Source of the DNA: Bifidobacterium sp. ESL0728
Lineage (GTDB): Bacteria > Actinomycetota > Actinomycetes > Actinomycetales > Bifidobacteriaceae
DNA length: 64,000 nucleotides
Assembly (NCBI RefSeq): GCF_029392015.1
Contig: NZ_CP113925.1
Span: 1,178,001-1,242,000, forward strand
Direction of reading: 5' to 3'
The notes under the pieces were generated by a model that did not search any database, was not told the DNA's origin, and saw nothing but the letters and a program-made list of their open reading frames with translations. The first letter of the stretch is position 1. Each line of letters opens with the position of its first letter. Shown here one piece after another: positions 1 through 64,000 of this stretch. Made by a program: the position numbers and the translations under genes.

Positions 1-162
1 CTTTATTTGATTGGTAAAATCCATTTTCCGTTCCCGCTGCTTGGCCGCGAATACGGTTACCAAAGTTCGAATGATGAGTCCACATCATTGACCGAATATT
101 CTTAAGGGACACACGATAGAATAGGGCCTTGTTCGTTGGATATACCGGAAATTGGGGACGTT

Positions 163-1548
163 ATGGCGCAAGCAGGGAAGTCACGGAACAGTGGAAAGAA
201 ACGTGTCATGCGTGTCGCCTTGGCCATATTGCTGGTGGTCGCTTTGGTCATCGTTTTGGGTATGGCCTTCTTCAATCCTGCGTATTCCTATTATCGCAAA
301 GGCATGGGGCAGTGTGTGCAATGGGGGAATTCGTATAAGCTTGCCGCTTCTCATTTGGATACGCTGATTTCGCAAGATTCCGCATTGATTAAGCAAACGG
401 GAACGAACGACGGATCGCACCACGAAACCATATCTGGCCACACACTTGAACAGGCGCAAAGCGCTTTGAAAACCGCGCAAAACCAACGCAGGCAGATCGC
501 AGCTCAGGAATCCGCCAATCCTGTGATGGCGTGCACCACCAGACAGTTGACGCCGAAGCTCAACGCCGAAACCAAGCGCGAACGTGGATGGACGGCGATG
601 TCGCAACGTCAGATTGGGGCATTGAACAAGGCATTCAGACCGATGCTTGTCTTGCGTGACGCTGATGTCGAAGCTTCCAACGTCGCACGGACCGAGCTCA
701 AGGCCGTTTCCGACGGGGTGGCGGGTTTCGCCAAGTCCGAGAAAGACAGTATCCAAAGCGCGACGCTGGCGGAACTGACCAAGGCGGTCGATCAGGCGAA
801 CGAGGATGCGGCGAAAGCCGCTCCGTATTCGGTTTGCAAACAAGACGAAAACAGGCTTTATGCTGCCGCAGACAAAGCCGTGGCCGAACATAATAAGGCC
901 CGGGACGTCGATTGCGACGCGCAACGATGTGTCGCTCTGACCTTCGACGACGGGCCTGACCCGAAGTTGACGCCGGAACTATTGCTTGACCTCAAATCTG
1001 GCAATGCGAAGGCCACGTTCTTCGAGATGGGTCAGAAGGTGCAGGCCGACGGCGGGGCGCTCGCACGTCAGGTCTCGCAAGCCGGCTTCCCGGTGGAAAG
1101 TCATACTTGGAGTCATGAGGATCTGCCGGCCATCATGCAGAACCATCATGAGCAGCAGCAGATTGACGACACCGGCAATGCCATCGGTTCGGCTACGGGA
1201 TTTTCCGTCAACTTCGTGCGTCCGCCGCATGGTGCCGCCGACGAAGCCAGCCGCACGTATATCGGCCAGCAGACCGGTGCCGCGATTGCCGTTTACGGTG
1301 TGGATTCCTACGATTGGTCAAATGGTGCCACCTCATCGTCCCTGACGCGAAAAATTATGTCGCAGGTCGATCCCGGATCGATTGTTTTGATGCACGATAT
1401 CCATCCGCATACCGTGGCCGCAGTTCCGGATGTCATCGCCCAACTGAGAAAGAAGGGCTATCATTTCGTCACCATTCCGGAACTGACCGGCGAGTATCCG
1501 CGCGCGGGTGCCGTTTATTATTCGCGCGACGATATTCTGCGGATGTAA
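163..1548 (+). CDS. Membrane-anchored polysaccharide deacetylase (NodB domain)
   Basis: Predicted carbohydrate esterase family 4 deacetylase of 461 residues acting outside the cell on peptidoglycan or another acetylated glycan. A basic N-terminus is followed by one hydrophobic segment (about 18-38), so the rest is probably extracytoplasmic. A helical, charged stretch of about 200 residues precedes the NodB domain. That domain shows TFDDGP (about 260-265, catalytic and metal Asp), HTWSH (about 314-318, metal His pair), RPPHG (about 353) and LMHDIHP (about 409), which are the family motifs in order. I chose ATG at 163 because GGGGA lies just upstream; an in-frame TTG at 136 would add nine residues. 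The glycan substrate cannot be deduced. The family call is firm; the role in cell-wall modification is inferred. Confidence 0.88.
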   Translation: MAQAGKSRNSGKKRVMRVALAILLVVALVIVLGMAFFNPAYSYYRKGMGQCVQWGNSYKLAASHLDTLISQDSALIKQTGTNDGSHHETISGHTLEQAQSALKTAQNQRRQIAAQESANPVMACTTRQLTPKLNAETKRERGWTAMSQRQIGALNKAFRPMLVLRDADVEASNVARTELKAVSDGVAGFAKSEKDSIQSATLAELTKAVDQANEDAAKAAPYSVCKQDENRLYAAADKAVAEHNKARDVDCDAQRCVALTFDDGPDPKLTPELLLDLKSGNAKATFFEMGQKVQADGGALARQVSQAGFPVESHTWSHEDLPAIMQNHHEQQQIDDTGNAIGSATGFSVNFVRPPHGAADEASRTYIGQQTGAAIAVYGVDSYDWSNGATSSSLTRKIMSQVDPGSIVLMHDIHPHTVAAVPDVIAQLRKKGYHFVTIPELTGEYPRAGAVYYSRDDILRM

Positions 1549-1684
1549 CCTGTCTCCATGGGCAATGTGTCGCCGCAAGATTTGCCGAGAATTTCTTGTT
1601 TTATTAAATATGGAAAAATAGCAGAAAGTAATTATTCAAGCAACTGTGGAAACCGTTCGTCCGAGCTTCCGGTAGCCTTGAACT

Positions 1685-2482
1685 ATGACAAGTCCACTTT
1701 TCGTATTTGACGCCGAGCGCGACGACGTGCCGGTCAACCGCGACGAGCTGCGAGCTGGCTGGACGATAACCTTGCCGCCCGCCATCAAACGGCACGCGAT
1801 GGGGGCCATGCGTCTGCAGAACGGTGAGAAGCTCCAGCTTTCCGACGGGCGCGGGTTGCGTATCGATTGTGAAGTGGCCGATACCCAGAACGGATTGGTA
1901 AAAGTATCCGAATTTACGACAGAAGAACAGCCAATTACCCGGCTTGCGCTGGTGCAGGCGCTCGCGAAAACCGGGCACGACGAACAAGCCATCGACATGG
2001 CCACACAGATTGGCGTGGACGAAGTGGTACCTTGGCAGGCCAACCGTTCGATTTCGAAATGGAAGGCCGGACGTACTGACCGCAAATGGGAACAGACGCT
2101 GGTTGCTGCAACCGAACAATCGCGGCGAGCTTGGAAGCCAACTCTTGATGATTGCGTTTCCAGCAAGGGGGTCGTGGCAATTTGTCGGCGAGCCTGCGTA
2201 CATCACGAGTTGGTGATCGTGCTGCATCAAGACGCGACATCGACCTGGGACGGCATCGAGCGGAAAGTCGCCGCGCTTGAGCAGCGTTGTCTTGACGATG
2301 GCAAACCTCGTAGAGTTTATGTTGTGGTAGGGCCTGAAGGCGGCATCAGCGACGATGAAGTGGAACAGTTCACCGGTGCAGGCGCGGAAGTTTGCGTGCT
2401 TGGCAGCAACATCATGCGTGCCTCGACTGCCGGCCCGGTGGCTTTGACATTGCTGGCTCGGGCGCTGGGACGGTTTGCCTGA
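1685..2482 (+). CDS. rsmE: 16S rRNA (uracil-1498-N3)-methyltransferase RsmE
   Basis: SPOUT-class methyltransferase of 265 residues, the usual RsmE length, which methylates N3 of U1498 in 16S rRNA using S-adenosylmethionine. The N-terminal part resembles the PUA-like RNA-binding domain. The C-terminal trefoil knot is marked by GPEGGISDDE (about 216-225) and LGSNIMRASTAG near the end, matching the family's GPEGG and LG..I.R..TA signatures. The start ATG has no strong ribosome site, which is common for leaderless or weakly initiated actinobacterial genes. It precedes a HIT hydrolase on the same strand with a gap of about 190 bp. Confidence 0.92.
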   Translation: MTSPLFVFDAERDDVPVNRDELRAGWTITLPPAIKRHAMGAMRLQNGEKLQLSDGRGLRIDCEVADTQNGLVKVSEFTTEEQPITRLALVQALAKTGHDEQAIDMATQIGVDEVVPWQANRSISKWKAGRTDRKWEQTLVAATEQSRRAWKPTLDDCVSSKGVVAICRRACVHHELVIVLHQDATSTWDGIERKVAALEQRCLDDGKPRRVYVVVGPEGGISDDEVEQFTGAGAEVCVLGSNIMRASTAGPVALTLLARALGRFA

Positions 2483-2672
2483 AACTTGGTTTGATATCAC
2501 TGTATTTTGTGGTGATTTTGCAGGTTCGTGTGTGGCCTTTTCTGCTGAATCCGGTAAGGTAATACGAAAATTTATAAATATCCTTGTGACACCAGCGTAA
2601 TTATCCGTGCGGGCTAATAGCATGGGGGAGTAGGGCGCAACCGCGTCCCGAAAGCTTACACAAGGAGCATAT

Positions 2673-3005
2673 ATGGCCGACGATTGCCTGTTCTGCAAGA
2701 TCATCGCGGGCGAGATCCCCAGCACCAAGGTGTACGAAGACGACACCACTTACGCATTCAAGGATGTCAATCCCAAAGCGAAGGTGCACGTATTGATCGT
2801 GCCGAAGAAGCATTACGCGAATGTAGCCGAACTGGCCAAAGCCGACCCTGCCGAACTCGCCCACATCGTCGAGACAGCCCAGTCCATCGCCGATAAGGAA
2901 TTTCACGGCGCCTATCGTCTCATCTTCAACACCGGCAAGGATGCCGGCCAGTCGGTCTTCCACGTGCACGCGCATGTGCTGACCGGCGAGACGATGGAAG
3001 AGTAG
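2673..3005 (+). CDS. HIT-family nucleotide hydrolase (HinT-like)
   Basis: Small histidine-triad protein of 110 residues. The N-terminal zinc-type [12 protein letters not shown] signature and the C-terminal FHVHAH (about 96-101) His-x-His-x-His motif are both present, as in HinT purine phosphoramidases that hydrolyse AMP-lysine or AMP-amine conjugates in the cytoplasm. AAGGAG sits just ahead of the ATG. The next gene, phoH, starts only seven bases after the stop, so the two are probably cotranscribed. The physiological substrate is unknown, as for most bacterial HIT proteins. Confidence 0.93.
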
Positions 3006-3012
3006 GAGAGCG

Positions 3013-4299
3013 GTGGCCAGCGCAAAACGAGTCATCACCATTCCCACCGAACTCGACCCGGTGACCGTACTGGGTTCGGGCGACAAGGTTCTTGCCGAGG
3101 TGCAGCATGCCTTCCCTGAGGTCAACGTGTTCGTGCGGGGCAATCGCATCGAGATTTCCGCCTACAACAAGCGTGATGATGTCGAGGCTGACAAGGTTTC
3201 GGACGTGTTGAACAACATCATCGACGCGGCGTACAAGGCTCCGGCCGACGCGATGAACGTGCGGCGGATGCTTGAGGCCCGGCAGGTCGGCAAGAAGGCC
3301 GGGCTGATGGGCGATGGCGGTCGCGGGCATGGTTATGCCGGGCATTCGTATACGCGCGGGTTCGCTGCTGCCGGCGCTGGCTCACGGACGCAATCTCGTT
3401 TGTTCCAGGATGACGATGCCTACGCTGATGAAGCCAAGCGTTCCGCTGCAAACCGCCATGTTCCGGGTGTCATAGCATTCGCCAACGGCGAGCCGGTTCG
3501 TGCGAAAACCGCCGGTCAAGTCTTCTACGTTCGCGCCATCGATGCCAATACCATCACTTTTGCCATCGGCCCCGCTGGAACTGGCAAGACCTATCTCGCC
3601 GTCGCCAAGGCCGTGCGTGCGTTCGAAGACGGACGGGTGAGCCGCATCATCCTCACGCGTCCGGCCGTCGAAGCCGGCGAAAGCCTCGGCTATCTGCCGG
3701 GCACGTTGAACGATAAAGTCGATCCGTATCTGCGGCCGCTCTATGATGCGCTTTCAGACATGCTGGGTGCCGGCCAGATGCACCGCTACATGACCGACGG
3801 CACCATTGAGGTCGCACCGCTGGCCTACATGCGCGGCCGTACGCTGAACGATGCCTTCGTCATCCTCGATGAGGCGCAAAACACCACCGAACAACAGATG
3901 AAGATGTTTCTGACGCGTCTTGGTTTCAATACCAAGATGGTCATCACCGGTGATGTCACGCAGATTGATCTGGCTGTGCCGCATTCAGGACTCAAGTCCA
4001 TCGAATCGATTCTCGGCGATATCGACGGCATTAGTTTCGCTCATCTCGGCGCGAAAGACGTGGTGCGTCACGAACTGGTCGGCAAGATCGTGCAGGCTTA
4101 CGATGCGCACGCTGAGCATGCTGCCGGTGAAGCCGGACGCAAGGCTGGACGTGCAATGTCCAAGTCCGCTAATGCAGTGAAACAGCAAACGGATGCTGAC
4201 AGTGTCGTAAAATCTCAAGCAAAGCTGGACGAAACCGTTAATTCGGTATCTGAATCCCTTAAAGACGAAGCAGGCCAAAGCGGAAAGGAACGCCGTTGA
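3013..4299 (+). CDS. phoH: PhoH-like ATPase (YbeZ family)
   Basis: P-loop ATPase of 428 residues of the PhoH/YbeZ family, linked to RNA metabolism together with YbeY. An N-terminal KH-like region comes first. Walker A GPAGTGKT is at about 186-193 and Walker B ILDEAQN at about 284-290. The start is GTG, placed after GGAGAG. The C-terminal 50 or so residues are polar and low in complexity (Lys/Ser/Ala/Asp) and are probably a disordered tail that is not conserved in the family. Its stop overlaps the ybeY start by four bases, which supports translational coupling. Confidence 0.92.
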
Positions 4300-4841
4300 G
4301 CGTCGAAGTCACCAATGAGACGGTCTGGCAGATCGACCCGAAACTCTTTTCCGACTTGGGTTTGTGGGTGATGGAACGCATGCAGGTGAGCACGCAGTCC
4401 GACCTGACCATCCTTTTCGTCGACCCTGATCCGATCGCTCAGCTGCACATGCGCTGGATGCAGCTCGAAGGCCCGACCGACGTGATGAGCTTCCCGATGG
4501 ATGAGCTGCGCCCCGGGGAGGACGGCAAGATCATGGAAGGTGTTTTGGGCGATATCGTCATCTGCCCGTGGGTCGCGCAGCAGCAGGCCGCGGCCGCCGG
4601 CCATTCCACGATGGACGAGATGATGCTTTTGGCCATTCATGGAACCTTGCACTTGCTGGGTTATGACCACGTCGACCCTGAGCAGGAACGACAGATGTTC
4701 GCTCTGCAACGGCAGCTTTTGCTCACGTTTTTTGCAGTCCGTGACGAGCCGGTTCCGCAAGCTGTGCTGCCGGCAGGTTCCACCGATTTGCTGGCGCAAT
4801 GGGATGCAAACCATATTTCAGGAAATAACAAAGAATCGTGA
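4296..4841 (+). CDS. ybeY: rRNA maturation endoribonuclease YbeY
   Basis: Zinc-dependent single-strand RNase of 181 residues involved in 16S rRNA 3'-end maturation and ribosome quality control. The metal-binding signature [11 protein letters not shown] at about 115-125 is complete, with the downstream acidic/Met positions (EQERQMF). The start is TTG inside the phoH stop region. Position between phoH and the CorC-like gene is the classical cluster. A 183-bp gap follows, in which I see no gene. Confidence 0.94.
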
Positions 4842-5024
4842 CGGTACTTGCGAGTTTGTTGTCGCAAGAATTATGAATTGGATTTGTCTTTTGTTCTATT
4901 TGCTGACAATACTTGAGCACTATCGTGCCTTGCGAATAAGCTCGAAGATACCAGTATTTGATAGACGAATAACTATCGTAATGAATCGGCAAATCGTATT
5001 GAGGACTAGGAAAGCACGCAGAAT

Positions 5025-6446
5025 ATGGATACCCTGACCGTCGCCACCGTGGTTGTGCTCGTTATCGTGGCGGCACTGCTGGTGTGGCTGTCGCTCATGA
5101 TGGCTTCGAGCGAATCCGCCGTTTCGCGTGTTACCAAGGCCAGCCTCAACAACCGGATTATCGAGATCCAGACCGATGATGAGGATCTTGGCAAATTCGT
5201 ACAGGCCAAGCAGATCCGCAAGGTCCACAAGGTGCAGCGGCTCATTGTAGACCGTTACGCCACGGCCGGTTCCTGCGCGTTCTTTCGGATTTTCTGCAAT
5301 GTGTTTGACGGGGTTTTGGTCGCGATTATCGTCATGTTGCTTTCCGAGCCGGTTTGGGTCGCATTGGTTACTGGTGTGATTTTTGCGCTGATTGTCGCGG
5401 TGGTGTCGGTTTTGCTGCGTCCGCGTTCCGCCGGTGCCTCCAAACCGCTCGACGTGATGATGAGATTCTCCAGCATCATTTCGCTGGCCGTTGTCCTGAC
5501 ACCGTTCGCCAAAGCGGGAGAAGGCAAGGAACAGCGTCGTAGAGACAAGGAAGACGAGCTTTCCGACGACGAGGAGCTTGAGAAAATCCAACGAGAGCAG
5601 GGGCGTGCGACCATCGACCGGTTGGTCGAAACCGATGATTTTGACCCGGAAGTGGCAGAAATGCTGCGCAATGTCTTGATGCTTTCCGACACGTTGACCC
5701 GCGAGATCATGGTGCCCAGAACAGACATGATCTGCGTCGAATCCGATTCCTCGCTCGAACATTTCCTGCAACTTTGTTCGCGTTCCGGCTTCTCGCGTAT
5801 CCCGATTATCGGTGAGGATGTCGATGACTTGGTCGGCATGGCCTATCTGAAGGATGCTGTACGCGCAACAGCCTTCAATCCGGAAGCCCGAACCCGTGAG
5901 GTCAAGTCCATTTGCCGTCAGCCAATGCTGGTGCCGGAATCCAAGCCGGTTGATGATCTTTTCCACGAGATGCAGCGCACGCGCCAGCATGTGGCCGTGG
6001 TGGTCGATGAATACGGCGGCATCGCGGGTCTGGTCACCATTGAGGACGCCATCGAGCAGATCGTAGGTGAGCTGGAAGACGAGCACGACCGTATCCAGCA
6101 CGCCGAGCCCAAGAAGATCGGCGACCACAAGTGGCAGATGCCCGCCCGCACGCCTATCGCCGATCTTGAGGAATTGTTTGAAGTCGATATCGACGAAGAC
6201 GATGTGGACACCGTTTATGGCCTTTTGACCAAGTTGCTTGGCCGTGTGCCGATTGTTGGTATGAGCGCGGTAACACGAGGCCTACGCTTGACCGCTGTCG
6301 ATTCCGCTGGTCGCCGTAAAAAGGTCTCCACTATCGTGGTTGAGCCTGCAACGCTTGACATGGCTGAAAAGCAGGATGAAGACGATGACGAAGAAATTAA
6401 TCGAGATAAGAATCAGGACGTAAAGGAAAACGAAAAGCATGACTGA
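5025..6446 (+). CDS. CorC/HlyC-type membrane protein with CBS domains
   Basis: Membrane protein of 473 residues of the CNNM/CorC (hemolysin-C) family, thought to act in Mg2+/Co2+ homeostasis. One transmembrane segment lies at about 5-27, then a cytoplasmic loop and further hydrophobic segments at about 85-130 make up the N-terminal DUF21-like part. A CBS pair (about 220-345) carries the typical MVPRTDM entry and [16 protein letters not shown] second repeat. A CorC_HlyC transporter-associated domain follows at about 355-440. The Asp/Glu-rich tail overlaps the start of era by eight bases. Function in metal efflux is by family analogy only. Confidence 0.88.
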
Positions 6447-7476
6447 TAGCAACAACAACGAACAACAGAGCGGAAGCAAAGAACCGTACCGTTCCGGCTT
6501 CGTGGCCGTGGTCGGTCGACCGAACGTCGGGAAGTCCACGCTGATCAATTCGCTGATTGGCACTCAGGTCGCCATCGCCTCCTCGCGTCCAGAGACCACG
6601 CGTAAGGCCATTCGTGGCATCCTGACCACCGACAATGCCCAGCTAGTACTGGTCGATACCCCTGGTATCCATCGTCCTCGCACGCTGCTTGGCCAGCGTC
6701 TCAACGACGTGGTGGACGAATCGCTGAGTGACGTGGACGAGATCGCATTCCTGCTGCCTGCCGATCAGGAGATCGGGCCGGGGGACAAGCGTATCTTGAG
6801 CCGTCTGCGCAGCGAGTTCGCTCGCAAAGTTGATAGCGGCAAAAACGGCAATGGTTCACAAAACAACAAGCAGAAAAGTGACCACGAGCAGGGCAAGTTC
6901 GTCTGGAAAGTGCCGCTGATCGCCATTGTCACTAAAATCGACGAGCTCAACCGTCAGGAGCTGATGGCCAAGCTCATCGAGATCAGCCAATTCGCCGACT
7001 TCACCGATGTGGTTCCGGTCAGTGCGCTGGAGCGCGATAATGTCGCCGAGGTCAAGCGTGTGCTCATCGAGAACATGCCCGAGGGCCCGCAGATGTATCC
7101 CGATGACCAGATCACCGAGGAAAAGCCGGAGGACACCATCGCCGAATTGGTACGTGGCGCGTTCCTTGAAGAATTGGATGACGAGCTGCCGCATTCGCTG
7201 GCCGTGGTTGTGGACTCCATCGACCGGCCTGGTGAATCCGACAATCCCGAAACCGAGGACGGCAAGGCGCACGTCATGGTCTCCATCTATGTCGAACGCG
7301 ACTCCCAGAAGCCCATCATCATCGGCCACCGCGCCGAGCACCTGGTCCAGGTCAAGAAGCGCCTGCGCACCGCCGTCAACCGCATCGTAGGCCAAAAGTC
7401 CAAGCTCGACCTCCACGTCAAGGTCGCCAAAGGCTGGCAGTCCGACCCCAAGCAGCTGGAGCGTTTGGGGTTCTAA
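6439..7476 (+). CDS. era: Ribosome-assembly GTPase Era
   Basis: Era GTPase of 345 residues that binds the 3' end of 16S rRNA during 30S assembly. The G1 motif GRPNVGKS (about 26-33), G3 DTPGIH (about 73-78) and G4 TKID (about 165-168) are intact, and the C-terminal KH domain contains IIIGHRAE. It is longer than the roughly 300-residue norm because of a polar Gly/Asn/Lys/Gln-rich insertion at about 131-155 inside the GTPase domain. The last 227 bp (7250-7476) recur as a diverged copy at 15253-15479, so the 3' end seems to have been restored by the incoming island. No terminator follows the gene here. Confidence 0.96.
   Translation: MTDSNNNEQQSGSKEPYRSGFVAVVGRPNVGKSTLINSLIGTQVAIASSRPETTRKAIRGILTTDNAQLVLVDTPGIHRPRTLLGQRLNDVVDESLSDVDEIAFLLPADQEIGPGDKRILSRLRSEFARKVDSGKNGNGSQNNKQKSDHEQGKFVWKVPLIAIVTKIDELNRQELMAKLIEISQFADFTDVVPVSALERDNVAEVKRVLIENMPEGPQMYPDDQITEEKPEDTIAELVRGAFLEELDDELPHSLAVVVDSIDRPGESDNPETEDGKAHVMVSIYVERDSQKPIIIGHRAEHLVQVKKRLRTAVNRIVGQKSKLDLHVKVAKGWQSDPKQLERLGF
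7250..7476 (+). repeat. Left direct repeat: era 3' end
   Basis: This 227-bp stretch is the 3' end of the intact era gene and matches 15253-15479 without gaps. By eye there are about 17 substitutions, nearly all at third codon positions, with one amino-acid change (Gln to Pro) and a TAA versus TGA stop. Two such copies bracket 7.8 kb of accessory genes. Confidence 0.95.
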
Positions 7477-7507
7477 GAGTAAGTGGCATTATATTGAGGT
7501 AGATTAC

Positions 7508-8473
7508 TTAATCAGTTTGTGGATTTTTGTGGATTGGCGGCTCTTTGAGCAATATCTGGGCGACGGTGTCGGTGGTAATGAGACATGTTGCCAGGCCGGA
7601 AAGGCAAATTGCCCTGATTGCATTTGATTTCTCTTTGCCGCCCGCCAAAAAAACAACGATTGGTGTATTGCGTAATTCCTCAACATTTATTGATATTCTG
7701 CGTTCGTTGATTGGCAGATTTAGATAATTACCAAACTCGTCAAAGAACATTCCCCCACATTCCGCGATAGCTCCCATTTTGTTGAGTTTCTCTGCATCTT
7801 CCGGAGAAATATGTTGCTCAAGTTGTGTCACTCTGGGGTTCCAAGATCCTATTGACAAAAAAGCCATGTCAAGCTTTGAATAATAAGAAAGGGTTTCTGC
7901 GACAGCTGGTTCCATCTTTGTTACCATGGCTGATGTTGAGGTGGGCGAAAATAGTGGAGCGAAAAGTGCTTTGGCAGAGGAACCTGAACCAATTGTCATT
8001 TGATTAAGAATCGCTATCGGAGATTGTGAGGGGTCGTTGCCGACCACTCCTGTCAATTGCACAAAAGTGGCCCTCGGCAGATTGGAGATATGTCGGGCGA
8101 TTGGTAGCAAGGTTCTACCCCATGAAAAGCCAATGGATTCGCCTTCGTGGATATGTTCCATAAGGTATTTTGCTCCAGCTTCTCCGAGTAGGTCGCGTTC
8201 CACTGAAATATCATGTGAGCTTGGCACAATGATGACTTGTTTGAGGCCTAAATGTTGTCGTAGATGTTGGGAAAGTTCAGGTGAAGTCGGAGAATCGTCG
8301 TGGATTTGGATGCTGACAACGCCTTTATTACGTGCTTCTGCGATGAGTCTTGCTACTTTAAAACGTGATAATTCCAAAGATGACGCGATTTCTGATTTGG
8401 TCTCGTCGCAAATATAAAAACGTCTCGCGATTTCACCAAGTAATGCGTTGTCTTCCTGTTGTCTGTCATCCAT
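7508..8473 (-). CDS. SorC-type sugar-responsive transcriptional regulator
   Basis: Regulator of 321 residues. The N-terminus has a helix-turn-helix (about 27-47, SEIASSLELSRFKVARLI) and the remainder is the SorC/DeoR-like sugar-phosphate binding domain, with the GFSWGRTL and QLTGVVG stretches typical of the family. Members bind phosphorylated sugars and usually regulate the adjacent catabolic operon. It is read divergently from the ABC importer operon across a 183-bp region containing two palindromes. The effector is probably a phosphorylated product of the island's kinase, which is inference. The gene is noticeably A/T-rich compared with era. Confidence 0.88.
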   Translation of the reverse strand: MDDRQQEDNALLGEIARRFYICDETKSEIASSLELSRFKVARLIAEARNKGVVSIQIHDDSPTSPELSQHLRQHLGLKQVIIVPSSHDISVERDLLGEAGAKYLMEHIHEGESIGFSWGRTLLPIARHISNLPRATFVQLTGVVGNDPSQSPIAILNQMTIGSGSSAKALFAPLFSPTSTSAMVTKMEPAVAETLSYYSKLDMAFLSIGSWNPRVTQLEQHISPEDAEKLNKMGAIAECGGMFFDEFGNYLNLPINERRISINVEELRNTPIVVFLAGGKEKSNAIRAICLSGLATCLITTDTVAQILLKEPPIHKNPQTD

Positions 8474-8554
8474 GATTATGCTCCAGATATCTGTTGATTA
8501 TATCTATGTTGTTTTATTTATATACAACCTTTTGAGATTTATGATATAACAATT

Positions 8555-8568
8555 TGCTCAAATGAGCA
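8555..8568. promoter_or_regulatory. Candidate operator palindrome upstream of sugar operon
   Basis: TGCTCA-AA-TGAGCA is a perfect 6-bp inverted repeat with a 2-base centre. It lies between the divergent regulator and importer genes, just upstream of the predicted -35 box. It is a plausible binding site for the SorC-type regulator. Confidence 0.5.
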
Positions 8569-8579
8569 TAAAATACTAG

Positions 8580-8608
8580 TTGAACTCACATTCGAGTGCA
8601 TCTATATT
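8580..8608 (+). promoter_or_regulatory. Predicted sigma70-type promoter of the sugar operon
   Basis: A TTGAAC -35 box (8580-8585) and a TATATT -10 box (8603-8608) are separated by 17 bases, the optimal spacing, and point toward the permease gene starting at 8657. The expected start of transcription falls near 8615. Confidence 0.6.
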
Positions 8609-8614
8609 ATATTT

Positions 8615-8624
8615 TGTTCGAACA
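8615..8624. promoter_or_regulatory. Second palindrome at the predicted transcription start
   Basis: TGTTCGAACA is a perfect 10-base palindrome at the predicted +1 of the sugar operon. A repressor bound here would block initiation. It differs in sequence from the palindrome at 8555, so either it serves another regulator or one of the two is fortuitous. Confidence 0.4.
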
Positions 8625-8656
8625 GTCGGTTTAAGAGAACGAGCGAAGGAGCTTAT

Positions 8657-9676
8657 ATGAAATCTCGTTTTAAAATGCCACAGGAGTTAGGTGTACTCAT
8701 CGTGGTGCTTCTGGTCGCGGTCCTTATGGGGGTTCTGTCTCCGGAGTTCCGCACCGCAAGCAATCTTCAGGTGCTGTTGCTTAACGGATCGGTCGTCACG
8801 TTCCTGGCCTTGGGGCAGGCCTGCGTTCTGTTGACCGGTGGCATTGATCTGTCTGTCGGTTCCAACATCGCCTTGACCGGTATGATTGCGGCTCTGGCGA
8901 TGCGTTCCGGCCTTTCTTGGTGGGTTGCCGCTTTGTTGGCAATCGTCACTGGAATCGTCGTCGGTCTCTTCAATGGTGCAGTTATTCATTATGGTCATAT
9001 GCCTCCGTTCATTGTAACGTTCGCAACGTTCGGTATTTCCGCCTCCATTCCTAAGATTCTGACCCAGGCGAAATCGGTGACGGTTTCCGACCCGATGTTT
9101 GCCTTCTTCGGCAGGGGCAGCCTCTTTGGCATTCCGATGCCTATCATCATGGTCGTCATCGCGGCTGTGATAATCGGTGTGGTGCTTAGTAACACCGCAA
9201 CGGGTGTCCATGTCTATGCGGTCGGTGGCAACGCCGATACCGCCAGACTTTCGGGAATCAATATCGCTCGGACGACGATTTTCGTCTACGTTGTCTCCGG
9301 TATTTGCGCTGCATTCGCCGGTATCATCACCGCTTCGCGTCTGATGGTCGGCTATCCTACTGCAGGTTCCGGCAACGAACAGTTCTATTCCATCGCTTCG
9401 GCAGTGGTTGGAGGCGTGAGCCTCTTTGGTGGAGTCGGAACGATTCTCGGTGCTTTCATCGGTTCCTTGCTGATTGCCGAGGTTTCCAATGGCATGAACG
9501 TTATCGGCGTAGACAGCTACTGGCAGCCCCTCGTTATTGGTGTCATCATTCTTGTCGGCGTGTTGTTCGACACCAACAAGTCCCGTATCTCGTTCGGCAG
9601 GAAGAAGCATCTTGAAGCCACCTCGGCGTTGGTTGAGGAAGCCTCAAAGGTTGATGCCGAAAAAGACAACAAGTAA
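8657..9676 (+). CDS. Sugar ABC transporter permease (RbsC-like)
   Basis: Hydrophobic protein of 339 residues with about eight to ten membrane segments, of the ribose/galactose-class (carbohydrate uptake type 2) permeases. The stretches GQACVLLTGGIDLSVGS and VYAVGGNADTARLSGI are family hallmarks. It would form the membrane channel of an importer with the binding protein and double ATPase that follow. GAAGGAG precedes the ATG by five bases. First gene of the predicted operon. The polar C-terminal tail is unremarkable. Substrate is a monosaccharide or polyol by family, not determinable further. Confidence 0.92.
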   Translation: MKSRFKMPQELGVLIVVLLVAVLMGVLSPEFRTASNLQVLLLNGSVVTFLALGQACVLLTGGIDLSVGSNIALTGMIAALAMRSGLSWWVAALLAIVTGIVVGLFNGAVIHYGHMPPFIVTFATFGISASIPKILTQAKSVTVSDPMFAFFGRGSLFGIPMPIIMVVIAAVIIGVVLSNTATGVHVYAVGGNADTARLSGINIARTTIFVYVVSGICAAFAGIITASRLMVGYPTAGSGNEQFYSIASAVVGGVSLFGGVGTILGAFIGSLLIAEVSNGMNVIGVDSYWQPLVIGVIILVGVLFDTNKSRISFGRKKHLEATSALVEEASKVDAEKDNK

Positions 9677-9729
9677 GAATATTCATTAGAAAGTAAAACA
9701 AGAAAGTAAATATAAGAAGGAAGAAAATC

Positions 9730-10734
9730 ATGACCAGAAATTTCAAAAAACTATTGACACTGTGCCTCGCGCCGATTTTCGTGATGCCGCTCGTCGCGTG
9801 CTCGGGAGTGAACTCCGGAGTGACGGATGCCAAAAAAGAGAGTGCTGAACTCAAGGCACCGGCTTCATGCAATGTTTCTGACCCGCTGATTGCGGTATTG
9901 ATGCCAAACCAGACAAACCCGTATTACGTCGCTATGAAGCAGGGCTTTGAAGAAGAAGCCAAGGCAAAGGGCATGAAGACGGAAGTATTGATTGCGGAAG
10001 ACGACGATGCCAAGCAGCTTTCCCAAGCTGAGGCCGTAATCCAGAAGAAGCCCTGCGCTGTGGCTCTCAATCCTGTGAAGTCGGAGCCTGCTGCGGCCAC
10101 CGTCAAGGCATTCAACGATGCCAAGATCCCCGTGTTCACCGTTAACATCTCGGTCGATCAGAAGGCTATGAAGGCCCAGGGCGCTTTCGTACAGCAGTAT
10201 CTTGGAGCCGATAACAAAGAAGGCGGCGAGGTCAGCGCCAACATGGTCCTGAAGGATATGGGCAAGGACGCCAAGCTCAACATCGGCTTCGTCACCGAAC
10301 CTGATGAGGCGGTCTCCGTGGAACGTGACGGAGGCTTCAAGGAGAAGATCGATGCGGACAAGAACGCCAAGGTCGTCGCCAAGGTCGATGGCAACGTGAA
10401 GATTACCGATGCTTTGGACGTCACCACCGATATGCTGCAGGGCAATCCTGATCTCAATGTCATCTTCGCTTCTTCCGGCCCCAACCTTCAAGGTGCTCTC
10501 GAAGCGGTCAACGCATCTGGCAAGGACATCAAGGTTTATGGCTTCTGCGCTGCTGATATCGCCCTCACCGGCAAGTATCAAGGTTGTGTCGCTCAGGAAC
10601 CTGAGGATTATGCCCGCCGTGTGGTCAACCAGATTGTTAACTATAAGAAGTCTGGCAAGGTTCCTCCTCAGATTCTTCGTCCTCTTAAGGAATTCACTGC
10701 AGGCCAGAAGCCACAGCCAGGACAGGTAGGCTGA
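9730..10734 (+). CDS. Sugar ABC transporter substrate-binding lipoprotein
   Basis: Periplasmic-binding-protein type 1 (RbsB-like) protein of 334 residues anchored as a lipoprotein. A signal peptide with basic start and hydrophobic core ends in the lipobox LVAC, giving lipidated Cys24. The mature part starts after an acidic/Ala-rich linker and shows the family's opening MPNQTNPYYVAMKQGFEEEA and the QAEAVIQKKPCAVALNPVK region. It should deliver the sugar to the permease at 8657. Gene spacing (about 53 bp from the permease, 3 bp to the ATPase) supports one operon. Confidence 0.92.
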   Translation: MTRNFKKLLTLCLAPIFVMPLVACSGVNSGVTDAKKESAELKAPASCNVSDPLIAVLMPNQTNPYYVAMKQGFEEEAKAKGMKTEVLIAEDDDAKQLSQAEAVIQKKPCAVALNPVKSEPAAATVKAFNDAKIPVFTVNISVDQKAMKAQGAFVQQYLGADNKEGGEVSANMVLKDMGKDAKLNIGFVTEPDEAVSVERDGGFKEKIDADKNAKVVAKVDGNVKITDALDVTTDMLQGNPDLNVIFASSGPNLQGALEAVNASGKDIKVYGFCAADIALTGKYQGCVAQEPEDYARRVVNQIVNYKKSGKVPPQILRPLKEFTAGQKPQPGQVG

Positions 10735-10737
10735 GGT

Positions 10738-12300
10738 ATGTCGGAAAATAGTGGAAGGGAGTCTTCCATGGATTCCAAAGAAACTCAATGCTATCAAGCA
10801 ATTGGAATCGAAAAGGATTTCGTGGGTGTCCCGGTCCTCCGAGGCGTGTCTCTGACACTGCACCCTGGTGAGATCATCGGTCTCGTCGGGCACAACGGTG
10901 CCGGGAAATCCACATTCCTAAGAGTCCTTTCCGGTGCCCATAAGCAAAGTGGTGGCACACTCAAACTTGATGGTAAGGAAATTTCGTTTGCCAGTCCTTC
11001 GGAAGCGATTGAAAACGGAATTTCCACCGTCTATCAAGAGTTGTCGCTGATGCCGAATCTGACTGTCGCTCAAAACATGTGGCTTGGCAGGGAGCAGCGT
11101 AGTCGGGCTGGTATGCTGCGCAAGAAAGCCATGAGTGATCAGGCGAAGAAGATCATCCAGGGCTTCGGGCTTGATGTCGACGTGGAGCATCTGGTCGGTT
11201 CGTACTCGGTGGCTACCCGACAATTGTTGGAGATCGCCATCGCCTGCAGCAAGAACACCAAGTACTTGCTGCTTGATGAGCCGACGACTTCGCTTGAAGG
11301 CGATCAGGTGACTGCGTTGATGGATTATCTGAAGCAACTGGCGAAAAAGCAGAATATCGGTATCCTCATCGTCAATCACAAGCTTGATGAGCTCTATCAG
11401 GTTGCCGACAGGATTGTGGCTTTGATGAATGGTCGTGTGGTCATCGATGCCTCTACTGCCACGGTTGATCGTGATGCTGTTGTCACCGCAATCGCCGGCG
11501 CGGATTATTCCAATTCCAAAGGGACCCAAAGCAGGGAAAGCACCACTGCTAAAGATTCCGGGAAAGTCACTCTGGAAGTCGATCACATCAGGGGAGGAGT
11601 GCTTCGCGATATCAGTTTCAAGGCAAAATCGGGAAGGATCCTCGGAATCTATGGCCTCGGAGGGGCCGGCAAGAGTGAGACCCTCAGAGCCATAGCAGGT
11701 GTGGCACCGGCGGAGGCGGGGAAGATTACCGTAAACGGTGATAACTACGCTCCCAAGGTTCCCAAAGATGCCATGAAGCGTGGCGTCGCATTCCTGACGG
11801 AAGAACGGAAAAAAGACGGCATTGTTCCACTGATGAACAGCTATCAGAATGTTGGTCTTCCCGTCTTGAAGCGATACGAAAAAAGCGGCTTCCTCAACAA
11901 GGACAAAATGAAAAAGGATACAGGGAGCATTCTCGATGAGCTTGGGCTCAAGGGAAGTCCCGAAAATCCTGTTGAGTCGCTTTCCGGTGGCAATCAGCAA
12001 AAGGTACTGTTGGCCAGAACCTTGGCTCAACGGCCTAACATCCTCTTGCTTGATGAACCGAGCAAAGGCGTCGATATCGGCGCCAAGGAGGAGATTCATA
12101 CCATTTTGCGTTCCTTGGCCCATGAGAAAGGCATGACTGTTGTCATGGTTTCTTCCGAGGAAGAGGAAATCCTCGATGTTTCTGATGAAGTCATCGTTCT
12201 GGGTGAGGGTAAGGTCCTTGCAGGTCCTCTTCCAGTTGGTTCGGTTTCAGAGTCGTCATTGAGGAAACTCGCTTGGACCGAAGACAAGGAAGGCGCGTGA
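10738..12300 (+). CDS. Sugar ABC transporter double ATPase (RbsA/MglA-like)
   Basis: Two fused ABC ATPase domains in 520 residues, the usual size for this class. The first has Walker A GHNGAGKS (about 51-58) and Walker B LLLDEPTTS. The second has the characteristic degenerate P-loop GLGGAGKSE, signature LSGGNQQKV and Walker B LLLDEPSKGVD. It energises the importer. The annotated ATG follows the binding-protein stop by three bases. A second in-frame ATG at 10768 has a better spaced GGGAG and may be the true start, giving 510 residues. Its TGA overlaps the next ATG. Confidence 0.93.
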   Translation: MSENSGRESSMDSKETQCYQAIGIEKDFVGVPVLRGVSLTLHPGEIIGLVGHNGAGKSTFLRVLSGAHKQSGGTLKLDGKEISFASPSEAIENGISTVYQELSLMPNLTVAQNMWLGREQRSRAGMLRKKAMSDQAKKIIQGFGLDVDVEHLVGSYSVATRQLLEIAIACSKNTKYLLLDEPTTSLEGDQVTALMDYLKQLAKKQNIGILIVNHKLDELYQVADRIVALMNGRVVIDASTATVDRDAVVTAIAGADYSNSKGTQSRESTTAKDSGKVTLEVDHIRGGVLRDISFKAKSGRILGIYGLGGAGKSETLRAIAGVAPAEAGKITVNGDNYAPKVPKDAMKRGVAFLTEERKKDGIVPLMNSYQNVGLPVLKRYEKSGFLNKDKMKKDTGSILDELGLKGSPENPVESLSGGNQQKVLLARTLAQRPNILLLDEPSKGVDIGAKEEIHTILRSLAHEKGMTVVMVSSEEEEILDVSDEVIVLGEGKVLAGPLPVGSVSESSLRKLAWTEDKEGA

Positions 12301-12902
12301 TGGCTGAAAATAATCACGATAACGATATAGCAGAAATCAAGAATCTCATTCGAGGAGAGTCGAAGGCCGTCGCCGATCTTGAAGGTGTCTTTGATGACAG
12401 CTTTGAGAAGGTGGTGGATATGGTCTCTTCCGCTCAGACCGTGCTTACCACTGCTGTAGGTAATTCCGGTGCGATCGCTTCTCGAATGGCTCATGTTCTT
12501 GCGCTGTGTGGTGCGCCTGCTTTTTATCTCAACTCCGATTTGGCTCTTCATGGGTCTGTCGGGGCGGTAAAAAGCGGTGACGTGATTATTGCGGTGAGCA
12601 AAGGCGGTGTGACCGATGAAGTGAATGATTTTGTGAAACTGTCGCTTGACGCCGGTGCCAAAGTCGTCGCTGTAACGCAATCACCTGAATCACCGTTGGC
12701 CAATATGGCGACTATGGTCCAGGCATTGCCCCATACGGATGCTGACCCTGAGGGTTATATCGGTATGGGAACCTCGTTGGCGCAAGCCGCTTGGGGTGAT
12801 GCCTTGGCCTTGGCTATTCATCTGAGACGTGGTGAAAACGCCAAGGACATCGCTTCCCGGCATCCGGCTGGTTTGGTCGGTAAGTTATCGCGTTCTGTCT
12901 GA
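12300..12902 (+). CDS. SIS-domain sugar-phosphate isomerase (KpsF/GutQ-like, no CBS)
   Basis: Single SIS domain of 200 residues. The order GNSGAIASRMAHVLA, LHGSVGAVKSGDVIIAVSKGG and the closing RHPAGLVGK mirrors arabinose-5-phosphate isomerases of the KpsF/GutQ family, whose catalytic His lies in the corresponding LHG and HPGG motifs. The CBS pair of the long forms is absent. It may interconvert an aldose and a ketose phosphate, for example arabinose 5-phosphate and ribulose 5-phosphate. A 6-phospho-3-hexuloisomerase activity is an alternative. Translationally coupled to the ATPase gene (TGATG). Exact substrate is inference. Confidence 0.82.
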   Translation: MAENNHDNDIAEIKNLIRGESKAVADLEGVFDDSFEKVVDMVSSAQTVLTTAVGNSGAIASRMAHVLALCGAPAFYLNSDLALHGSVGAVKSGDVIIAVSKGGVTDEVNDFVKLSLDAGAKVVAVTQSPESPLANMATMVQALPHTDADPEGYIGMGTSLAQAAWGDALALAIHLRRGENAKDIASRHPAGLVGKLSRSV

Positions 12903-12981
12903 TTCATGTCAGAGAAGGTTAATTGGAGAGTTTCGTTGTTCCATCGAAGATGAGTCGGTGGAACAACGAAAGGAGGATAAT

Positions 12982-14475
12982 ATGGCAACACTGGTCATGG
13001 GGGTCGATTCCTCCACACAATCATGCAAGGTTGAATTGCGTGATGCCTTTGATGGCAAACTTGTGGGCCATGGAAAATCGCCTCATCCTTCGACCAAACC
13101 TCCGAAAAGCGAACAATATGCTTCTGATTGGTGGGATGCGCTCGTCAAGGCAACCCACCAGGCAATTGACGGATTGCAAGAAGGATATTGTGCAAATGAT
13201 GTATTCGCGATTTCGATTTCGGCTCAATGTCACGGATTGGTGATGTTGGATGAGAACGATACGGTTATCAGGAAGGTGAAGTTGTGGAACGATACCACGA
13301 CTTCGCCACAGAATGACGATCTTATTCGTTCTATCGGAAAAGAAGAATGGATCCATCTTGTCGGTTCGTTGCCGACGGCGGCTTTTACGGCCTCAAAAGT
13401 CGCGTATATGGCTCGAGAAGAACCTGAAATCTGGAAACGTGTCAAGACCGTCATGTTGCCACACGACTATCTGACGTTCAGGTTGACAGGACGTTACACC
13501 ACAGATCGTTCCGATGCCTCAAATACTGGCTATTATGATTCTTTCAATAGCCGTTATCTTCCCGAAGTCTTCAATATGGCGGTGGATGGGGACGGGCCTC
13601 AACTTGAAGATATAAACCTTCCTGAAGTGCTAGGGCCAGAAGAGTCTGCGGGAGTCTTGTTGGATCAACCTGCCAAAGAGCTTGGGCTACGTTCGGGTAT
13701 CAAAATTGGGCCCGGTGGTGGAGATCAAGAGGTTTCTTCGTTGGGATTGGGTATCCTGCCCGGTGATTTGGCACTCTCATTGGGTACTTCGGGTGTAACC
13801 TTTACTGTTTCTCAGAAGCCTATTTACGATGATACAGGTTTGGTAAATGGTGTTGCGGATGCTGCGGGAGGATGGTTGCCGCTGACATGTGTACTCAATT
13901 GTGCGCAGGTGTTCAGTATTGTAGCTTCATGGCTAGGAGTTGGCTTAGAAGAGCTTAACGTCCTTGCTTCAAATGCACCTACCAATGCCGAGCGTCCGAT
14001 TTTTGTCGCTTATCTAAATGGGGAACGTACTCCCAATCTTCCACTGGCAACGGCTTCTATCAGTGGACTGACCAGCGATACCACTCGGGAGTCTCTGGCG
14101 TTGTCTCTTGTCGAAGGCATTGCAATGGGAATGGATTCTGGTAGGCGTGCCATGATTGATGCAGGTGCCCAACTTGACGGCACAATAATTGCAACGGGCG
14201 GAGCCATGCATTCGCCTGCTTTTTTGCAGGCGCTTGCGGATTTCATGGGACAGGATATTTGTGGAACTGACGTTGAGCAGGCTGTGGCCCGAGGAGCTGC
14301 TATACAGGCAGCGGCAGTGCTCCGCGAGGAAAAGGTTACGGAAGTGCGTAATCAATGGAAGCCGAAAAGGACGGTTCTGGCTTCGCCTCGTTCAGTGGCT
14401 GTGAGTCATTCTGATGAAGTAATCGAAAGATATCGTATTGCTTCGAAATGGAGAGGATTAGATCGGAATGAGTGA
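12982..14475 (+). CDS. FGGY-family carbohydrate kinase (xylulokinase-like)
   Basis: Kinase of 497 residues with both FGGY actin-like domains. The N-terminal GVDSSTQSCKV is the phosphate-binding loop. SAQCHGLVMLDEND, LWNDTTT, LPHDYLTFRLTG and TDRSDASNTGYYD resemble xylulokinases, and GGGDQEVSSLG carries the predicted catalytic Asp. LSLGTSGVTF is the ATPase phosphate-2 motif. I place the start at 12982, five bases after a perfect AGGAGG, discarding a longer open frame from 12829. The family also includes ribulo-, ribitol- and erythritol kinases, so pentulose is likely but not proven. It overlaps the next gene by eight bases. Confidence 0.9.
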   Translation: MATLVMGVDSSTQSCKVELRDAFDGKLVGHGKSPHPSTKPPKSEQYASDWWDALVKATHQAIDGLQEGYCANDVFAISISAQCHGLVMLDENDTVIRKVKLWNDTTTSPQNDDLIRSIGKEEWIHLVGSLPTAAFTASKVAYMAREEPEIWKRVKTVMLPHDYLTFRLTGRYTTDRSDASNTGYYDSFNSRYLPEVFNMAVDGDGPQLEDINLPEVLGPEESAGVLLDQPAKELGLRSGIKIGPGGGDQEVSSLGLGILPGDLALSLGTSGVTFTVSQKPIYDDTGLVNGVADAAGGWLPLTCVLNCAQVFSIVASWLGVGLEELNVLASNAPTNAERPIFVAYLNGERTPNLPLATASISGLTSDTTRESLALSLVEGIAMGMDSGRRAMIDAGAQLDGTIIATGGAMHSPAFLQALADFMGQDICGTDVEQAVARGAAIQAAAVLREEKVTEVRNQWKPKRTVLASPRSVAVSHSDEVIERYRIASKWRGLDRNE

Positions 14476-15109
14476 AGTGCTGTCTCGCATCATATCTCAA
14501 GCCCCACTTACCATATCAGGAAGCATACTTGCTGCGCCGAGCAAAAAGCGAATTTCCTATGCCAAGGATTTATACGATTCTGGAGCATGGATTCATATTG
14601 ATTTTATTGATGAAAGTTATCCTCTGTCTGTTGGTGTCGACCCGGGGGTTCTCAAAGAATTAAAGGTGTTTGCAGACAGACTTGAGGTGCACCTCATGGT
14701 TTCTGATATGTTGCAATGGGTCAGAAAGCTGGTCCCATTCCATCCTCGACGAATCATTGTGCAACATAGTGAAACCCTCAATATCGGGAATTTGATAAGT
14801 ATGAAGCAACTTTTGAATCGCAATAACATCGAGATGTGGATTGGAGCCAATCCATCTGACTATCCAGAACAGATTTCTGAATTTATTACACAGTCAGATG
14901 GTATGTTGCAGATGTTGAGCAGTCCTGGAACACCTAATACGATTGCTGATTTTGACATATTGCCAAGATTGAAGGAAATCCATAAACCGATGACGGTTGA
15001 CGGAGGGGTGTTGCTTTCTTCGTTACATGATATCTCTAGCGCCGGGATTCATAATGCTGTGGCAGGCCGCAATTTGTGGAAAGAATATTTAAATCTTGAA
15101 AATAAATAA
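14468..15109 (+). CDS. Ribulose-phosphate 3-epimerase-like protein (divergent)
   Basis: TIM-barrel epimerase-family protein of 213 residues. The metal ligands of ribulose-phosphate 3-epimerase are kept: His43 and Asp45 in WIHIDFID, His75 in VHLMV and Asp178 in VDGG. The phosphate loop usually written NPGFGGQ is replaced by SSPGTPN, and the N-terminal SGSILAAP differs from the usual PSILSAD. This suggests a changed substrate, for example another pentulose phosphate or, as in AlsE, allulose 6-phosphate. Last gene of the predicted operon and A/T-rich. Catalysis is supported by the ligands; substrate is unknown. Confidence 0.8.
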   Translation: MSEVLSRIISQAPLTISGSILAAPSKKRISYAKDLYDSGAWIHIDFIDESYPLSVGVDPGVLKELKVFADRLEVHLMVSDMLQWVRKLVPFHPRRIIVQHSETLNIGNLISMKQLLNRNNIEMWIGANPSDYPEQISEFITQSDGMLQMLSSPGTPNTIADFDILPRLKEIHKPMTVDGGVLLSSLHDISSAGIHNAVAGRNLWKEYLNLENK

Positions 15110-15252
15110 ACAAGACTGTCCACGTTTTTCAATTATCAATGTTTCATCTTATAAATGTGTCTCCTATACGTTAGTTGAGAGAATAAATAGCAGGTACTTT
15201 TAGCAATTGGGGTTCTCGGTTAGAAAATAGATGTTCAAAACTTGTCACTCTT

Positions 15253-15479
15253 AAACCGAGGACGGAAAGGCGCACGTCATGGTCTCCATCTACGTCGAAC
15301 GCGACTCCCCAAAGCCCATCATCATCGGTCACCGTGCCGAACATCTGGTGCAGGTCAAGAAGCGCCTGCGCACGGCGGTCAACCGCATCGTCGGCCAAAA
15401 GTCCAAACTCGACCTCCACGTCAAGGTCGCCAAAGGCTGGCAGTCCGACCCCAAGCAGCTGGAACGATTAGGGTTCTGA
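15253..15479 (+). pseudogene. era: era 3'-end remnant (right direct repeat)
   Basis: The frame encodes the last ~75 residues of Era (KH-domain C-terminus) with a single amino-acid difference from the intact gene, but the GTPase domain is missing. Homology begins abruptly at 15253, preceded by A/T-rich island DNA. Because it ends right before a terminator, it is probably the resident era tail displaced when the island arrived with its own tail. An internal ATG could yield a 66-residue peptide, but there is no convincing ribosome site. Confidence 0.93.
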
Positions 15480-15508
15480 ATTTGCTTTGAAGTTTGTGAT
15501 TAACACTG

Positions 15509-15547
15509 AATCCTCGTCAGCTCTATGAGAAGTTGACGAGGATTTTG
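15509..15547 (+). terminator. Terminator downstream of the era remnant
   Basis: Perfect 11-bp arms, AATCCTCGTCA (15509-15519) and TGACGAGGATT (15534-15544), with a 14-base loop and a short T-rich tail. It would have ended the original era transcription unit and now ends the island operon. Confidence 0.72.
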
Positions 15548-15579
15548 ATATCTCAATTTTTATAATTTAAGGTATCTGC

Positions 15580-16185
15580 CTATTCCCAGGCTGATACCTT
15601 GGCAACGCCGACGACGATGTCCATGTTACCTTCGGTAGGGACGTTGGTGGTGGCGACTTCCTTGAAGCCTGCCGGACGATAGAGATTCTCGAAGACTTCA
15701 CGCCTGGCGTCAATCAAGGCGTAGCGTCCGCCGACCACGTTCTGCGAACGGCCGATCAACGAGCGTGCTTCTTTGAGAATGACTTTGCCTGGCAATTCGT
15801 TGTTGCTGTATTTGTCTGATCTTCCTAGTTCGCCGATGCAGTAGCCGCCGGCATGGTTGTCGCGCAAATGCGTGTACGGTCCCTTGAACTGTTTCTGCTT
15901 CTTGCCAGACATCTTGCCGAAATCGATGCTGGTCAGGCACAACTCGAAGAATCCCGCTACTTCGACGGTTCCGTTTTCTCCAGTGCATGTCAACAGATAG
16001 GTACGGCCCTCATTCGATTCTTCAATTGCCTGTACCTTTTGCGAAATAAAGGTCTGCACCGACGAGGATTTCTTGCATTCGAATCGTTGCAGAGCTTCGT
16101 ATACAAGTTGATATTTCCAGCCTTGTTTTACTTGGCCATCTGCTTCAATTAAGTCTGAAAATGGAAGCAATTCGTATTGAATCAT
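15580..16185 (-). CDS. GNAT-like protein of unknown function
   Basis: Cytoplasmic protein of 201 residues from ATG at 16185; a GAGG seven bases upstream favours this over the GTG at 16191. It is not confidently recognised. The region HLRDNHAGGYCIGELGRSDKY and the C-terminal GRYALIDARREVFENLYRPAGFKEV resemble the beta-strand and tyrosine-helix ending of GCN5-type acetyltransferases (an LDA..., then ...LY...GF pattern). Together with a short gene ending a few bases upstream it forms a two-gene unit with the layout of a toxin-antitoxin module. Acetyltransferase activity and a toxin role are both hypotheses. Confidence 0.6.
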   Translation of the reverse strand: MIQYELLPFSDLIEADGQVKQGWKYQLVYEALQRFECKKSSSVQTFISQKVQAIEESNEGRTYLLTCTGENGTVEVAGFFELCLTSIDFGKMSGKKQKQFKGPYTHLRDNHAGGYCIGELGRSDKYSNNELPGKVILKEARSLIGRSQNVVGGRYALIDARREVFENLYRPAGFKEVATTNVPTEGNMDIVVGVAKVSAWE

Positions 16186-16194
16186 TGTCACGCC

Positions 16195-16389
16195 TCACTT
16201 CTTATTCTCGCCATCCGGTTTCCAACCCATCTTGCGCATTTTCTCCACCCAGTCGTCAAAATTTGTAACCAGATGCGAATGGAAATCGTCTCCGATGGGG
16301 AATTTCTCGTCGGACTGGTCCATGGCGATGAAGGCATCGATATTGCTGTCGTCAATGACCAGATGCCCTCCCTCGGATAAATAACTCAT
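16195..16389 (-). CDS. Small acidic protein upstream of GNAT-like gene
   Basis: Protein of 64 residues with no family that I recognise. It starts at ATG 16389 after a good GGGAGG and ends so that its stop overlaps the ribosome site of the GNAT-like gene, so the two are translationally linked. The composition is acidic in the first half (HLVIDDSNIDAFIAMDQSDE) with a Trp-containing helix and a basic end. There is no ribbon-helix-helix pattern of the kind usually paired with GNAT toxins. It could be an antitoxin or simply a partner subunit. Confidence 0.6.
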   Translation of the reverse strand: MSYLSEGGHLVIDDSNIDAFIAMDQSDEKFPIGDDFHSHLVTNFDDWVEKMRKMGWKPDGENKK

Positions 16390-16796
16390 ATCATTGCCTC
16401 CCTTCCATGTTCCTGCAAAATATGTATTTCAACCTGTAACGTCCAATATAACATCAATCGCAAGCAAACCGAAAACCTTGATATCAAGATTTTCAAGATT
16501 TCAAGATTTCAAGGTTTTATGATTCTCCAAGATTTGCTGGTAGGTTGAAAAGCGCGGAAGCCGGGCCCAATAGAACTTGAGGACATCCGGGTTTCACTTC
16601 CAGACCGTTAACGAGGGAAAGGCATACATTCAACATAACTTGCCAAAGGCGGTGTCAAAAACGAACAGTCGCGGTAATCGAACTCAACAAGTGTGGGAAT
16701 GTCTGTTGAGCAAAGTTTTTTTATGGTAGTGTTTGAGCTATTCGATTGTGAATAGACAGGGCTGTTGAATGTCATCGCTAGGGGAAGGCTTACGAC
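16390..16796. other. 407-bp intergenic region with short pyrimidine-biased repeat
   Basis: No gene is convincing here. The notable element is a run of four near-identical units of TCAAGATT type at 16484-16520. Promoters for the divergent genes at 16389 and 16797 must lie in this stretch. A GGGGAAGG just ahead of 16797 is the ribosome site of the next gene. Confidence 0.5.
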
Positions 16797-17495
16797 ATGG
16801 CACAAGAGGAGGAGAAGGTTGATTCCACAGGGGATGAGGAAGTCCCTGCAAGTGACGATGTGAATCAGGAATATCAGACTTATGGTTCCGATTTCAACAA
16901 TGAAAGTGCAGAAAATAAGCCTGCCTACGATTCCAATGACAGAAGCACTTGGGACTATATCCCGTTTAAAGATCAGCTGACCGGCGTGGCTATCATCAAT
17001 ATGATTGAAATGGTGATGGCTGTCGTATTGACATGGCTGTTATGTCTGTTGTTGCGTCTTGATGCGCCTGTTTCCGACATGCTGGAAGTCACCATCGTCG
17101 GTGGTCTTATCGCTGCTATTCCAGAAGCTGCCGTCCAGACAGCGGTCAGCAAACGTGAACGTACTTGGGCTTCTCATAATTGGGGTAAGGTAATAGCCAA
17201 TATCCTGATATATTGTGTTGTTTTGTTGGTTACCGCTTATCTGGTCAATCATCAAGGCTATTGGTATGCCATCGTCATCGTCGCAACGCTTTTTGACGCT
17301 TTCATGGGTGTGTGGTCGAATATGGCAAAGCCGGAACCTGGTATGAGCGAAAAAGACAGTGAACTCTACCGCGAAGCCGAGCTGAAGAAATATACCGATG
17401 AGAACTTCGGCCCCGAAGCAAGTCAGCGTGAAATGATAGACCGCTACAACAAGAAGCATGGTATCAACAAGTTCAACTGGCATCGCAAGAATTGA
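16797..17495 (+). CDS. Unknown four-helix membrane protein
   Basis: Protein of 232 residues not assigned to a family. The first 60 residues are acidic and polar (cytoplasmic or disordered). Four hydrophobic segments follow at about 62-86, 94-115, 128-149 and 153-172, then a charged C-terminal tail of about 55 residues rich in Lys, Glu and Tyr. Short loops and soluble ends at both termini suggest a small integral membrane protein. It stands alone between the GNAT-like pair and a convergent acyl-CoA ligase. No functional residue pattern is apparent. Confidence 0.72.
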   Translation: MAQEEEKVDSTGDEEVPASDDVNQEYQTYGSDFNNESAENKPAYDSNDRSTWDYIPFKDQLTGVAIINMIEMVMAVVLTWLLCLLLRLDAPVSDMLEVTIVGGLIAAIPEAAVQTAVSKRERTWASHNWGKVIANILIYCVVLLVTAYLVNHQGYWYAIVIVATLFDAFMGVWSNMAKPEPGMSEKDSELYREAELKKYTDENFGPEASQREMIDRYNKKHGINKFNWHRKN

Positions 17496-17508
17496 TACTA
17501 CGTATTTT

Positions 17509-17645
17509 TGTGCTGGTCAACGGACTGTGAGAACGTACTAGGTGCTGTTTCCCGGCACTAAGTCTCATCTGTATCTAAAAATCTACATTTTGTTGTTGGT
17601 AAACGGACTTTTACGAGTGTTTAGATGCCGTTTCCCGACATTAAA
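17509..17645. repeat. Two diverged ~54-bp hairpin-forming repeats
   Basis: Copies at 17509-17562 and 17591-17645 share the pattern TGGT.AACGGACT ... TGCCGTTTCCCG.CA.TAA. In the second copy AAACGG and CCGTTT can pair. They lie in the intergenic space between convergent genes. Confidence 0.55.
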
Positions 17646-17680
17646 GTGGGAAAGCGGGCTATCGATTGGTTACATAACAG

Positions 17681-17737
17681 TTTGGCGCTGGTAAAGCGCA
17701 TATTACGATAACGTATCTGTGCTTTACCAGCGCCAAA
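17681..17737. terminator. Long perfect hairpin between convergent genes
   Basis: Arms TTTGGCGCTGGTAAAGC (17681-17697) and its exact complement (17721-17737) give a 17-bp perfect stem with a 23-base loop. It sits before the 3' end of the minus-strand ligase gene and after the plus-strand membrane protein, so it could terminate both. There is no long T tract, and a non-terminator repeat element is possible. Confidence 0.6.
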
Positions 17738-17768
17738 GAAAGCAGCGCTGAAACAAGAAAGCAGGAAA

Positions 17769-19811
17769 CTACTTCTTCTTCGTGTACATCTGCGTGTTGA
17801 GCAGGTTGGCATAGTGTCTGATGACCACTGGACGCTTCACCTTCATCGACGCGGTCAGCATGCCGTTTTCCTGGCTGAATTCCTCGGGAAGCAAGATGAA
17901 CTTGCGCACGGACTCCGCCCTAGAGACGCCTTCGTTGGCCTTGTCGACCCACTTCTGCACCTCGGCACGGACCACGGCGTTCTTACAGGCATCTTCTATA
18001 GGCATGTCTTGGTCGAGGCCGGCGGCGTCAAGCCACTGGCGCAGCGAGGGCTCGTCCAAAGTGATAAGCGCGGAGATGAACGGACGCTTGTCGCCGAGCA
18101 CCAAAGCCTGCGAGACGAACGGACAGCGCTGGATGATTTCTTCGATCGGGCCTGGGGCGACGTTTTTGCCGCCGGCGGTGATGATGAGATCCTTCTTGCG
18201 ACCGGTGATATAAAGGAATCCGTCGTCGCTGATGCGGCCGAGATCGCCGGTGGCGTACCAGCCGTCTGGAGTGAAGGCGAGCTCGGTGGCCTCGTCGTTC
18301 TTGTGGTAGCGGTGGAAAACGCAGGTGCCTTTGACCTGAATCTCGCCATCTTCGGCAAGACGGATCGAGAAGCCGGGGTAGGGCACGCCAACGGAGCCTT
18401 CGTGGAACGGTGTTCCCTTCGGGTTGAACGCGCAGGGCGCGGTGGTTTCGGTCAGACCGTAGCCTTCATAAGCCGGAATATCGGCACCGCGGAAGAAAGC
18501 GAGCAGCTCCGGATCGAGGGGCGCTCCACCGGCGACGAACCATTCGGCCCGTCCGCCGAGCACCTCGCGCAGGGACTTGTAAACAATCGGATCGAAGGCG
18601 GCACGGCGGGCACGGGTGGCTAGGCTGGCCTTGCCGTTCTCGCTCATTTCCTTTTCGTATTCCTGGGCGGCGACCACGGCTGCGGCGAATGCCACGCCCT
18701 TGGCGCCGTTTCCGGCTTTCTGTGAGGCGGCGTTGTAGACCTTCTCCCACACGCGGGGCACGAGGATGGTGACGACGGGTTTGGCGACCTGCAGATCGCT
18801 GATCAGCGTCTTGATGCCGCCGGCGATATAGATACGCAGGTCGCTGGCGACCACGATGTAGTTGACGGCGCGGGCGAAGGTGTGTGCCTGAGGCAGGAAG
18901 AGCAGGACGGACTTGTCTTTTTGATGGAGCAGACCGGGCATGTAGTCGCGCAGGTTCAAAGCCGTGGTGCAGTAGTGCTCATGTGTCATCTCGACACCCT
19001 TTGGAGCTGCCGTTGACCCGGAGGTGTAGACGATGGAGCAAAGGTCGGTCTTTTTGATGGAATCAATGCGCGCGTCCAACGTTTCATCGGTCACTGACTT
19101 GCCGTAGTCGCGCAGTTCTTCGAGTGCACCGGCTTCGAGTGTATAAATCTTCTCAAGGGTCGGGCAGTCCTCGACGGCACCGTCGGCCTTCTCGCGCATG
19201 TCGTTGGTCTCGACGATGAGCAGGCGGGAATCGGAGTTGTTGACGATATTGCGAATCTGTTCGGCGGAATCGGTGTCGTAAATGGTTGCGAGCACGCCGC
19301 CCACTGCCATGACGGCGGCGTCCACAACGTCCCATTCGTAGGAGGTGTGGGACATGAAGGAGACGCCGTCGCCCTTGTCCAACCCGTAATGCATCAAACC
19401 TTTCGCCACGCTACGAACGTCGGCGAGGAATTCGTTCGCGGTTTTGGTGACCCACTGGTTGTCGACCTTGAAGGTATAGAGCGGATCGTCACCCATGCGT
19501 TCCGCGCGCTCGACATAAAGGTCGTAGATTGACATGTCATCATCAATAGGTGGGTTGCCGGGAGTGGTGACGGTCAAAAGACCGGTCTTGTCGTCGACGA
19601 AGAGTTTGGTGGGGTAGCCGGGGCCCCATTCGTGGCTGTGCGGCAATGTCGAATAATCAACTGGCTTGACGGTGGCGAGATGGCGGTCGTCGTTGAAATC
19701 CGGGGTTTCCGGGTCTTCGTTATTGACAGGGTGCTCAAAACCACTTCCCAGATGGAAGGCCTTCTGACTCAGCTTCAGCGTTTCCTTTTTCAGTGAGTTG
19801 ATGACTGACAC
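17769..19811 (-). CDS. Long-chain acyl-CoA synthetase (AMP-binding)
   Basis: AMP-forming ligase of 680 residues that would activate a long-chain fatty acid to its CoA thioester at the inner face of the membrane. The P-loop YTSGSTAAPKGVEMTH, the GYGLTETTAPCAF motif, GWYATGDLG and the ITGRKKDLIITAGGKNVAP hinge region are all present in order. Start is GTG at 19811 with GAGGAG seven bases upstream. The N-terminal 60 residues are polar and poorly conserved. A palindrome 81-98 bp upstream may be its operator. In actinobacteria this class feeds lipid synthesis or turnover rather than beta-oxidation alone. Confidence 0.93.
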   Translation of the reverse strand: MSVINSLKKETLKLSQKAFHLGSGFEHPVNNEDPETPDFNDDRHLATVKPVDYSTLPHSHEWGPGYPTKLFVDDKTGLLTVTTPGNPPIDDDMSIYDLYVERAERMGDDPLYTFKVDNQWVTKTANEFLADVRSVAKGLMHYGLDKGDGVSFMSHTSYEWDVVDAAVMAVGGVLATIYDTDSAEQIRNIVNNSDSRLLIVETNDMREKADGAVEDCPTLEKIYTLEAGALEELRDYGKSVTDETLDARIDSIKKTDLCSIVYTSGSTAAPKGVEMTHEHYCTTALNLRDYMPGLLHQKDKSVLLFLPQAHTFARAVNYIVVASDLRIYIAGGIKTLISDLQVAKPVVTILVPRVWEKVYNAASQKAGNGAKGVAFAAAVVAAQEYEKEMSENGKASLATRARRAAFDPIVYKSLREVLGGRAEWFVAGGAPLDPELLAFFRGADIPAYEGYGLTETTAPCAFNPKGTPFHEGSVGVPYPGFSIRLAEDGEIQVKGTCVFHRYHKNDEATELAFTPDGWYATGDLGRISDDGFLYITGRKKDLIITAGGKNVAPGPIEEIIQRCPFVSQALVLGDKRPFISALITLDEPSLRQWLDAAGLDQDMPIEDACKNAVVRAEVQKWVDKANEGVSRAESVRKFILLPEEFSQENGMLTASMKVKRPVVIRHYANLLNTQMYTKKK

Positions 19812-19891
19812 GTGTACACTCCTCGACCTTCTGTAGCGGTGTTGTATTCAAGCAATAAAGCCAATTCTATAGGGTTTGCCACGTTTCGTCA

Positions 19892-19909
19892 CCTTACGGT
19901 AGCGTAAGG
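19892..19909. promoter_or_regulatory. Palindrome CCTTACG-GTAG-CGTAAGG upstream of acyl-CoA ligase
   Basis: Perfect 7-bp arms around a 4-base centre, 81-98 bases upstream of the ligase start. Palindromes of the TACGGTANCGTA kind are known TetR-type operators near fatty-acid genes in other actinobacteria, so an operator is the leading interpretation. A simple stem-loop cannot be excluded. Confidence 0.5.
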
Positions 19910-20067
19910 GAGGTCAAGTGTCGCAGGGAACAAGAGCCATCGTTATGTCTGCAAATTACGTCCCGAAAACAGCAAGCCGTAGATAGCCATGTTGCGGAAT
20001 CGCACTATAAATCGATGAATACTGTTCCTTTCTGATTTTGCGAATAGGCCAATTCGTGATTGTGCTA

Positions 20068-21105
20068 TCAGTTAAAAACGATATATCCTGATACACCTTT
20101 TGGCCTGGTCAGATGAAATATTTCACTCACGAACGCCGTTACGGTTTTCCAATAGCGTTTGGGGTCTGTGGAGGCGGACATCGCGTGTGCGGCTCCGGGA
20201 ATCATCAGTTTCTGCTTTATCGGACTGGCACAGGCGCGGAAATTGCGGTCGAGACTTGCTGGATTGACGAAGTCGTCGGCGGAGCCGTGGATGAAAAGCA
20301 TGGGAATCGTTGTATGACGTAGCGCTTCGACGCACGAAGCCTCATTGAAATCATAACCGGCACGGCGTCGCGCGATGGAACTCATGATGTCAATCGCCGG
20401 GTGGGCCAGGAATGCCGGGGCATGGTACAAATGTCTGGCGCTATACAAAAACTGGTCTTCAAGGCTGGTATAGCCACAATCGGCTATGGCGGCTTTGACA
20501 TTTTTCGGCAGATTCGGGTCGCCTGCGGTGAGCATCACCGTCGCCGCTCCCATGGAATTGCCGTCCAGCAGGATCTGCGCTTTCGGGTCATTGGCCACGA
20601 TGGTTTCGATCCATTGCAAGAGGTCGCGGTGTTCCAACGCGCCCATGCCGATATATTTGCCGTTGCTCAGTTCGTGGCAACGGTTGGCAGGCGTAAGCAC
20701 AGTAAAGCCGAGGCCTGCGAAACGATGTGCGTATTTCGCCATTTCCTTGGGTTCTCCTGAGAATCCGTGACAGCAGATGGCGTAGAGATGGTGTGGAGGA
20801 TTGGCACAGTCCGGGTCGAGCATCCAGCCGTGCAGTTGCGTGCCGTCGGATGCCTTCAATGCCACCGGGCGCTTGGCGTTGTCGAACCAGCGTGCGGCCT
20901 CGGCCTCTTCCTTGGCGTCGTGATGGGGCTGGCGGGCGGCAAGAGTGGTGTTCGGACGGTTGCTTTTGAACAGCGAACGTTTTGATCCGGGCTCGAGCAC
21001 AAAACGGAACAGATAATCGGCGGCGGCATAAAGACTTCCTGCTACTGCCAAGCCACCGCAAAAAAGACCGACGGCCAACGTTCTGGCTTTACTTCGCTGA
21101 ACCAT
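20068..21105 (-). CDS. Membrane-anchored alpha/beta hydrolase
   Basis: Hydrolase of 345 residues from ATG 21105, chosen because GGAG lies six bases before it; an upstream TTG at 21117 would add four residues. One hydrophobic segment at about 10-33 anchors it, and the rest is probably outside the membrane. The alpha/beta fold shows CCHGFSGEP (oxyanion region), nucleophile elbow GNSMG (about 180), FIHGSADDFVN with the acid and GAAHAMS with the catalytic His. It is similar in layout to BEM46/cinnamoyl esterase-like exported hydrolases. Substrate unknown. Confidence 0.87.
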   Translation of the reverse strand: MVQRSKARTLAVGLFCGGLAVAGSLYAAADYLFRFVLEPGSKRSLFKSNRPNTTLAARQPHHDAKEEAEAARWFDNAKRPVALKASDGTQLHGWMLDPDCANPPHHLYAICCHGFSGEPKEMAKYAHRFAGLGFTVLTPANRCHELSNGKYIGMGALEHRDLLQWIETIVANDPKAQILLDGNSMGAATVMLTAGDPNLPKNVKAAIADCGYTSLEDQFLYSARHLYHAPAFLAHPAIDIMSSIARRRAGYDFNEASCVEALRHTTIPMLFIHGSADDFVNPASLDRNFRACASPIKQKLMIPGAAHAMSASTDPKRYWKTVTAFVSEIFHLTRPKGVSGYIVFN

Positions 21106-21383
21106 AACGGGCTCCAATCTTTCTCGGCATGGTGATGATACAGATTATAAAAGGATAGGTTCACAAATTTATTTTTCATTGCATTCAGCGGATGTCTGCT
21201 TCAACGGTATAATAAAAACGTTGTTTCGGCAGGTTTTATATCTGTCGCGCTTTGGCGAGGGGAAGCGATTCCCGTTATCGACTGGGCTGAATCTTTTGGG
21301 TCTCTTTGAGACTGCAATTTCGGCGCGTCGGTGCACCGAGACAACGCAGTGCATAATATCAACAATCTCAAGGAGATTAGACT

Positions 21384-22067
21384 ATGGCAAACACCATTTC
21401 CATCGAGGGCGAAATCCGCAACGAGTTCGGCAAGGGCGCTGCCCGCCGCATGCGCGTGGCCAAGCAGATTCCGGCCACCATCTATGCCGGCGGCAACGAT
21501 CCCGTTTTCGTCAAGCTTCCCATGCGTGAGACCACGCTGGCCCTGCGTCGTACGAACGCGCTGTTTACCATCAAGTGCGGCGACAAGTCCAAGATGGCCG
21601 TCGTCAAGGACGTCCAGCGTAATCCCGTCAAGCGTATCGTCGAGCATATCGACTTCTACGAGGTCAAGGCCGGCGAGAAGATCGAGGTCGAGGTCCCGGT
21701 CTTCGCCGTTGGCACCCCGAAGGGCGCGGCTGTCGCGTTCGTCGATATCCAGCAGCTCCGCGTGCGCGCCAGCGTCGACCAGCTGCCCGAGCGTATCGAT
21801 GTCAACGTCGATGGCCTGCAGGATGGTGAGAAGGTCTTCGCCAAGGATCTCGACCTGCCGAAGGGCGTCGAGTTCGTCAACACCGATCCTGAAGAGTCCG
21901 TCGTCTCCGTCGAGATTCCTGAGGACGCCACCGCCACCACTGCGGTCTCCGCTGAGGATGCCGCTGCTGCCGCCGCCGGTGTCGAAGGTGAGGAAGGCGC
22001 AGCCGCCGAAGGCGATGCTGATGCCGCAGCCTCCGATGATGCGGATGCCGATGCCGACAAGAAGTGA
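21384..22067 (+). CDS. rplY: 50S ribosomal protein L25 (general stress protein Ctc type)
   Basis: Long-form L25 of 227 residues that binds 5S rRNA. It begins with the typical ISIEGEIRNEFGKGAARRMR motif and includes the C-terminal TL5 beta domain with the VPVFAVGTPKG stretch. The Glu/Ala/Asp-rich tail of about 40 residues is usual in actinobacterial L25. AAGGAG precedes the ATG. A clear rho-independent terminator follows, so it is probably monocistronic. Confidence 0.95.
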   Translation: MANTISIEGEIRNEFGKGAARRMRVAKQIPATIYAGGNDPVFVKLPMRETTLALRRTNALFTIKCGDKSKMAVVKDVQRNPVKRIVEHIDFYEVKAGEKIEVEVPVFAVGTPKGAAVAFVDIQQLRVRASVDQLPERIDVNVDGLQDGEKVFAKDLDLPKGVEFVNTDPEESVVSVEIPEDATATTAVSAEDAAAAAAGVEGEEGAAAEGDADAAASDDADADADKK

Positions 22068-22128
22068 GTTCACTTCGATCGACGCATCTGACGTATTGGC
22101 GTCTCCGATAAGGTGACGTTGATTGTTC

Positions 22129-22170
22129 AAATCCGTACTGGCCGTATTTTGCGGCTGGTACGGATTTTTT
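22129..22170 (+). terminator. Rho-independent terminator of rplY
   Basis: AAATCCGTAC (22129-22138) pairs with GTACGGATTT (22158-22167), and the inner TGGCCG/CGGCTG bases extend the stem. Six T residues close it. Confidence 0.85.
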
Positions 22171-22344
22171 CGATATCGAGCATTGCATTGTGAACCCTCA
22201 CACCGAAATTTTTTCATAATGTGAACGATTTCACCATATATAACCGTCTATGTGCGAGAGTAGCAACATAACCCGGCGCCACAAGCGCAAGGCAAACCAC
22301 AATTCTGGCCGCTACGGCGACTGAAGTAAAGAAGAAGTGCATAT

Positions 22345-23472
22345 ATGACTGAGCAATCCCATCATGATCCAGCGGCGTTGTCGAAACTTACGGAACCGTT
22401 CAAGGTTCTCGACAACCCGAATCCAGCTTCCGACGCCGAGCGCGCAAAGCTGATTGACAAGCCGGCATTCGGCCAGCTCTTCAGCGACAATATGACCCAC
22501 ATGGTCTGGCATAAGGACAGCGGCTGGGGCGATCGCCGAGTCGAGCCTTATGGCCCGCTTGCCATGAGCCCCGGTGCCTCCGTCCTGCATTATGCACAGG
22601 AGTGCTTCGAGGGTCTCAAGGCCTATCGTCACGCCGACGGTAGCACCTGGCTGTTCCGTCCGGACGCGAACGCCGAGCGTTTCGCCAATTCCGCCAAGCG
22701 TCTGTATCTGCCTGAACTTTCCAAGGATGATTTCCTGGGTTCCGTCGCCGCTCTGGTCAAGCGCGATGTCAACTGGGTCCCGACCCGTCGCGAATACACG
22801 CTTTACATGCGTCCGTTCATGTTCGCCTCCGAGGCGTTCCTCGGTGTGCGTGCACCTCAGACCGTCGACTATTGCGTCATTGCCTCGCCTTCCGGCCCGT
22901 ACTTCCCGGGCGGCGTCAAGCCGGTGAGCATCTGGGTGGAGGACAAGTGGTTCCGTACCGGCCCCGGCGGCACCGGCTTCGCCAAGTGCGGCGGCAACTA
23001 TGCCGCTTCGCTTCTGGGCGAGTACCGCGGCGCCGACCACGGCTGCGAGCAGGTCTGCTTCGTCGACGCGGCCACCAAGACCTACCTTGAGGAACTCGGC
23101 GGCATGAACATGTTCACCGTCCACAAGGACGGCCACTTGGAGACCCCGTCGCTGACCGGCAACATTCTGCCTGGCGTCACCCGTCGCTCGCTCATCCAGC
23201 TTGCACAGGACAAGGGCCACGATGTGGTCGAGACCATGATCAAGCTCGACGACCTGCTCGAGGACATCAAGTCCGGCGAGGTCACCGAGGTCTTCGCCTG
23301 CGGCACCGCTGCAATCATCACGCCTATCGGTCGCTTCAAGTCCGAGAAGTTCGACGTTCCGGTCAACGGCGGCAAGTCCGGCGACTTGACGCTGAAGCTT
23401 CGCGACGAACTGCTTGGCATCCAGATGGGTGAGATCGCCGATCCTCATGACTGGATGTGGAAGGTCTGCTGA
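22345..23472 (+). CDS. ilvE: Branched-chain amino acid aminotransferase
   Basis: PLP-dependent class IV aminotransferase of 375 residues, which makes valine, leucine and isoleucine from their 2-oxo acids with glutamate as donor. The lysine that carries PLP is in FAKCGGNYAASL. The region RPDANAERFANSAKRL and the closing FACGTAAIITPIGRF match the BCAT type II family. A terminator lies right after the gene. Confidence 0.95.
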   Translation: MTEQSHHDPAALSKLTEPFKVLDNPNPASDAERAKLIDKPAFGQLFSDNMTHMVWHKDSGWGDRRVEPYGPLAMSPGASVLHYAQECFEGLKAYRHADGSTWLFRPDANAERFANSAKRLYLPELSKDDFLGSVAALVKRDVNWVPTRREYTLYMRPFMFASEAFLGVRAPQTVDYCVIASPSGPYFPGGVKPVSIWVEDKWFRTGPGGTGFAKCGGNYAASLLGEYRGADHGCEQVCFVDAATKTYLEELGGMNMFTVHKDGHLETPSLTGNILPGVTRRSLIQLAQDKGHDVVETMIKLDDLLEDIKSGEVTEVFACGTAAIITPIGRFKSEKFDVPVNGGKSGDLTLKLRDELLGIQMGEIADPHDWMWKVC

Positions 23473-23509
23473 ACGAAAGCTTTTCGCTTAACTGACGTTT
23501 AGTTTTCAG

Positions 23510-23563
23510 ACGGCCTGTAGCATTTCCTAAAGTTTTGGGAGATGTCGCAGGCCGTTTATTTAT
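23510..23563 (+). terminator. Terminator of ilvE
   Basis: ACGGCCTG (23510-23517) pairs with CAGGCCGT (23548-23555) and is followed by TTATTTAT. Partially complementary inner bases lengthen the stem. Confidence 0.75.
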
Positions 23564-23737
23564 ATTCTGCAAAAGTTGAGCGGTTTTAATTTGTTAATCG
23601 ATTTGTTAATCGCGTTAAACAAGAATTGTCTCGTATAATTTCTGTATTACGAAATAGAATATGTTTTTGACGATAGTTTGTGCGTTGCTTGGTATATTGT
23701 TTCAACTATCCATACGAATATATGAAGGATGTGCGGT

Positions 23738-24448
23738 ATGCAATTGGCGCTGGAAAGTAACGTCTTTTTCTGGGCCATCGAATATATCGCGACCTTCTGC
23801 TGCGGCTTGTTGGGCGGGCTCTGCGCCGTAAAGAAAAAATACGATTTCATCGCCATCCTCATGACGGTCTGGCTCACGGGTCTTGGAGGCGGCATTATCC
23901 GTGACGTATTGCTGGGTATATTTCCGCCGGTCGGTGTCTCTGACAAAGGGCTTGTCGTCACTTGCCTGATTGCCAGTGTCACGGTCGCCATCATTTACCC
24001 GGAAGTCGACCGACTCAAATGGATTATGGTCGCTCTTGACGCGCTGGCGCTTGGTCTCTACGCGGTCAACGGCACGCAAAAGGCGTTGATTTACCATACG
24101 TCCGGTATGACGGCCGTTTTCATGGGACTGATTACGGCCATCGGGGGAGGCCTCATTCGAGACATCCTGATCAACGATGTGCCGTCGGTCATCCGCGACA
24201 GCCATTGGTATGCGGTCCCGGCGTTGATCGGCAGCGTGCTCACGGTATTCGTCACCCGTGCCTATCAAGGCGGGCACATTCCATTCAGTCTTGAAGTGAC
24301 GTTCGATATCGCCATCGTTGCCTTTGTGGTCATTTTACGTGTGCTTTCGGTACGTTTCGATTGGAAAGTGCCTGGTGCCATCAGACGGCATCACACCTAT
24401 CTGCCGTTGCCTGCAAAAGACGATGAAGAGGTCGACAGCAGCAAGTGA
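23738..24448 (+). CDS. Trimeric intracellular cation channel (TRIC/UPF0126) family protein
   Basis: Membrane protein of 236 residues with about seven helices and two repeats of the UPF0126 domain. The paired GGGIIRDVLLG (about 50) and GGGLIRDILIND (about 135) loops are the conserved Gly-Gly-Gly and Arg-Asp signature of bacterial TRIC channels such as YicG. I use ATG at 23738 because GAAGGA is eight bases before it; an ATG at 23729 overlaps that site. The physiological ion is unknown in bacteria. Confidence 0.87.
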   Translation: MQLALESNVFFWAIEYIATFCCGLLGGLCAVKKKYDFIAILMTVWLTGLGGGIIRDVLLGIFPPVGVSDKGLVVTCLIASVTVAIIYPEVDRLKWIMVALDALALGLYAVNGTQKALIYHTSGMTAVFMGLITAIGGGLIRDILINDVPSVIRDSHWYAVPALIGSVLTVFVTRAYQGGHIPFSLEVTFDIAIVAFVVILRVLSVRFDWKVPGAIRRHHTYLPLPAKDDEEVDSSK

Positions 24449-24864
24449 GATTCGTTTTGGTCATTGTTGACTGATTAATCGGTTGATTGTTTCTGTTTTT
24501 ATGCCTCCATCCGCCATTCAGCCGATTAATTATTTATTGCTGTTCTCCTTCGACTTCATACTTGAACGGGTGAATCGTGAATGGCTTTCCGCATATATAT
24601 TATTGAGTACCGGTAGCAAGAATGATCAGAGTAATGATCACTATTTGCAACGGGTAAAATCAGGCATAGCTTATTACAGGCATTTGTTGTCCGAGCAGGT
24701 TGGGAAAATCGATATACCTGACACCAAACCTTCAGCTCAAGCACGTGACTGTTGCACGTCAATCGCATATATGGGTCAGGTGGACAATTCGAAAAAGATG
24801 GTTATTGGCTGATTCGTAGAATTGGCCATATCGCATCTATTGAACCGACTCGAAGAGGAGCAGC
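24449..24864. other. 416-bp intergenic region with no convincing gene
   Basis: An A/T-rich stretch. A 109-codon open frame beginning with TTG at 24483 lacks a ribosome site and a recognisable product. GAGGAG just before 24865 belongs to the exporter gene. No precursor-peptide gene with a leader/GG pattern was found. Confidence 0.5.
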
Positions 24865-26748
24865 ATGTCGATTGATGATAATACGAGGAATGATAAGCCT
24901 TCGGCAAAGGGTCGTTCTCGCATCTCGTCTCTGACGACATTGCGGAAGTCATCACGGCTATTGATGGCAGTGGCACCGATATCCGTCATTGTCCTTCTCG
25001 TTCTTACTGTGGTGCGGTCCCTGCTGTCGCCCCTACAGATTTTGGCCACAACACAGATCGTGAATTCCGTGGGTACAGGTTTGCTGCCGAAGGTTGTCGA
25101 TTCAACGGTACTTTTCGCTGTGGTCCTACTGGGAATGTTCGTTGCCGAGAACATCATTAAATATCTATCCGACTCAATTCGAGAAAAACTATCATACTGC
25201 GCTAATTGCAGTATCGTCGATAAGCTCACTACGCTCGAAACGCAGCAGTTCGAGGATGCGGAGACCTTCGATCGTATACAGCGGGCCGGAGGAGATACGG
25301 GCGGACATATCTTCACTATATTTGATAGTGCACGTGATTTTCTACAGTCGTTCCTCACTATTGTATCCGTATTCTCTTTACTGGTTTCATGGAACAAATG
25401 GGTGGCCTTTTTCCTTCTGCTGGCGCCTATTCCAGGTACCATCGGCACATTGATGGCCAGTTCCAAACAGTACAATATCGATTACCAGCGGGCAGGGGAA
25501 CAACGCTTGTCGGACTATTATCGTTCGATTCTGACATCGGATAATGCAGCCAAGGAAGTCCATCTGTTTGGTCTGGGTGGTTTGTTGTCAGGGCGTTATA
25601 AGACGCTTATCGGTGGTTTTCTCAAACAGGATCTCGCTATGTCACGTATCTATCTGTGGATTGCGCTTGGCTTGGGGATTCTTACGACTCTGGCCAATAT
25701 CGGGGCGGTCGCCGTGGGTGCGATTCAGGCTATGCATACAGGTGATGTCGGGCAGCTGGCCGGTTATATCAGTGCGACAGGGTCATTCGGGCAATCGGTA
25801 TTACTTATTTTGGTTTCGGCCTCCAGCATTTATCAGAGTCTGCTTTACGCCGGCAATTGGGTTCATCTCATGGACACTGAGCCGGCTGTGATCCGCTCTG
25901 GCGGCGAGAAACTCGAGGATGGAACGCCGGTGACCGTTTCTTTCCGAAACGTAAGATTTGCCTATCCTGGTTCCACCGATGGCAAGGAAATTCTTCATGG
26001 TGTCTCTTTTGATCTTCCCGCCGGTCAATGTTCGGCTCTTGTTGGACTCAATGGTGCAGGTAAATCAACTATCGCGAAACTGATTTTACGTGTCTACGAG
26101 CCCACTTCCGGGTCGATTCTCATTAACGGCAGGGATATCAGTGAGTATTCCCGCGCGTCGTTGTACGAGAGGTGTTCTGCGATTTTCCAGGATTATATAC
26201 GATATGAGCGGCCCTTACGTGAGAATGTGGGATTTGGCGATCTGGATGGAATCAACGATGATGATGCCATTGAACATGCGCTTGATCTGGTAGGGATGAA
26301 GGGTCTGGAGCAGTCACTGCCCGAGGGCCTGGATACTGTATTGGGGAGGCACTTCGAGGGCGGTTACCAACTTTCCATCGGGCAATGGCAGCGCGTTGCC
26401 CTCGCCCGCGCTTTGTTCAGGCGGCCGTCATTGCTTATTATGGATGAGCCGACCGCATCCGTGGATGCCCTTTCCGAGAAGCACTTTTTTGACTCACTGG
26501 ATCGGGCGGATAGTACGGAGGAAGGGTCGCGGCGTACCACCATCCTCATCGCCCATCGTTTCACCACCATCACTCACGCCAGTCATATAGTCGTCCTGCG
26601 TGACGGCGATATAGTCGGAGAGGGCGATCACGGGACATTATTGTCCGATTGCCCGTATTACCGCGGTTTATATGAGGCCCAAGTGGTCAGTCAGCGGCAT
26701 GAGGATCCCGCATCGATGCTGCGTCCGGAGAATATCGAAGGAGAATAA
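24865..26748 (+). CDS. ABC exporter, fused membrane and ATPase domains
   Basis: Half-transporter of 627 residues. The N-terminal membrane domain has about six helices between 30 and 320. The ATPase part has Walker A GLNGAGKST (about 390), signature LSIGQWQRVALARALF (a variant in which SIGQ replaces SGGQ), Walker B LLIMDEPTASVDA and H-loop IAHRFTTI. The SIGQ signature and the protein's length are seen in exporters next to peptide or bacteriocin clusters, but no precursor peptide lies next to it. A homodimer exporting a lipid, drug or peptide is likely. Confidence 0.88.
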   Translation: MSIDDNTRNDKPSAKGRSRISSLTTLRKSSRLLMAVAPISVIVLLVLTVVRSLLSPLQILATTQIVNSVGTGLLPKVVDSTVLFAVVLLGMFVAENIIKYLSDSIREKLSYCANCSIVDKLTTLETQQFEDAETFDRIQRAGGDTGGHIFTIFDSARDFLQSFLTIVSVFSLLVSWNKWVAFFLLLAPIPGTIGTLMASSKQYNIDYQRAGEQRLSDYYRSILTSDNAAKEVHLFGLGGLLSGRYKTLIGGFLKQDLAMSRIYLWIALGLGILTTLANIGAVAVGAIQAMHTGDVGQLAGYISATGSFGQSVLLILVSASSIYQSLLYAGNWVHLMDTEPAVIRSGGEKLEDGTPVTVSFRNVRFAYPGSTDGKEILHGVSFDLPAGQCSALVGLNGAGKSTIAKLILRVYEPTSGSILINGRDISEYSRASLYERCSAIFQDYIRYERPLRENVGFGDLDGINDDDAIEHALDLVGMKGLEQSLPEGLDTVLGRHFEGGYQLSIGQWQRVALARALFRRPSLLIMDEPTASVDALSEKHFFDSLDRADSTEEGSRRTTILIAHRFTTITHASHIVVLRDGDIVGEGDHGTLLSDCPYYRGLYEAQVVSQRHEDPASMLRPENIEGE

Positions 26749-26846
26749 GATTCGCCAGTGTATGTACTTCTCATTGCAACCATTGATTGTCCGCAGATTC
26801 TGTCATCGCATATCGTTGGAATTCTAGGTATTCGAATTCCTGTAAT

Positions 26847-26892
26847 ACGACGAAAGTCACGAAAAACGGCCCGAAAACGTGCTTTTCGTCGT
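26847..26892. terminator. Stem-loop between convergent exporter and regulator genes
   Basis: ACGACGAAAG (26847-26856) pairs with CTTTTCGTCGT (26882-26892) with one bulge. The position between convergent gene ends supports a bidirectional terminator. Confidence 0.5.
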
Positions 26893-26907
26893 GTGGACGA
26901 GCGTTTA

Positions 26908-27372
26908 TCATGCCGGCTGTTTTGGTTCGTACTTGAGGATGTCGCCGGGCTGACATTCCAGCGCCTCGCAGATGCCGGCCAGTGTCGTAAAACGGATGGC
27001 TGCCACGCGGTTGTTCTTGATTTTCGAGAGGTTGACGTTGGAGATGCCCACCTCGTCCGCGAGCTCCTTGAGCGACATGTGCCGGTCGACCATCACCTTG
27101 TCGAGCTCCAGCACGATGGTGCCTTTTGGCTGGTGGTGTGTGTCGGCTGTCGGAACGGGTGGAGTGACGGCGTCGGTCGTGGTGTGCTGTTGTTGGGCGA
27201 GCCGTACCTTTTCCTCATACGTCAGTGATGAAGAGCTCCGGTTTCCTGATAGGAAAGTACCGGTATCATTTCGGCCCGCCTCTTTTGTGGTATTCGTGGA
27301 TTGGTTTTCATCGTTCGGGGATGACGTGGCATCGCGAGGTATCGAGCGGTCAGAGTGTTGTTTGAACATCAT
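26908..27372 (-). CDS. Cro/CI-type regulator with long disordered N-terminus
   Basis: Protein of 154 residues whose last ~70 match small YozG-like HTH regulators: LKELADEVGISNVNLSKIKNNR is the helix-turn-helix, and the ending CQPGDILKYEP is the family signature. The first ~85 residues are Ser/Thr/Asn/Gln-rich and probably disordered, which is unusual, since relatives are normally only about 70 residues long. It follows the DUF2975 membrane gene by 11 bp. This HTH/DUF2975 pairing is a common conserved operon. Confidence 0.82.
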   Translation of the reverse strand: MMFKQHSDRSIPRDATSSPNDENQSTNTTKEAGRNDTGTFLSGNRSSSSLTYEEKVRLAQQQHTTTDAVTPPVPTADTHHQPKGTIVLELDKVMVDRHMSLKELADEVGISNVNLSKIKNNRVAAIRFTTLAGICEALECQPGDILKYEPKQPA

Positions 27373-27383
27373 GATTCGCTTCC

Positions 27384-28001
27384 TTATATCAGCTCGTCAT
27401 GTTCGCGTTGCAATTGCTCGCCGTATCTGAGGATTCGTGTGATGCACAGCATGAAAATCCCGATGATAAGCCACGACAGACCGATACTGGAGCCATCGAG
27501 GGTATCGTAAAATGAAGTCGGTGTCGCTATTCCTTCCTCTTCAGCCATAGCTTGCGTAAAACCGCTCATGAAGCCCAAGCAGAATGGCATGATTCCTGCG
27601 ACCAAAGGCGCTGCAATGAAGCACCAACCGATGGTATGCACATTTTTGATGATGGAATCCTGGAAGGGGGAAGGTTCTTCCCCAATTTCAGGCTGGTGGA
27701 TGGTTTTGAACGCCGCACTGAGGTTTTTGGCCGCAAAGGCGATGATGAGCAGAATAGCAATTCCCTCGATGGCATACCATACGATCACTCCCTCATGCTC
27801 TGACGCCTTTTGGAAGGTCGTATCGATAGAAAAACCGTAGATGTTCGGCAGTTTTTTGTCTTTGATGGCATCTGGATAGGGTTGCCCGGCCCCCAGATAA
27901 ATCGCACCGGCCAGCAGAACCACCGATGCCGCGATGTTGAACCATTCAAGTATTTTCGCGGCCCACATGATGAAAGCGTCGACCTTGGTGGTTTTGTACA
28001 T
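27384..28001 (-). CDS. DUF2975 membrane protein
   Basis: Integral membrane protein of 205 residues with four hydrophobic segments (about 12-32, 75-95, 125-150 and 180-200). Its length, topology and coupling to a YozG-type regulator match the DUF2975 family, whose function is not known. GGAGGAG precedes the ATG. It is transcribed divergently from the CPBP protease gene across an A/T-rich 153-bp region. Confidence 0.8.
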   Translation of the reverse strand: MYKTTKVDAFIMWAAKILEWFNIAASVVLLAGAIYLGAGQPYPDAIKDKKLPNIYGFSIDTTFQKASEHEGVIVWYAIEGIAILLIIAFAAKNLSAAFKTIHQPEIGEEPSPFQDSIIKNVHTIGWCFIAAPLVAGIMPFCLGFMSGFTQAMAEEEGIATPTSFYDTLDGSSIGLSWLIIGIFMLCITRILRYGEQLQREHDELI

Positions 28002-28154
28002 GGAACTCCTCCTTTGCCAAGTTAAAATTTTCTGATACTAAAAGCATATCACTAATCAATAAGAAATTAACGATAATCATTAAAAAAATTATGAATTTCG
28101 TTAATTTAGTATTATGATGCTTTTCATCACTTATGAATCCAAGGAGGGAACAAT

Positions 28155-29246
28155 ATGCAAAACCCAAACGCGACACCGGATCAGACTGATACTGCGATGC
28201 CAGAGCCTGACACTGCTGTGACGGAGCCTGACACTGCTGCAAGCAATCAGGAAGTCGATTCTCACGCTGAAAATATCTCTCCGGAAGCCCGGCAACCCGA
28301 AGAAACGTTGAGCGTGGCCCAGAAAATGAGGCAGGATGTTGGCCATCAGGCTGGCATCCTTTGGTTCTTTGAAGTGTTTACCAGTCTCTTTCAATTGGTT
28401 ATTGGACTGTGTTTCTTTGGGTTTTCCTTGAACACGCTGGACAAACTCGGAAAATCAGGATGGGTCATGCTCTTCAGCGAGATATTGGCAGTCATCGTGG
28501 TTATGCTCTGGACGAAACGGCTCATGATCGTCACGGGCGCCCATCACCGCAAGCTTTCGTGCGCCGTGAGATTCCAGTCCAGAAAGCCGATGACGGTATT
28601 CGGTTTTCTGCTGTGTTTTGTGCTGTTTTTTGCAATAAGCGAGGTTGGCGAAGTAGTAGGCGACGGCATTCTCTCGGGCGTCAAAGCTATGGGACTTCAG
28701 CCTTCGACGACGCTGACCGCCATCGACAGCATTACGAATGGTTCTTTGGGCGGACTGTTGTTTGTCGGTGTCACTGGCCCGATTGTGGAGGAAATACTCT
28801 TTCGCGGAATCGTCATGGATAACCTCGAGCATTACGGTCGTTGGTTTGCCATCGTCACTTCGGCGACGTTGTTCGGATTCTTCCACGGTGACATTCCACA
28901 AGGGTTTTCGGCATTTCTGGGAGGACTTTTGTTGGGCTATGTCGCCAGCGAATATTCAGTGGTCTGGTCGGCGGTATTCCATATTGTCAACAATCTCGTT
29001 TTCTCAACGGGACTTGGCAAACTGACCGATATGTTGTCTGGCAGCCAGCAGAATATATTGGATATCATCATGGCGGTGTTTTCAGTGGTGGTTCTGGTCG
29101 TACTCGCCATTTCGCAACGCCAGCATATTGTTGAATGGCGTGAGGCTCACCGCACGGCGCCGCATGCATACTTGGGTTGGAGATCGCCGCTTTTCGTCGC
29201 CACGCTTGTTCTGTTCGCGATTCCGGCAGTGGTCAACCTGATTTGA
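28155..29246 (+). CDS. CPBP-family intramembrane protease
   Basis: Membrane protein of 363 residues with about eight helices. The EEILFRG motif (EExxxR), FGFFHG and AVFHIVNN give the glutamate/histidine/asparagine active-site set of CPBP (Abi/CAAX-type) proteases. The N-terminal 60 residues are hydrophilic and contain three 7-residue units of the DTA.xEP kind (DNA 28188-28250). AAGGAGGG precedes the ATG. Family roles include bacteriocin immunity and membrane protein processing; neither is shown here. Confidence 0.86.
   Translation: MQNPNATPDQTDTAMPEPDTAVTEPDTAASNQEVDSHAENISPEARQPEETLSVAQKMRQDVGHQAGILWFFEVFTSLFQLVIGLCFFGFSLNTLDKLGKSGWVMLFSEILAVIVVMLWTKRLMIVTGAHHRKLSCAVRFQSRKPMTVFGFLLCFVLFFAISEVGEVVGDGILSGVKAMGLQPSTTLTAIDSITNGSLGGLLFVGVTGPIVEEILFRGIVMDNLEHYGRWFAIVTSATLFGFFHGDIPQGFSAFLGGLLLGYVASEYSVVWSAVFHIVNNLVFSTGLGKLTDMLSGSQQNILDIIMAVFSVVVLVVLAISQRQHIVEWREAHRTAPHAYLGWRSPLFVATLVLFAIPAVVNLI
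28188..28250 (+). repeat. Three 21-bp repeats in the CPBP gene
   Basis: Units at 28188, 28209 and 28230 each encode a heptapeptide beginning Asp-Thr-Ala. The second and third share GACACTGCTG exactly. Confidence 0.7.
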
Positions 29247-29276
29247 CACGGTTTGCTTCGACCTGGCTTGGATACT

Positions 29277-29318
29277 GAAATCCCCGTGAATCATAAAAAT
29301 ACGATTCACGGGGATTTC
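29277..29318. terminator. Bidirectional terminator between CPBP and rpsT
   Basis: A perfect 16-bp stem: GAAATCCCCGTGAATC (29277-29292) and its complement (29303-29318), with a 10-base A-rich loop. It lies between convergent genes. Confidence 0.85.
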
Positions 29319-29359
29319 CAGTGCCAAGCGTTTAAAAGTTTGAACCTTCGGTGCTTATC

Positions 29360-29620
29360 TCACATCTTGTTGATGGCGACTGCGAGATTCGACTTGCGGT
29401 TGGCGGCCTGGTTCTTGTGAACCACGCCCGCGCTGGCGGCCTTGTCGAGCTTCTGGCCGGCAATCTGGTAAGCGGCCTGAGCTGCTGCCTTGTCTCCGGA
29501 CTCGATGGCTTCACGGGTCTTGCGAATCGCAGTCTTCAGGCTGGACTTCACGGACACGTTGCGCTTGTGCGCCTTTTCATTGGTCAGCACGCGCTTCTTC
29601 TGCGACTTAATGTTTGCCAC
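29360..29620 (-). CDS. rpsT: 30S ribosomal protein S20
   Basis: S20 of 86 residues, rich in Lys and Ala, with the usual start [20 protein letters not shown] and a [21 protein letters not shown] pattern. I start at GTG 29620, after GGAGA; a TTG at 29635 would add five unconserved residues. Divergent from lepA, a common arrangement. Confidence 0.95.
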
Positions 29621-29881
29621 AATTTCTCCAAACAACGTTTTCTATAAGGACATACAAAAGTTAAGAATAACACTTCATGCCGATATTTTGCGTTTATTCT
29701 GGGAAATAAGGTTACGTGTCGTATTGTTTCTCAATCGTTTTATGTCGCTATTCCCACTTCACTGACAATTTCGCTGGGAAACCATTGCCCACCGCGGCCG
29801 ATAGAATAAGACTTAGTATAAGAAAAGCGGAATCGGAGAGATTCGGCTACGGAATATTTGTATATGTTAGGAGTGGCATCA

Positions 29882-31774
<1,893 letters not shown>

Positions 31775-31780
31775 GGCTCC

Positions 31781-32464
31781 ATGATGGAACTGAGCGAAGC
31801 GATTCGGGTGCGGCATGCGGTTCGACATTATACCGACAAGCCGATTCCGCAGAATATCGCCGACGAGCTTCAACGGATCATCGACTGGTGCAACTGCGAA
31901 GGCAACTTGAATATGCAGTTGAAACTCAATGACCCGGCGGCATTCGAAGGTTTCCTCACCGATTATGGCATTTACAAAGGTGCACGCAATCTTGTGGCCA
32001 TCGTTGCGGACAAAACGCCTGATTGGGAGGAACGTTGTGGCTACTACGGCGCGCACGTCCTGCTGCGGGCAACTCAACTTGGACTTGACACAGGTTGGGT
32101 ACGTCAGTTCGGCCGGCATCTCTCCAAGCACGTCGCGTTGGAACGCGGTGAGCGGCCAAGGTTCGCCATCGTTATGGGCTACGGTACCAATCACGGCCAT
32201 CAGCATCGTTCCAAGCGTTACGATCAGATCGCGCGTGTCCCGGAAGGCACGGAAACCCCGCAATGGTTCCGTAATGGCATAGAAGCCGCATTGCTCGCCC
32301 CAACGTCCTTGAACCAGCAAAAATTCGTCTTTACGCTGCAGCCCGACGGCCGAACCGTCGAAGCTAAAGCCGGTCTTGGCCTCTGCACCCGCACCGACCT
32401 AGGAATCGCCAAATACCATTTCGAAATCGGTGCTGGTCCCGATGCCGACTTTGTGTGGGGGTAA
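31781..32464 (+). CDS. Nitroreductase-family FMN protein
   Basis: Flavoprotein of 227 residues. The N-terminal AIRVRHAVRHYTDKPIP is the FMN-phosphate-binding Arg pattern of nitroreductases, and APTSLNQQKFVF is the usual second FMN loop. It is predicted to use NAD(P)H to reduce nitro compounds or quinones. It is short in the middle compared with classical NfsB proteins and belongs to the TM-nitroreductase-like subgroup. Almost contiguous with lepA, so probably cotranscribed, although a functional link is not evident. Confidence 0.85.
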   Translation: MMELSEAIRVRHAVRHYTDKPIPQNIADELQRIIDWCNCEGNLNMQLKLNDPAAFEGFLTDYGIYKGARNLVAIVADKTPDWEERCGYYGAHVLLRATQLGLDTGWVRQFGRHLSKHVALERGERPRFAIVMGYGTNHGHQHRSKRYDQIARVPEGTETPQWFRNGIEAALLAPTSLNQQKFVFTLQPDGRTVEAKAGLGLCTRTDLGIAKYHFEIGAGPDADFVWG

Positions 32465-32504
32465 ATATCGATACTGATTTGTATTAAGCTTTTTAAGTGT
32501 TGAA

Positions 32505-32777
32505 TCACTTATCGAAATGAATGTCATTGCCGAAAAGCCGACTCCAATCATCAACAATTTCATCAAAGTTTTGCTTGATGGCAGCTTCGATAAGCTTGAC
32601 GTGTTTTGGCGGAAGATGGCCATGGTTATGAGCTAGAACTACCGTTCCATCACTTTGCAGAACAAAGCGTGCAAGATCCCGCTTCGATCCACGTGCAACA
32701 TGCACATGGATGCCATGTTCTTTATCAAGAGTGCTGAAGTAGACGCTATAGCCGGCAAGGAAGAATACCTCAGGCAT
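32505..32777 (-). CDS. DUF4160 domain protein
   Basis: Protein of 90 residues. The central HGIHVHVARG stretch after a short beta region is the DUF4160 signature, and the C-terminal helices follow. I start at ATG 32777 on the basis of a GAG about nine bases upstream; ATG 32783 is possible. It overlaps or abuts the preceding small gene, as DUF4160 genes usually do with a DUF2442-type partner. Function unknown; sometimes listed as part of toxin-antitoxin-like pairs. Confidence 0.75.
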   Translation of the reverse strand: MPEVFFLAGYSVYFSTLDKEHGIHVHVARGSKRDLARFVLQSDGTVVLAHNHGHLPPKHVKLIEAAIKQNFDEIVDDWSRLFGNDIHFDK

Positions 32778-33003
32778 AGGCATATTCTCGGTCGATGGCG
32801 CGGAAGTCATCAATCATGGGTTTGACGCGTGCGAACCAATGTTTCAGGAACGGGATTCCTTCTTTGCCGAAGGTGGAGGAAACGATATTGCCTTGGTTGT
32901 CCATGACGGCGGTGCGGTCAAAACCCTGCTCGGAGATACGCAGCGAGTTATCGTCCCATTGCGTTTTGATGCCGTCGATGATAAACACATTTTCTTCGCT
33001 CAT
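32770..33003 (-). CDS. Small unknown protein paired with DUF4160
   Basis: Protein of 77 residues, not recognised. GAAGGAGGAG six bases before the ATG is a very strong ribosome site. The sequence has a beta-rich front half (ENVFIIDGIKTQWDDNSLRI) and a helical, acidic end. The stop overlaps the start region of the DUF4160 gene, so the two are translationally coupled. Confidence 0.7.
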   Translation of the reverse strand: MSEENVFIIDGIKTQWDDNSLRISEQGFDRTAVMDNQGNIVSSTFGKEGIPFLKHWFARVKPMIDDFRAIDREYAYA

Positions 33004-33357
33004 GTCTCCTCCTTCGGGTGTTTTAACTGTTGACTCATACTATTTTAACGTATAGCAGAGTAGCTTGTCTAACTTGCCAATTCTGTTCTCTGTAGACGAA
33101 TACAACCAGATTTTTCTTGAAAAAGAGGATAAATACAACCGGATTTTATATTGAAACCGGGATGGATACAACCAGATTTTTCTGGTGATAGTACACTTTT
33201 CCAACCTAATTTGTCTGATATTTGTACACTAATCCAACCGGTTTTAGGTTTAGCGTATTGACGAAAGTGACCTCGTACCAAGGGTTGTTCTAGTTTGGGA
33301 TTAGTTTTGGCATGAAGCTGTGTTATTACATCACTTTTAACGTTGTATGCTCAAATA
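33004..33357. other. 354-bp intergenic region dominated by a tandem repeat
   Basis: Between the small gene pair and the response regulator there is no conventional gene. Most of the region is the 33-bp tandem repeat listed separately, with A/T-rich flanks that may hold promoters. Confidence 0.6.
33081..33245 (-). repeat. Five-unit 33-bp tandem repeat encoding an 11-residue repeat
   Basis: On the minus strand, units at 33245, 33212, 33179, 33146 and 33113 each span 33 bases and start AAA.CCGGTTG or a close variant. They stay open as a 70-codon frame (33281-33069, TTG start) giving KTGWISVQISD, KLGWKSVLSPE, KSGCIHPGFNI, KSGCIYPLFQE and KSGCIRLQRTE. No ribosome site or promoter is evident, so expression is uncertain. 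The last three units are the most alike. Confidence 0.85.
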
Positions 33358-34104
33358 TCAATATTGATGGGCTCGGAGCCAGGCGATGGCTAGCTGGGTA
33401 CGGTTGGACAGAGACAGCTTGTCTAGGATGTCGGTAATGCGGTTGCGGACGGTGCCTTCGCTTAGGTAGAGCTGGGCGGCGATGTCGTGGTTATCGAGGC
33501 CTTGGGCGACTAAAACGGCGATATCACGCTCGCGGGCACTTAACGTTGAAAATGCGGAATCGGATACTTTGATGGCGCCTTCCAAAGATGCGTACGATGA
33601 GGTGGCCATATGGGTGTCTCGTTCGCCAGCTGTGGCTGATGCGTTCATCTTGGCGTTGCAACCGATGTCTTTTCTAATGGTTGCGGAAGAGGTTGAGGAG
33701 GAAAGTTTGCCGAGCACCTGAGCGCCAAGGACGACCTGACCCGCCATCACGGCTTGAAGCGCTGGGCCTACGGAGGTGGCATCCTGCTTGATGAGGTAGC
33801 CCTTGGCTCCCAGAGCAATGGCCTGATCGATGTATTCCTTGTCGTCGAAGGTGGTGAGGAACAGGACACGGGCGGCCATGTCTTTGGAAAGGATTCGCCG
33901 TGCGGCTTCCAAGCCATCGACGCCGGGCATTTGGATGTCGATGAGCAGCACATCCGGTCGTTTCGCAGGATCGGCGAAATAGTTTGTTATTGCTGTTTCA
34001 CCGTCGTTTGCCGTCCATAGCACCTCTGCTGCGTTAGTAGTCTCAAGAATCGTGGTAAGCGACGAACAGACGATGGGATCGTCGTCGACAATTGCCGTTT
34101 TCAT
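33358..34104 (-). CDS. NarL-type response regulator
   Basis: Two-component response regulator of 248 residues. The receiver domain opens with IVDDDPIV and carries the phospho-acceptor Asp in LLIDIQMPG (about residue 55), Thr in LTTFDD and Lys in YLIKQD. The LuxR-type HTH is LSAREREDIAVLVAQGL...GTVRNRIT at the end. A Ser/Thr/Ala-rich linker of about 50 residues between the domains is longer than usual. ATG 34104 overlaps the kinase stop (ATGA). It probably controls the divergent ABC exporter operon. Confidence 0.9.
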   Translation of the reverse strand: MKTAIVDDDPIVCSSLTTILETTNAAEVLWTANDGETAITNYFADPAKRPDVLLIDIQMPGVDGLEAARRILSKDMAARVLFLTTFDDKEYIDQAIALGAKGYLIKQDATSVGPALQAVMAGQVVLGAQVLGKLSSSTSSATIRKDIGCNAKMNASATAGERDTHMATSSYASLEGAIKVSDSAFSTLSARERDIAVLVAQGLDNHDIAAQLYLSEGTVRNRITDILDKLSLSNRTQLAIAWLRAHQY

Positions 34105-35393
34105 GCCGTTTCCTCTTCCTTCGTGTTGGTATTCATTTTCGAACTTGTGTCCGCTTTCACCCATGGGGCTTTTGGCAGCGAGACGAACACGCGCCAGCCG
34201 CCGCGGTGCGGGCCGCAAAGCGAGGTGCCGCCGAGAGCCTGAACGCGTTGCTCGATATCTGCCAGACCCATGCCGCGAAGGTCTGGGCTGATTCCCTTCG
34301 TGGCATGGTTGAGCGGTTTTGTCTCTGTTTTGTTAAACACCGCGAGTTGCCAGAATGCTGGGTAATCGTGCAATGAGACGCTGGCACTGCTCGAATCCGA
34401 GTGGCGGATGACGTTCGTCAGCGCTTCTCGGATGACGGAGGTCAGGCAGCGAGCCACCGGAGCCGGGGTGTCTTCGATATCGCAATCCAACGTAACCGAA
34501 AAATCAGGTCTTACGCTGTCCATCATATGAACGGCTTCCGCGATTTGTGCCTCGAAATCGGTGCCGTCGTCTTCAAGGTCGTGCACGGAGCGCCGCACCA
34601 TAGTCATCGCTTCATTGAGGCTTGCATTGATGCCGGCCAGTTGTTTGGTCGCGGTGTCATCGCCGGTTGCGCTGGCCACAGCGCTGGCCGCCTGCGTCTG
34701 CATCAGGGCACGGGTGAGCAGGTGGCCGACATTGTCGTGAATCTCGCGGGCGATGCGTGTCCGTTCGCGAAGGGTCGCCACGCGGGTCGATTCCTCCTGT
34801 TGCTCGCGCAATGAATCGATTTGTGTCGCGTTGCGGCGACGGGTTGTTCGAATGGTGTCTTTGAGGGTAAGCAAAGCATGATGCTCGGAATCCGAAACGG
34901 CAAGGGCATGTCCCAACAGTGCCGTAAGACACGAAAGGAGGATTGCTATAGCAGCATCCAATACTGGATTGGTAGTCAAGTGATGGCTGTTGCCGATTGG
35001 TGGGAATCCGCCGGAACGGTATACCCAATATGAACATATCAGCGGAAGAATCCAGCACCATCGCATCAACCTGTGCCAGAACTTTTCGGATTTAGCGGAC
35101 GGAATGACCATGGTTTCGAACGCGACCAATGGCATGAACGCAAGAAATTCAGGAAACAGTAACGCTGGTATGCAGAACAACAGCAGAGGAAGCGGGGCGA
35201 AATCGGCTGTATTACCGCTAAAGTGCCGCTCATCGGTGTCGAGCCATTGGCTTAGTGCCGAACAGCAGATGGCGGCAAGTGTGCCCGCGATGGCAATGAC
35301 GTTGAACGAGCCATGTTGTCTCGCCGCCTCAAGCAGGGCGCAGCAAAGCAACAGGCCCGCTCTGGCTGCGTCCTCAAGATAGCGTCTGTTCAC
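34101..35393 (-). CDS. Sensor histidine kinase (NarX/DesK type)
   Basis: Kinase of 430 residues with four to six hydrophobic segments in the first ~165 residues and no large extracellular domain, so it may sense a signal in the membrane. HisKA_3 carries the phospho-acceptor His in REIHDNVGHL (about 220). The ATPase domain has N-box REALTNVIRHS and GMGLADIEQRV. Overlaps the response regulator by four bases. Kinases of this membrane-embedded type often pair with ABC-2 exporters and detect antimicrobial peptides or drugs. Confidence 0.9.
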   Translation of the reverse strand: MNRRYLEDAARAGLLLCCALLEAARQHGSFNVIAIAGTLAAICCSALSQWLDTDERHFSGNTADFAPLPLLLFCIPALLFPEFLAFMPLVAFETMVIPSAKSEKFWHRLMRWCWILPLICSYWVYRSGGFPPIGNSHHLTTNPVLDAAIAILLSCLTALLGHALAVSDSEHHALLTLKDTIRTTRRRNATQIDSLREQQEESTRVATLRERTRIAREIHDNVGHLLTRALMQTQAASAVASATGDDTATKQLAGINASLNEAMTMVRRSVHDLEDDGTDFEAQIAEAVHMMDSVRPDFSVTLDCDIEDTPAPVARCLTSVIREALTNVIRHSDSSSASVSLHDYPAFWQLAVFNKTETKPLNHATKGISPDLRGMGLADIEQRVQALGGTSLCGPHRGGWRVFVSLPKAPWVKADTSSKMNTNTKEEETA

Positions 35394-35659
35394 GATTCGA
35401 GAGTATCACCCAGTCTCCGTGCAGAAAACTGAGTCATGTGTCGAAGTCAATCGTGTTTTGGCATTGTTATCCGTATTCTTTCAATGATTTTTAATGTCAT
35501 GTATGGTGCGCTGCAAAACGTCAAAGGAAAAAATTGTGACAAATGTAATTAGTGAAATGGCAAGAAAATGACGACACTCACCATAACTTTCGGGCTTTTC
35601 TACGTCAAAATGGAATCACCAACGTACACAATGTTCGCAATAGATAGGAAGGTTCATCT

Positions 35660-36631
35660 ATGAACGCGAAACAAGACCCGAGCGGAACCGGCAACGTTTC
35701 CGCGGTCAAGATCAGCCATCTGGTCAAACGTTACGGCGACCATCTGGTGCTTGACGATTTCGACCTCGACGTGCCGCAAGGCAGGATATTCGGACTTCTC
35801 GGTCCCAACGGCAGCGGCAAGACCACGTTGATCAATTGCATTCTTTCGCTTTTGACGTACGACTCGGGCGATATCAGAATCTTCGGTGAACCGATGACGC
35901 CAAGTGCCTACGCTCTGAAAGCCCGCATCGGCTTGGTGCCCCAGGACGTCGCGGTACTTGAGGAACTGACGGTAGAGGAGAATATCGACTATTTCTGCTC
36001 GCTCTACGTACCGAAGCAGGACGAGCGCAAACCACTCGTGGATGAGACCATCGCGTTGGTCGGGCTTGAGGATTTTCGCAAATACCGGCCGAAGAAGCTT
36101 TCCGGTGGCTTGAAGCGCCGCTTGAACATCGCCTGCGGCATCGCGCATAAACCCGACCTCATCTTCTTCGATGAGCCGACCGTGGCCGTTGACCCGCAAA
36201 GCCGCAACGCCATCTTGGAAGGAATCCAGAGGCTGAACCGTGCCGGAGCGACCGTGGTCTACACGAGCCATTACATGGAAGAGGTCGAGCAGATCTGCGA
36301 CCAGATACTCATCATGGACCACGGCCGTCACGTAGCGGAAGGCACGGTGGCAGAGCTCAAGGCGATGGTCTCCACCGGCGACCGCATACTTATCGAAACG
36401 CTCGATCTCGCCGACTCGGCGCTTGCCGATTTGCGTGGGCTGCCGACCACCGTTGACGTGGATTATGACGGAAAGACGCTAACGGTACGTTGCAAGTCGG
36501 GCGAGCGCAATCTGGTAGACATCCTCGACCTTCTGGAACGTTCCGGTGCCAACATCGGCCACGTCTCATCGAACCCGCCGACCCTGAACGACGTGTTCCT
36601 CGAGATGACCGGCAAGGCGCTGAGGGATTAG
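35660..36631 (+). CDS. ABC exporter ATPase (multidrug/ABC-2 type)
   Basis: Single ABC ATPase of 323 residues. Walker A GPNGSGKTT (about 52-60), Q-loop LVPQDVAVLEEL, signature LSGGLKRRLNIACG and Walker B LIFFDEPTVAVDPQ are complete. The C-terminal ~90 residues form the regulatory tail common to DrrA/NatA-like exporters. AGGAAGG precedes the ATG. Together with two ABC-2 permeases it forms a three-gene exporter operon divergent from the two-component pair. Confidence 0.92.
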   Translation: MNAKQDPSGTGNVSAVKISHLVKRYGDHLVLDDFDLDVPQGRIFGLLGPNGSGKTTLINCILSLLTYDSGDIRIFGEPMTPSAYALKARIGLVPQDVAVLEELTVEENIDYFCSLYVPKQDERKPLVDETIALVGLEDFRKYRPKKLSGGLKRRLNIACGIAHKPDLIFFDEPTVAVDPQSRNAILEGIQRLNRAGATVVYTSHYMEEVEQICDQILIMDHGRHVAEGTVAELKAMVSTGDRILIETLDLADSALADLRGLPTTVDVDYDGKTLTVRCKSGERNLVDILDLLERSGANIGHVSSNPPTLNDVFLEMTGKALRD

Positions 36632-36640
36632 GGGCGCGGC

Positions 36641-37867
36641 ATGTTCACAACGTTCAAGACATTCCTCAAGGCGGGGGTGCGCAATCCCAGTATCGTTTTC
36701 TGGGTATTCGCTTTCCCGTTGATCATGCTGGCGATGCTTCATCTCATGTTCAGCGATATCAACGATATGATTCATGTCGATCCGCAGCCCATGGCCGTGG
36801 CCGAGGACTCCAACTGGAGCAAAGCGACCGGGGCTGCGCAAGTGGTCAAGGCGCTCGCGGGCGAGTCGAACGGCAAAAACGAAGCCACGGGCAAGACTTC
36901 GAGCGATGGCGAAAAGCTCATCACGATTAAGCAGACCTCCGGTGTCACGCAGGCCAAACACATGGTGGCTGATGGTAAAGCCAAAGGCTATCTTTACGTG
37001 GACGATTCGGGTGCGTTGCGCATGGCGCTCGCGGATACGACGGTGAATTCCGGCGACCAGGCCGTTTCGATGTCGGTGACCGCATTGGATTACGCTTTGC
37101 AACAATACAATGAGACGGGGCGGGTGGTCAGTGCGGTGGCGGCGAAAAACCATGCCGTGATGGCCGATCCGCAAGTCAGGTCGAGTATCGGCGCTTCCGA
37201 TGGGTTCTTCCGGCAAGCCAGCGTCACGAACGTCAAACCACATCGTTTCGCGCGCTACTATTTCTCAATGCTTGGCATGGCCTGCCTGTTGGGCGCGACG
37301 ATATCCATCTACCTCATCACGCTTACCCAAGCCAATCTCACCGCTTTGGGGATACGCGCAAGCGTCTCGCCGCTGCCGAAGATCCGGCAGACCATCGCCA
37401 CGCTTTTGGCTTCCTGGGTCATTTCCTTCGCCTGCATGCTGGTTGCCTTCTTTGCGATGCGTTATGCCATCGGTGTTGGCGTCGCTGGCCGGGAGCCGGC
37501 AGCAGTGCTTGCAGTAGGGGCTTCGACCCTGATGGCCAGTGCCCTTGGTCTTGTCATCGGCGCCTTGCCGAAGCTCTCCACGCGTGCCAAACTTTCGATC
37601 AACGTTATCCTCACCTGTTTCCTGTCGATGTTCACCGGACTCTACGGAACCGGTGCGATGGCGCTGGGAGATGCGTTGCAGCGAAAGGCGCCTGTTATCG
37701 CACGGATTAACCCCGCCCGTCAGGTCAGCGATTTGTTCTACGACCTACTGTATTACGGCAATTATCATCCATTCTTTATCGGCCTGGCCGTCATGGTAGC
37801 CACCACGGTCGTCTTCGTCCTGATTGTCGTGGCGATGTTGAGGAGGCAACGTTATGAACATCTGTAA
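36641..37867 (+). CDS. ABC-2 type permease, first subunit
   Basis: Permease of 408 residues. One helix at the N-terminus (about 15-35) is followed by a ~180-residue extracytoplasmic-like segment and five helices after residue 205. This is the topology of YhgE/ABC-2 drug or lipid exporters. It starts nine bases after the ATPase stop. The end overlaps the second permease by 14 bases. Confidence 0.85.
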   Translation: MFTTFKTFLKAGVRNPSIVFWVFAFPLIMLAMLHLMFSDINDMIHVDPQPMAVAEDSNWSKATGAAQVVKALAGESNGKNEATGKTSSDGEKLITIKQTSGVTQAKHMVADGKAKGYLYVDDSGALRMALADTTVNSGDQAVSMSVTALDYALQQYNETGRVVSAVAAKNHAVMADPQVRSSIGASDGFFRQASVTNVKPHRFARYYFSMLGMACLLGATISIYLITLTQANLTALGIRASVSPLPKIRQTIATLLASWVISFACMLVAFFAMRYAIGVGVAGREPAAVLAVGASTLMASALGLVIGALPKLSTRAKLSINVILTCFLSMFTGLYGTGAMALGDALQRKAPVIARINPARQVSDLFYDLLYYGNYHPFFIGLAVMVATTVVFVLIVVAMLRRQRYEHL

Positions 37868-39272
37868 AGCCGCGCTCACCGTAGCCAAACGGCATCTGAC
37901 CTATATCCTCTTTTACTTGGTGGCGTTCAGCCTGATTATGACGGCCATACTATTCCAAACCGTCTCAGACACGCATGGCTCGTCACCGTCTTATTCGCCG
38001 TATACCTCGCGTGTGGCGGTCATCGACCGGGACGGTGACGCGGGCGGCATTGCGACCGGGCTGCGAGACTATCTCGGCCAGACCAACTCCGTCGTGCACG
38101 TCGATGACAACCGCCGTGCGATGCAGGACACCATGGCCACCGATGCTGCGGATGCCATCTATATCGTGCCGAAAGGCTATATGCGTGACTTTGCGGATGC
38201 TGTTTCTGCAGGCCGTGCTCCGAAGCAGCTCAGTGTGATTCTCAAAGGCCAGGACACCCAAGATCTTTCGGAAACAAAGGTTTCGACGTTCCTTTCGAAC
38301 CTGCGTACCGCATATCTAGCGGGAAATGTTTCGCAGGCTGGAGCTCAGAAAGGTTCTGCAGCTGAAAAGAGTGTCACTGGTACAGCTGTCGGGATGTCTC
38401 CAACAACTTCGCAGTCGGCCAATGTGCCTGTGGCTCCGGCGAATCCAACGGTTGCGACGATGGCTAGATCCGCAGCCAAGATCTCTCAGGCTGATGAATC
38501 CGCCGTTATGCACAGTGCTGTCCGTGAAGTCGTACGCGCCGGCGATGCTGCGAAGTCACAGGCTCATGTCGCCGTGGTCGCCACTCACCGCACCTCAGGC
38601 AACGCTTCGGCAACGTTGGTATTCGGCCGATCGCTGTCACTGGGTTCATATCCCATCGTCACGTCCATGATTGTCGTCATCGCCATGGTGATTGGTGCCT
38701 TCTCCATCGAATCGACCCGTCGTCGTATGGAGGTGTCTCCGGAACGTCCACGCGGCACAGGTCTCGGCCTGTTAGCGGCTTGCGCGGGCATCGGAGTGCT
38801 GGTAACTATCTATTATTTGCTGCTCTCGCTGGGTGTGACCGCCATCATGACCGGCTCGCTTGCGGGATTGGCGCTACGCCCGGTGCTATTGGCAACGTGT
38901 TCGATGGCCATCTTCGTGTTCTTCGGCATTTCGATTGGCTTCGCGCTTGGCCGTCTCGCTATCTCCGCAAGCGCCGCCAACGGAATGGCCAACGTGGTGG
39001 GGCTCGCCATCGCGTTCACTTCCGGCGCTTGGTCATTTGGTTCCTCTGTGATGACCGGTCCTGTGGCATTGATTGGCAAGCTGTTGTGCGGCCGCTGGTA
39101 CCTTGATGCCATCGATCGGGCCATGGGTTTGGGAACTTACGCGGGCGGCACGTCAAGTCTTGGCGGCTGGGCAACCTCTACCGGAATGGTCGCGCTCTTC
39201 GCGATTGCTTTGGTATGCGTCGGTCTTGCCCTTGGGTCTCCAAGACGGCATAAGGAAAGAAACCGAACTTGA
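37854..39272 (+). CDS. ABC-2 type permease, second subunit
   Basis: Permease of 472 residues with the same 1+5 helix layout as its neighbour and a long extracytoplasmic section. A Ser/Ala/Val-rich stretch at about 155-235 within that section is of low complexity and probably disordered. The pairing suggests a heterodimeric membrane part. Possible cargoes are an antimicrobial, a lipid or a peptide; nothing in the sequence decides. Confidence 0.85.
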   Translation: MNICKAALTVAKRHLTYILFYLVAFSLIMTAILFQTVSDTHGSSPSYSPYTSRVAVIDRDGDAGGIATGLRDYLGQTNSVVHVDDNRRAMQDTMATDAADAIYIVPKGYMRDFADAVSAGRAPKQLSVILKGQDTQDLSETKVSTFLSNLRTAYLAGNVSQAGAQKGSAAEKSVTGTAVGMSPTTSQSANVPVAPANPTVATMARSAAKISQADESAVMHSAVREVVRAGDAAKSQAHVAVVATHRTSGNASATLVFGRSLSLGSYPIVTSMIVVIAMVIGAFSIESTRRRMEVSPERPRGTGLGLLAACAGIGVLVTIYYLLLSLGVTAIMTGSLAGLALRPVLLATCSMAIFVFFGISIGFALGRLAISASAANGMANVVGLAIAFTSGAWSFGSSVMTGPVALIGKLLCGRWYLDAIDRAMGLGTYAGGTSSLGGWATSTGMVALFAIALVCVGLALGSPRRHKERNRT

Positions 39273-39318
39273 AATAAGGTTGGTTAAACGCCGATAAATC
39301 CGGCAGCGACTCGATAAG

Positions 39319-39346
39319 CCCCTTCCCGGCAAACGTCTGGAAGGGG
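39319..39346 (+). terminator. Possible terminator between exporter operon and hemW
   Basis: CCCCTTCC (39319-39326) pairs with GGAAGGGG (39339-39346) with a 12-base loop. The T tract is weak, so this could also be a transcript-stabilising hairpin. Confidence 0.5.
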
Positions 39347-39367
39347 TTGCCGCTAGGGTAGAAGGCT

Positions 39368-40864
39368 ATGTTCGAGGTTTATATTCATGTGCCGTTCTGC
39401 TACCGGAGATGCGGGTACTGCGATTTCAACACCTATACGGCCATCGATATGGGATCAGGTGCGTCGCGCGGCAATTATGCGAACCTTGCTATCGACGAGA
39501 TACGACTGGTCAAGGAGTGGCAGGAACGTCACGGAATCAATGAACCGACGTTGTCTACGGTGTTCTTCGGAGGAGGGACACCCACGTTGCTGCCGGCGCG
39601 AGACCTTGGACGAATGCTGCACGCGGTCAAGGAGACGTGGGGTATCGAGGACGGTGCGGAAATCACCACTGAAGCCAACCCTGACACGGTTGACGAACGA
39701 TATCTGGAAACGTTGGCGGAAGCAGGATTCACCCGTATCTCCTTTGGTATGCAGTCGGCTGTGCCGCATGTGTTGAAAACGCTTGACCGCACGCATACGC
39801 CAGCCAATGTGACCGCCGGAGTAAAGGCGGCGAACAAGGTGGGATTGCGTTCCAGCGTCGACCTTATCTATGGGGCTCCCGGCGAAAGTATGGATGACTG
39901 GCGCAAGTCTGTAGAGACGGCCATAGAACTTGGGGTGAATCATATTTCGGCATACGCGCTGACCGTCGAACCCACTACGAAAATGGGTCGGCAGATCAAG
40001 GCCGGAACCATTGCCAAACCGGATGATGACGATGAGGCGGCGAAATACGAAATTGCCGACAATCTGTTCAAACAGGCTGGTCTGCAATGGTACGAAATCT
40101 CGAATTGGGCGCGTCCCGGTTATGAGAGTCGTCACAATCTGGGTTATTGGCGCAACGTCGATTGGGCTGGCATTGGCCCCGGAGCACACTCGCACTACCG
40201 CACGTCGAATGTTGGCGCGTGGCAGGAACATGCGGTTTCCGGCGCTCGCGATATCGATGAGGACGGATTCAGAAAGACAGACACCGCCACTCAGACTGAA
40301 CATAACGCATCAGGCGATCGGAGCGACTTTCAGACTGGCCACGACACATCATGCGATCAGGAGGACTCTCAGACAGTTTCGTCAAACAATCAGAGCAACC
40401 AAAATATGGCTGATACGCCTAAGTCTGGGATGAATCTAGCTTTGCCGAAGTCCGCGGTCTTGGGCGAGACTCTGGATCAACGGGACAATGCTCGTTTTGA
40501 AGCCGAAGACGATATCCACTCCGATGCCAACCAGTTCGGCATACGCGCGTGGGGCATCGCGCATCCCCGCAAATGGGCCGAGGCGATGCACACCGGAAAT
40601 GTGCCGTGGCAGGGTAGTGAGGCCATCACTCACGAGGAGAACCTTGAGGAAACGGTGATGCTCGGCTTGCGCTTGCGTGAAGGGATCGATATCTCGAGAA
40701 TCGAACAGGCTTCCGGACATGCGGTCAATCGTGCAAAACTTCGCGGAATAGAACAGTCTGGTTTGATTGAGATTCAAGACGACAATCGCATCGTGCCGAC
40801 GTTGCGGGGCCGACTGCTCAACGATACGGTCATCGAACAAGTGCTCGACATTTGTGGCTGGTGA
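39368..40864 (+). CDS. hemW: Radical SAM protein HemW
   Basis: HemW-type heme chaperone of 498 residues (family often misnamed coproporphyrinogen oxidase). The radical SAM cluster motif CYRRCGYC (about 11-18) binds [4Fe-4S] and S-adenosylmethionine. FFGGGTPTLL and ISFGMQSA follow. An insertion of about 80 polar residues between about 297 and 375 separates the core from the C-terminal HemW domain. It contains two 39-bp tandem units. Normal HemW is about 380-400 residues. HemN proper can be excluded, since HemN-specific motifs are missing. Confidence 0.9.
   Translation: MFEVYIHVPFCYRRCGYCDFNTYTAIDMGSGASRGNYANLAIDEIRLVKEWQERHGINEPTLSTVFFGGGTPTLLPARDLGRMLHAVKETWGIEDGAEITTEANPDTVDERYLETLAEAGFTRISFGMQSAVPHVLKTLDRTHTPANVTAGVKAANKVGLRSSVDLIYGAPGESMDDWRKSVETAIELGVNHISAYALTVEPTTKMGRQIKAGTIAKPDDDDEAAKYEIADNLFKQAGLQWYEISNWARPGYESRHNLGYWRNVDWAGIGPGAHSHYRTSNVGAWQEHAVSGARDIDEDGFRKTDTATQTEHNASGDRSDFQTGHDTSCDQEDSQTVSSNNQSNQNMADTPKSGMNLALPKSAVLGETLDQRDNARFEAEDDIHSDANQFGIRAWGIAHPRKWAEAMHTGNVPWQGSEAITHEENLEETVMLGLRLREGIDISRIEQASGHAVNRAKLRGIEQSGLIEIQDDNRIVPTLRGRLLNDTVIEQVLDICGW
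40292..40369 (+). repeat. Two 39-bp tandem units inside hemW
   Basis: Units 40292-40330 and 40331-40369 both begin CAGACTG and share CGATC and GACT elements in register; each encodes 13 residues with a T-x-H-x-x-S-x-D pattern. They lie in the variable insertion of HemW. Confidence 0.75.
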
Positions 40865-40932
40865 CGGTATAAACCGCGAAAAATTACTAATTCGAGTCCG
40901 CGTATATGGCATTCGACTTGATTGCGGCAAGG

Positions 40933-41009
40933 TTGCAGAGATAATCACGGAATTTGCCTTTGAAGTGTGATTTTCGTCGGTATAGCTACTGATTTGCAGA
41001 AATAATCAC
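40933..41009 (+). promoter_or_regulatory. Direct repeats upstream of gltB
   Basis: TTGCAGAGATAATCAC (40933-40948) and TTGCAGAAATAATCAC (40994-41009) differ at one base and are each followed by TTGAAGTGT. A 286-bp non-coding space separates hemW and gltB, so these could be sites for a nitrogen-responsive regulator. No specific regulator is identified. Confidence 0.45.
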
Positions 41010-41150
41010 ATTGAAGTGTATCCGACGATAGGCAGATGTCCACGATGTGGAAGATTTTGCGTGAAAATGGACATCGATACATTTCTGACATCACGTACCG
41101 CTAATCTATGAGAGCGCTCGTTACGGAGCATCAGTTTTTGGAAGCTAGAG

Positions 41151-44100
41151 GTGATTGTGGTGACGGCTAAAACCCCACTCGATTTGACGATTCATCGCCC
41201 GCAAGATATGTACGACCCGGCGGCGGAGCACGACGCGTGCGGTGTCGGTATGGTCACCACTTTGAACAAGCGACCGGAACGCAAAATTGTCGACGATGCC
41301 ATCGAAGTGCTGGTCAATTTGAACCATCGTGGAGCGGTCGGAGCAGAGGAGAATACCGGTGATGGTGCCGGAATCCTTATGGCTATGCCCGACGAATTCA
41401 TGCGTTCGGTTATTGAGGCGGATTTGCCGGAAGCCGGTCATTATGTCGCGGGTATTGCTTTTCTCGACCGCGATTTGGCTGCGGCAAGCGAGCAAAAGCG
41501 TCAGATCGCCGATATTGTGGCGCAGGAAGGGCTGGAAGTCCTCGCGTGGCGTACGGTTCCGACCAACCCAGACGGGCTGGGATTGCAAGCGCTGGCCTCC
41601 ATGCCCGCCTTCGAAATGCTGGTCATGGCTTCTCCGAAAGGTGACGGACAGGAATCGTTGGGTGACCTCGAACTTGATCGTAAAGCCTTCCGCGTGCGCA
41701 AGCGGGTCGAGCATGAGGCCGGCGTCTATTTCGCCTCGCTTTCGGCGCGCACCATCACTTACAAGGGCATGCTCACCACGATGCAACTCACCAGCTTCTT
41801 CCCTGATCTTCTCGCTGCGAAAATGAAGACGACCATCGCCATCGTTCACTCGCGTTTCTCGACAAACACGTTCCCGAGCTGGCCGTTGGCCCAGCCGTTC
41901 CGCCTTATCGCCCACAACGGCGAAATCAACACCATTCAGGGCAATCGCAACTGGCTTTCCGCGCGCGAAGGCAAACTCAGCAGTAAGCTGCTGGGGGAGT
42001 TCGAACCGTTGCTGCCGATAACCACGCCGGGCTATTCCGATTCCGGCACCTTTGACGAATGCTTGGAACTATTACATCTCGCCGGCCGCAGCCTGCCGCA
42101 CGCCGTGCTGATGATGCTGCCTCCTGCTTGGGAAAAGGACGATACGCTGGATGCGGACGTTCGCGCGTTCTACGAATACAACAATTCGTTGATTGAGCCA
42201 TGGGACGGCCCGGCCGACATCATCTTCACCGATGGCACGTTGGTCGGCGCGCAACTTGACCGCAACGGCTTCCGTCCCGGGCGTTGGCAGATGACCGACG
42301 ATGGCTATGTCGTGCTCGCCAGTGAGGCCGGGGTGCTTCCCGAAACCGAGCAGGAACATATCGTCGCCAAAGGCAGGCTCGAACCGGGAAAGATGTTCCT
42401 CATTGATACCGCTGAGGGACGCGTTGTGCCTGATACGGAAATCAAGAACAAGCTCGCCACCCAGCATCCGTACCGTCAGTGGATCGAAGGGAATGCCGTA
42501 AGCCTGAGCGACCTGCCGGCACGTGAGCACGTCCGTCATTCCAACGTTTCCGTCGTCCGCCGCCAACGCGCTTTCGGCTATACGCAGGAAGATTTGAAAA
42601 TCCTGCTGCGTCCTATGGCCAACACAGGCAAGGAGCCTATCGGAGCGATGGGCAATGACACCCCACAGCCCGTGCTTTCCAAGAACAGTCGCATGCTCTT
42701 CGATTATTTCACCCAGAAATTCGCCCAGGTCACCAATCCGCCGCTCGACTGGGAACGTGAGGAGATTGTTACGTCGTTGGCCTCTGCCATCGGCCCGGAA
42801 CCGAATCTACTTGAGGATTTGGAGCTTTCCGCCAAGAAGATCGTCATTCCCAATCCGGTTATCGATTCCGACGAGATGGCCCAGCTCAAGCGTCTTGACC
42901 GTGCCAAAGTGCTCGGTGGATATTACAAACCGTTTGTTGTCCATGGACTTTACCAGGTCGCAGGCGGCGGTGAAGCCCTTGAAGCACGCCTTGATGAGAT
43001 CTTCGACGAAGTCGACCAGGCCATTGCGGACGGCAAGAACTTCATTGTGCTTTCCGATCGTGATTCCAACCATACTTGGGGACCGATTCCTTCGTTGCTC
43101 CTGACCAGTGCTGTACAGCATCATTTGCTCCGCACACACACTCGTACCCAGGTCTCGATGGCCGTCGAGGCCGGCGATGTGCGCGAGATCCACCATGTTG
43201 CGCTGCTGATTGCCTACGGCGCGGCCTGCGTCAACCCGTACCTCGCCTTCGAATCCGTTGAGGATCTGGCCCGAGGCGGCTTCCTTGACGTCGATGCCAA
43301 AACCGGTGTCGAAAATCTGCGCAAGGCACTTTCTGTCGGAGTTCTGAAGATTATGAGCAAGATGGGCGTCTCGACGATTATGAGTTACCGTGGTGCCCAG
43401 CTTTTTGAAGCTATTGGTCTCAATCAGGACGTCATCGACAAATACTTCACCGGCACCACCTCGCGCGTCGGCGGCATCGGGCTCGACGAAATCGCCGAGG
43501 AAGTCGCCATACGGCACCGCGTCGCCTATCCGAACCAGTGGACGGCGACCCCGCACCGCAGACTTCGTATTGGCGGACAATACAAATGGAGGAGAACCGG
43601 CGAGGACCATCTGAACGATCCCGAATCCGTGTTCCTTCTGCAGCAGGCCACCCAGCGTGGAGACTACGGTCTGTTCAAGAAGTATTCGCAACACGTCAAT
43701 GACACCTCTAACAGGCTGATGACCTTGCGCGGATTGATGAAGTTCACCGGCAACCGCAAGCCTATTCCAATCGAGGAGGTCGAACCGGAAAGCGAAATCG
43801 TCAAACGGTTCTCCACCGGAGCGATGAGCTACGGTTCCATCTCGCAGGAAGCGCATGAGACGCTGGCCATCGCAATGAATTCCATCGGCGCACGCTCCAA
43901 CTCCGGCGAAGGCGGCGAATCTGACGACCGCATCGAAGATCCGATGCGTTCCAGCCGCATCAAGCAGATCGCCTCGGCTCGTTTCGGCGTGACCAGCGAT
44001 TACCTCGTCCATGCCACTGACCTGCAGATTAAGCTCGCGCAGGGTGCCAAGCCCGGCGAAGGAGGCCATTTGCCCGGGGCCAAGGTTCCGCCGTGGATCG

Positions 44101-45746
44101 CCACCGTACGCCACGCCACGCCTGGTGTTGAACTCATCTCTCCGCCGCCTCACCACGACATCTACTCCATCGAGGATCTGAAACAACTGATTTATGATGC
44201 GAAGATGGCCAACCCCAAGGCTCGTATCCATGTCAAGCTTGTCTCCGAATTCGGTGTCGGCACAGTTGCAGCCGGTGTGGCCAAATGCCATGCCGATGTC
44301 GTGCTCATCTCCGGTTCCGACGGCGGCACGGGTGCTGCTCCGTTGAACGCCATCAAGCACGCCGGCACTCCCTGGGAGATCGGACTTTCCGAAACCCAGC
44401 AGACGCTGATTCTGAACGGCCTGCGTTCCCGTATCGTCGTGCAGTGCGACGGTGAGCTTAAAACCGGCCGTGACGTGGTCATCGCCGCATTGCTTGGCGC
44501 CGAGGAATTCGGCTTCGCCACTACGGCGCTTATGGCCGAAGGCTGCGTCATGATGCGCGCCTGCAACCTGAACACTTGCCCGCAAGGCATCGCCACCCAA
44601 GACCCTGAACTTCGTGCCCGCTACACGGGAAAGCCCGAGTATGTGGTCAACTTCTTCATGTTCATCGCCCGCGAGGTGCGTGAACTGTTGGCACAGCTTG
44701 GTTTCCACAGTCTTGAAGAAGCCGTCGGTCATGTCGAATGCCTCAATCAGGACGAAGCCGTGGAACGTTGGAAGTCCAACGGTATCGACCTTTCCAACGT
44801 CCTTGCCCAGTCCGGCCCGACCCCCGGAACGATTCTGCACCAGACCATTGAGCAGAACCATGAACTCGACAAGGCCCTTGACAACAGGCTCATCGACTTG
44901 GTCAAGTCTGCACTAGACAATCGCGAGCCGGTACGTCTCGACCTGCCGATTCGCAACGTCAACCGCACCGTCGGTACGATGGTCGGCTACGAAATCACCA
45001 AGCGCTATGGCGCCAAGGGCCTGCCCGACGACACCATCGACATGACCCTGCGCGGTTCCGGCGGCCAGTCCATCGGCGCGTTCATCCCGCGAGGCGAGAC
45101 TTTGCGTATCTATGGCGAAGTCAATGATTACGCGGCCAAGGGGCTTTCCGGCGGACGCATCATCGTGCGTCCAGAAGATGGTCAACTGGAGTTCGACCCG
45201 CACACCAACGTCATCGCGGGCAACGTCACCGGTTTCGGTGCGACCTCAGGAGAGATGTACGTCGCCGGACGGGCCGGCGAGCGTTTCGCCGTGCGCAACG
45301 GGGGAGCGACGTTCGTCGTGGAAGGCGTGGGTGACCACGGCTGCGAATACATGACCGGTGGCACCGTCGTGGTGCTCGGCCCGACCGGCCGCAACTTCGG
45401 CGCCGGCTTCTCCGGAGGCCATGCCTATGTGCTCGATCTGGATATGAACAAGGTCAATCCGGGTGCCGTCAAGTCGGGTTCGCTGCTCTTCGAGGCCTTG
45501 GATGACCCCGAAGCCCAACGAGTCCATCAGATGGTCAAGAAGCACGCCGAAGAAACCGGCTCCGCCTTCGCCCAAAGTCTGCTCGACGATTGGGAAGAGG
45601 CACGTTCCCGCTTCACGCACGTCGTGCCCAAACAGTTCGTCGCGATGAGTGCGGCCATGGACGAGGCGAAAGCCAACAACGTCGATTTCAACGCCCCAGG
45701 AGCATGGGACGATGTCTACGAGCATGTGATGGAGGAAGTGGACTGA
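41151..45746 (+). CDS. gltB: Glutamate synthase large subunit
   Basis: NADPH-type GOGAT large chain of up to 1531 residues, combining glutamine and 2-oxoglutarate to two glutamates. The glutaminase nucleophile is Cys30 in HDACGVGMV, exposed after propeptide removal. The FMN/synthase domain follows, and the [3Fe-4S] cluster Cys residues are in GCVMMRACNLNTCPQG. The GXGXG structural beta helix ends the protein. Start is uncertain among GTG 41151, 41157 and 41160; AGAGG is best placed for 41160. Overlaps gltD by one base (TGATG). Confidence 0.97.
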   Translation: MIVVTAKTPLDLTIHRPQDMYDPAAEHDACGVGMVTTLNKRPERKIVDDAIEVLVNLNHRGAVGAEENTGDGAGILMAMPDEFMRSVIEADLPEAGHYVAGIAFLDRDLAAASEQKRQIADIVAQEGLEVLAWRTVPTNPDGLGLQALASMPAFEMLVMASPKGDGQESLGDLELDRKAFRVRKRVEHEAGVYFASLSARTITYKGMLTTMQLTSFFPDLLAAKMKTTIAIVHSRFSTNTFPSWPLAQPFRLIAHNGEINTIQGNRNWLSAREGKLSSKLLGEFEPLLPITTPGYSDSGTFDECLELLHLAGRSLPHAVLMMLPPAWEKDDTLDADVRAFYEYNNSLIEPWDGPADIIFTDGTLVGAQLDRNGFRPGRWQMTDDGYVVLASEAGVLPETEQEHIVAKGRLEPGKMFLIDTAEGRVVPDTEIKNKLATQHPYRQWIEGNAVSLSDLPAREHVRHSNVSVVRRQRAFGYTQEDLKILLRPMANTGKEPIGAMGNDTPQPVLSKNSRMLFDYFTQKFAQVTNPPLDWEREEIVTSLASAIGPEPNLLEDLELSAKKIVIPNPVIDSDEMAQLKRLDRAKVLGGYYKPFVVHGLYQVAGGGEALEARLDEIFDEVDQAIADGKNFIVLSDRDSNHTWGPIPSLLLTSAVQHHLLRTHTRTQVSMAVEAGDVREIHHVALLIAYGAACVNPYLAFESVEDLARGGFLDVDAKTGVENLRKALSVGVLKIMSKMGVSTIMSYRGAQLFEAIGLNQDVIDKYFTGTTSRVGGIGLDEIAEEVAIRHRVAYPNQWTATPHRRLRIGGQYKWRRTGEDHLNDPESVFLLQQATQRGDYGLFKKYSQHVNDTSNRLMTLRGLMKFTGNRKPIPIEEVEPESEIVKRFSTGAMSYGSISQEAHETLAIAMNSIGARSNSGEGGESDDRIEDPMRSSRIKQIASARFGVTSDYLVHATDLQIKLAQGAKPGEGGHLPGAKVPPWIATVRHATPGVELISPPPHHDIYSIEDLKQLIYDAKMANPKARIHVKLVSEFGVGTVAAGVAKCHADVVLISGSDGGTGAAPLNAIKHAGTPWEIGLSETQQTLILNGLRSRIVVQCDGELKTGRDVVIAALLGAEEFGFATTALMAEGCVMMRACNLNTCPQGIATQDPELRARYTGKPEYVVNFFMFIAREVRELLAQLGFHSLEEAVGHVECLNQDEAVERWKSNGIDLSNVLAQSGPTPGTILHQTIEQNHELDKALDNRLIDLVKSALDNREPVRLDLPIRNVNRTVGTMVGYEITKRYGAKGLPDDTIDMTLRGSGGQSIGAFIPRGETLRIYGEVNDYAAKGLSGGRIIVRPEDGQLEFDPHTNVIAGNVTGFGATSGEMYVAGRAGERFAVRNGGATFVVEGVGDHGCEYMTGGTVVVLGPTGRNFGAGFSGGHAYVLDLDMNKVNPGAVKSGSLLFEALDDPEAQRVHQMVKKHAEETGSAFAQSLLDDWEEARSRFTHVVPKQFVAMSAAMDEAKANNVDFNAPGAWDDVYEHVMEEVD

Positions 45747-47287
45747 TGAGCGACCCCAAAGGATTTCTGAAAGTACGTACCCGCCACGAGGCGCAGGACC
45801 GTCCGGTCGCCGAGCGCATCCACGATTGGAAGGACGTGCACGCCCAGTCCGGCTTCCAGCCTTGGACCAAGGAACAAGCCGCGCGTTGCATGGACTGTGG
45901 CACACCGTTCTGTATGACTGGTTGCCCGTTGGGCAACATCATTCCAGACTTCAACGATCTGGTTCGTCAGGGCCAATGGGAGGAAGCCTACCAGCGGCTT
46001 TCGTCGACCAATAATTTCCCGGAAGTCACCGGTCTGATCTGCCCGGCACCTTGTGAACAGGCCTGCGTTTTGGGCATTCACCAGCCCGCGACCATGATCA
46101 AGGCCGACGAGCAGACCATCATCGACCAGGCTTGGAAGCTCGACTACGTCAAGCCGATGCCTCCGCAGCGCCTGACCGACATGACCATCGCCATCGTCGG
46201 TTCCGGCCCCGCAGGCCTCGCGTGCGCCCAACAATTGACCCGCGCTGGTCATACCGTCGTCGTCTATGAACGCGACGACGAAATCGGCGGCCTCATGCGC
46301 TATGGCATCCCTTCCTTCAAACTGGACAAGCACCTGATTGATCGCCGCATCGAGCAGATGGAAGCCGAAGGCACTGTATTCCGAACGAATATGGAAATCG
46401 GCAAGGATGTGAGCTGGGACGAGCTGCGGTCGCGTTACGACGCCGTGGTTGTCGCCATCGGTTCCGGGGTGCCCCGCGACGTGAACGTGCCCGGTCGCGA
46501 ACTTGACGGCATCCACTTCGCCATGGACTTCCTGCCCGATGCCAACCGTCGTTGCGAAGGCAAGGAACCGGTTAACGACATCGATGCCAACGGCAAGAAA
46601 GTCGTCATCATCGGCGGCGGCGACACCGGCTCGGATTGCTTGGGTACTGCCATCCGTCAGGGTGCCACGAGCATCACCGTCCTGCAGATCAACCCCAAAG
46701 AGCCGAGCGTTCGCCCTGATAATCAGCCGTGGCCCACTTACGCGCGCCTCTACCAGCCAACCACCTCGATGGAGGAGGGCGGCACCTACGAATACAGCAC
46801 CGATACCGTCAGCTTCAGCGGCATTGCGGAAGTCGATGAAACCGAATGTGTAACGTTGGATGACACGGGTCTGGCGAGTGGGTTCGTGGCCGATGAATCC
46901 GGTCATATTACCGGGGTGAAGGTCATTGACGTCAAACGTACCGAGGACGGCAGGCGCGAGCATGTCCCCGGAACCGAGCGGATCATTGACGCTGATTTGG
47001 TACTGATTTCAACCGGTTTCCAGCATCCCAATACCACAACGCTCCTTGACCAGCTGCCGGTCGAGCTCGATCAACGCGGCAATGTGGCAAGAAACAAGCA
47101 ATTCGAGACCAGCCAGGATGGTGTGTTCGTGTGCGGCGATGCCGGGCGTGGCCAGAGCCTTGTGGTCTGGGCGATTGCAGAAGGTCGCAGCTGCGCCTCC
47201 GCTGTCGATCGCTTCCTCAACGGGACCACCGAACTTCCCGCCCCGATCGTCTCCACCCAGAAGCCGATGGCGCTGCCTCGGGTCTGA
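45746..47287 (+). CDS. gltD: Glutamate synthase small subunit
   Basis: Beta chain of 513 residues that passes electrons from NADPH through FAD and iron-sulfur clusters to GltB. N-terminal Cys motifs CMDCGTPFCMTGCPLGN and CPAPCEQACVLG bind two [4Fe-4S] clusters. VGSGPAGLACAQQL (about 150-163) is the FAD loop, and GGGDTGSDCLG the NADPH loop. The ATG overlaps the gltB stop, which implies coupled translation and equal subunit supply. Confidence 0.97.
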   Translation: MSDPKGFLKVRTRHEAQDRPVAERIHDWKDVHAQSGFQPWTKEQAARCMDCGTPFCMTGCPLGNIIPDFNDLVRQGQWEEAYQRLSSTNNFPEVTGLICPAPCEQACVLGIHQPATMIKADEQTIIDQAWKLDYVKPMPPQRLTDMTIAIVGSGPAGLACAQQLTRAGHTVVVYERDDEIGGLMRYGIPSFKLDKHLIDRRIEQMEAEGTVFRTNMEIGKDVSWDELRSRYDAVVVAIGSGVPRDVNVPGRELDGIHFAMDFLPDANRRCEGKEPVNDIDANGKKVVIIGGGDTGSDCLGTAIRQGATSITVLQINPKEPSVRPDNQPWPTYARLYQPTTSMEEGGTYEYSTDTVSFSGIAEVDETECVTLDDTGLASGFVADESGHITGVKVIDVKRTEDGRREHVPGTERIIDADLVLISTGFQHPNTTTLLDQLPVELDQRGNVARNKQFETSQDGVFVCGDAGRGQSLVVWAIAEGRSCASAVDRFLNGTTELPAPIVSTQKPMALPRV

Positions 47288-47433
47288 GATGTCTGAGAGG
47301 CATGTGAGGTCTGGGATACCTATGAGCTCTTAAGAACTACAGGTGGGCTCAGAAGTCTCAGTACGAACAGCTTGGCAGGGTTCGGGCTAAAATCTAGACA
47401 TAGGACGAAATTCAAAAGCCGAAAGGAATCGAG

Positions 47434-47886
47434 ATGCCGAATCGCGCCGAACGCCGTGCCCAAGCCAAGCGTAACCGTCAAGGTGTGCCACAACCCAATC
47501 AGCCACAGAATCGTGGCCGTGGGGGTATGATCGACGAATATTCTCTGCAGGAGCGCAGCCGTCGCCTTGAAGAGAACGGTGGCACCGAGTGGAAGCCCAA
47601 GGCCGAGAAACTTGCGGTGCCTGCGGAGAACCTTGACCCGAACTACAGCGATCCGAAGGTCATGAAAGCCCCGCATTCGTTGCATCAGTGGTTCCGGATT
47701 ATCAGTTGGACACTGATTATCCTTTCCGGTATTGCGTTCGCGATCCTGATGTGGGTTCCCAAGCATCCGTTGTGGCTGATCGTCACCGTTTCCGTCATTT
47801 TTGTGGTCGGCGTGCTGAGCCTGCTTGTTACAGCCGGCAATTACCATCACAATCCGAACCTTGACGCCAACGGCACTGCCATTTAA
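47434..47886 (+). CDS. Small hypothetical membrane protein
   Basis: Protein of 150 residues. A basic, Gln/Arg-rich N-terminus (RAERRAQAKRNR) precedes a polar linker, and two hydrophobic helices at about 88-107 and 111-131 follow. The short C-terminal tail is polar. No family recognised; it probably sits in the inner membrane with the basic end in the cytoplasm. A GAAAGGAA site precedes the ATG. It stands alone between gltD and glgA. Confidence 0.7.
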   Translation: MPNRAERRAQAKRNRQGVPQPNQPQNRGRGGMIDEYSLQERSRRLEENGGTEWKPKAEKLAVPAENLDPNYSDPKVMKAPHSLHQWFRIISWTLIILSGIAFAILMWVPKHPLWLIVTVSVIFVVGVLSLLVTAGNYHHNPNLDANGTAI

Positions 47887-47951
47887 TGGAAATTATTGGG
47901 CATGCAAATCATTATCCAAAAATAATAGTCGAATAAGGTTGACTGACCCGT

Positions 47952-49175
47952 ATGAAAATTGATTTGCTGACCCGTGAATATCCGCCGCATATCTACGGCG
48001 GTGCCGGAGTACATGTCGAGGAATTGTCGAAAGTGCTTGCGGAACGTGCAAAGGTTACGGTACGGGCTTTTGACGGATCGAGGAAGCCTGACGAGATTCC
48101 ACAGGTTCCGGGCGGAAATTTGCGGGTGGTCGGCTATGATGTGCCCGCCGAGTTATCGCAGGACAATATGGCTTTGCAGACCTTCGGAGTCGATCTTCAA
48201 ATGGCCAACGATGTTGATGGCGACATCGCTCACGCCCATACGTGGTATGCCTGTCTTGCCGGCCGCCTAGCCCAGCAAATGCACGAAATCCCGCTCGTTG
48301 TCACCGCCCACAGCCTCGAACCGTTCCGCCCATGGAAACGCGACCAGCTTGGCGGCGGCTATAATCTGAGTTCTTGGGCCGAGCGCGACGCCTTCACTCA
48401 TGCCGACCGCGTCATCGCCGTTTCCGAAGGCATGAAACAGGATATTCACACCGCCTATCCGTCCATCGACCCTGCGAAAATCTCCGTGGTTCACAACGGC
48501 ATTACCGTCTCCGACTTTGCCACTCCAAGCCCCGATGACCCGGGTTGGAAGGTCTTCGAACGTTACCATATCGACCGCAGCAAGCCCACCTTACTGTTTG
48601 TCGGCCGGGTAACAAGGCAGAAAGGCTTGCCGTATCTTTTGCGGGCCCTTCATCTGATCGACAAGGACATTCAGGTCGTTCTGTGTGCCGGTGCCCCGGA
48701 TACCGAGGAGCTCGGAGCGGAGGTACGTTCCGCCTTTGCGGAACTGAAAGCCGAACGCGGCAATGTCATCTGGATTGAAGCGATGCTGCCACGCCCTGAG
48801 CTCAATGCTCTCGAACACGGTTGCGACGCGTTCGTTTGCCCGAGCATCTACGAGCCTCTCGGCATCGTCAATCTTGAGGCGATGGCATGCGGCCTTCCGG
48901 TGGTCGCTAGCGCGACCGGCGGGATTCCCGAGGTTGTGGTCGACGGGGTGACCGGTTATCTGGTACCGATAGAGCAGAAACGTGACGGCAGCGGCACGCC
49001 GATCCATCCTGATGATTTCATCCACGACATGGCGAAAGCCATCGACAAGCTCATGTCCGATCCCGAGCGTGCCAAGGCAATGGGCGAGGCAGGCTTCAAA
49101 CGTGCGCGAGACGAGTTCAGCTGGGAACGTATTGCCGACGAAACGATGGACGTCTATCGTGGAGTTCTGCGTTGA
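47952..49175 (+). CDS. glgA: Glycogen synthase, actinobacterial GT4 type (GlgA/GlgM)
   Basis: GT-B glycosyltransferase of 407 residues, family 4. The opening REYPPHIYGGAGVHVEELS, VVHNGI, FVGRVTRQKGLPYLLRAL and EPLGIVNLEAMACGLPVVAS are hallmarks. In actinobacteria this family is annotated GlgA, and its biochemical product may be maltose 1-phosphate (GlgM). It uses ADP- or UDP-glucose. The start ATG lacks a strong ribosome site. No other glycogen gene is adjacent. Confidence 0.87.
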   Translation: MKIDLLTREYPPHIYGGAGVHVEELSKVLAERAKVTVRAFDGSRKPDEIPQVPGGNLRVVGYDVPAELSQDNMALQTFGVDLQMANDVDGDIAHAHTWYACLAGRLAQQMHEIPLVVTAHSLEPFRPWKRDQLGGGYNLSSWAERDAFTHADRVIAVSEGMKQDIHTAYPSIDPAKISVVHNGITVSDFATPSPDDPGWKVFERYHIDRSKPTLLFVGRVTRQKGLPYLLRALHLIDKDIQVVLCAGAPDTEELGAEVRSAFAELKAERGNVIWIEAMLPRPELNALEHGCDAFVCPSIYEPLGIVNLEAMACGLPVVASATGGIPEVVVDGVTGYLVPIEQKRDGSGTPIHPDDFIHDMAKAIDKLMSDPERAKAMGEAGFKRARDEFSWERIADETMDVYRGVLR

Positions 49176-49287
49176 CAGACGTATTTTGGCCATTTGTCGC
49201 GGAAATGTTAAATTTGATATTGCAAAGGCCATTGGTTTACCGCATTTGCCAAAACCGACAGACTCGCAGAAATAAGGAAGGCACGAC

Positions 49288-49461
49288 ATGTTCCAATATG
49301 TGCTGTACGTATTGATCGCCGTCATCTTCATCGTGGCGACGGCGCTGTGCCTTTCTGCGGCTTTCGGCAGGAAACGAACGTTGCACACCTTCAAAATCGT
49401 CGTTGGCTGCTGTCTGTATTTCTTCGCCGTCATTCTTCTCGTGGCGAGTTTCCTCACCTGA
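49288..49461 (+). CDS. 57-residue membrane protein
   Basis: Small open frame preceded by AAGGAAGG six bases before the ATG. The product has two hydrophobic segments (about 4-25 and 36-56) with a basic GRKR turn between them, which suggests a helical hairpin in the membrane. It lies between glgA and an ABC ATPase on the same strand. Function unknown. Confidence 0.65.
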   Translation: MFQYVLYVLIAVIFIVATALCLSAAFGRKRTLHTFKIVVGCCLYFFAVILLVASFLT

Positions 49462-49592
49462 TTGGCCACCCAAAGGGTCATGTTTCTTCGTCACAATATG
49501 GAATGAAGCCATTTTGGGCGACTTTTCCGGATTATTCTGTGAGAACAAGAAAAATCGCGCAATAGGCGCATGACCACGATGAAGGGAAAAGA

Positions 49593-50453
49593 ATGAGTGA
49601 GGCCGTTTCAGCGCTGAAACTGAGCAATGTGGAATTTCGTAGGAACCGTCGCGTCATTCTGACCGATGTGAACCTTGACATCAAACAGGGCGAGAAATGG
49701 GTGCTTTTCGGCCCGAACGGCATCGGCAAATCCAGCCTCGTGGCCATGATGGCGACCCGCGGCTTTCCTTCGGTCGGTACCGTTGACATTCTCGGTAACC
49801 GGCTCGGCAAGGTCAACGTTTTTTCCTATCGCAATCGCATCGGTCTGAGTTCCGCGGAGCTGTCGCGTTCGTTCCCTAACCAAGAAGACCCACTCGATGT
49901 CATTTTGACGGCGTTGACCGCCACCACCGGTCGTTGGCGCGAACAGTTCACGAAGGCCGATTATGACAAGGCCCGCGGGTTCATGGCCATGTTCGGCATT
50001 GAATATCTTGAAGGAAAGCAGATGTTCAAGCTTTCGGAAGGCGAACGCACCCGCGTTTTGATTTGCCGCGCGTTGATGGGCGACCCTGATCTGCTCATTC
50101 TCGATGAGCCGACCACCGGGCTTGATTTGGGTGGTCGCGAGCTTGCGCTGCGCGCGCTGAGCGATATCGGCCGGCACGATACTGATCGTACGGTGCTGTT
50201 GGTTACGCACCGTCTTGAGGAGATCCCGCAAGGCTTCGACCATGTCGCCATCATGGGACGTATGGCCGGCAATGAAACCGACGCGCATGCCGACAACGTG
50301 GCCGGTGCCGACCCGCAGCCGGGCACGATTATCTATACGGGCGATCTCGAGCACGGCTTCACCGCCGAACGTCTGAGCCATATCTTCGGTCTGCCACTCA
50401 AAGTGACCCATGACCAGGGCCGCTGGTCGGCCTATGCCATCGAAAATAAATAA
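49593..50453 (+). CDS. Stand-alone ABC transporter ATPase
   Basis: ATPase of 286 residues. Walker A GPNGIGKSS (about 44-52), signature LSEGERTRVLICRAL (an EGE variant of SGGQ) and Walker B LLILDEPTTGLD are intact. The layout resembles ModF/YlmA-like ATPases that lack a permease partner nearby. Their role may be in metal or nucleotide-linked stress rather than transport. A short AT-rich space of about 130 bp separates it from the 57-residue membrane protein. Confidence 0.88.
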   Translation: MSEAVSALKLSNVEFRRNRRVILTDVNLDIKQGEKWVLFGPNGIGKSSLVAMMATRGFPSVGTVDILGNRLGKVNVFSYRNRIGLSSAELSRSFPNQEDPLDVILTALTATTGRWREQFTKADYDKARGFMAMFGIEYLEGKQMFKLSEGERTRVLICRALMGDPDLLILDEPTTGLDLGGRELALRALSDIGRHDTDRTVLLVTHRLEEIPQGFDHVAIMGRMAGNETDAHADNVAGADPQPGTIIYTGDLEHGFTAERLSHIFGLPLKVTHDQGRWSAYAIENK

Positions 50454-50505
50454 TTTCAAATAATATTTATCAATAAAAGAAAACCACGAGAAGAAAGAGA
50501 AAACA

Positions 50506-51510
50506 ATGAAGGTTCTCCTATACAACATCCGTCCCGAGGGGCAGGATTATGCCGACGAATGGATGAAGAACCATCCAGAGGACGAACTGGTCACGACGCC
50601 GGACGATCTGACGCTTGATACGGTCGATATGGCCAAAGGCCAAGGTTACGATGCCGTCAGCATGCAGCAGGTTCCCAATGTCGTCGAAGAGGAGATTTAC
50701 CGGAAACTGGTCGACTACGGCATCCACCACATCGCGCTGCGTACGGTCGGTTTCGATATCCTCAATATGGATTACATCAAAAAGTATCATTTTCTCGTCA
50801 CCCACACCCCGGCGTATTCGCCGCGCGCGGTGGCCGAGAACACCCTTGCCTCCACCATGTATCTGCTGCGCCATTACGGCAAGATTCTGGGCAACGAGCG
50901 GAAATGCGATTTCGTGCGTGTCTCCGAGGAAATGAGCGACGAGATCTATCACAAGACCGTCGGCATCATCGGTGTCGGCCGCATCGGTTCCGCCGTGGCC
51001 GAGCTCTTCCACGCGTTGGGTGCCACCGTCATCGGCAACGATCTGATCACCAACGCCGCCAACGACGCGTTCCTTGAATACACCGATTTCGACACCGTGG
51101 TGCGCGAGGCCGATATCCTGACGCTGCACACGCCGCTTGAGCCATACATGGTCGGCATGATCGGTGCAGAGCAGTTCAAGATGATGAAGGATACCGCGTT
51201 CATCGTCAACCAGGCGCGCGGCCCATTGATTGACACGCAGGCTCTGATCGCGGCGCTGAAGAACCACGAGATTGCCGGTGCAGCCATCGACGTCTTCGCC
51301 GAAGAAACCGGTCTGTTCATGAAACGGTTCGACAATGAGTCGCAGCTGCCGCAGTTCTACCGCGAGCTTTCTGCGATGGACAACGTCATCATCACCCCGC
51401 ATTCCGCGTTCTACACCAAGACTTCCGTGCGCAACATGGTGATGCACAGCATGACCGACGTCAAGCGCGTGACCGAAGGCAAGGAGCCGGTTTACAAGGT
51501 TGACTGCTGA
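50506..51510 (+). CDS. D-lactate dehydrogenase (2-hydroxyacid dehydrogenase)
   Basis: D-isomer-specific NAD-dependent dehydrogenase of 334 residues. GIIGVGRIGSAVAELF (about 150-165) is the Rossmann loop. Catalytic Arg is in NQARGPLIDT, Glu in FAEETGLF and His in ITPHSAFYT. The N-terminal MKVLLYNIRPEGQDYADEW and the length are typical of fermentative D-lactate dehydrogenases. Bifidobacteria usually produce L-lactate, so this may be a minor or strain-specific activity, or act on another 2-oxo acid. A terminator follows. Confidence 0.87.
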   Translation: MKVLLYNIRPEGQDYADEWMKNHPEDELVTTPDDLTLDTVDMAKGQGYDAVSMQQVPNVVEEEIYRKLVDYGIHHIALRTVGFDILNMDYIKKYHFLVTHTPAYSPRAVAENTLASTMYLLRHYGKILGNERKCDFVRVSEEMSDEIYHKTVGIIGVGRIGSAVAELFHALGATVIGNDLITNAANDAFLEYTDFDTVVREADILTLHTPLEPYMVGMIGAEQFKMMKDTAFIVNQARGPLIDTQALIAALKNHEIAGAAIDVFAEETGLFMKRFDNESQLPQFYRELSAMDNVIITPHSAFYTKTSVRNMVMHSMTDVKRVTEGKEPVYKVDC

Positions 51511-51588
51511 AACCTTTGTCTGCTTTGCTCGAACGGTTTGCAGGCGTTGTTGTGCAGCCTGGTTTATAGGCATCAGATAGATGTTAAA

Positions 51589-51650
51589 AACGAATAAGGA
51601 ATCCAAGTACATTATCGAAAGATTTGTGTGCTTGGATTTTTTATTCGTTA
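51589..51650 (+). terminator. Terminator of D-lactate dehydrogenase gene
   Basis: AATCCAAGTACA (51600-51611) pairs with TGTGCTTGGATT (51627-51638) with one G/T position, and the surrounding ACGAATAA/TTATTCGT continue the stem. A T tract follows the inner arm. Confidence 0.82.
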
Positions 51651-51745
51651 CGGCTCCATCGAGGCGACGTGAGAATATAAGGCAAGATGACGTTGGCTGG
51701 ATGTAGCCGGTCATAGTTTGTATTACGTTAAGATAGGGAGTCGGT

Positions 51746-52963
51746 ATGCCGGGACGCGGGGCGCTGCAAGCGGGGGAGAAGGTCCAGTTCACGGATCGAA
51801 AGGGCAAGAAGATTACCGACCAACTTGTCGCCGGCGGCTCCACGCAGACCGACCACGGCATCATTTTGCACGATGATGCCATTGGCTCCAGCGAAGGCAT
51901 CGTCGTCACTACCGTTACTTCCAAGCGCGAGGCACAGATAAGCGGAGGCACCCCTGGCCACGATAAGCCAAAGCCTTGGAAGGCGGCTCGGGCCATCGGT
52001 GGTTGGGATTATGCGGTCATGCGTCCGAGGCTAGCCGATTACGTGCTTTCGATGCCTCGCGGCGCGCAGATCATGTATCCGAAGGATATCGCCCAAGTCA
52101 TTCAGCTTGGTGATATCCGCAGCGGGCTCAATGTGCTGGAATCCGGTGCCGGCAGTGGTGCGATGAGCCTCAACCTGCTCGACGCCGTAGGGGAGTCCGG
52201 CCATTTGACCACCATCGAGATGCGTCCCGAATTCGCCAAGATAGCCGAGGCAAATGCGACGCTTTATTACGGCAAGCGCCCGCAATGGTGGGATTTGCTG
52301 ACCGGTGATTTCGATACGGTTGCCGCAAAACTTGCGGACAACATTGAATCTCAGGATAACGTCGCAGAAAAAGCTGCTGTACTATCTTCAGCTCCATCGA
52401 AAGATGCCAGTGACGTTAAGAGTGCGTTATTAGAATCGATTAATGATTCTGCTGTTAATTCCAATAAGTGGTCAACTTCGCCATTCGACCGTATCGTCCT
52501 CGACATGCTCGACCCGTGGAACCGGCTTGAACAGGCCTACCGCGTCATCGCACCTGGCGGTGTGCTCATCGCCTACATCACAACGACCACGCAGATGTCC
52601 CGCTTCTGCGAGGCGTTGCGCGAGGCCGGTTGCTGGACGGAGCCGGAAGTGCAGGAGACCTTCGAGCGCACGTGGAAGGCGCAGGGCCTTGCCGTGCGTC
52701 CAGACCATCAGATGATCGGCCACACCGGTTTCCTGATCGTCACCCGTGCCATGGCTCCCGGTTTCGAGGCCCTGCGTAAGCGCGACCGCGCCACCAAAGA
52801 CACCGTCACAGACATTGATTCCTTGACTCCTGAACAGCAGGCCGACCGCCTGGCAGACCTCGAACTCCGAGACATCAGCGACCGCAAGCTGCGCAAGGTG
52901 CTGCGAGATCTCGGTGATCAATTGCAAGAGATTGAACAAAAAGCAGCGAGTTGTAATTTGTAA
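51746..52963 (+). CDS. trmI: tRNA (adenine-58-N1)-methyltransferase TrmI
   Basis: SAM-dependent tRNA m1A58 methyltransferase of 405 residues. The motif ESGAGSGAMSLNLL (about 132-145) binds SAM, and FDRIVLDMLDPWNRLE is the catalytic-loop motif of the family. A polar Ser/Ala/Asp/Asn-rich insertion at about 196-246, also poorer in G/C than its surroundings, lies between these motifs and is not normal for TrmI. The C-terminal ~60 residues are charged. AGGGAG precedes the start. Confidence 0.9.
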   Translation: MPGRGALQAGEKVQFTDRKGKKITDQLVAGGSTQTDHGIILHDDAIGSSEGIVVTTVTSKREAQISGGTPGHDKPKPWKAARAIGGWDYAVMRPRLADYVLSMPRGAQIMYPKDIAQVIQLGDIRSGLNVLESGAGSGAMSLNLLDAVGESGHLTTIEMRPEFAKIAEANATLYYGKRPQWWDLLTGDFDTVAAKLADNIESQDNVAEKAAVLSSAPSKDASDVKSALLESINDSAVNSNKWSTSPFDRIVLDMLDPWNRLEQAYRVIAPGGVLIAYITTTTQMSRFCEALREAGCWTEPEVQETFERTWKAQGLAVRPDHQMIGHTGFLIVTRAMAPGFEALRKRDRATKDTVTDIDSLTPEQQADRLADLELRDISDRKLRKVLRDLGDQLQEIEQKAASCNL

Positions 52964-53211
52964 TCAATAACGAATAAGCGAAATATCTGAATGCGATCAT
53001 GCAGCGCCTTAACGTAATAAGGTATCAATAAGACAGCGGTATCGATGTGCCGGCCACTAGCGTTTCCAAGTTTGTGTGCTGTTTACGGACAGGAATATCG
53101 AAAATTTGTCTATAACTCCAATCTATAACGACACCTTAAGTGGCTTGATGCCCTTTGAACGCGGATTTTTGGTAAACTTTCGTTAGTCGTTTGTCAATCT
53201 CTGGAGGAATT

Positions 53212-55551
53212 ATGTCTGCTCTCACATCGGTTTCCGGTTTCCCGCGCATCGGGCGCGACCGAGAATTGAAGAAGGTCATCGAAGGTTATTGGAAAGGCAA
53301 GTCCGGCCTCGATGACGTACGCGCGACTGGCAAGCAGCTGCGTGCCGATCACTGGAAGCTGCAGGAAGACGCAGGAATCGACCTTATTCCCAGCAACGAT
53401 TTCAGTTATTACGACCAGATGCTCGATACCGCTATCCTCCTTAACGTCATTCCGGAACGTTACCGCCGTCTTTCCTTCGAAAATGCTGAAGACACGCTAT
53501 TCGCGATGGGCCGTGGCTATCAGGGCCCGGAAGGCGATGTTACCGCGCTGCCGATGAAGAAGTGGTTCACCACCAACTATCACTACTTGGTTCCCGAAAT
53601 CGACGCCTCCACTGAAATCAAGCTCAACTCCACCAAGCCGTTCGACGAATTCAACGAGGCCAAGGCTCAAGGCATCGTGACCAAGCCGGTGCTGATCGGC
53701 CCCTACACCTTCCTCAAGCTGGCCCGCAATCCTCAGGCCGAAGAGCTGGAACTCGACCGCGGCCTGGTCGATGCGGTTTCCGGAGTCTATGCGCAAATCG
53801 TCCGCAAGTTCGCCGAACTCGGTGCGCAATGGGTGCAGTTCGATGAGCCATACTTGGTGCTTGACAAGGAAGATGGCGACACTGAGCTTTTCAAGGCGCT
53901 CTATTCCGCCATTCTGCCGGCACGTTCCGCAGTCGCTGGCAAGAGCGTCAAAGTCCTGCTCAATACCTACTTCGGCAACATCGCCGATATCTACGAGACG
54001 GTGAATCTCTTCGAATTCGACGGCGTCGGGCTCGATCTGATCGAAGGCCGAGACGAGAATCTTTCCGCCATCGAAAAGTACGGCGTCGCCAACAACACCA
54101 CGATTTTCGCCGGCGTCATCAACGGCCGCAACATCTGGCGCAATAACTACGCGCAGAGCCTCGGCCTGCTCGACGCGCTGAAGACCAAGACCAACAACGT
54201 CGCTGTTTCGACGGCATCCTCGCTTTTGCACGTGCCATTCAGCACCGAAGGTGAGACTGGACTGAAGCCGGAAGTCTTGAAGCACTTCGCCTTCGCCGTC
54301 GAAAAGCTCGGCGAACTGGTCGACGTGGCCAAGCTTGCTGACGCCGACGATACGTTGCGTAAGGAATCGCAGACGTTGGCCGATAATCAGGCCCTGTTCG
54401 ATGGCAGTCGTGTCGCAAAAGATCCGGCCGTGGCCAAGCGCCTCGCATCGCTTACCGACAAGGACTTCGTACGCCAGCCCGCGCGTGCCGAGCGCAGGAA
54501 ACTGCAGCATGAGGAACTGAACCTTCCAGAACTGCCGACCACCACCATTGGTTCCTTCCCGCAGACCCGCGAGATCCGCTCCATGCGAGCCAGGGCGCGT
54601 AAGGGTGAAATCGACCAGAAGACCTACGACGATTTCATCGCCGGCCAGATTGATCAAGTCATCGCCCATCAGGAGCAGATTGGCCTCGACGTCTTGGTCC
54701 ACGGCGAATTCGAGCGCAACGATATGGTCGAATACTTCGGCCAGCACCTGAACGGCTACCTCTTCACCAAGAACGCTTGGGTGCAGTCCTACGGCACACG
54801 CTGCGTCAAGCCCCCCATCGTCTGGGGCGATGTCTCCCGTGCTGAGCCGATTACGGTTCGCTGGAGCAAATACGCGCAGAGCCGCACCAAGCACGTCGTC
54901 AAAGGCATGCTCACCGGCCCGGTTACGATTCTCAACTGGTCCTGGCCACGCGAGGACATCAGCAATGAACTGCAGACCCAGCAGCTGGCGCTGGCCATCC
55001 GCGATGAGGTGCTCGACCTCGAGGCCGCAGGCATCAAGGTCATCCAGATCGATGAGGCCGCGTTGCGTGAGAAGCTGCCGCTGCGCCGCTCTGACTGGCA
55101 CAAGAAGTACCTCGACTGGGCCATTCCAGCCTTCCGTCTGGTGCATTCCGCGGTGAAGCCGACCACGCAGATCCATACCCATATGTGCTACTCCGAGTTC
55201 AACGACATCATCAAGGACATCGACAATATGGATGCCGACGTGATTTCGTTCGAAGCCTCCCGTGGTGATCTGGTCGTGCTCGATGCCATTCATGACGCTC
55301 ATTTTGAGACCGAAGTCGGCCCGGGTGTCTACGACATCCATTCGCCGCGCATCCCGTCCACCAAAGAACTGGTCAATCGCATCCATGCCATCCTGAAGAA
55401 GGCCGATGCGAGTCGCGTCTGGATCAACCCCGACTGCGGGCTCAAGACTCGCGGTAACGAGGAGACCTGGCCGAGCCTCGAGCACATGGTTGAGGCCGCG
55501 AAGACGGTTCGCACCGAACTGGCCAATGATTCACAGGCCTCGCGTAACTAA
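53212..55551 (+). CDS. metE: Cobalamin-independent methionine synthase
   Basis: MetE of 779 residues, transferring methyl from methyl-tetrahydropteroyl-triglutamate to homocysteine. The N-terminal [14 protein letters not shown] is conserved. Zinc ligands appear as HTHMCYSEF (His and Cys) and [10 protein letters not shown] (Cys) in the C-terminal barrel, and the N- and C-barrels are both complete. The ATG at 53212 follows GGAGGA; a frame open from 53191 is dismissed. It is followed by metF, which supplies the methyl donor. Confidence 0.97.
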
Positions 55552-55570
55552 GTAAGATCAGTATTACAGC

Positions 55571-55610
55571 CGTGTGGCCAGCATCAAGCAAAACCGATGC
55601 CGGCCACACG
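55571..55610 (+). other. Hairpin between metE and metF
   Basis: CGTGTGGCC (55571-55579) and GGCCACACG (55602-55610) form a perfect stem, extended inward by GCATC/GATGC with one mismatch. There is no T tract after it, and metF begins 19 bases downstream. It may attenuate or stabilise the transcript. Confidence 0.6.
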
Positions 55611-55629
55611 ATTTGTCACAGGAGATGTC

Positions 55630-56481
55630 ATGCATTCGCCGATTTTCTCGCTTGAGGTGTTCCCTCCCAAGCCACACGCGCCGGTAGGCACCATTTATGA
55701 TGCGCTTGACGGGCTTCAGGGCTTGAATCCTGATTTCATCTCCGTCACCTACCGTCATGGCACTCATGCCGATCGAGTCAAGACCGCGAGAATAGCGCAT
55801 GCCATCAATTATGATTATCGCATCCCAGTCGTGGCCCATCTGACCGCACTCTACAGCAGTCGGGCTTCGGTAGATGATGCCTTGAATCTCTTCCGCAAAG
55901 CGGGGGTCTTCGGTGTGCTGGCGTTGAGAGGTGATTACGTCGAAGGCAACGAACCATGCGGGGATTTCGAACATGCCAGCGATCTGGCAGCTTATATTCG
56001 CGAACATGACCCCGATATGCAGATCATGGGTGCCTGTTATCCGGAATGTCATCTTGAGTCCCCGTGTCTGGAAGATGATGTCGACAACCTCAAAAAGAAG
56101 GTCGACGCCGGCGTCACTCATCTGATCACTCAACTGTTCTACGACAACGAGGATTTCTATCGTTTCGTTGACCTGGTGCGCGCCAAGGGCATCGACGTGC
56201 CGATTGAGGCTGGCATCATGCCTGTACGCAGTGTCAAATCGATTAACAACATGACCAAGCGCAACGGTTCCAAGATTCCGCCTGCAGTGCAACGCATCGT
56301 CGACAAGTGGGGAGACGATCTGCCAAGTCTTCAACAGGCCGGCATCATCTACGCTTCCGAACAGATCGCGGACCTTGTGGCGCACGGAGTCGACGGCATC
56401 CATCTTTATACCATGAACCGTCCGGCACTTGCCCGTCGGATATGGTCCAATGTGGAGTCGCTGTTTAAGGTAGTCGAATAG
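55630..56481 (+). CDS. metF: Methylenetetrahydrofolate reductase
   Basis: FAD enzyme of 283 residues that reduces 5,10-methylene-THF to 5-methyl-THF for MetE. FSLEVFPPK is the usual opening with the catalytic Glu. The motif HLTALYSSR and the stretch GACYPECH fit the MetF family. I start at ATG 55630 because of AGGAG just upstream; an ATG at 55597 gives an unconserved 11-residue extension. Separated from metE by a hairpin, so expression may be adjusted there. Confidence 0.94.
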   Translation: MHSPIFSLEVFPPKPHAPVGTIYDALDGLQGLNPDFISVTYRHGTHADRVKTARIAHAINYDYRIPVVAHLTALYSSRASVDDALNLFRKAGVFGVLALRGDYVEGNEPCGDFEHASDLAAYIREHDPDMQIMGACYPECHLESPCLEDDVDNLKKKVDAGVTHLITQLFYDNEDFYRFVDLVRAKGIDVPIEAGIMPVRSVKSINNMTKRNGSKIPPAVQRIVDKWGDDLPSLQQAGIIYASEQIADLVAHGVDGIHLYTMNRPALARRIWSNVESLFKVVE

Positions 56482-56537
56482 TTCGTGCGGCCGCCGAGTC
56501 TGCAAACAAAAGCGTGGCCCGGTTGTAGATTGGGGTT

Positions 56538-59500
56538 ATGGAAGCTTCCAAGGAATTCGAAATCACGACCCATGACCTGATTCATGCAGGGGTGCAGAAT
56601 CTGGGTGAGGCGCGCGACCGGTTTGCGTGTTTGGCGGAGTTGGGTTTCAGCGGTGACATGCTCCAGGCCGTACTGATTTCCTTGCAACGGGCATGTGACC
56701 CAGATACCGCGTTGAAGCATCTGGTCGAAATTTTCGCGGCGTATGAAGACCGAACGGATGGTTGTGTTGCCGATGACAAAAATGGTTTGGTGTCGGATAT
56801 TTCTGCATTAGATGGTTCTGTATCTGGCATTTTGGATAAACAGGCGGTTTCAGCCGGGCAGATCGCAACCGGTCAGGGGCCTGCCGGTTCAGGAATATGT
56901 TCACGTGACCCGCATAATCTCGATAATCTTGTCCAAGATTCAGCCTCGCTTTCGCGGCTGATTGGCGTGTTGGGCGCTTCCGACGCTTTGGGCTCGTTGA
57001 TGCGGGCATATCCGGATTTGGTTTCGGCTGCAGCCTGCGACCCCTGTGGAAGCCTTGATTTCAGCCGAGATGAACGCATTGCGCATATGAGCGATGCCGT
57101 CAAAACGGCGGAATCGAAACAAGCTGACACTCCAGCAAGGGTCATGCCTAAGGCAGTGGAAGTGCTCCGCCGGAACTATTATCTCCAGCTGGCGGCCATC
57201 ATGGCCGAGGACACTTCGGCTGACGATCCGGTGAAAATACAGCCTCAGATCAGTGCGAAACTTTCCGATCTTGCCGATGCCGCCATCGGTTCGGCGCTCG
57301 ATATCGCCAGAACGCAGGTCGAGGGCAGCGAACGCTGCGGATTCACGGTTATCGGTATGGGTAAGCTCGGTGCGCAGGAGCTGAACTATGTCTCCGATTG
57401 CGATCTGGTGTATGTGGTCGAACCGCTTGCAGGCGAAGACAGCGGCGAGAAAATCGACGGTGTAACGTTGACTCGTATTGGTACGAGAATCGGAACATTA
57501 TTGCAGAAGATTTGCCAGTCGGTCATTCCTGGCGTCGACATGCCGCCGCTTTGGCAGATTGACACGGCGTTGCGCCCCGAAGGCAAGGACGGCCCGCTGG
57601 TGCGCACGGTCGACTCCTGCCGTGTCTATTACGAGAAGTGGGCCAACAATTGGGAGTTCCAAGCGCTGCTCAAGGCACGCGTTGTCGCCGGAGACGAGGA
57701 ATTGGGCAAGGCCTATCTCGACTTGACGCGTCCGTTGGTATGGTCGGCGTCGAAACGGGACAATTTCGTCTACGATTGCCAGAAAATGCGGAAGAGGGTC
57801 GAAGACAACATTGCTCCGGATCTTCGTGACCGCGAGATCAAACTCGGCAAAGGTGGGCTTCGCGATGTCGAGTTCACTGTACAGATGCTGCAGCTTGTTC
57901 ACGGCCGTTCCGACGAATCTCTTCGTGGCCGTTCTACATTGGGGGCGTTGCAGGCGCTTGCGTTGGGCGGGTATGTCGCACGCCCGCAAGCCGCAAGGCT
58001 TGATGAGGATTATCGCTTTGAAAGGGTGCTCGAACATCGGGCTCAGATGTGGCAACTCAAGCGTACGCATCTATTCCCCGAAGTCGGTAAAGACAATGAC
58101 GACAGTCCTGATATCGTGCGCAATACCGACACGCGGGCTATCGACGACAATCCGGAATTGCGTCGTATGGGCCGTGCGTTCGGTTTGTTGCCCGACCAAT
58201 TGGTCGATAAGTATGACAAAATACGTCTTGAGGTTCGTCGCCTTCATACCGACATCTATTATCGTCCGATGCTGCCGATCAACGCTCGGCTCGACGACGA
58301 TCAGGTGACCTTGAGCGACAAGGCCACCCGGGAGCGCTTTGAATCCATTGGCTTCGCCGACCCCGATGCCGCCATGCGCCACGTCCGGGCTTTGACGGAA
58401 GGTGTTTCCCGTGCCGCCAAAATCAACCGTATTCTTCTTCCCTCGATTCTCCAATGGCTTGCGCAAGGCCAGAACCCCGATATGGGTCTTTTGCAATGGC
58501 GCAAACTTGAGGAGCGTTTCGGGGGCGGCAGCCAGTATCTCGGCTTCCTGCGTGATTCACCGCAGGCACTGATCAGACTCTGTCATATTCTATCCAATTC
58601 GAGGCTGCTGGGAGACTCGCTCAACCAGTCCATCGAATCGGTGACTTGGCTCGGAGATGACGATATGCTGATGCCGCGAACTCGCGAAAGCCTTGACGTA
58701 CGCGCCCAGGCGGCGGTCTCTCGCTATGCCGATAATATGAACGATTTCGCCACTTCCATTCGTTCGATGCGACGTCACGAAATCGAACGTATCGGACTGG
58801 GATGGACTTCAAAGGTCTTTGATGACAGTGCCGGCTTGTCCGGTATGACCGATGTGTACGATGCCGGCATCGAGTCGGCGTTGCTATGGTCCATCAGCCA
58901 TCAGTGCGCCGAGATGAAGCTCGAGAGCGCCCCGGTGGCCATCAGTGTCATCGCCATGGGTCGTTACGGCGGGTGCGAAGTCAATTTCTGCTCCGACGCC
59001 GACATCATCATGATGTATCGTCCGAAGCAAGCCGCGGAAGGCGAAGACGGCGACGATTGTGCAAAAGCTGCCGCCGATTTCGCGCGAAACGTGGTCAACG
59101 ACCTGCGCAACATCCTGCAGGGGCCAGCAAGCCTTGAGCCGAAAATCGACCTCGATTTCGGTTTGCGTCCGGAAGGCAAGAACGGCCCGTTGATCCGTTC
59201 CTACGAATCCTGTCGCGACTACTACACCAAGTGGTACAGCACCTGGGAGCGCCAGGCGTTGCTGCGGGCCCGGTATGCCGCAGGCGACGCTCAATTGGCC
59301 AGAGACTTCCTCACCCAGCTTGCCGATCCGCTGCGTTATATGGACAGGCCGTTGACTGACGAGGAAATCGGAGAAATCCGGAAACTCAAAGCTCGGATGG
59401 AGGCGGAGCGTCTACCGCACGGAGTGAAACGCAATCAGCACTTGAAACTGGGTGCCGGTGGGCTTTCAGACGTCGAATGGACAGTGCAGCTGTTGCAGCT

Positions 59501-59828
59501 TGAACATGCCGGGGAGCATGAGAGCCTGCGTGTCAACTCGACGCTGACAGCGCTTGATGAGCTCGAACGTTTGGAATATATCAATGCAAACGATGCCGAC
59601 GCGCTACGCAAAGCTTGGAAAATGCTCACCGCCGCACGCAACGGCAATTATCTGTGGGGAGCGAGGCTCTCGCAGGCCGACGTGCTCCCGTCCGATTTCT
59701 ACGGGCTTGGGGGAGTAGCGACGTTCCTTGGATATGATGCGAACCGAGGCCAATACTTCGGCAACGATTTGCAGGCTGTGATGCGCCGTTGCAGGGAGGT
59801 CACCGAGCGTCTTTTCTATGGCCTTTAG
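56538..59828 (+). CDS. glnE: Glutamine synthetase adenylyltransferase/deadenylase
   Basis: Bifunctional GlnE of 1096 residues that adenylylates and deadenylylates glutamine synthetase in response to nitrogen status. The two nucleotidyltransferase halves are complete: the first has GAQELNYVSDCDLVYV (about 279-294), the second CEVNFCSDADIIMMYRP (about 814-830). Each is followed by a helical GlnD_UR-like domain. A Gly/Ser/Asp-rich stretch near 75-130 is an unusual N-terminal insertion. Located far from glnA but on the same side of the window as gltBD. Confidence 0.96.
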   Translation: MEASKEFEITTHDLIHAGVQNLGEARDRFACLAELGFSGDMLQAVLISLQRACDPDTALKHLVEIFAAYEDRTDGCVADDKNGLVSDISALDGSVSGILDKQAVSAGQIATGQGPAGSGICSRDPHNLDNLVQDSASLSRLIGVLGASDALGSLMRAYPDLVSAAACDPCGSLDFSRDERIAHMSDAVKTAESKQADTPARVMPKAVEVLRRNYYLQLAAIMAEDTSADDPVKIQPQISAKLSDLADAAIGSALDIARTQVEGSERCGFTVIGMGKLGAQELNYVSDCDLVYVVEPLAGEDSGEKIDGVTLTRIGTRIGTLLQKICQSVIPGVDMPPLWQIDTALRPEGKDGPLVRTVDSCRVYYEKWANNWEFQALLKARVVAGDEELGKAYLDLTRPLVWSASKRDNFVYDCQKMRKRVEDNIAPDLRDREIKLGKGGLRDVEFTVQMLQLVHGRSDESLRGRSTLGALQALALGGYVARPQAARLDEDYRFERVLEHRAQMWQLKRTHLFPEVGKDNDDSPDIVRNTDTRAIDDNPELRRMGRAFGLLPDQLVDKYDKIRLEVRRLHTDIYYRPMLPINARLDDDQVTLSDKATRERFESIGFADPDAAMRHVRALTEGVSRAAKINRILLPSILQWLAQGQNPDMGLLQWRKLEERFGGGSQYLGFLRDSPQALIRLCHILSNSRLLGDSLNQSIESVTWLGDDDMLMPRTRESLDVRAQAAVSRYADNMNDFATSIRSMRRHEIERIGLGWTSKVFDDSAGLSGMTDVYDAGIESALLWSISHQCAEMKLESAPVAISVIAMGRYGGCEVNFCSDADIIMMYRPKQAAEGEDGDDCAKAAADFARNVVNDLRNILQGPASLEPKIDLDFGLRPEGKNGPLIRSYESCRDYYTKWYSTWERQALLRARYAAGDAQLARDFLTQLADPLRYMDRPLTDEEIGEIRKLKARMEAERLPHGVKRNQHLKLGAGGLSDVEWTVQLLQLEHAGEHESLRVNSTLTALDELERLEYINANDADALRKAWKMLTAARNGNYLWGARLSQADVLPSDFYGLGGVATFLGYDANRGQYFGNDLQAVMRRCREVTERLFYGL

Positions 59829-59940
59829 GTTCTCGACTTTATCTGTGCTGGCAGGCTTCACGACATTCTTCTTTGGAATAGGTTATTTCGTCAACCATCA
59901 GCTTGAGGTACGTCATGGTTGCCAAGCCGAGTAACACTGA

Positions 59941-59986
59941 AACGGGGCGAGGTGGGATTTGGATATCTCTTCCACCGTACCCCGTT
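59941..59986. terminator. Hairpin between glnE and the men operon
   Basis: AACGGGG (59941-59947) pairs with CCCCGTT (59980-59986), and GGTGG (59951-59955) with CCACC (59972-59976). It lies between two convergent gene ends and could terminate both. The T run is poor on the plus strand and slightly better on the minus strand. Confidence 0.55.
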
Positions 59987-59995
59987 AACATTCAA

Positions 59996-61093
59996 TTAGC
60001 ATATTGTTTTTTGTTGGTCCAATAATTCCTGGTACGCGGGCAGCAAATCGACACCGACTCCCGCGTCATGCGATACCGGCATCAGACCCTGGGTTACATG
60101 TAAAGGTGTCGTATAGTCTTTTTGATAATAACGTTCCGTTGCCGATAAGTCACCTGGATAAGCAAAATCAGTTAAGCTGGCTAAGGCCAAATTGGCCGCG
60201 CGCCCAATGCCTCCCTCCAGCATTCCGCCGCACCAAATATCAAAACCCAACTGGCGGTGTGCCTTGACCAGTTCTAAAGCTGGTGTTAACCCACCGATTA
60301 CCGACTGTTTGACACTGATGATTTGACCTAATTGTAATTGCCAAGCATATTTGGCTTGGTCCACACTGGTAATCGGTTCGTCTAAGCAAATCGGAGTGTG
60401 CATCTGCTGCGCCCATTTGGCGCTAGGTTGCGACACCGGATCTTCGATAAAAGTCAGCTGCAGGCGATCAATGGTTGCCGCTAAATCTTTGGTCCACTGC
60501 AAGCTTTGATTGGCGTCTACCGTCAAAGATTTTATCGACGTTCGTTGGCGCAAGCGAGCGATCCTTTGCAAATCGGCATTACCTTTAACCTTTAATTTGA
60601 TACGCTGATAGCCTTGTTGCTGCGCTTTTTGGACAGCCGCTAGCAGCCGTTCATCGTCTTGCAGACCCAAACTGACACCCACCGCCACATGATCCTGCCA
60701 CTGAGCATGAACTTGCTGGGCCAAAACCGCGGCCAGTGGTAGCTGTTGTTGCTTGGCATAGAGATCCCAAATCGCCATATCCAAAGCGGCCTTGGCAAAA
60801 TGGTGTCCCTTTAAAACTTGTAAATGCGCATATAGGTCTGGTGGTGTCGTAAATTGTCGATTGCGGACCACAGGCCACAAATACTGTTGCAGCACCATTT
60901 GCTCGATAGCTTGCGTTTCATTCGTGTAAAACAATGTGGTGAATGCTTCCAGCTCACCATAACCCCAATTGCCGTCTTCATCACGTACAACGACCAAAGT
61001 CACCAGGCGTTCGCTTAATGTTTCGTGGGCGGATACAAAAGGATGCTTGAGATGGAGACGAATCGGTAATAATTTCAAGCCCGTTAGACGCAT
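59996..61093 (-). CDS. menC: o-Succinylbenzoate synthase MenC
   Basis: Enolase-superfamily dehydratase of 365 residues that forms o-succinylbenzoate, fourth step of menaquinone synthesis. RIKLKVKG supplies the acid/base Lys pair; metal ligands are Asp in LTVDANQS, Glu in TFIEDPV and Asp in CLDEPIT; ISVKQS has the second Lys. I start at ATG 61093, eight bases after GAAGGAG. It overlaps menH by ten bases. Its Gln and Leu codon choice differs clearly from the genes before 59.9 kb. Confidence 0.93.
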   Translation of the reverse strand: MRLTGLKLLPIRLHLKHPFVSAHETLSERLVTLVVVRDEDGNWGYGELEAFTTLFYTNETQAIEQMVLQQYLWPVVRNRQFTTPPDLYAHLQVLKGHHFAKAALDMAIWDLYAKQQQLPLAAVLAQQVHAQWQDHVAVGVSLGLQDDERLLAAVQKAQQQGYQRIKLKVKGNADLQRIARLRQRTSIKSLTVDANQSLQWTKDLAATIDRLQLTFIEDPVSQPSAKWAQQMHTPICLDEPITSVDQAKYAWQLQLGQIISVKQSVIGGLTPALELVKAHRQLGFDIWCGGMLEGGIGRAANLALASLTDFAYPGDLSATERYYQKDYTTPLHVTQGLMPVSHDAGVGVDLLPAYQELLDQQKTIC

Positions 61094-61893
61094 GGCAAAA
61101 ACTCCTTCAATAGTCGACAATACGACTGCGGCTGTTCCAGATGTACATTATGCCCTGCTTGGGCAATGACATGTAATTGAGCTTGGGGTAGTTGGGCAGC
61201 CATTTGTCGCATAATGCCTTGGAATTTGCGATCCTGTTGTCCCGTTATCAACATGACCGGCAAAGATATTTGTGCCAGATACAGCCACAAATTGGGCATC
61301 ACTCCGGTTCCCATACCTAATAAACTAGCAGCCAAAGCTTGCGGTTCCTGACTTAAGCGTTGTTGCCGTACTTGTTCTTTTAGCTCGGGCGGCAAGGTTT
61401 TTTGCGAGGCGAATAAAGGCAGCTGCTCCCAATGTGCCACAAATTCAGCCAACGGTTTGGTTTGCAAGAAATGTGCTTTTGCCTGATCTTGTTGTTGTCG
61501 TTTTCCCCGCTGTTCTGGGGTCGCCAATCCCGCTGTACTGCTTTCTAGTATCAGCTGTTGGACTAACTGTGGATATCGCCAGGAAAAATATAACCCCAGA
61601 CGGCCGCCCATCGAGTAGCCCACAAGCCGCAGCGGCTGGTCAATTTGTAACTGTTGCAAAATATTTTTTAAATCCGCGGCTTGACGAGCCATTGCGTAAC
61701 GTTTGGGCTGTGTAGGTTTGCCGCTTTGTCCATGACCTAACAAATCAGGTAATAACGCCGTCCCCTTGATATGCTGGGCGATAGACGCAAAATCTTGGCC
61801 GCTACCCATAAAGCCATGTAAGAACAACCAATACGGTTGCCCTGCTCCGTAGACGGACACATGATATGAATTTTCACGTACGTTAATTTGCAT
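61084..61893 (-). CDS. menH: SHCHC synthase MenH
   Basis: Alpha/beta hydrolase-fold lyase of 269 residues that eliminates pyruvate from SEPHCHC. Nucleophile Ser94 is in VGYSMGG, the FLHGFMGSG loop is at about 24-32 and the catalytic His in QAGHNVHLEQP near the end. The start at ATG 61893 overlaps the menD stop by 11 bases. The order menD-menH-menC is conserved in several lactic acid bacteria and bacilli. Confidence 0.9.
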   Translation of the reverse strand: MQINVRENSYHVSVYGAGQPYWLFLHGFMGSGQDFASIAQHIKGTALLPDLLGHGQSGKPTQPKRYAMARQAADLKNILQQLQIDQPLRLVGYSMGGRLGLYFSWRYPQLVQQLILESSTAGLATPEQRGKRQQQDQAKAHFLQTKPLAEFVAHWEQLPLFASQKTLPPELKEQVRQQRLSQEPQALAASLLGMGTGVMPNLWLYLAQISLPVMLITGQQDRKFQGIMRQMAAQLPQAQLHVIAQAGHNVHLEQPQSYCRLLKEFLPCV

Positions 61894-63610
61894 GTGGCAA
61901 GTCCTTGACGGCGTGCGTAACTTGTTGCGCCAATTGCTGTTCAAAGGAAACCAGTGTTGCCCGTTGCGTAACCACTTCCAAGATGGTCAAACCCTTGACG
62001 GGAACCTTCAAAGCGCTAGTCAATTGGTCAAAAGTCATTACTTGACAGTATTTAGCTTGATACAAACGCGCAATGGCAGCAATATCTAAATCCAAAGGAG
62101 TACCAAAGACTTTTTCAAATTGGGATGGTTCACTGGCTTGGGGTAGGAACGAGAAAATGCCGCCGCCATTGTTGTTCTGGACGATAATCGTCAAATCCAA
62201 TTGATATTGACGCCCCATCATCAAACCCGTTAGATCATGGAAGAAGGCCAGGTCGCCGATGTATAAATATGCTGGCTGATGTTGTGTGGCCATGGCCAAC
62301 GCCGTCGAATTAATCCCATCTATCCCATTGGCGCCCCGATTCGCCCAAAGCTTGACCGGCGCAGCAGGCCAAAAATAATCGTCAATTTCACGAATCGGCA
62401 TTGAATTGCTGACGAATAAAGCGGCATCTGACGGTAAAGCTTGTCCGAGACCAAAAGCTACTTCGGGTTCCGTTAAAGTATGCGTCTTGCATAGATGAGA
62501 TCGTAACCTTTTTTGAATTGTCTGATCCAATTGCTGCCACTGTAAAAGCCAGTGCTGAGATGCTTTTTGCAAATGCAACTTGGGCAGAACGGTGGTTGGC
62601 GCAAAAGGAACAACTAAATCGGTCTGCAAGGTGTGATCCAAAAAACTGTGCTGGGCATCTAGATAAACTGTCGTAATTTGCGCTTGCGTCAGCCACGAAC
62701 TCAACGCCGCTGAAACAGGGGTGGCTCCCAAGCGCAGCACCACTTCGGGGCGATAGCTCGCAGGTAGGGATGTCATATTTTTACAAATCCAGTCCCCAGT
62801 AGCCAGAACTTCGGGGCTTTGTCCACGTAAGCCGCTCAAAGGATCGGCCAAAATGGGCCAGTGATAGCGTTGCGCAAATTGGCAAATAACTTGACTGGCG
62901 GTAGATGAGTTGATTGCTGGGCCAACTACCAGTAGGCCCTTTTTACCTGATAAATATTGCTCAATCAGTTGTAATAATGCCGGTTCAGGCAAAGTCTGAG
63001 GCTTCGTAAAAATCGGCCGCACTTGCAATGAATCATCGCTAACATCCAGATCAGGTAATAACGGCTTTTGCAGTGGCAGATTCAAATGCACTGGTCCTTG
63101 TGGATAAGCAAGCGCTTGATACACTGCCTTTTGCGCGCTATAAACATTGTATTTAATCTCATGGAGTGTCGTTGCAGCTTGGGGCATGACCAACCGATAG
63201 AAAGCTTTCACCTGCTGCGCGTACATATAATCCTGCGTCAATGTTTGAGGCGCACCGACTTGCTGTAACTCGGGTGGACGGTCAGTTGTCAAAACAATTA
63301 ACGGCACATTGCTGGCTTTCGCCTCACAAATAGCCGGATAATAATTAGCCGCCGCTGTCCCGGAAGTACATACCAGCAATACCGGTTGGCCGCTCGTTTT
63401 CGCCAGGCCAAGAGCAAAAAAGGCCGCTGAACGCTCATCGACATCGACATACAATTGCAGTTTGGCTTGATCTTCCAATTGCCCTAATAGAATAGCCAAC
63501 GGAGTCGAGCGCGAACCCGGCGAAAGCACCACTTTTTGCACACCAGCGACCAAAAAGGCCTGTAATAAAGGGCGCAATTGTCGTGTCAAGTAAGCGTATC
63601 CATCACTCAT
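61883..63610 (-). CDS. menD: SEPHCHC synthase MenD
   Basis: Thiamine-diphosphate enzyme of 575 residues, which adds 2-oxoglutarate to isochorismate. The N-terminal RPLLQAFLVAGVQKVVLSPGSRSTPL, with the substrate-binding Ser/Arg, is diagnostic. The ThDP/Mg motif is followed by IVQNNNGGGIFSFLPQ. VCTSGTAAANYYPA is the usual family stretch. Starts seven bases after the menF stop. Bifidobacteria generally lack this pathway, so the gene is foreign or the contig is chimeric. Confidence 0.94.
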   Translation of the reverse strand: MSDGYAYLTRQLRPLLQAFLVAGVQKVVLSPGSRSTPLAILLGQLEDQAKLQLYVDVDERSAAFFALGLAKTSGQPVLLVCTSGTAAANYYPAICEAKASNVPLIVLTTDRPPELQQVGAPQTLTQDYMYAQQVKAFYRLVMPQAATTLHEIKYNVYSAQKAVYQALAYPQGPVHLNLPLQKPLLPDLDVSDDSLQVRPIFTKPQTLPEPALLQLIEQYLSGKKGLLVVGPAINSSTASQVICQFAQRYHWPILADPLSGLRGQSPEVLATGDWICKNMTSLPASYRPEVVLRLGATPVSAALSSWLTQAQITTVYLDAQHSFLDHTLQTDLVVPFAPTTVLPKLHLQKASQHWLLQWQQLDQTIQKRLRSHLCKTHTLTEPEVAFGLGQALPSDAALFVSNSMPIREIDDYFWPAAPVKLWANRGANGIDGINSTALAMATQHQPAYLYIGDLAFFHDLTGLMMGRQYQLDLTIIVQNNNGGGIFSFLPQASEPSQFEKVFGTPLDLDIAAIARLYQAKYCQVMTFDQLTSALKVPVKGLTILEVVTQRATLVSFEQQLAQQVTHAVKDLPHAN

Positions 63611-63617
63611 GATTTCT

Positions 63618-64000
63618 TCAATCTTTTATTTGAAAAATCGACAGTAAAGACTGCAGTTTGTGTGTCGTTTCCTGTAATTCGGACGCTGGTTGTGATGCCT
63701 TTACGATTCCGGCACCGCCCCATAACGTTAATTCCTGATCGGTTAACAAACCACTGCGAATACCAACCGCCCACTCACCTTCTTGGTCTAAACTCAAATA
63801 ACCCACAGGTGCCCCATATAAGCCGCGACTTTGGGGCTCTAATTGCCGAATGATTTTTTGGGCCAATCGTTGCGGCGTACCTGCCAAAGCCGGTGTGGGG
63901 TGTAAGGCGGCCAACACTTTCAGCGGGTCATACAAGCCGCGCGCCACAATCGGTGTATATAGATGCTGCAAATTAGCTGTAGCTAAAATTCGCGGCTGCG
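63618..64000 (-). CDS. menF: Isochorismate synthase MenF (3' part, runs off the window)
   Basis: The C-terminal ~127 residues of a chorismate-utilising enzyme. The stretch ATANLQHLYTPIVAR, LHPTPALAGTPQ, GLYGAPVGYLSLDQEGEWAVGIR and LWGGAGIVKASQP are the conserved C-terminal elements of isochorismate synthases. The frame stays open to the end of the window, so the start lies beyond 64,000 and this entry is partial. First gene of the men operon in reading order. Confidence 0.88.
   Translation of the reverse strand, partial: QPRILATANLQHLYTPIVARGLYDPLKVLAALHPTPALAGTPQRLAQKIIRQLEPQSRGLYGAPVGYLSLDQEGEWAVGIRSGLLTDQELTLWGGAGIVKASQPASELQETTHKLQSLLSIFQIKD

Follow-up and report, generated by a model that had tools for sequence, protein, structure and literature searches.

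A putative horizontally acquired cassette in Bifidobacterium sp. ESL0728, tentatively assigned to the catabolism of a five-carbon ketose such as D-ribulose

Introduction

Two enteric pathogens were described in 2025 to use D-ribulose in the mouse gut (PMC12307932, in excerpt). In Citrobacter rodentium, D-ribulose is imported and served by the Rbl system (ROD_24811-61), which contains an ABC transporter, an FGGY kinase and a KpsF-like protein. The isomerase is dispensable on D-ribulose, and D-ribose induces weakly (PMC12307932, in excerpt). A bifidobacterial D-ribulose route would add a commensal competitor to those pathogens.

The E. coli alsBACEK-rpiB system comprises a CUT2 importer, a kinase, an aldose-ketose isomerase and a 3-epimerase of the RPE superfamily, as does the cluster described here. 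AlsK is a ROK kinase. FGGY kinases normally act on ketoses or polyols, not aldoses. Pentulokinases, RPE, KpsF-type isomerases and HPS normally converge on ribulose 5-phosphate. RPE interconverts it with xylulose 5-phosphate, KpsF-type isomerases interconvert it with arabinose 5-phosphate, and HPS uses it. Cleavage of D-xylulose 5-phosphate by phosphoketolase is established for bifidobacteria.

A synthetic pathway runs an arabinose 5-phosphate isomerase, Rpe and a phosphoketolase in series (PMC9947464, in excerpt), whereas the present cluster is a natural operon with a predicted function. Among open-licence PMC papers, as far as their excerpts go, we recognised none on the kinase clade with QCHG and GDQ motifs, on the RPE-like subfamily or on the cluster described below. 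Excerpts of PMC11303327, on M. smegmatis and xylitol, name no such locus, and those of PMC6685057 concern arabitol in B. methanolicus.

Results and discussion

Organization of the cluster

The window, the whole 64,000-nt stretch that was analysed, contains a seven-gene cassette of open frames at 7508-15109. A SorC-type regulator is divergent from a six-gene operon, in which a permease is followed by a binding protein, an ATPase, a KpsF-like SIS isomerase, an FGGY kinase and an RPE-like protein. The original prediction, made for 8657-15109, contained the operon genes, all of which are present as open frames, and left out the divergent SorC/DeoR-type regulator at 7508-8473. Its family labels were right, yet the family scores indicate that each protein is a divergent member of its family. 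The features are as follows.

7250..7474, plus strand: era 3' end, left copy of a 225-nt direct repeat (93% identical to 15253-15477)
7508..8473, minus strand: SorC/DeoR-type sugar-binding transcriptional regulator (Pfam PF04198, Sugar-bind, 186 bits)
8556..8567, no strand: palindrome GCTCAAATGAGC, probable SorC-type operator (single site in the window)
8657..9676, plus strand: ABC permease (BPD_transp_2; Pfam)
9730..10734, plus strand: sugar-binding protein (Peripla_BP_4) with an altered ligand pocket (Pfam and alignment to 2ioy)
10738..12300, plus strand: ABC ATPase with two ATP-binding domains (family search)
12300..12902, plus strand: KpsF/GutQ-type SIS isomerase without CBS domains, putative catabolic sister clade (family search and clade placement)
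12982..14475, plus strand: FGGY kinase, QCHG/GDQ sister clade of xylulokinase (family search, motifs and tree)
14468..15109, plus strand: RPE-like 3-epimerase, divergent subfamily with MLxxPGT and GRxL (family search, motifs and predicted fold)
15253..15477, plus strand: displaced era 3' end, right copy of the direct repeat bracketing the cassette (sequence repeat)

The era gene is found at 6439-7476 (NCBIfam GTPase Era, 327 bits; cut-off 237). Because a 225-nt copy of its 3' end brackets the cassette, we conclude that the cassette was inserted. The genome has its own xylulokinase-type FGGY enzyme (L002) and a canonical RPE, which argues that the cassette is an accessory route. Our tentative reading, a little short of probable, is that this cassette came by horizontal transfer and serves the catabolism of a five-carbon ketose, with D-ribulose as the most likely one.

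The cassette has in common with Rbl a CUT2-type ABC importer, an FGGY kinase and a KpsF-like SIS protein in one operon. As a stand-in for Rbl we used Duffyella gerundensis (L079), which is Rbl-like by gene content only, not by comparison with the ROD sequences. Its locus encodes two permeases along with a binding protein whose annotation is autoinducer-2 type, and no RPE-like or SorC-type gene is annotated in the stretch. Its kinase is 22.5% identical to the window kinase and is a distant FGGY protein without QCHG/GDQ. Its SIS protein is 32% identical to that of the window and falls outside the SIS clade. The lack of the kinase signature and the position of the SIS protein count against the D-ribulose reading, as do the dispensable isomerase and the weak induction by D-ribose in Citrobacter. 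By analogy, the cluster may work like Rbl, and we do not file it as Rbl. The E. coli allose system uses AlsK and RpiB, whereas the window cluster has FGGY and SIS proteins.

The FGGY kinase

The kinase consists of 497 residues counted from 12982. Its relatives also begin at this later position, and an earlier ORF start at 12829 was for this reason judged spurious. It is homologous to XylB over nearly its whole length (TIGR01312; e.g. PDB 3i8b), and scores 398.3 bits against this curated model, above the cut-off of 380.25. Automatic annotation therefore probably names it a xylulokinase. The motifs and neighbouring genes do not support this label. XylB carries QQHG or QMHG and GDN, whereas the window kinase carries QCHG and GDQ. 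Among the 96 kinases compared, 20 have QCHG/GDQ and 74 have QQHG/GDN. The Asn of GDN, by its role in human XK, is at the pair contacting D-xylulose. Motifs and a tree of 45 chosen rows, which carries a long-branch warning for RblK, LyxK, EcoXylB and L078, place the kinase in a sister clade of xylulokinase. The separate FGGY enzyme L002 has the xylulokinase motifs QQHG/GDN.

Genes associated with the kinase in other bacteria

A scan with two kinase peptides gave at least 590 matches, and the best 80 of those listed were analysed as named loci. High-GC genes were called with a simple ORF picker, and presence was re-checked by tblastn. Since these are the best 80 of 590 kinase-peptide matches, the contrast between loci with and without the QCHG/GDQ signature (17 and 63, respectively) describes only that set. 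Within it, an RPE-like gene is found in 12 of the 17 signature loci and none of the 63 others, and a KpsF-like SIS gene in 10 of the 17 and none of the 63. A xylose isomerase gene is nearby in none of the 17 and in 50 of the 63. PHI-like genes are found in 3 of the 17, with L106 read as a KpsF-like SIS. A chance neighbourhood is rejected, since within the examined set these genes occur together far more often than chance would allow.

The original prediction held that the three enzymes are not usually found together, and proposed a gene-neighbourhood search. Such a search does not support the claim of rarity: a kinase, a SIS-fold isomerase (KpsF-like or PHI-like) and an RPE-like gene recur in 10 of the 17 signature loci (best 80 of 590), and the combination of ABC, FGGY and KpsF-like genes is that of Citrobacter Rbl (PMC12307932, in excerpt). 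The proposal that importer, kinase, isomerase and epimerase belong to one pathway is supported. Each of the three is a sister form of a known enzyme, and other bacteria repeatedly carry them as a set. The loose triplet becomes a defined candidate pathway, and any genome can be searched for its kinase signature, epimerase subfamily, SIS clade and operator.

Gene order in Tessaracoccus (L110) is the same as in the window cluster. The Mycolicibacterium-type cluster (L107, L109, L116, L119 and L120) has a SorC-type regulator, a SIS gene, a kinase of the same signature and an RPE-like gene, as here. Unlike the window cluster, it has another binding-protein subtype (21-23% identical to that of the window over the alignment) and MDR/SDR dehydrogenase-like genes. 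A sorbitol-dehydrogenase-like match is found in the examined flank of 12 of the 17 signature loci (best 80 of 590), directly after the RPE-like gene in 11. The L107 binding protein matches PDB 4rsm, 5hko and 4rs3 (E <= 2.2e-174), whose ligands as a group we take to be D-threitol, xylitol and L-sorbitol. This position of the dehydrogenase-like gene and these matches suggest that a polyol-derived ketose is probably the kinase substrate there. These ligands do not single out ribulose, which counts against the D-ribulose reading.

The dehydrogenase-like genes also suggest an alternative for the window, in which the importer takes up a polyol (xylitol, D-arabitol, ribitol or a tetritol), and a dehydrogenase from outside the cluster oxidises it before phosphorylation. 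However, no dehydrogenase-like match was found in the stretches examined of the window cluster, L110 and the MAGs L106 (a short contig) and L112, which have the same transporter subtype. The dehydrogenase-like enzymes of the clusters are 56-86% identical to that of L107, and the best match in the window genome is 36% identical. We consider a polyol very unlikely, and the pentitol originally suggested as the imported compound is not supported.

In two sister genomes (L034 and L035), a similar transporter is followed by a different kinase, which groups with L002 (100/100 in the tree). Since the transporter is coupled there to a kinase grouping with the xylulokinase-type L002, the imported sugar is probably a pentulose. 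HPS (TIGR03128, 263.5 and 257 bits; cut-off 200) and PHI are encoded beside the transporter and kinase. No HPS above the cut-off was found in the window genome, and HPS-based chemistry was rejected for it.

A predicted route through ribulose 5-phosphate

Several lines meet at ribulose 5-phosphate, and support it as an intermediate: the kinship of the kinase, HPS in the sister genomes, the KpsF and RPE families, and Citrobacter Rbl. The gene associations of the signature loci, with their dehydrogenase-like neighbour, the predicted fold and metal ligands of the RPE-like protein and the shared palindrome also speak for this reading. In the route that we provisionally favour, the binding protein, permease and ATPase, judged by family, would import D-ribulose. 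The FGGY kinase would phosphorylate C5 to yield D-ribulose 5-phosphate, and the RPE-like protein, by its predicted fold and retained metal ligands, would epimerise C3 of this presumed substrate to yield D-xylulose 5-phosphate. The latter would be cleaved by the genome's phosphoketolase, for which a family gene is present. The KpsF-like isomerase may interconvert ribulose 5-phosphate and an aldose phosphate, either arabinose 5-phosphate or one like it, and could serve as a side entry for D-arabinose phosphorylated by the same kinase.

Xylulose 5-phosphate for phosphoketolase, the exit named in the original prediction, is likely, and its route as a whole is partly supported. D-arabinose and allulose from its candidate list are kept as rivals, a pentitol is unlikely, and D-ribulose, which we rate highest, was missing from the list.

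The KpsF-like isomerase and D-arabinose

The SIS isomerase has 200 residues, and its ATG overlaps the ATPase stop. A family search found no CBS domain in it. Its TIGR00393 (KpsF) score of 89.9 bits is below the cut-off of 203.7, a weak test because the model is 268 long. KdsD residues H88, E111 and H193 are kept, whereas K59 is replaced with Asn and E152 with Asp. We take all five to be active-site residues of arabinose-5-phosphate isomerase. The two replacements suggest that the protein may use another substrate.

They also weigh against a route with D-arabinose as the main substrate, in which the kinase yields arabinose 5-phosphate, the SIS protein converts it to ribulose 5-phosphate, and the RPE-like protein and phosphoketolase follow through xylulose 5-phosphate. 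All three enzymes would then be obligatory, and every operon gene would be used. In the synthetic pathway, the chain from arabinose 5-phosphate isomerase through Rpe to phosphoketolase functions both in vitro and in E. coli, and if the isomerase acts on arabinose 5-phosphate, the cluster would be a natural version of this engineer-built pathway (PMC9947464, in excerpt). The Bifidobacteriaceae MAG L112 adds an FSA-like aldolase, and FsaA is the arabinose 5-phosphate aldolase of the synthetic pathway. D6, K85, Y131, R134 and S166 of FsaA, which we presume to be functional together with N28, are kept, and N28 is Thr. However, this protein is far below the FSA cut-off (94 vs 246 bits). FGGY kinases normally take ketoses or polyols, and the dehydrogenase-like neighbour in 11 of the 17 signature loci implies a ketose as the kinase substrate. 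D-arabinose is thus an unlikely main substrate.

The RPE-like protein and ketohexoses

The RPE-like protein scores 57 bits against PF00834, above the cut-off of 21.1, and 57.3 bits against TIGR01163 (rpe), below the cut-off of 212.6. The canonical RPE of the genome scores 245.4 bits, compared to 56.5 for the RPE-like protein. In the structure comparison, RPEs are the closest match to its predicted model (4nu7, with Z 23.9 and rmsd 2.5 over 199 aligned). H43, D45, H75 and D178, which we take to be the four RPE metal ligands (His, Asp, His, Asp), are retained and are invariant in 13 of 13 proteins aligned. The PGFGGQ loop is replaced with PGTPNT, also unlike PGFAGQ in AlsE, and the Ser in AGSAIF of RPEs is an Arg (AGRNLW). 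Because of these changes, the protein may use another substrate.

One such possibility is a ketohexose such as D-allulose, D-sorbose or D-tagatose. After its import and phosphorylation at C6, an AlsE-like epimerisation at C3 would give fructose 6-phosphate or tagatose 6-phosphate, and the SIS protein would act on the corresponding aldohexose, a role that RpiB has in the allose pathway. E. coli alsBACEK and rpiB follow the same logic, and by structure AlsE (Z 22.7) matches the model as well as RPEs do (Z 21.9-23.9). By sequence, the AlsE model NF007266 scores 33.5 bits, below the RPE models (62.8 and 57.3 bits). Leucobacter relatives (L113 and L114) have a kinase of the same clade with PfkB-type kinase and class II aldolase genes, both named from sequence without a family search, and neither a SIS nor an RPE-like gene. 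This gene set suits a ketohexose better than D-ribulose. The kinship of the window kinase and HPS in the sister genomes point instead to pentulose phosphates, and fructose 6-phosphate is established to enter the bifid shunt without HPS/PHI. A ketohexose therefore appears improbable.

A broader reading, which we regard as doubtful, is that the QCHG/GDQ kinase, the PGT/GR RPE-like protein and the K59-less SIS protein form one conserved pathway that has a SorC-type operator of its own and has spread by transfer. The window branch would be a natural route from arabinose 5-phosphate through ribulose 5-phosphate and xylulose 5-phosphate to phosphoketolase. The sister genomes would couple the transporter to HPS/PHI, i.e. 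formaldehyde-linked ribulose-monophosphate chemistry, in a probable gut anaerobe.

Strict peptide patterns of the RPE-like trio gave 34 matches in genome contigs, with no relative among them. In 396 genomes of the phylum they matched two, the window's own genome and G432, an RPE without the cluster. The RPE-like profile matched 303 of the 396 at 1e-15, which says nothing on prevalence because this threshold admits canonical RPEs (own housekeeping RPE, 4.5e-20). Three plasmid records matched the RPE-like protein, and in one (Rhodococcus opacus) it adjoins a relative of the kinase. The L110 RPE-like protein has no Pfam family match at 1e-3, and was assigned by 31% identity to the Rhodococcus RPE-like protein (E 5e-19) and by motifs.

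The importer and the regulator

The original prediction placed the importer in the ribose class, which is correct at the level of the transporter family. The permease is 91-92% identical in the sister genomes L034/L035 and 66% in L110, and the binding protein is 78-80% identical in the two sister genomes. Compared to the ribose-binding protein 2ioy, of ten positions presumed, from RbsB, to contact ribose, 5 are changed, 2 are Phe-to-Tyr and 3 are identical. A true ribose importer is rejected because of this altered pocket. Many binding proteins of the ribose type match the binding-protein model equally well by Z, so the model does not tell the ligand.

Excerpts of PMC4746261, on regulators of 10 Bifidobacterium genomes, mention SorC; they do not mention ribulose or D-arabinose. 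The GCTCAAATGAGC palindrome at 8556-8567 occurs once in the whole window, and is the probable operator of the SorC-type regulator. The palindrome GCTCANNTGAGC is found upstream of ten clusters, that of the window and nine others. The regulator would act at GCTCANNTGAGC and be released by a sugar phosphate of the pathway. It is 70% identical in the two sister genomes.

Results

An inserted sugar-catabolic operon

The cluster in the window is a real sugar-catabolic operon, inserted, and of a recurrent type. It is arranged as follows.

7508-15109: divergent SorC/DeoR-type regulator, then co-directional permease, binding protein, ATPase, SIS isomerase, FGGY kinase and RPE-like protein

The stop codon of the ATPase gene overlaps the SIS start at 12300, and the RPE-like start at 14468 overlaps the kinase end at 14475. 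The window (G000:C1:1178001-1242000) belongs to a genome of 2.59 Mb, presumably from a Bifidobacterium. This genome contains one match to the XFP phosphoketolase family, a second FGGY enzyme with xylulokinase motifs located elsewhere (L002), and a separately encoded canonical RPE, which scores 245.4 bits compared to 56.5 for the RPE-like protein in the cluster. The presence of these enzymes indicates that the cluster is an accessory route.

The era gene is located at 6439-7476 (NCBIfam GTPase Era, 327 bits). Its 3' end is present as a 225 nt direct repeat with 93% identity.

7250-7474: left copy, the last 225 nt of era itself
15253-15477: right copy, whose translation resembles the Era C-terminus

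The 7.8 kb separating the two copies is the cluster. The cluster is an inserted cassette, and the bracketing repeat is the trace of its insertion. The binding protein was found in 3 of 112 genus genomes at E <= 1e-40. The RPE-like protein was found in 3 of 189 family genomes at E <= 1e-60, namely the window genome and the sister genomes G101 and G097 (~50% identity). At a threshold of 1e-3, 57 further family genomes gave weak matches, with identities of at most 28% among the matches listed.

A distinct kinase clade and its neighborhoods

We compared 96 FGGY kinases from 97 candidates; locus L001 yielded none. QCHG and GDQ motifs are present in 20 of them and QQHG and GDN in 74, with odd pairs in L078 (QGHG/GDN) and L144 (QQQG/GDC). 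In a tree of 45 chosen sequences, the 20 signature kinases form one side of a branch (support 89/89, 88% of 200 bootstrap trees).

Neighboring genes were scored by tblastn at 1e-8 in the best 80 of 590 loci from a scan of genome contigs, of which 17 have the signature and 63 do not. Within these best 80 of 590, the signature loci are distinguished from the others by RPE-like genes (12/17 versus 0/63), KpsF-like SIS genes (10/17 versus 0/63), SorC-like regulators (14/17 versus 3/63) and sorbitol-dehydrogenase-like genes (12/17 versus 5/63), whereas xylose isomerase shows the opposite distribution (0/17 versus 50/63). Three more signature loci (L105, L108, L111) contain a PHI-like protein, giving a SIS-fold isomerase in 13 of the 17; none was found in signature loci L103 (a 7.9 kb contig), L104, L113 and L114. 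Judged from sequence, the QCHG/GDQ kinase is predicted to mark a distinct pathway.

The original prediction placed the isomerase, kinase and epimerase-like protein in one pathway and proposed a neighborhood search for this triplet. The search recovered it in Tessaracoccus (L110), whose genes are arranged as in the window cluster: regulator, permease (66% identity), binding protein (52%), ATPase (49%), SIS, kinase (46%) and RPE-like protein. All seven families are also present on a Rhizobium plasmid (L072). Its SIS lies inside the catabolic SIS clade, its kinase gene has a broken reading frame and encodes QGHG and GDN motifs, and its RPE is closer to the canonical family (100.7 bits) and without the GR motif.

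Other arrangements were observed. PHI-like (HxlB) proteins occupy the position of the KpsF-like SIS in L105 (12343), L108 (14148), L111 (12335) and L076 (11192); an HPS query gave no match at these four loci. On a Pantoea plasmid (L078, 7989-17368), a xylulokinase-like gene (QGHG/GDN) accompanies a similar importer, and both are located back to back with galactitol-type PTS, RPE, SDR and PHI genes. In a Bifidobacteriaceae MAG (L112), an FSA/transaldolase-like protein is encoded behind the kinase (6503-7180), at the slot of the RPE-like gene elsewhere; it keeps K85 of FsaA, and N28 is replaced by Thr. In Leucobacter L113 and L114 (~7159-10450), a class II aldolase-like gene is directly 5' of the same-clade kinase, with a divergent PfkB-like gene; SIS and RPE-like genes were looked for in both loci and not found.

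Sister forms of known enzymes

The SIS and RPE-like proteins of the cluster are sister forms of known enzymes. The 13 catabolic SIS sequences form one clade (100/98) separate from KdsD/GutQ. We take K59, H88, E111, E152 and H193 of KdsD to be functional residues of the isomerase. H88, E111 and H193 are kept in all 13, and the K59 position is N, D or T in all 13. E152 is missing in 12 and kept by L072, the alignment being loose around it. All 13 RPE-like proteins keep the metal ligands, and have MLxxPG and GRxL where RPEs have PGFGGQ and GSAIF. The AlphaFold model of the RPE-like protein (mean pLDDT 91.7) matches RPEs and AlsE equally well (Z 21.9-23.9 for ranks 1-16, AlsE 22.7, one other RPE entry 19.0).

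The binding-protein model (pLDDT 84.0) has a ribose-type fold (best Z 30.4, many tied). Aligned to 2ioy, N13, R141 and Q235 are unchanged, F15 and F16 are Tyr, and D89, R90, F164, N190 and D215 are replaced by N, I, V, S and C, respectively. All ten positions are presumably RbsB contacts.

Module swap in the sister genomes

G101 and G097 keep the regulator (70% identity), permease (91-92%), binding protein (78 and 80%), ATPase (77-79%) and RPE-like protein (48-49%). HPS and PHI come next in their transporter operon, both exceeding NCBIfam cut-offs.

L034 1888-5477: HPS/PHI in the transporter operon, G101
L035 9921-13502: HPS/PHI in the transporter operon, G097

HPS above cut-off was found in 2 of 112 genus genomes and not in the window genome. 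The kinase of this operon groups with L002 in the tree. The difference from the window cluster is a module swap behind a common transporter. We also observed that the ribulose-monophosphate enzymes here share an operon with a sugar transporter in two congeneric genomes of a probable anaerobe.

At the chromosomal site of the window cluster, G101 contains an intact pair of SIS (81%) and kinase (82%) genes (L045 8206-10853) with the palindrome described below. Short remnants 5' of the pair match the permease in two stretches (16 residues at 81% and 25 residues at 64%) and the regulator in one (36 residues, 56%); a possible remnant of the ATPase end is weak (12 residues, E 0.089). These matches suggest that the locus was once a full copy of the cluster and has since decayed.

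The window operon is probably controlled by its own SorC-type regulator. A palindrome is found between the regulator and permease genes.

8556: GCTCAAATGAGC, regulator-permease intergenic region

With <=3 mismatches allowed, the 20-base pattern around it matches the window at this position only, against 0.02 matches expected. The pattern was first seen in bifidobacterial loci and relaxed afterwards to GCTCANNTGAGC, and its counts are descriptive: the 23 related loci (441,685 bases) contain ten occurrences, where base composition predicts 0.46, with no more than one in any locus and each 5' of the first operon gene. The exact site is absent from 13 of the 23. The 63 other loci (1,131,810 bases) contain three relaxed sites, in loci with ordinary xylulokinase motifs.

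L129 7726: palindrome, SorC-like gene also in the locus
L131 1977: palindrome, SorC-like gene also in the locus
L172 10387: palindrome

In G101, the transporter operon and the distant SIS-kinase pair each have the palindrome in front of them, which ties the two units together.

Candidate substrates

According to PMC12307932, reporter, growth and deletion data indicate D-ribulose for the Citrobacter Rbl locus, with weak induction by D-ribose and a dispensable KpsF-like isomerase. The window cluster has the three parts of Rbl (ABC importer, FGGY kinase and KpsF-like isomerase). By analogy it may work like Rbl, as a candidate relative. We regard it as a recurrent operon type, a variant beside Rbl rather than one filed as Rbl.

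D-ribulose would be the best single choice of substrate, since Rbl alone, among systems whose function has been reported, shares these three parts; we hold this choice with slightly less than even confidence. Related loci probably turn a polyol into a ketose upstream of the signature kinase, as suggested by matches in a Mycolicibacterium-type cluster (L107). The structures nearest to its dehydrogenase are sorbitol dehydrogenases, and those nearest to its binding protein are 4rsm, 5hko and 4rs3 (E <= 2.2e-174), whose ligands we take to be D-threitol, xylitol and L-sorbitol.

D-arabinose comes next after D-ribulose. PMC9947464 describes the isomerase-Rpe-phosphoketolase chain operating both in vitro and in E. 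coli, and L112 adds an FSA-like aldolase, but this protein scores far under FSA cut-offs. The substrate may instead be a ketohexose, consistent with the PfkB-type and class II aldolase genes of the Leucobacter loci; the altered active sites of the cluster enzymes also argue against a pentulose. As for D-ribulose, the pentulokinase kinship, RPE, KpsF-type isomerase and sister-genome HPS converge on ribulose 5-phosphate. The transporter type serves two kinases, one in the window and one in G101 and G097, both in the xylulokinase branch.
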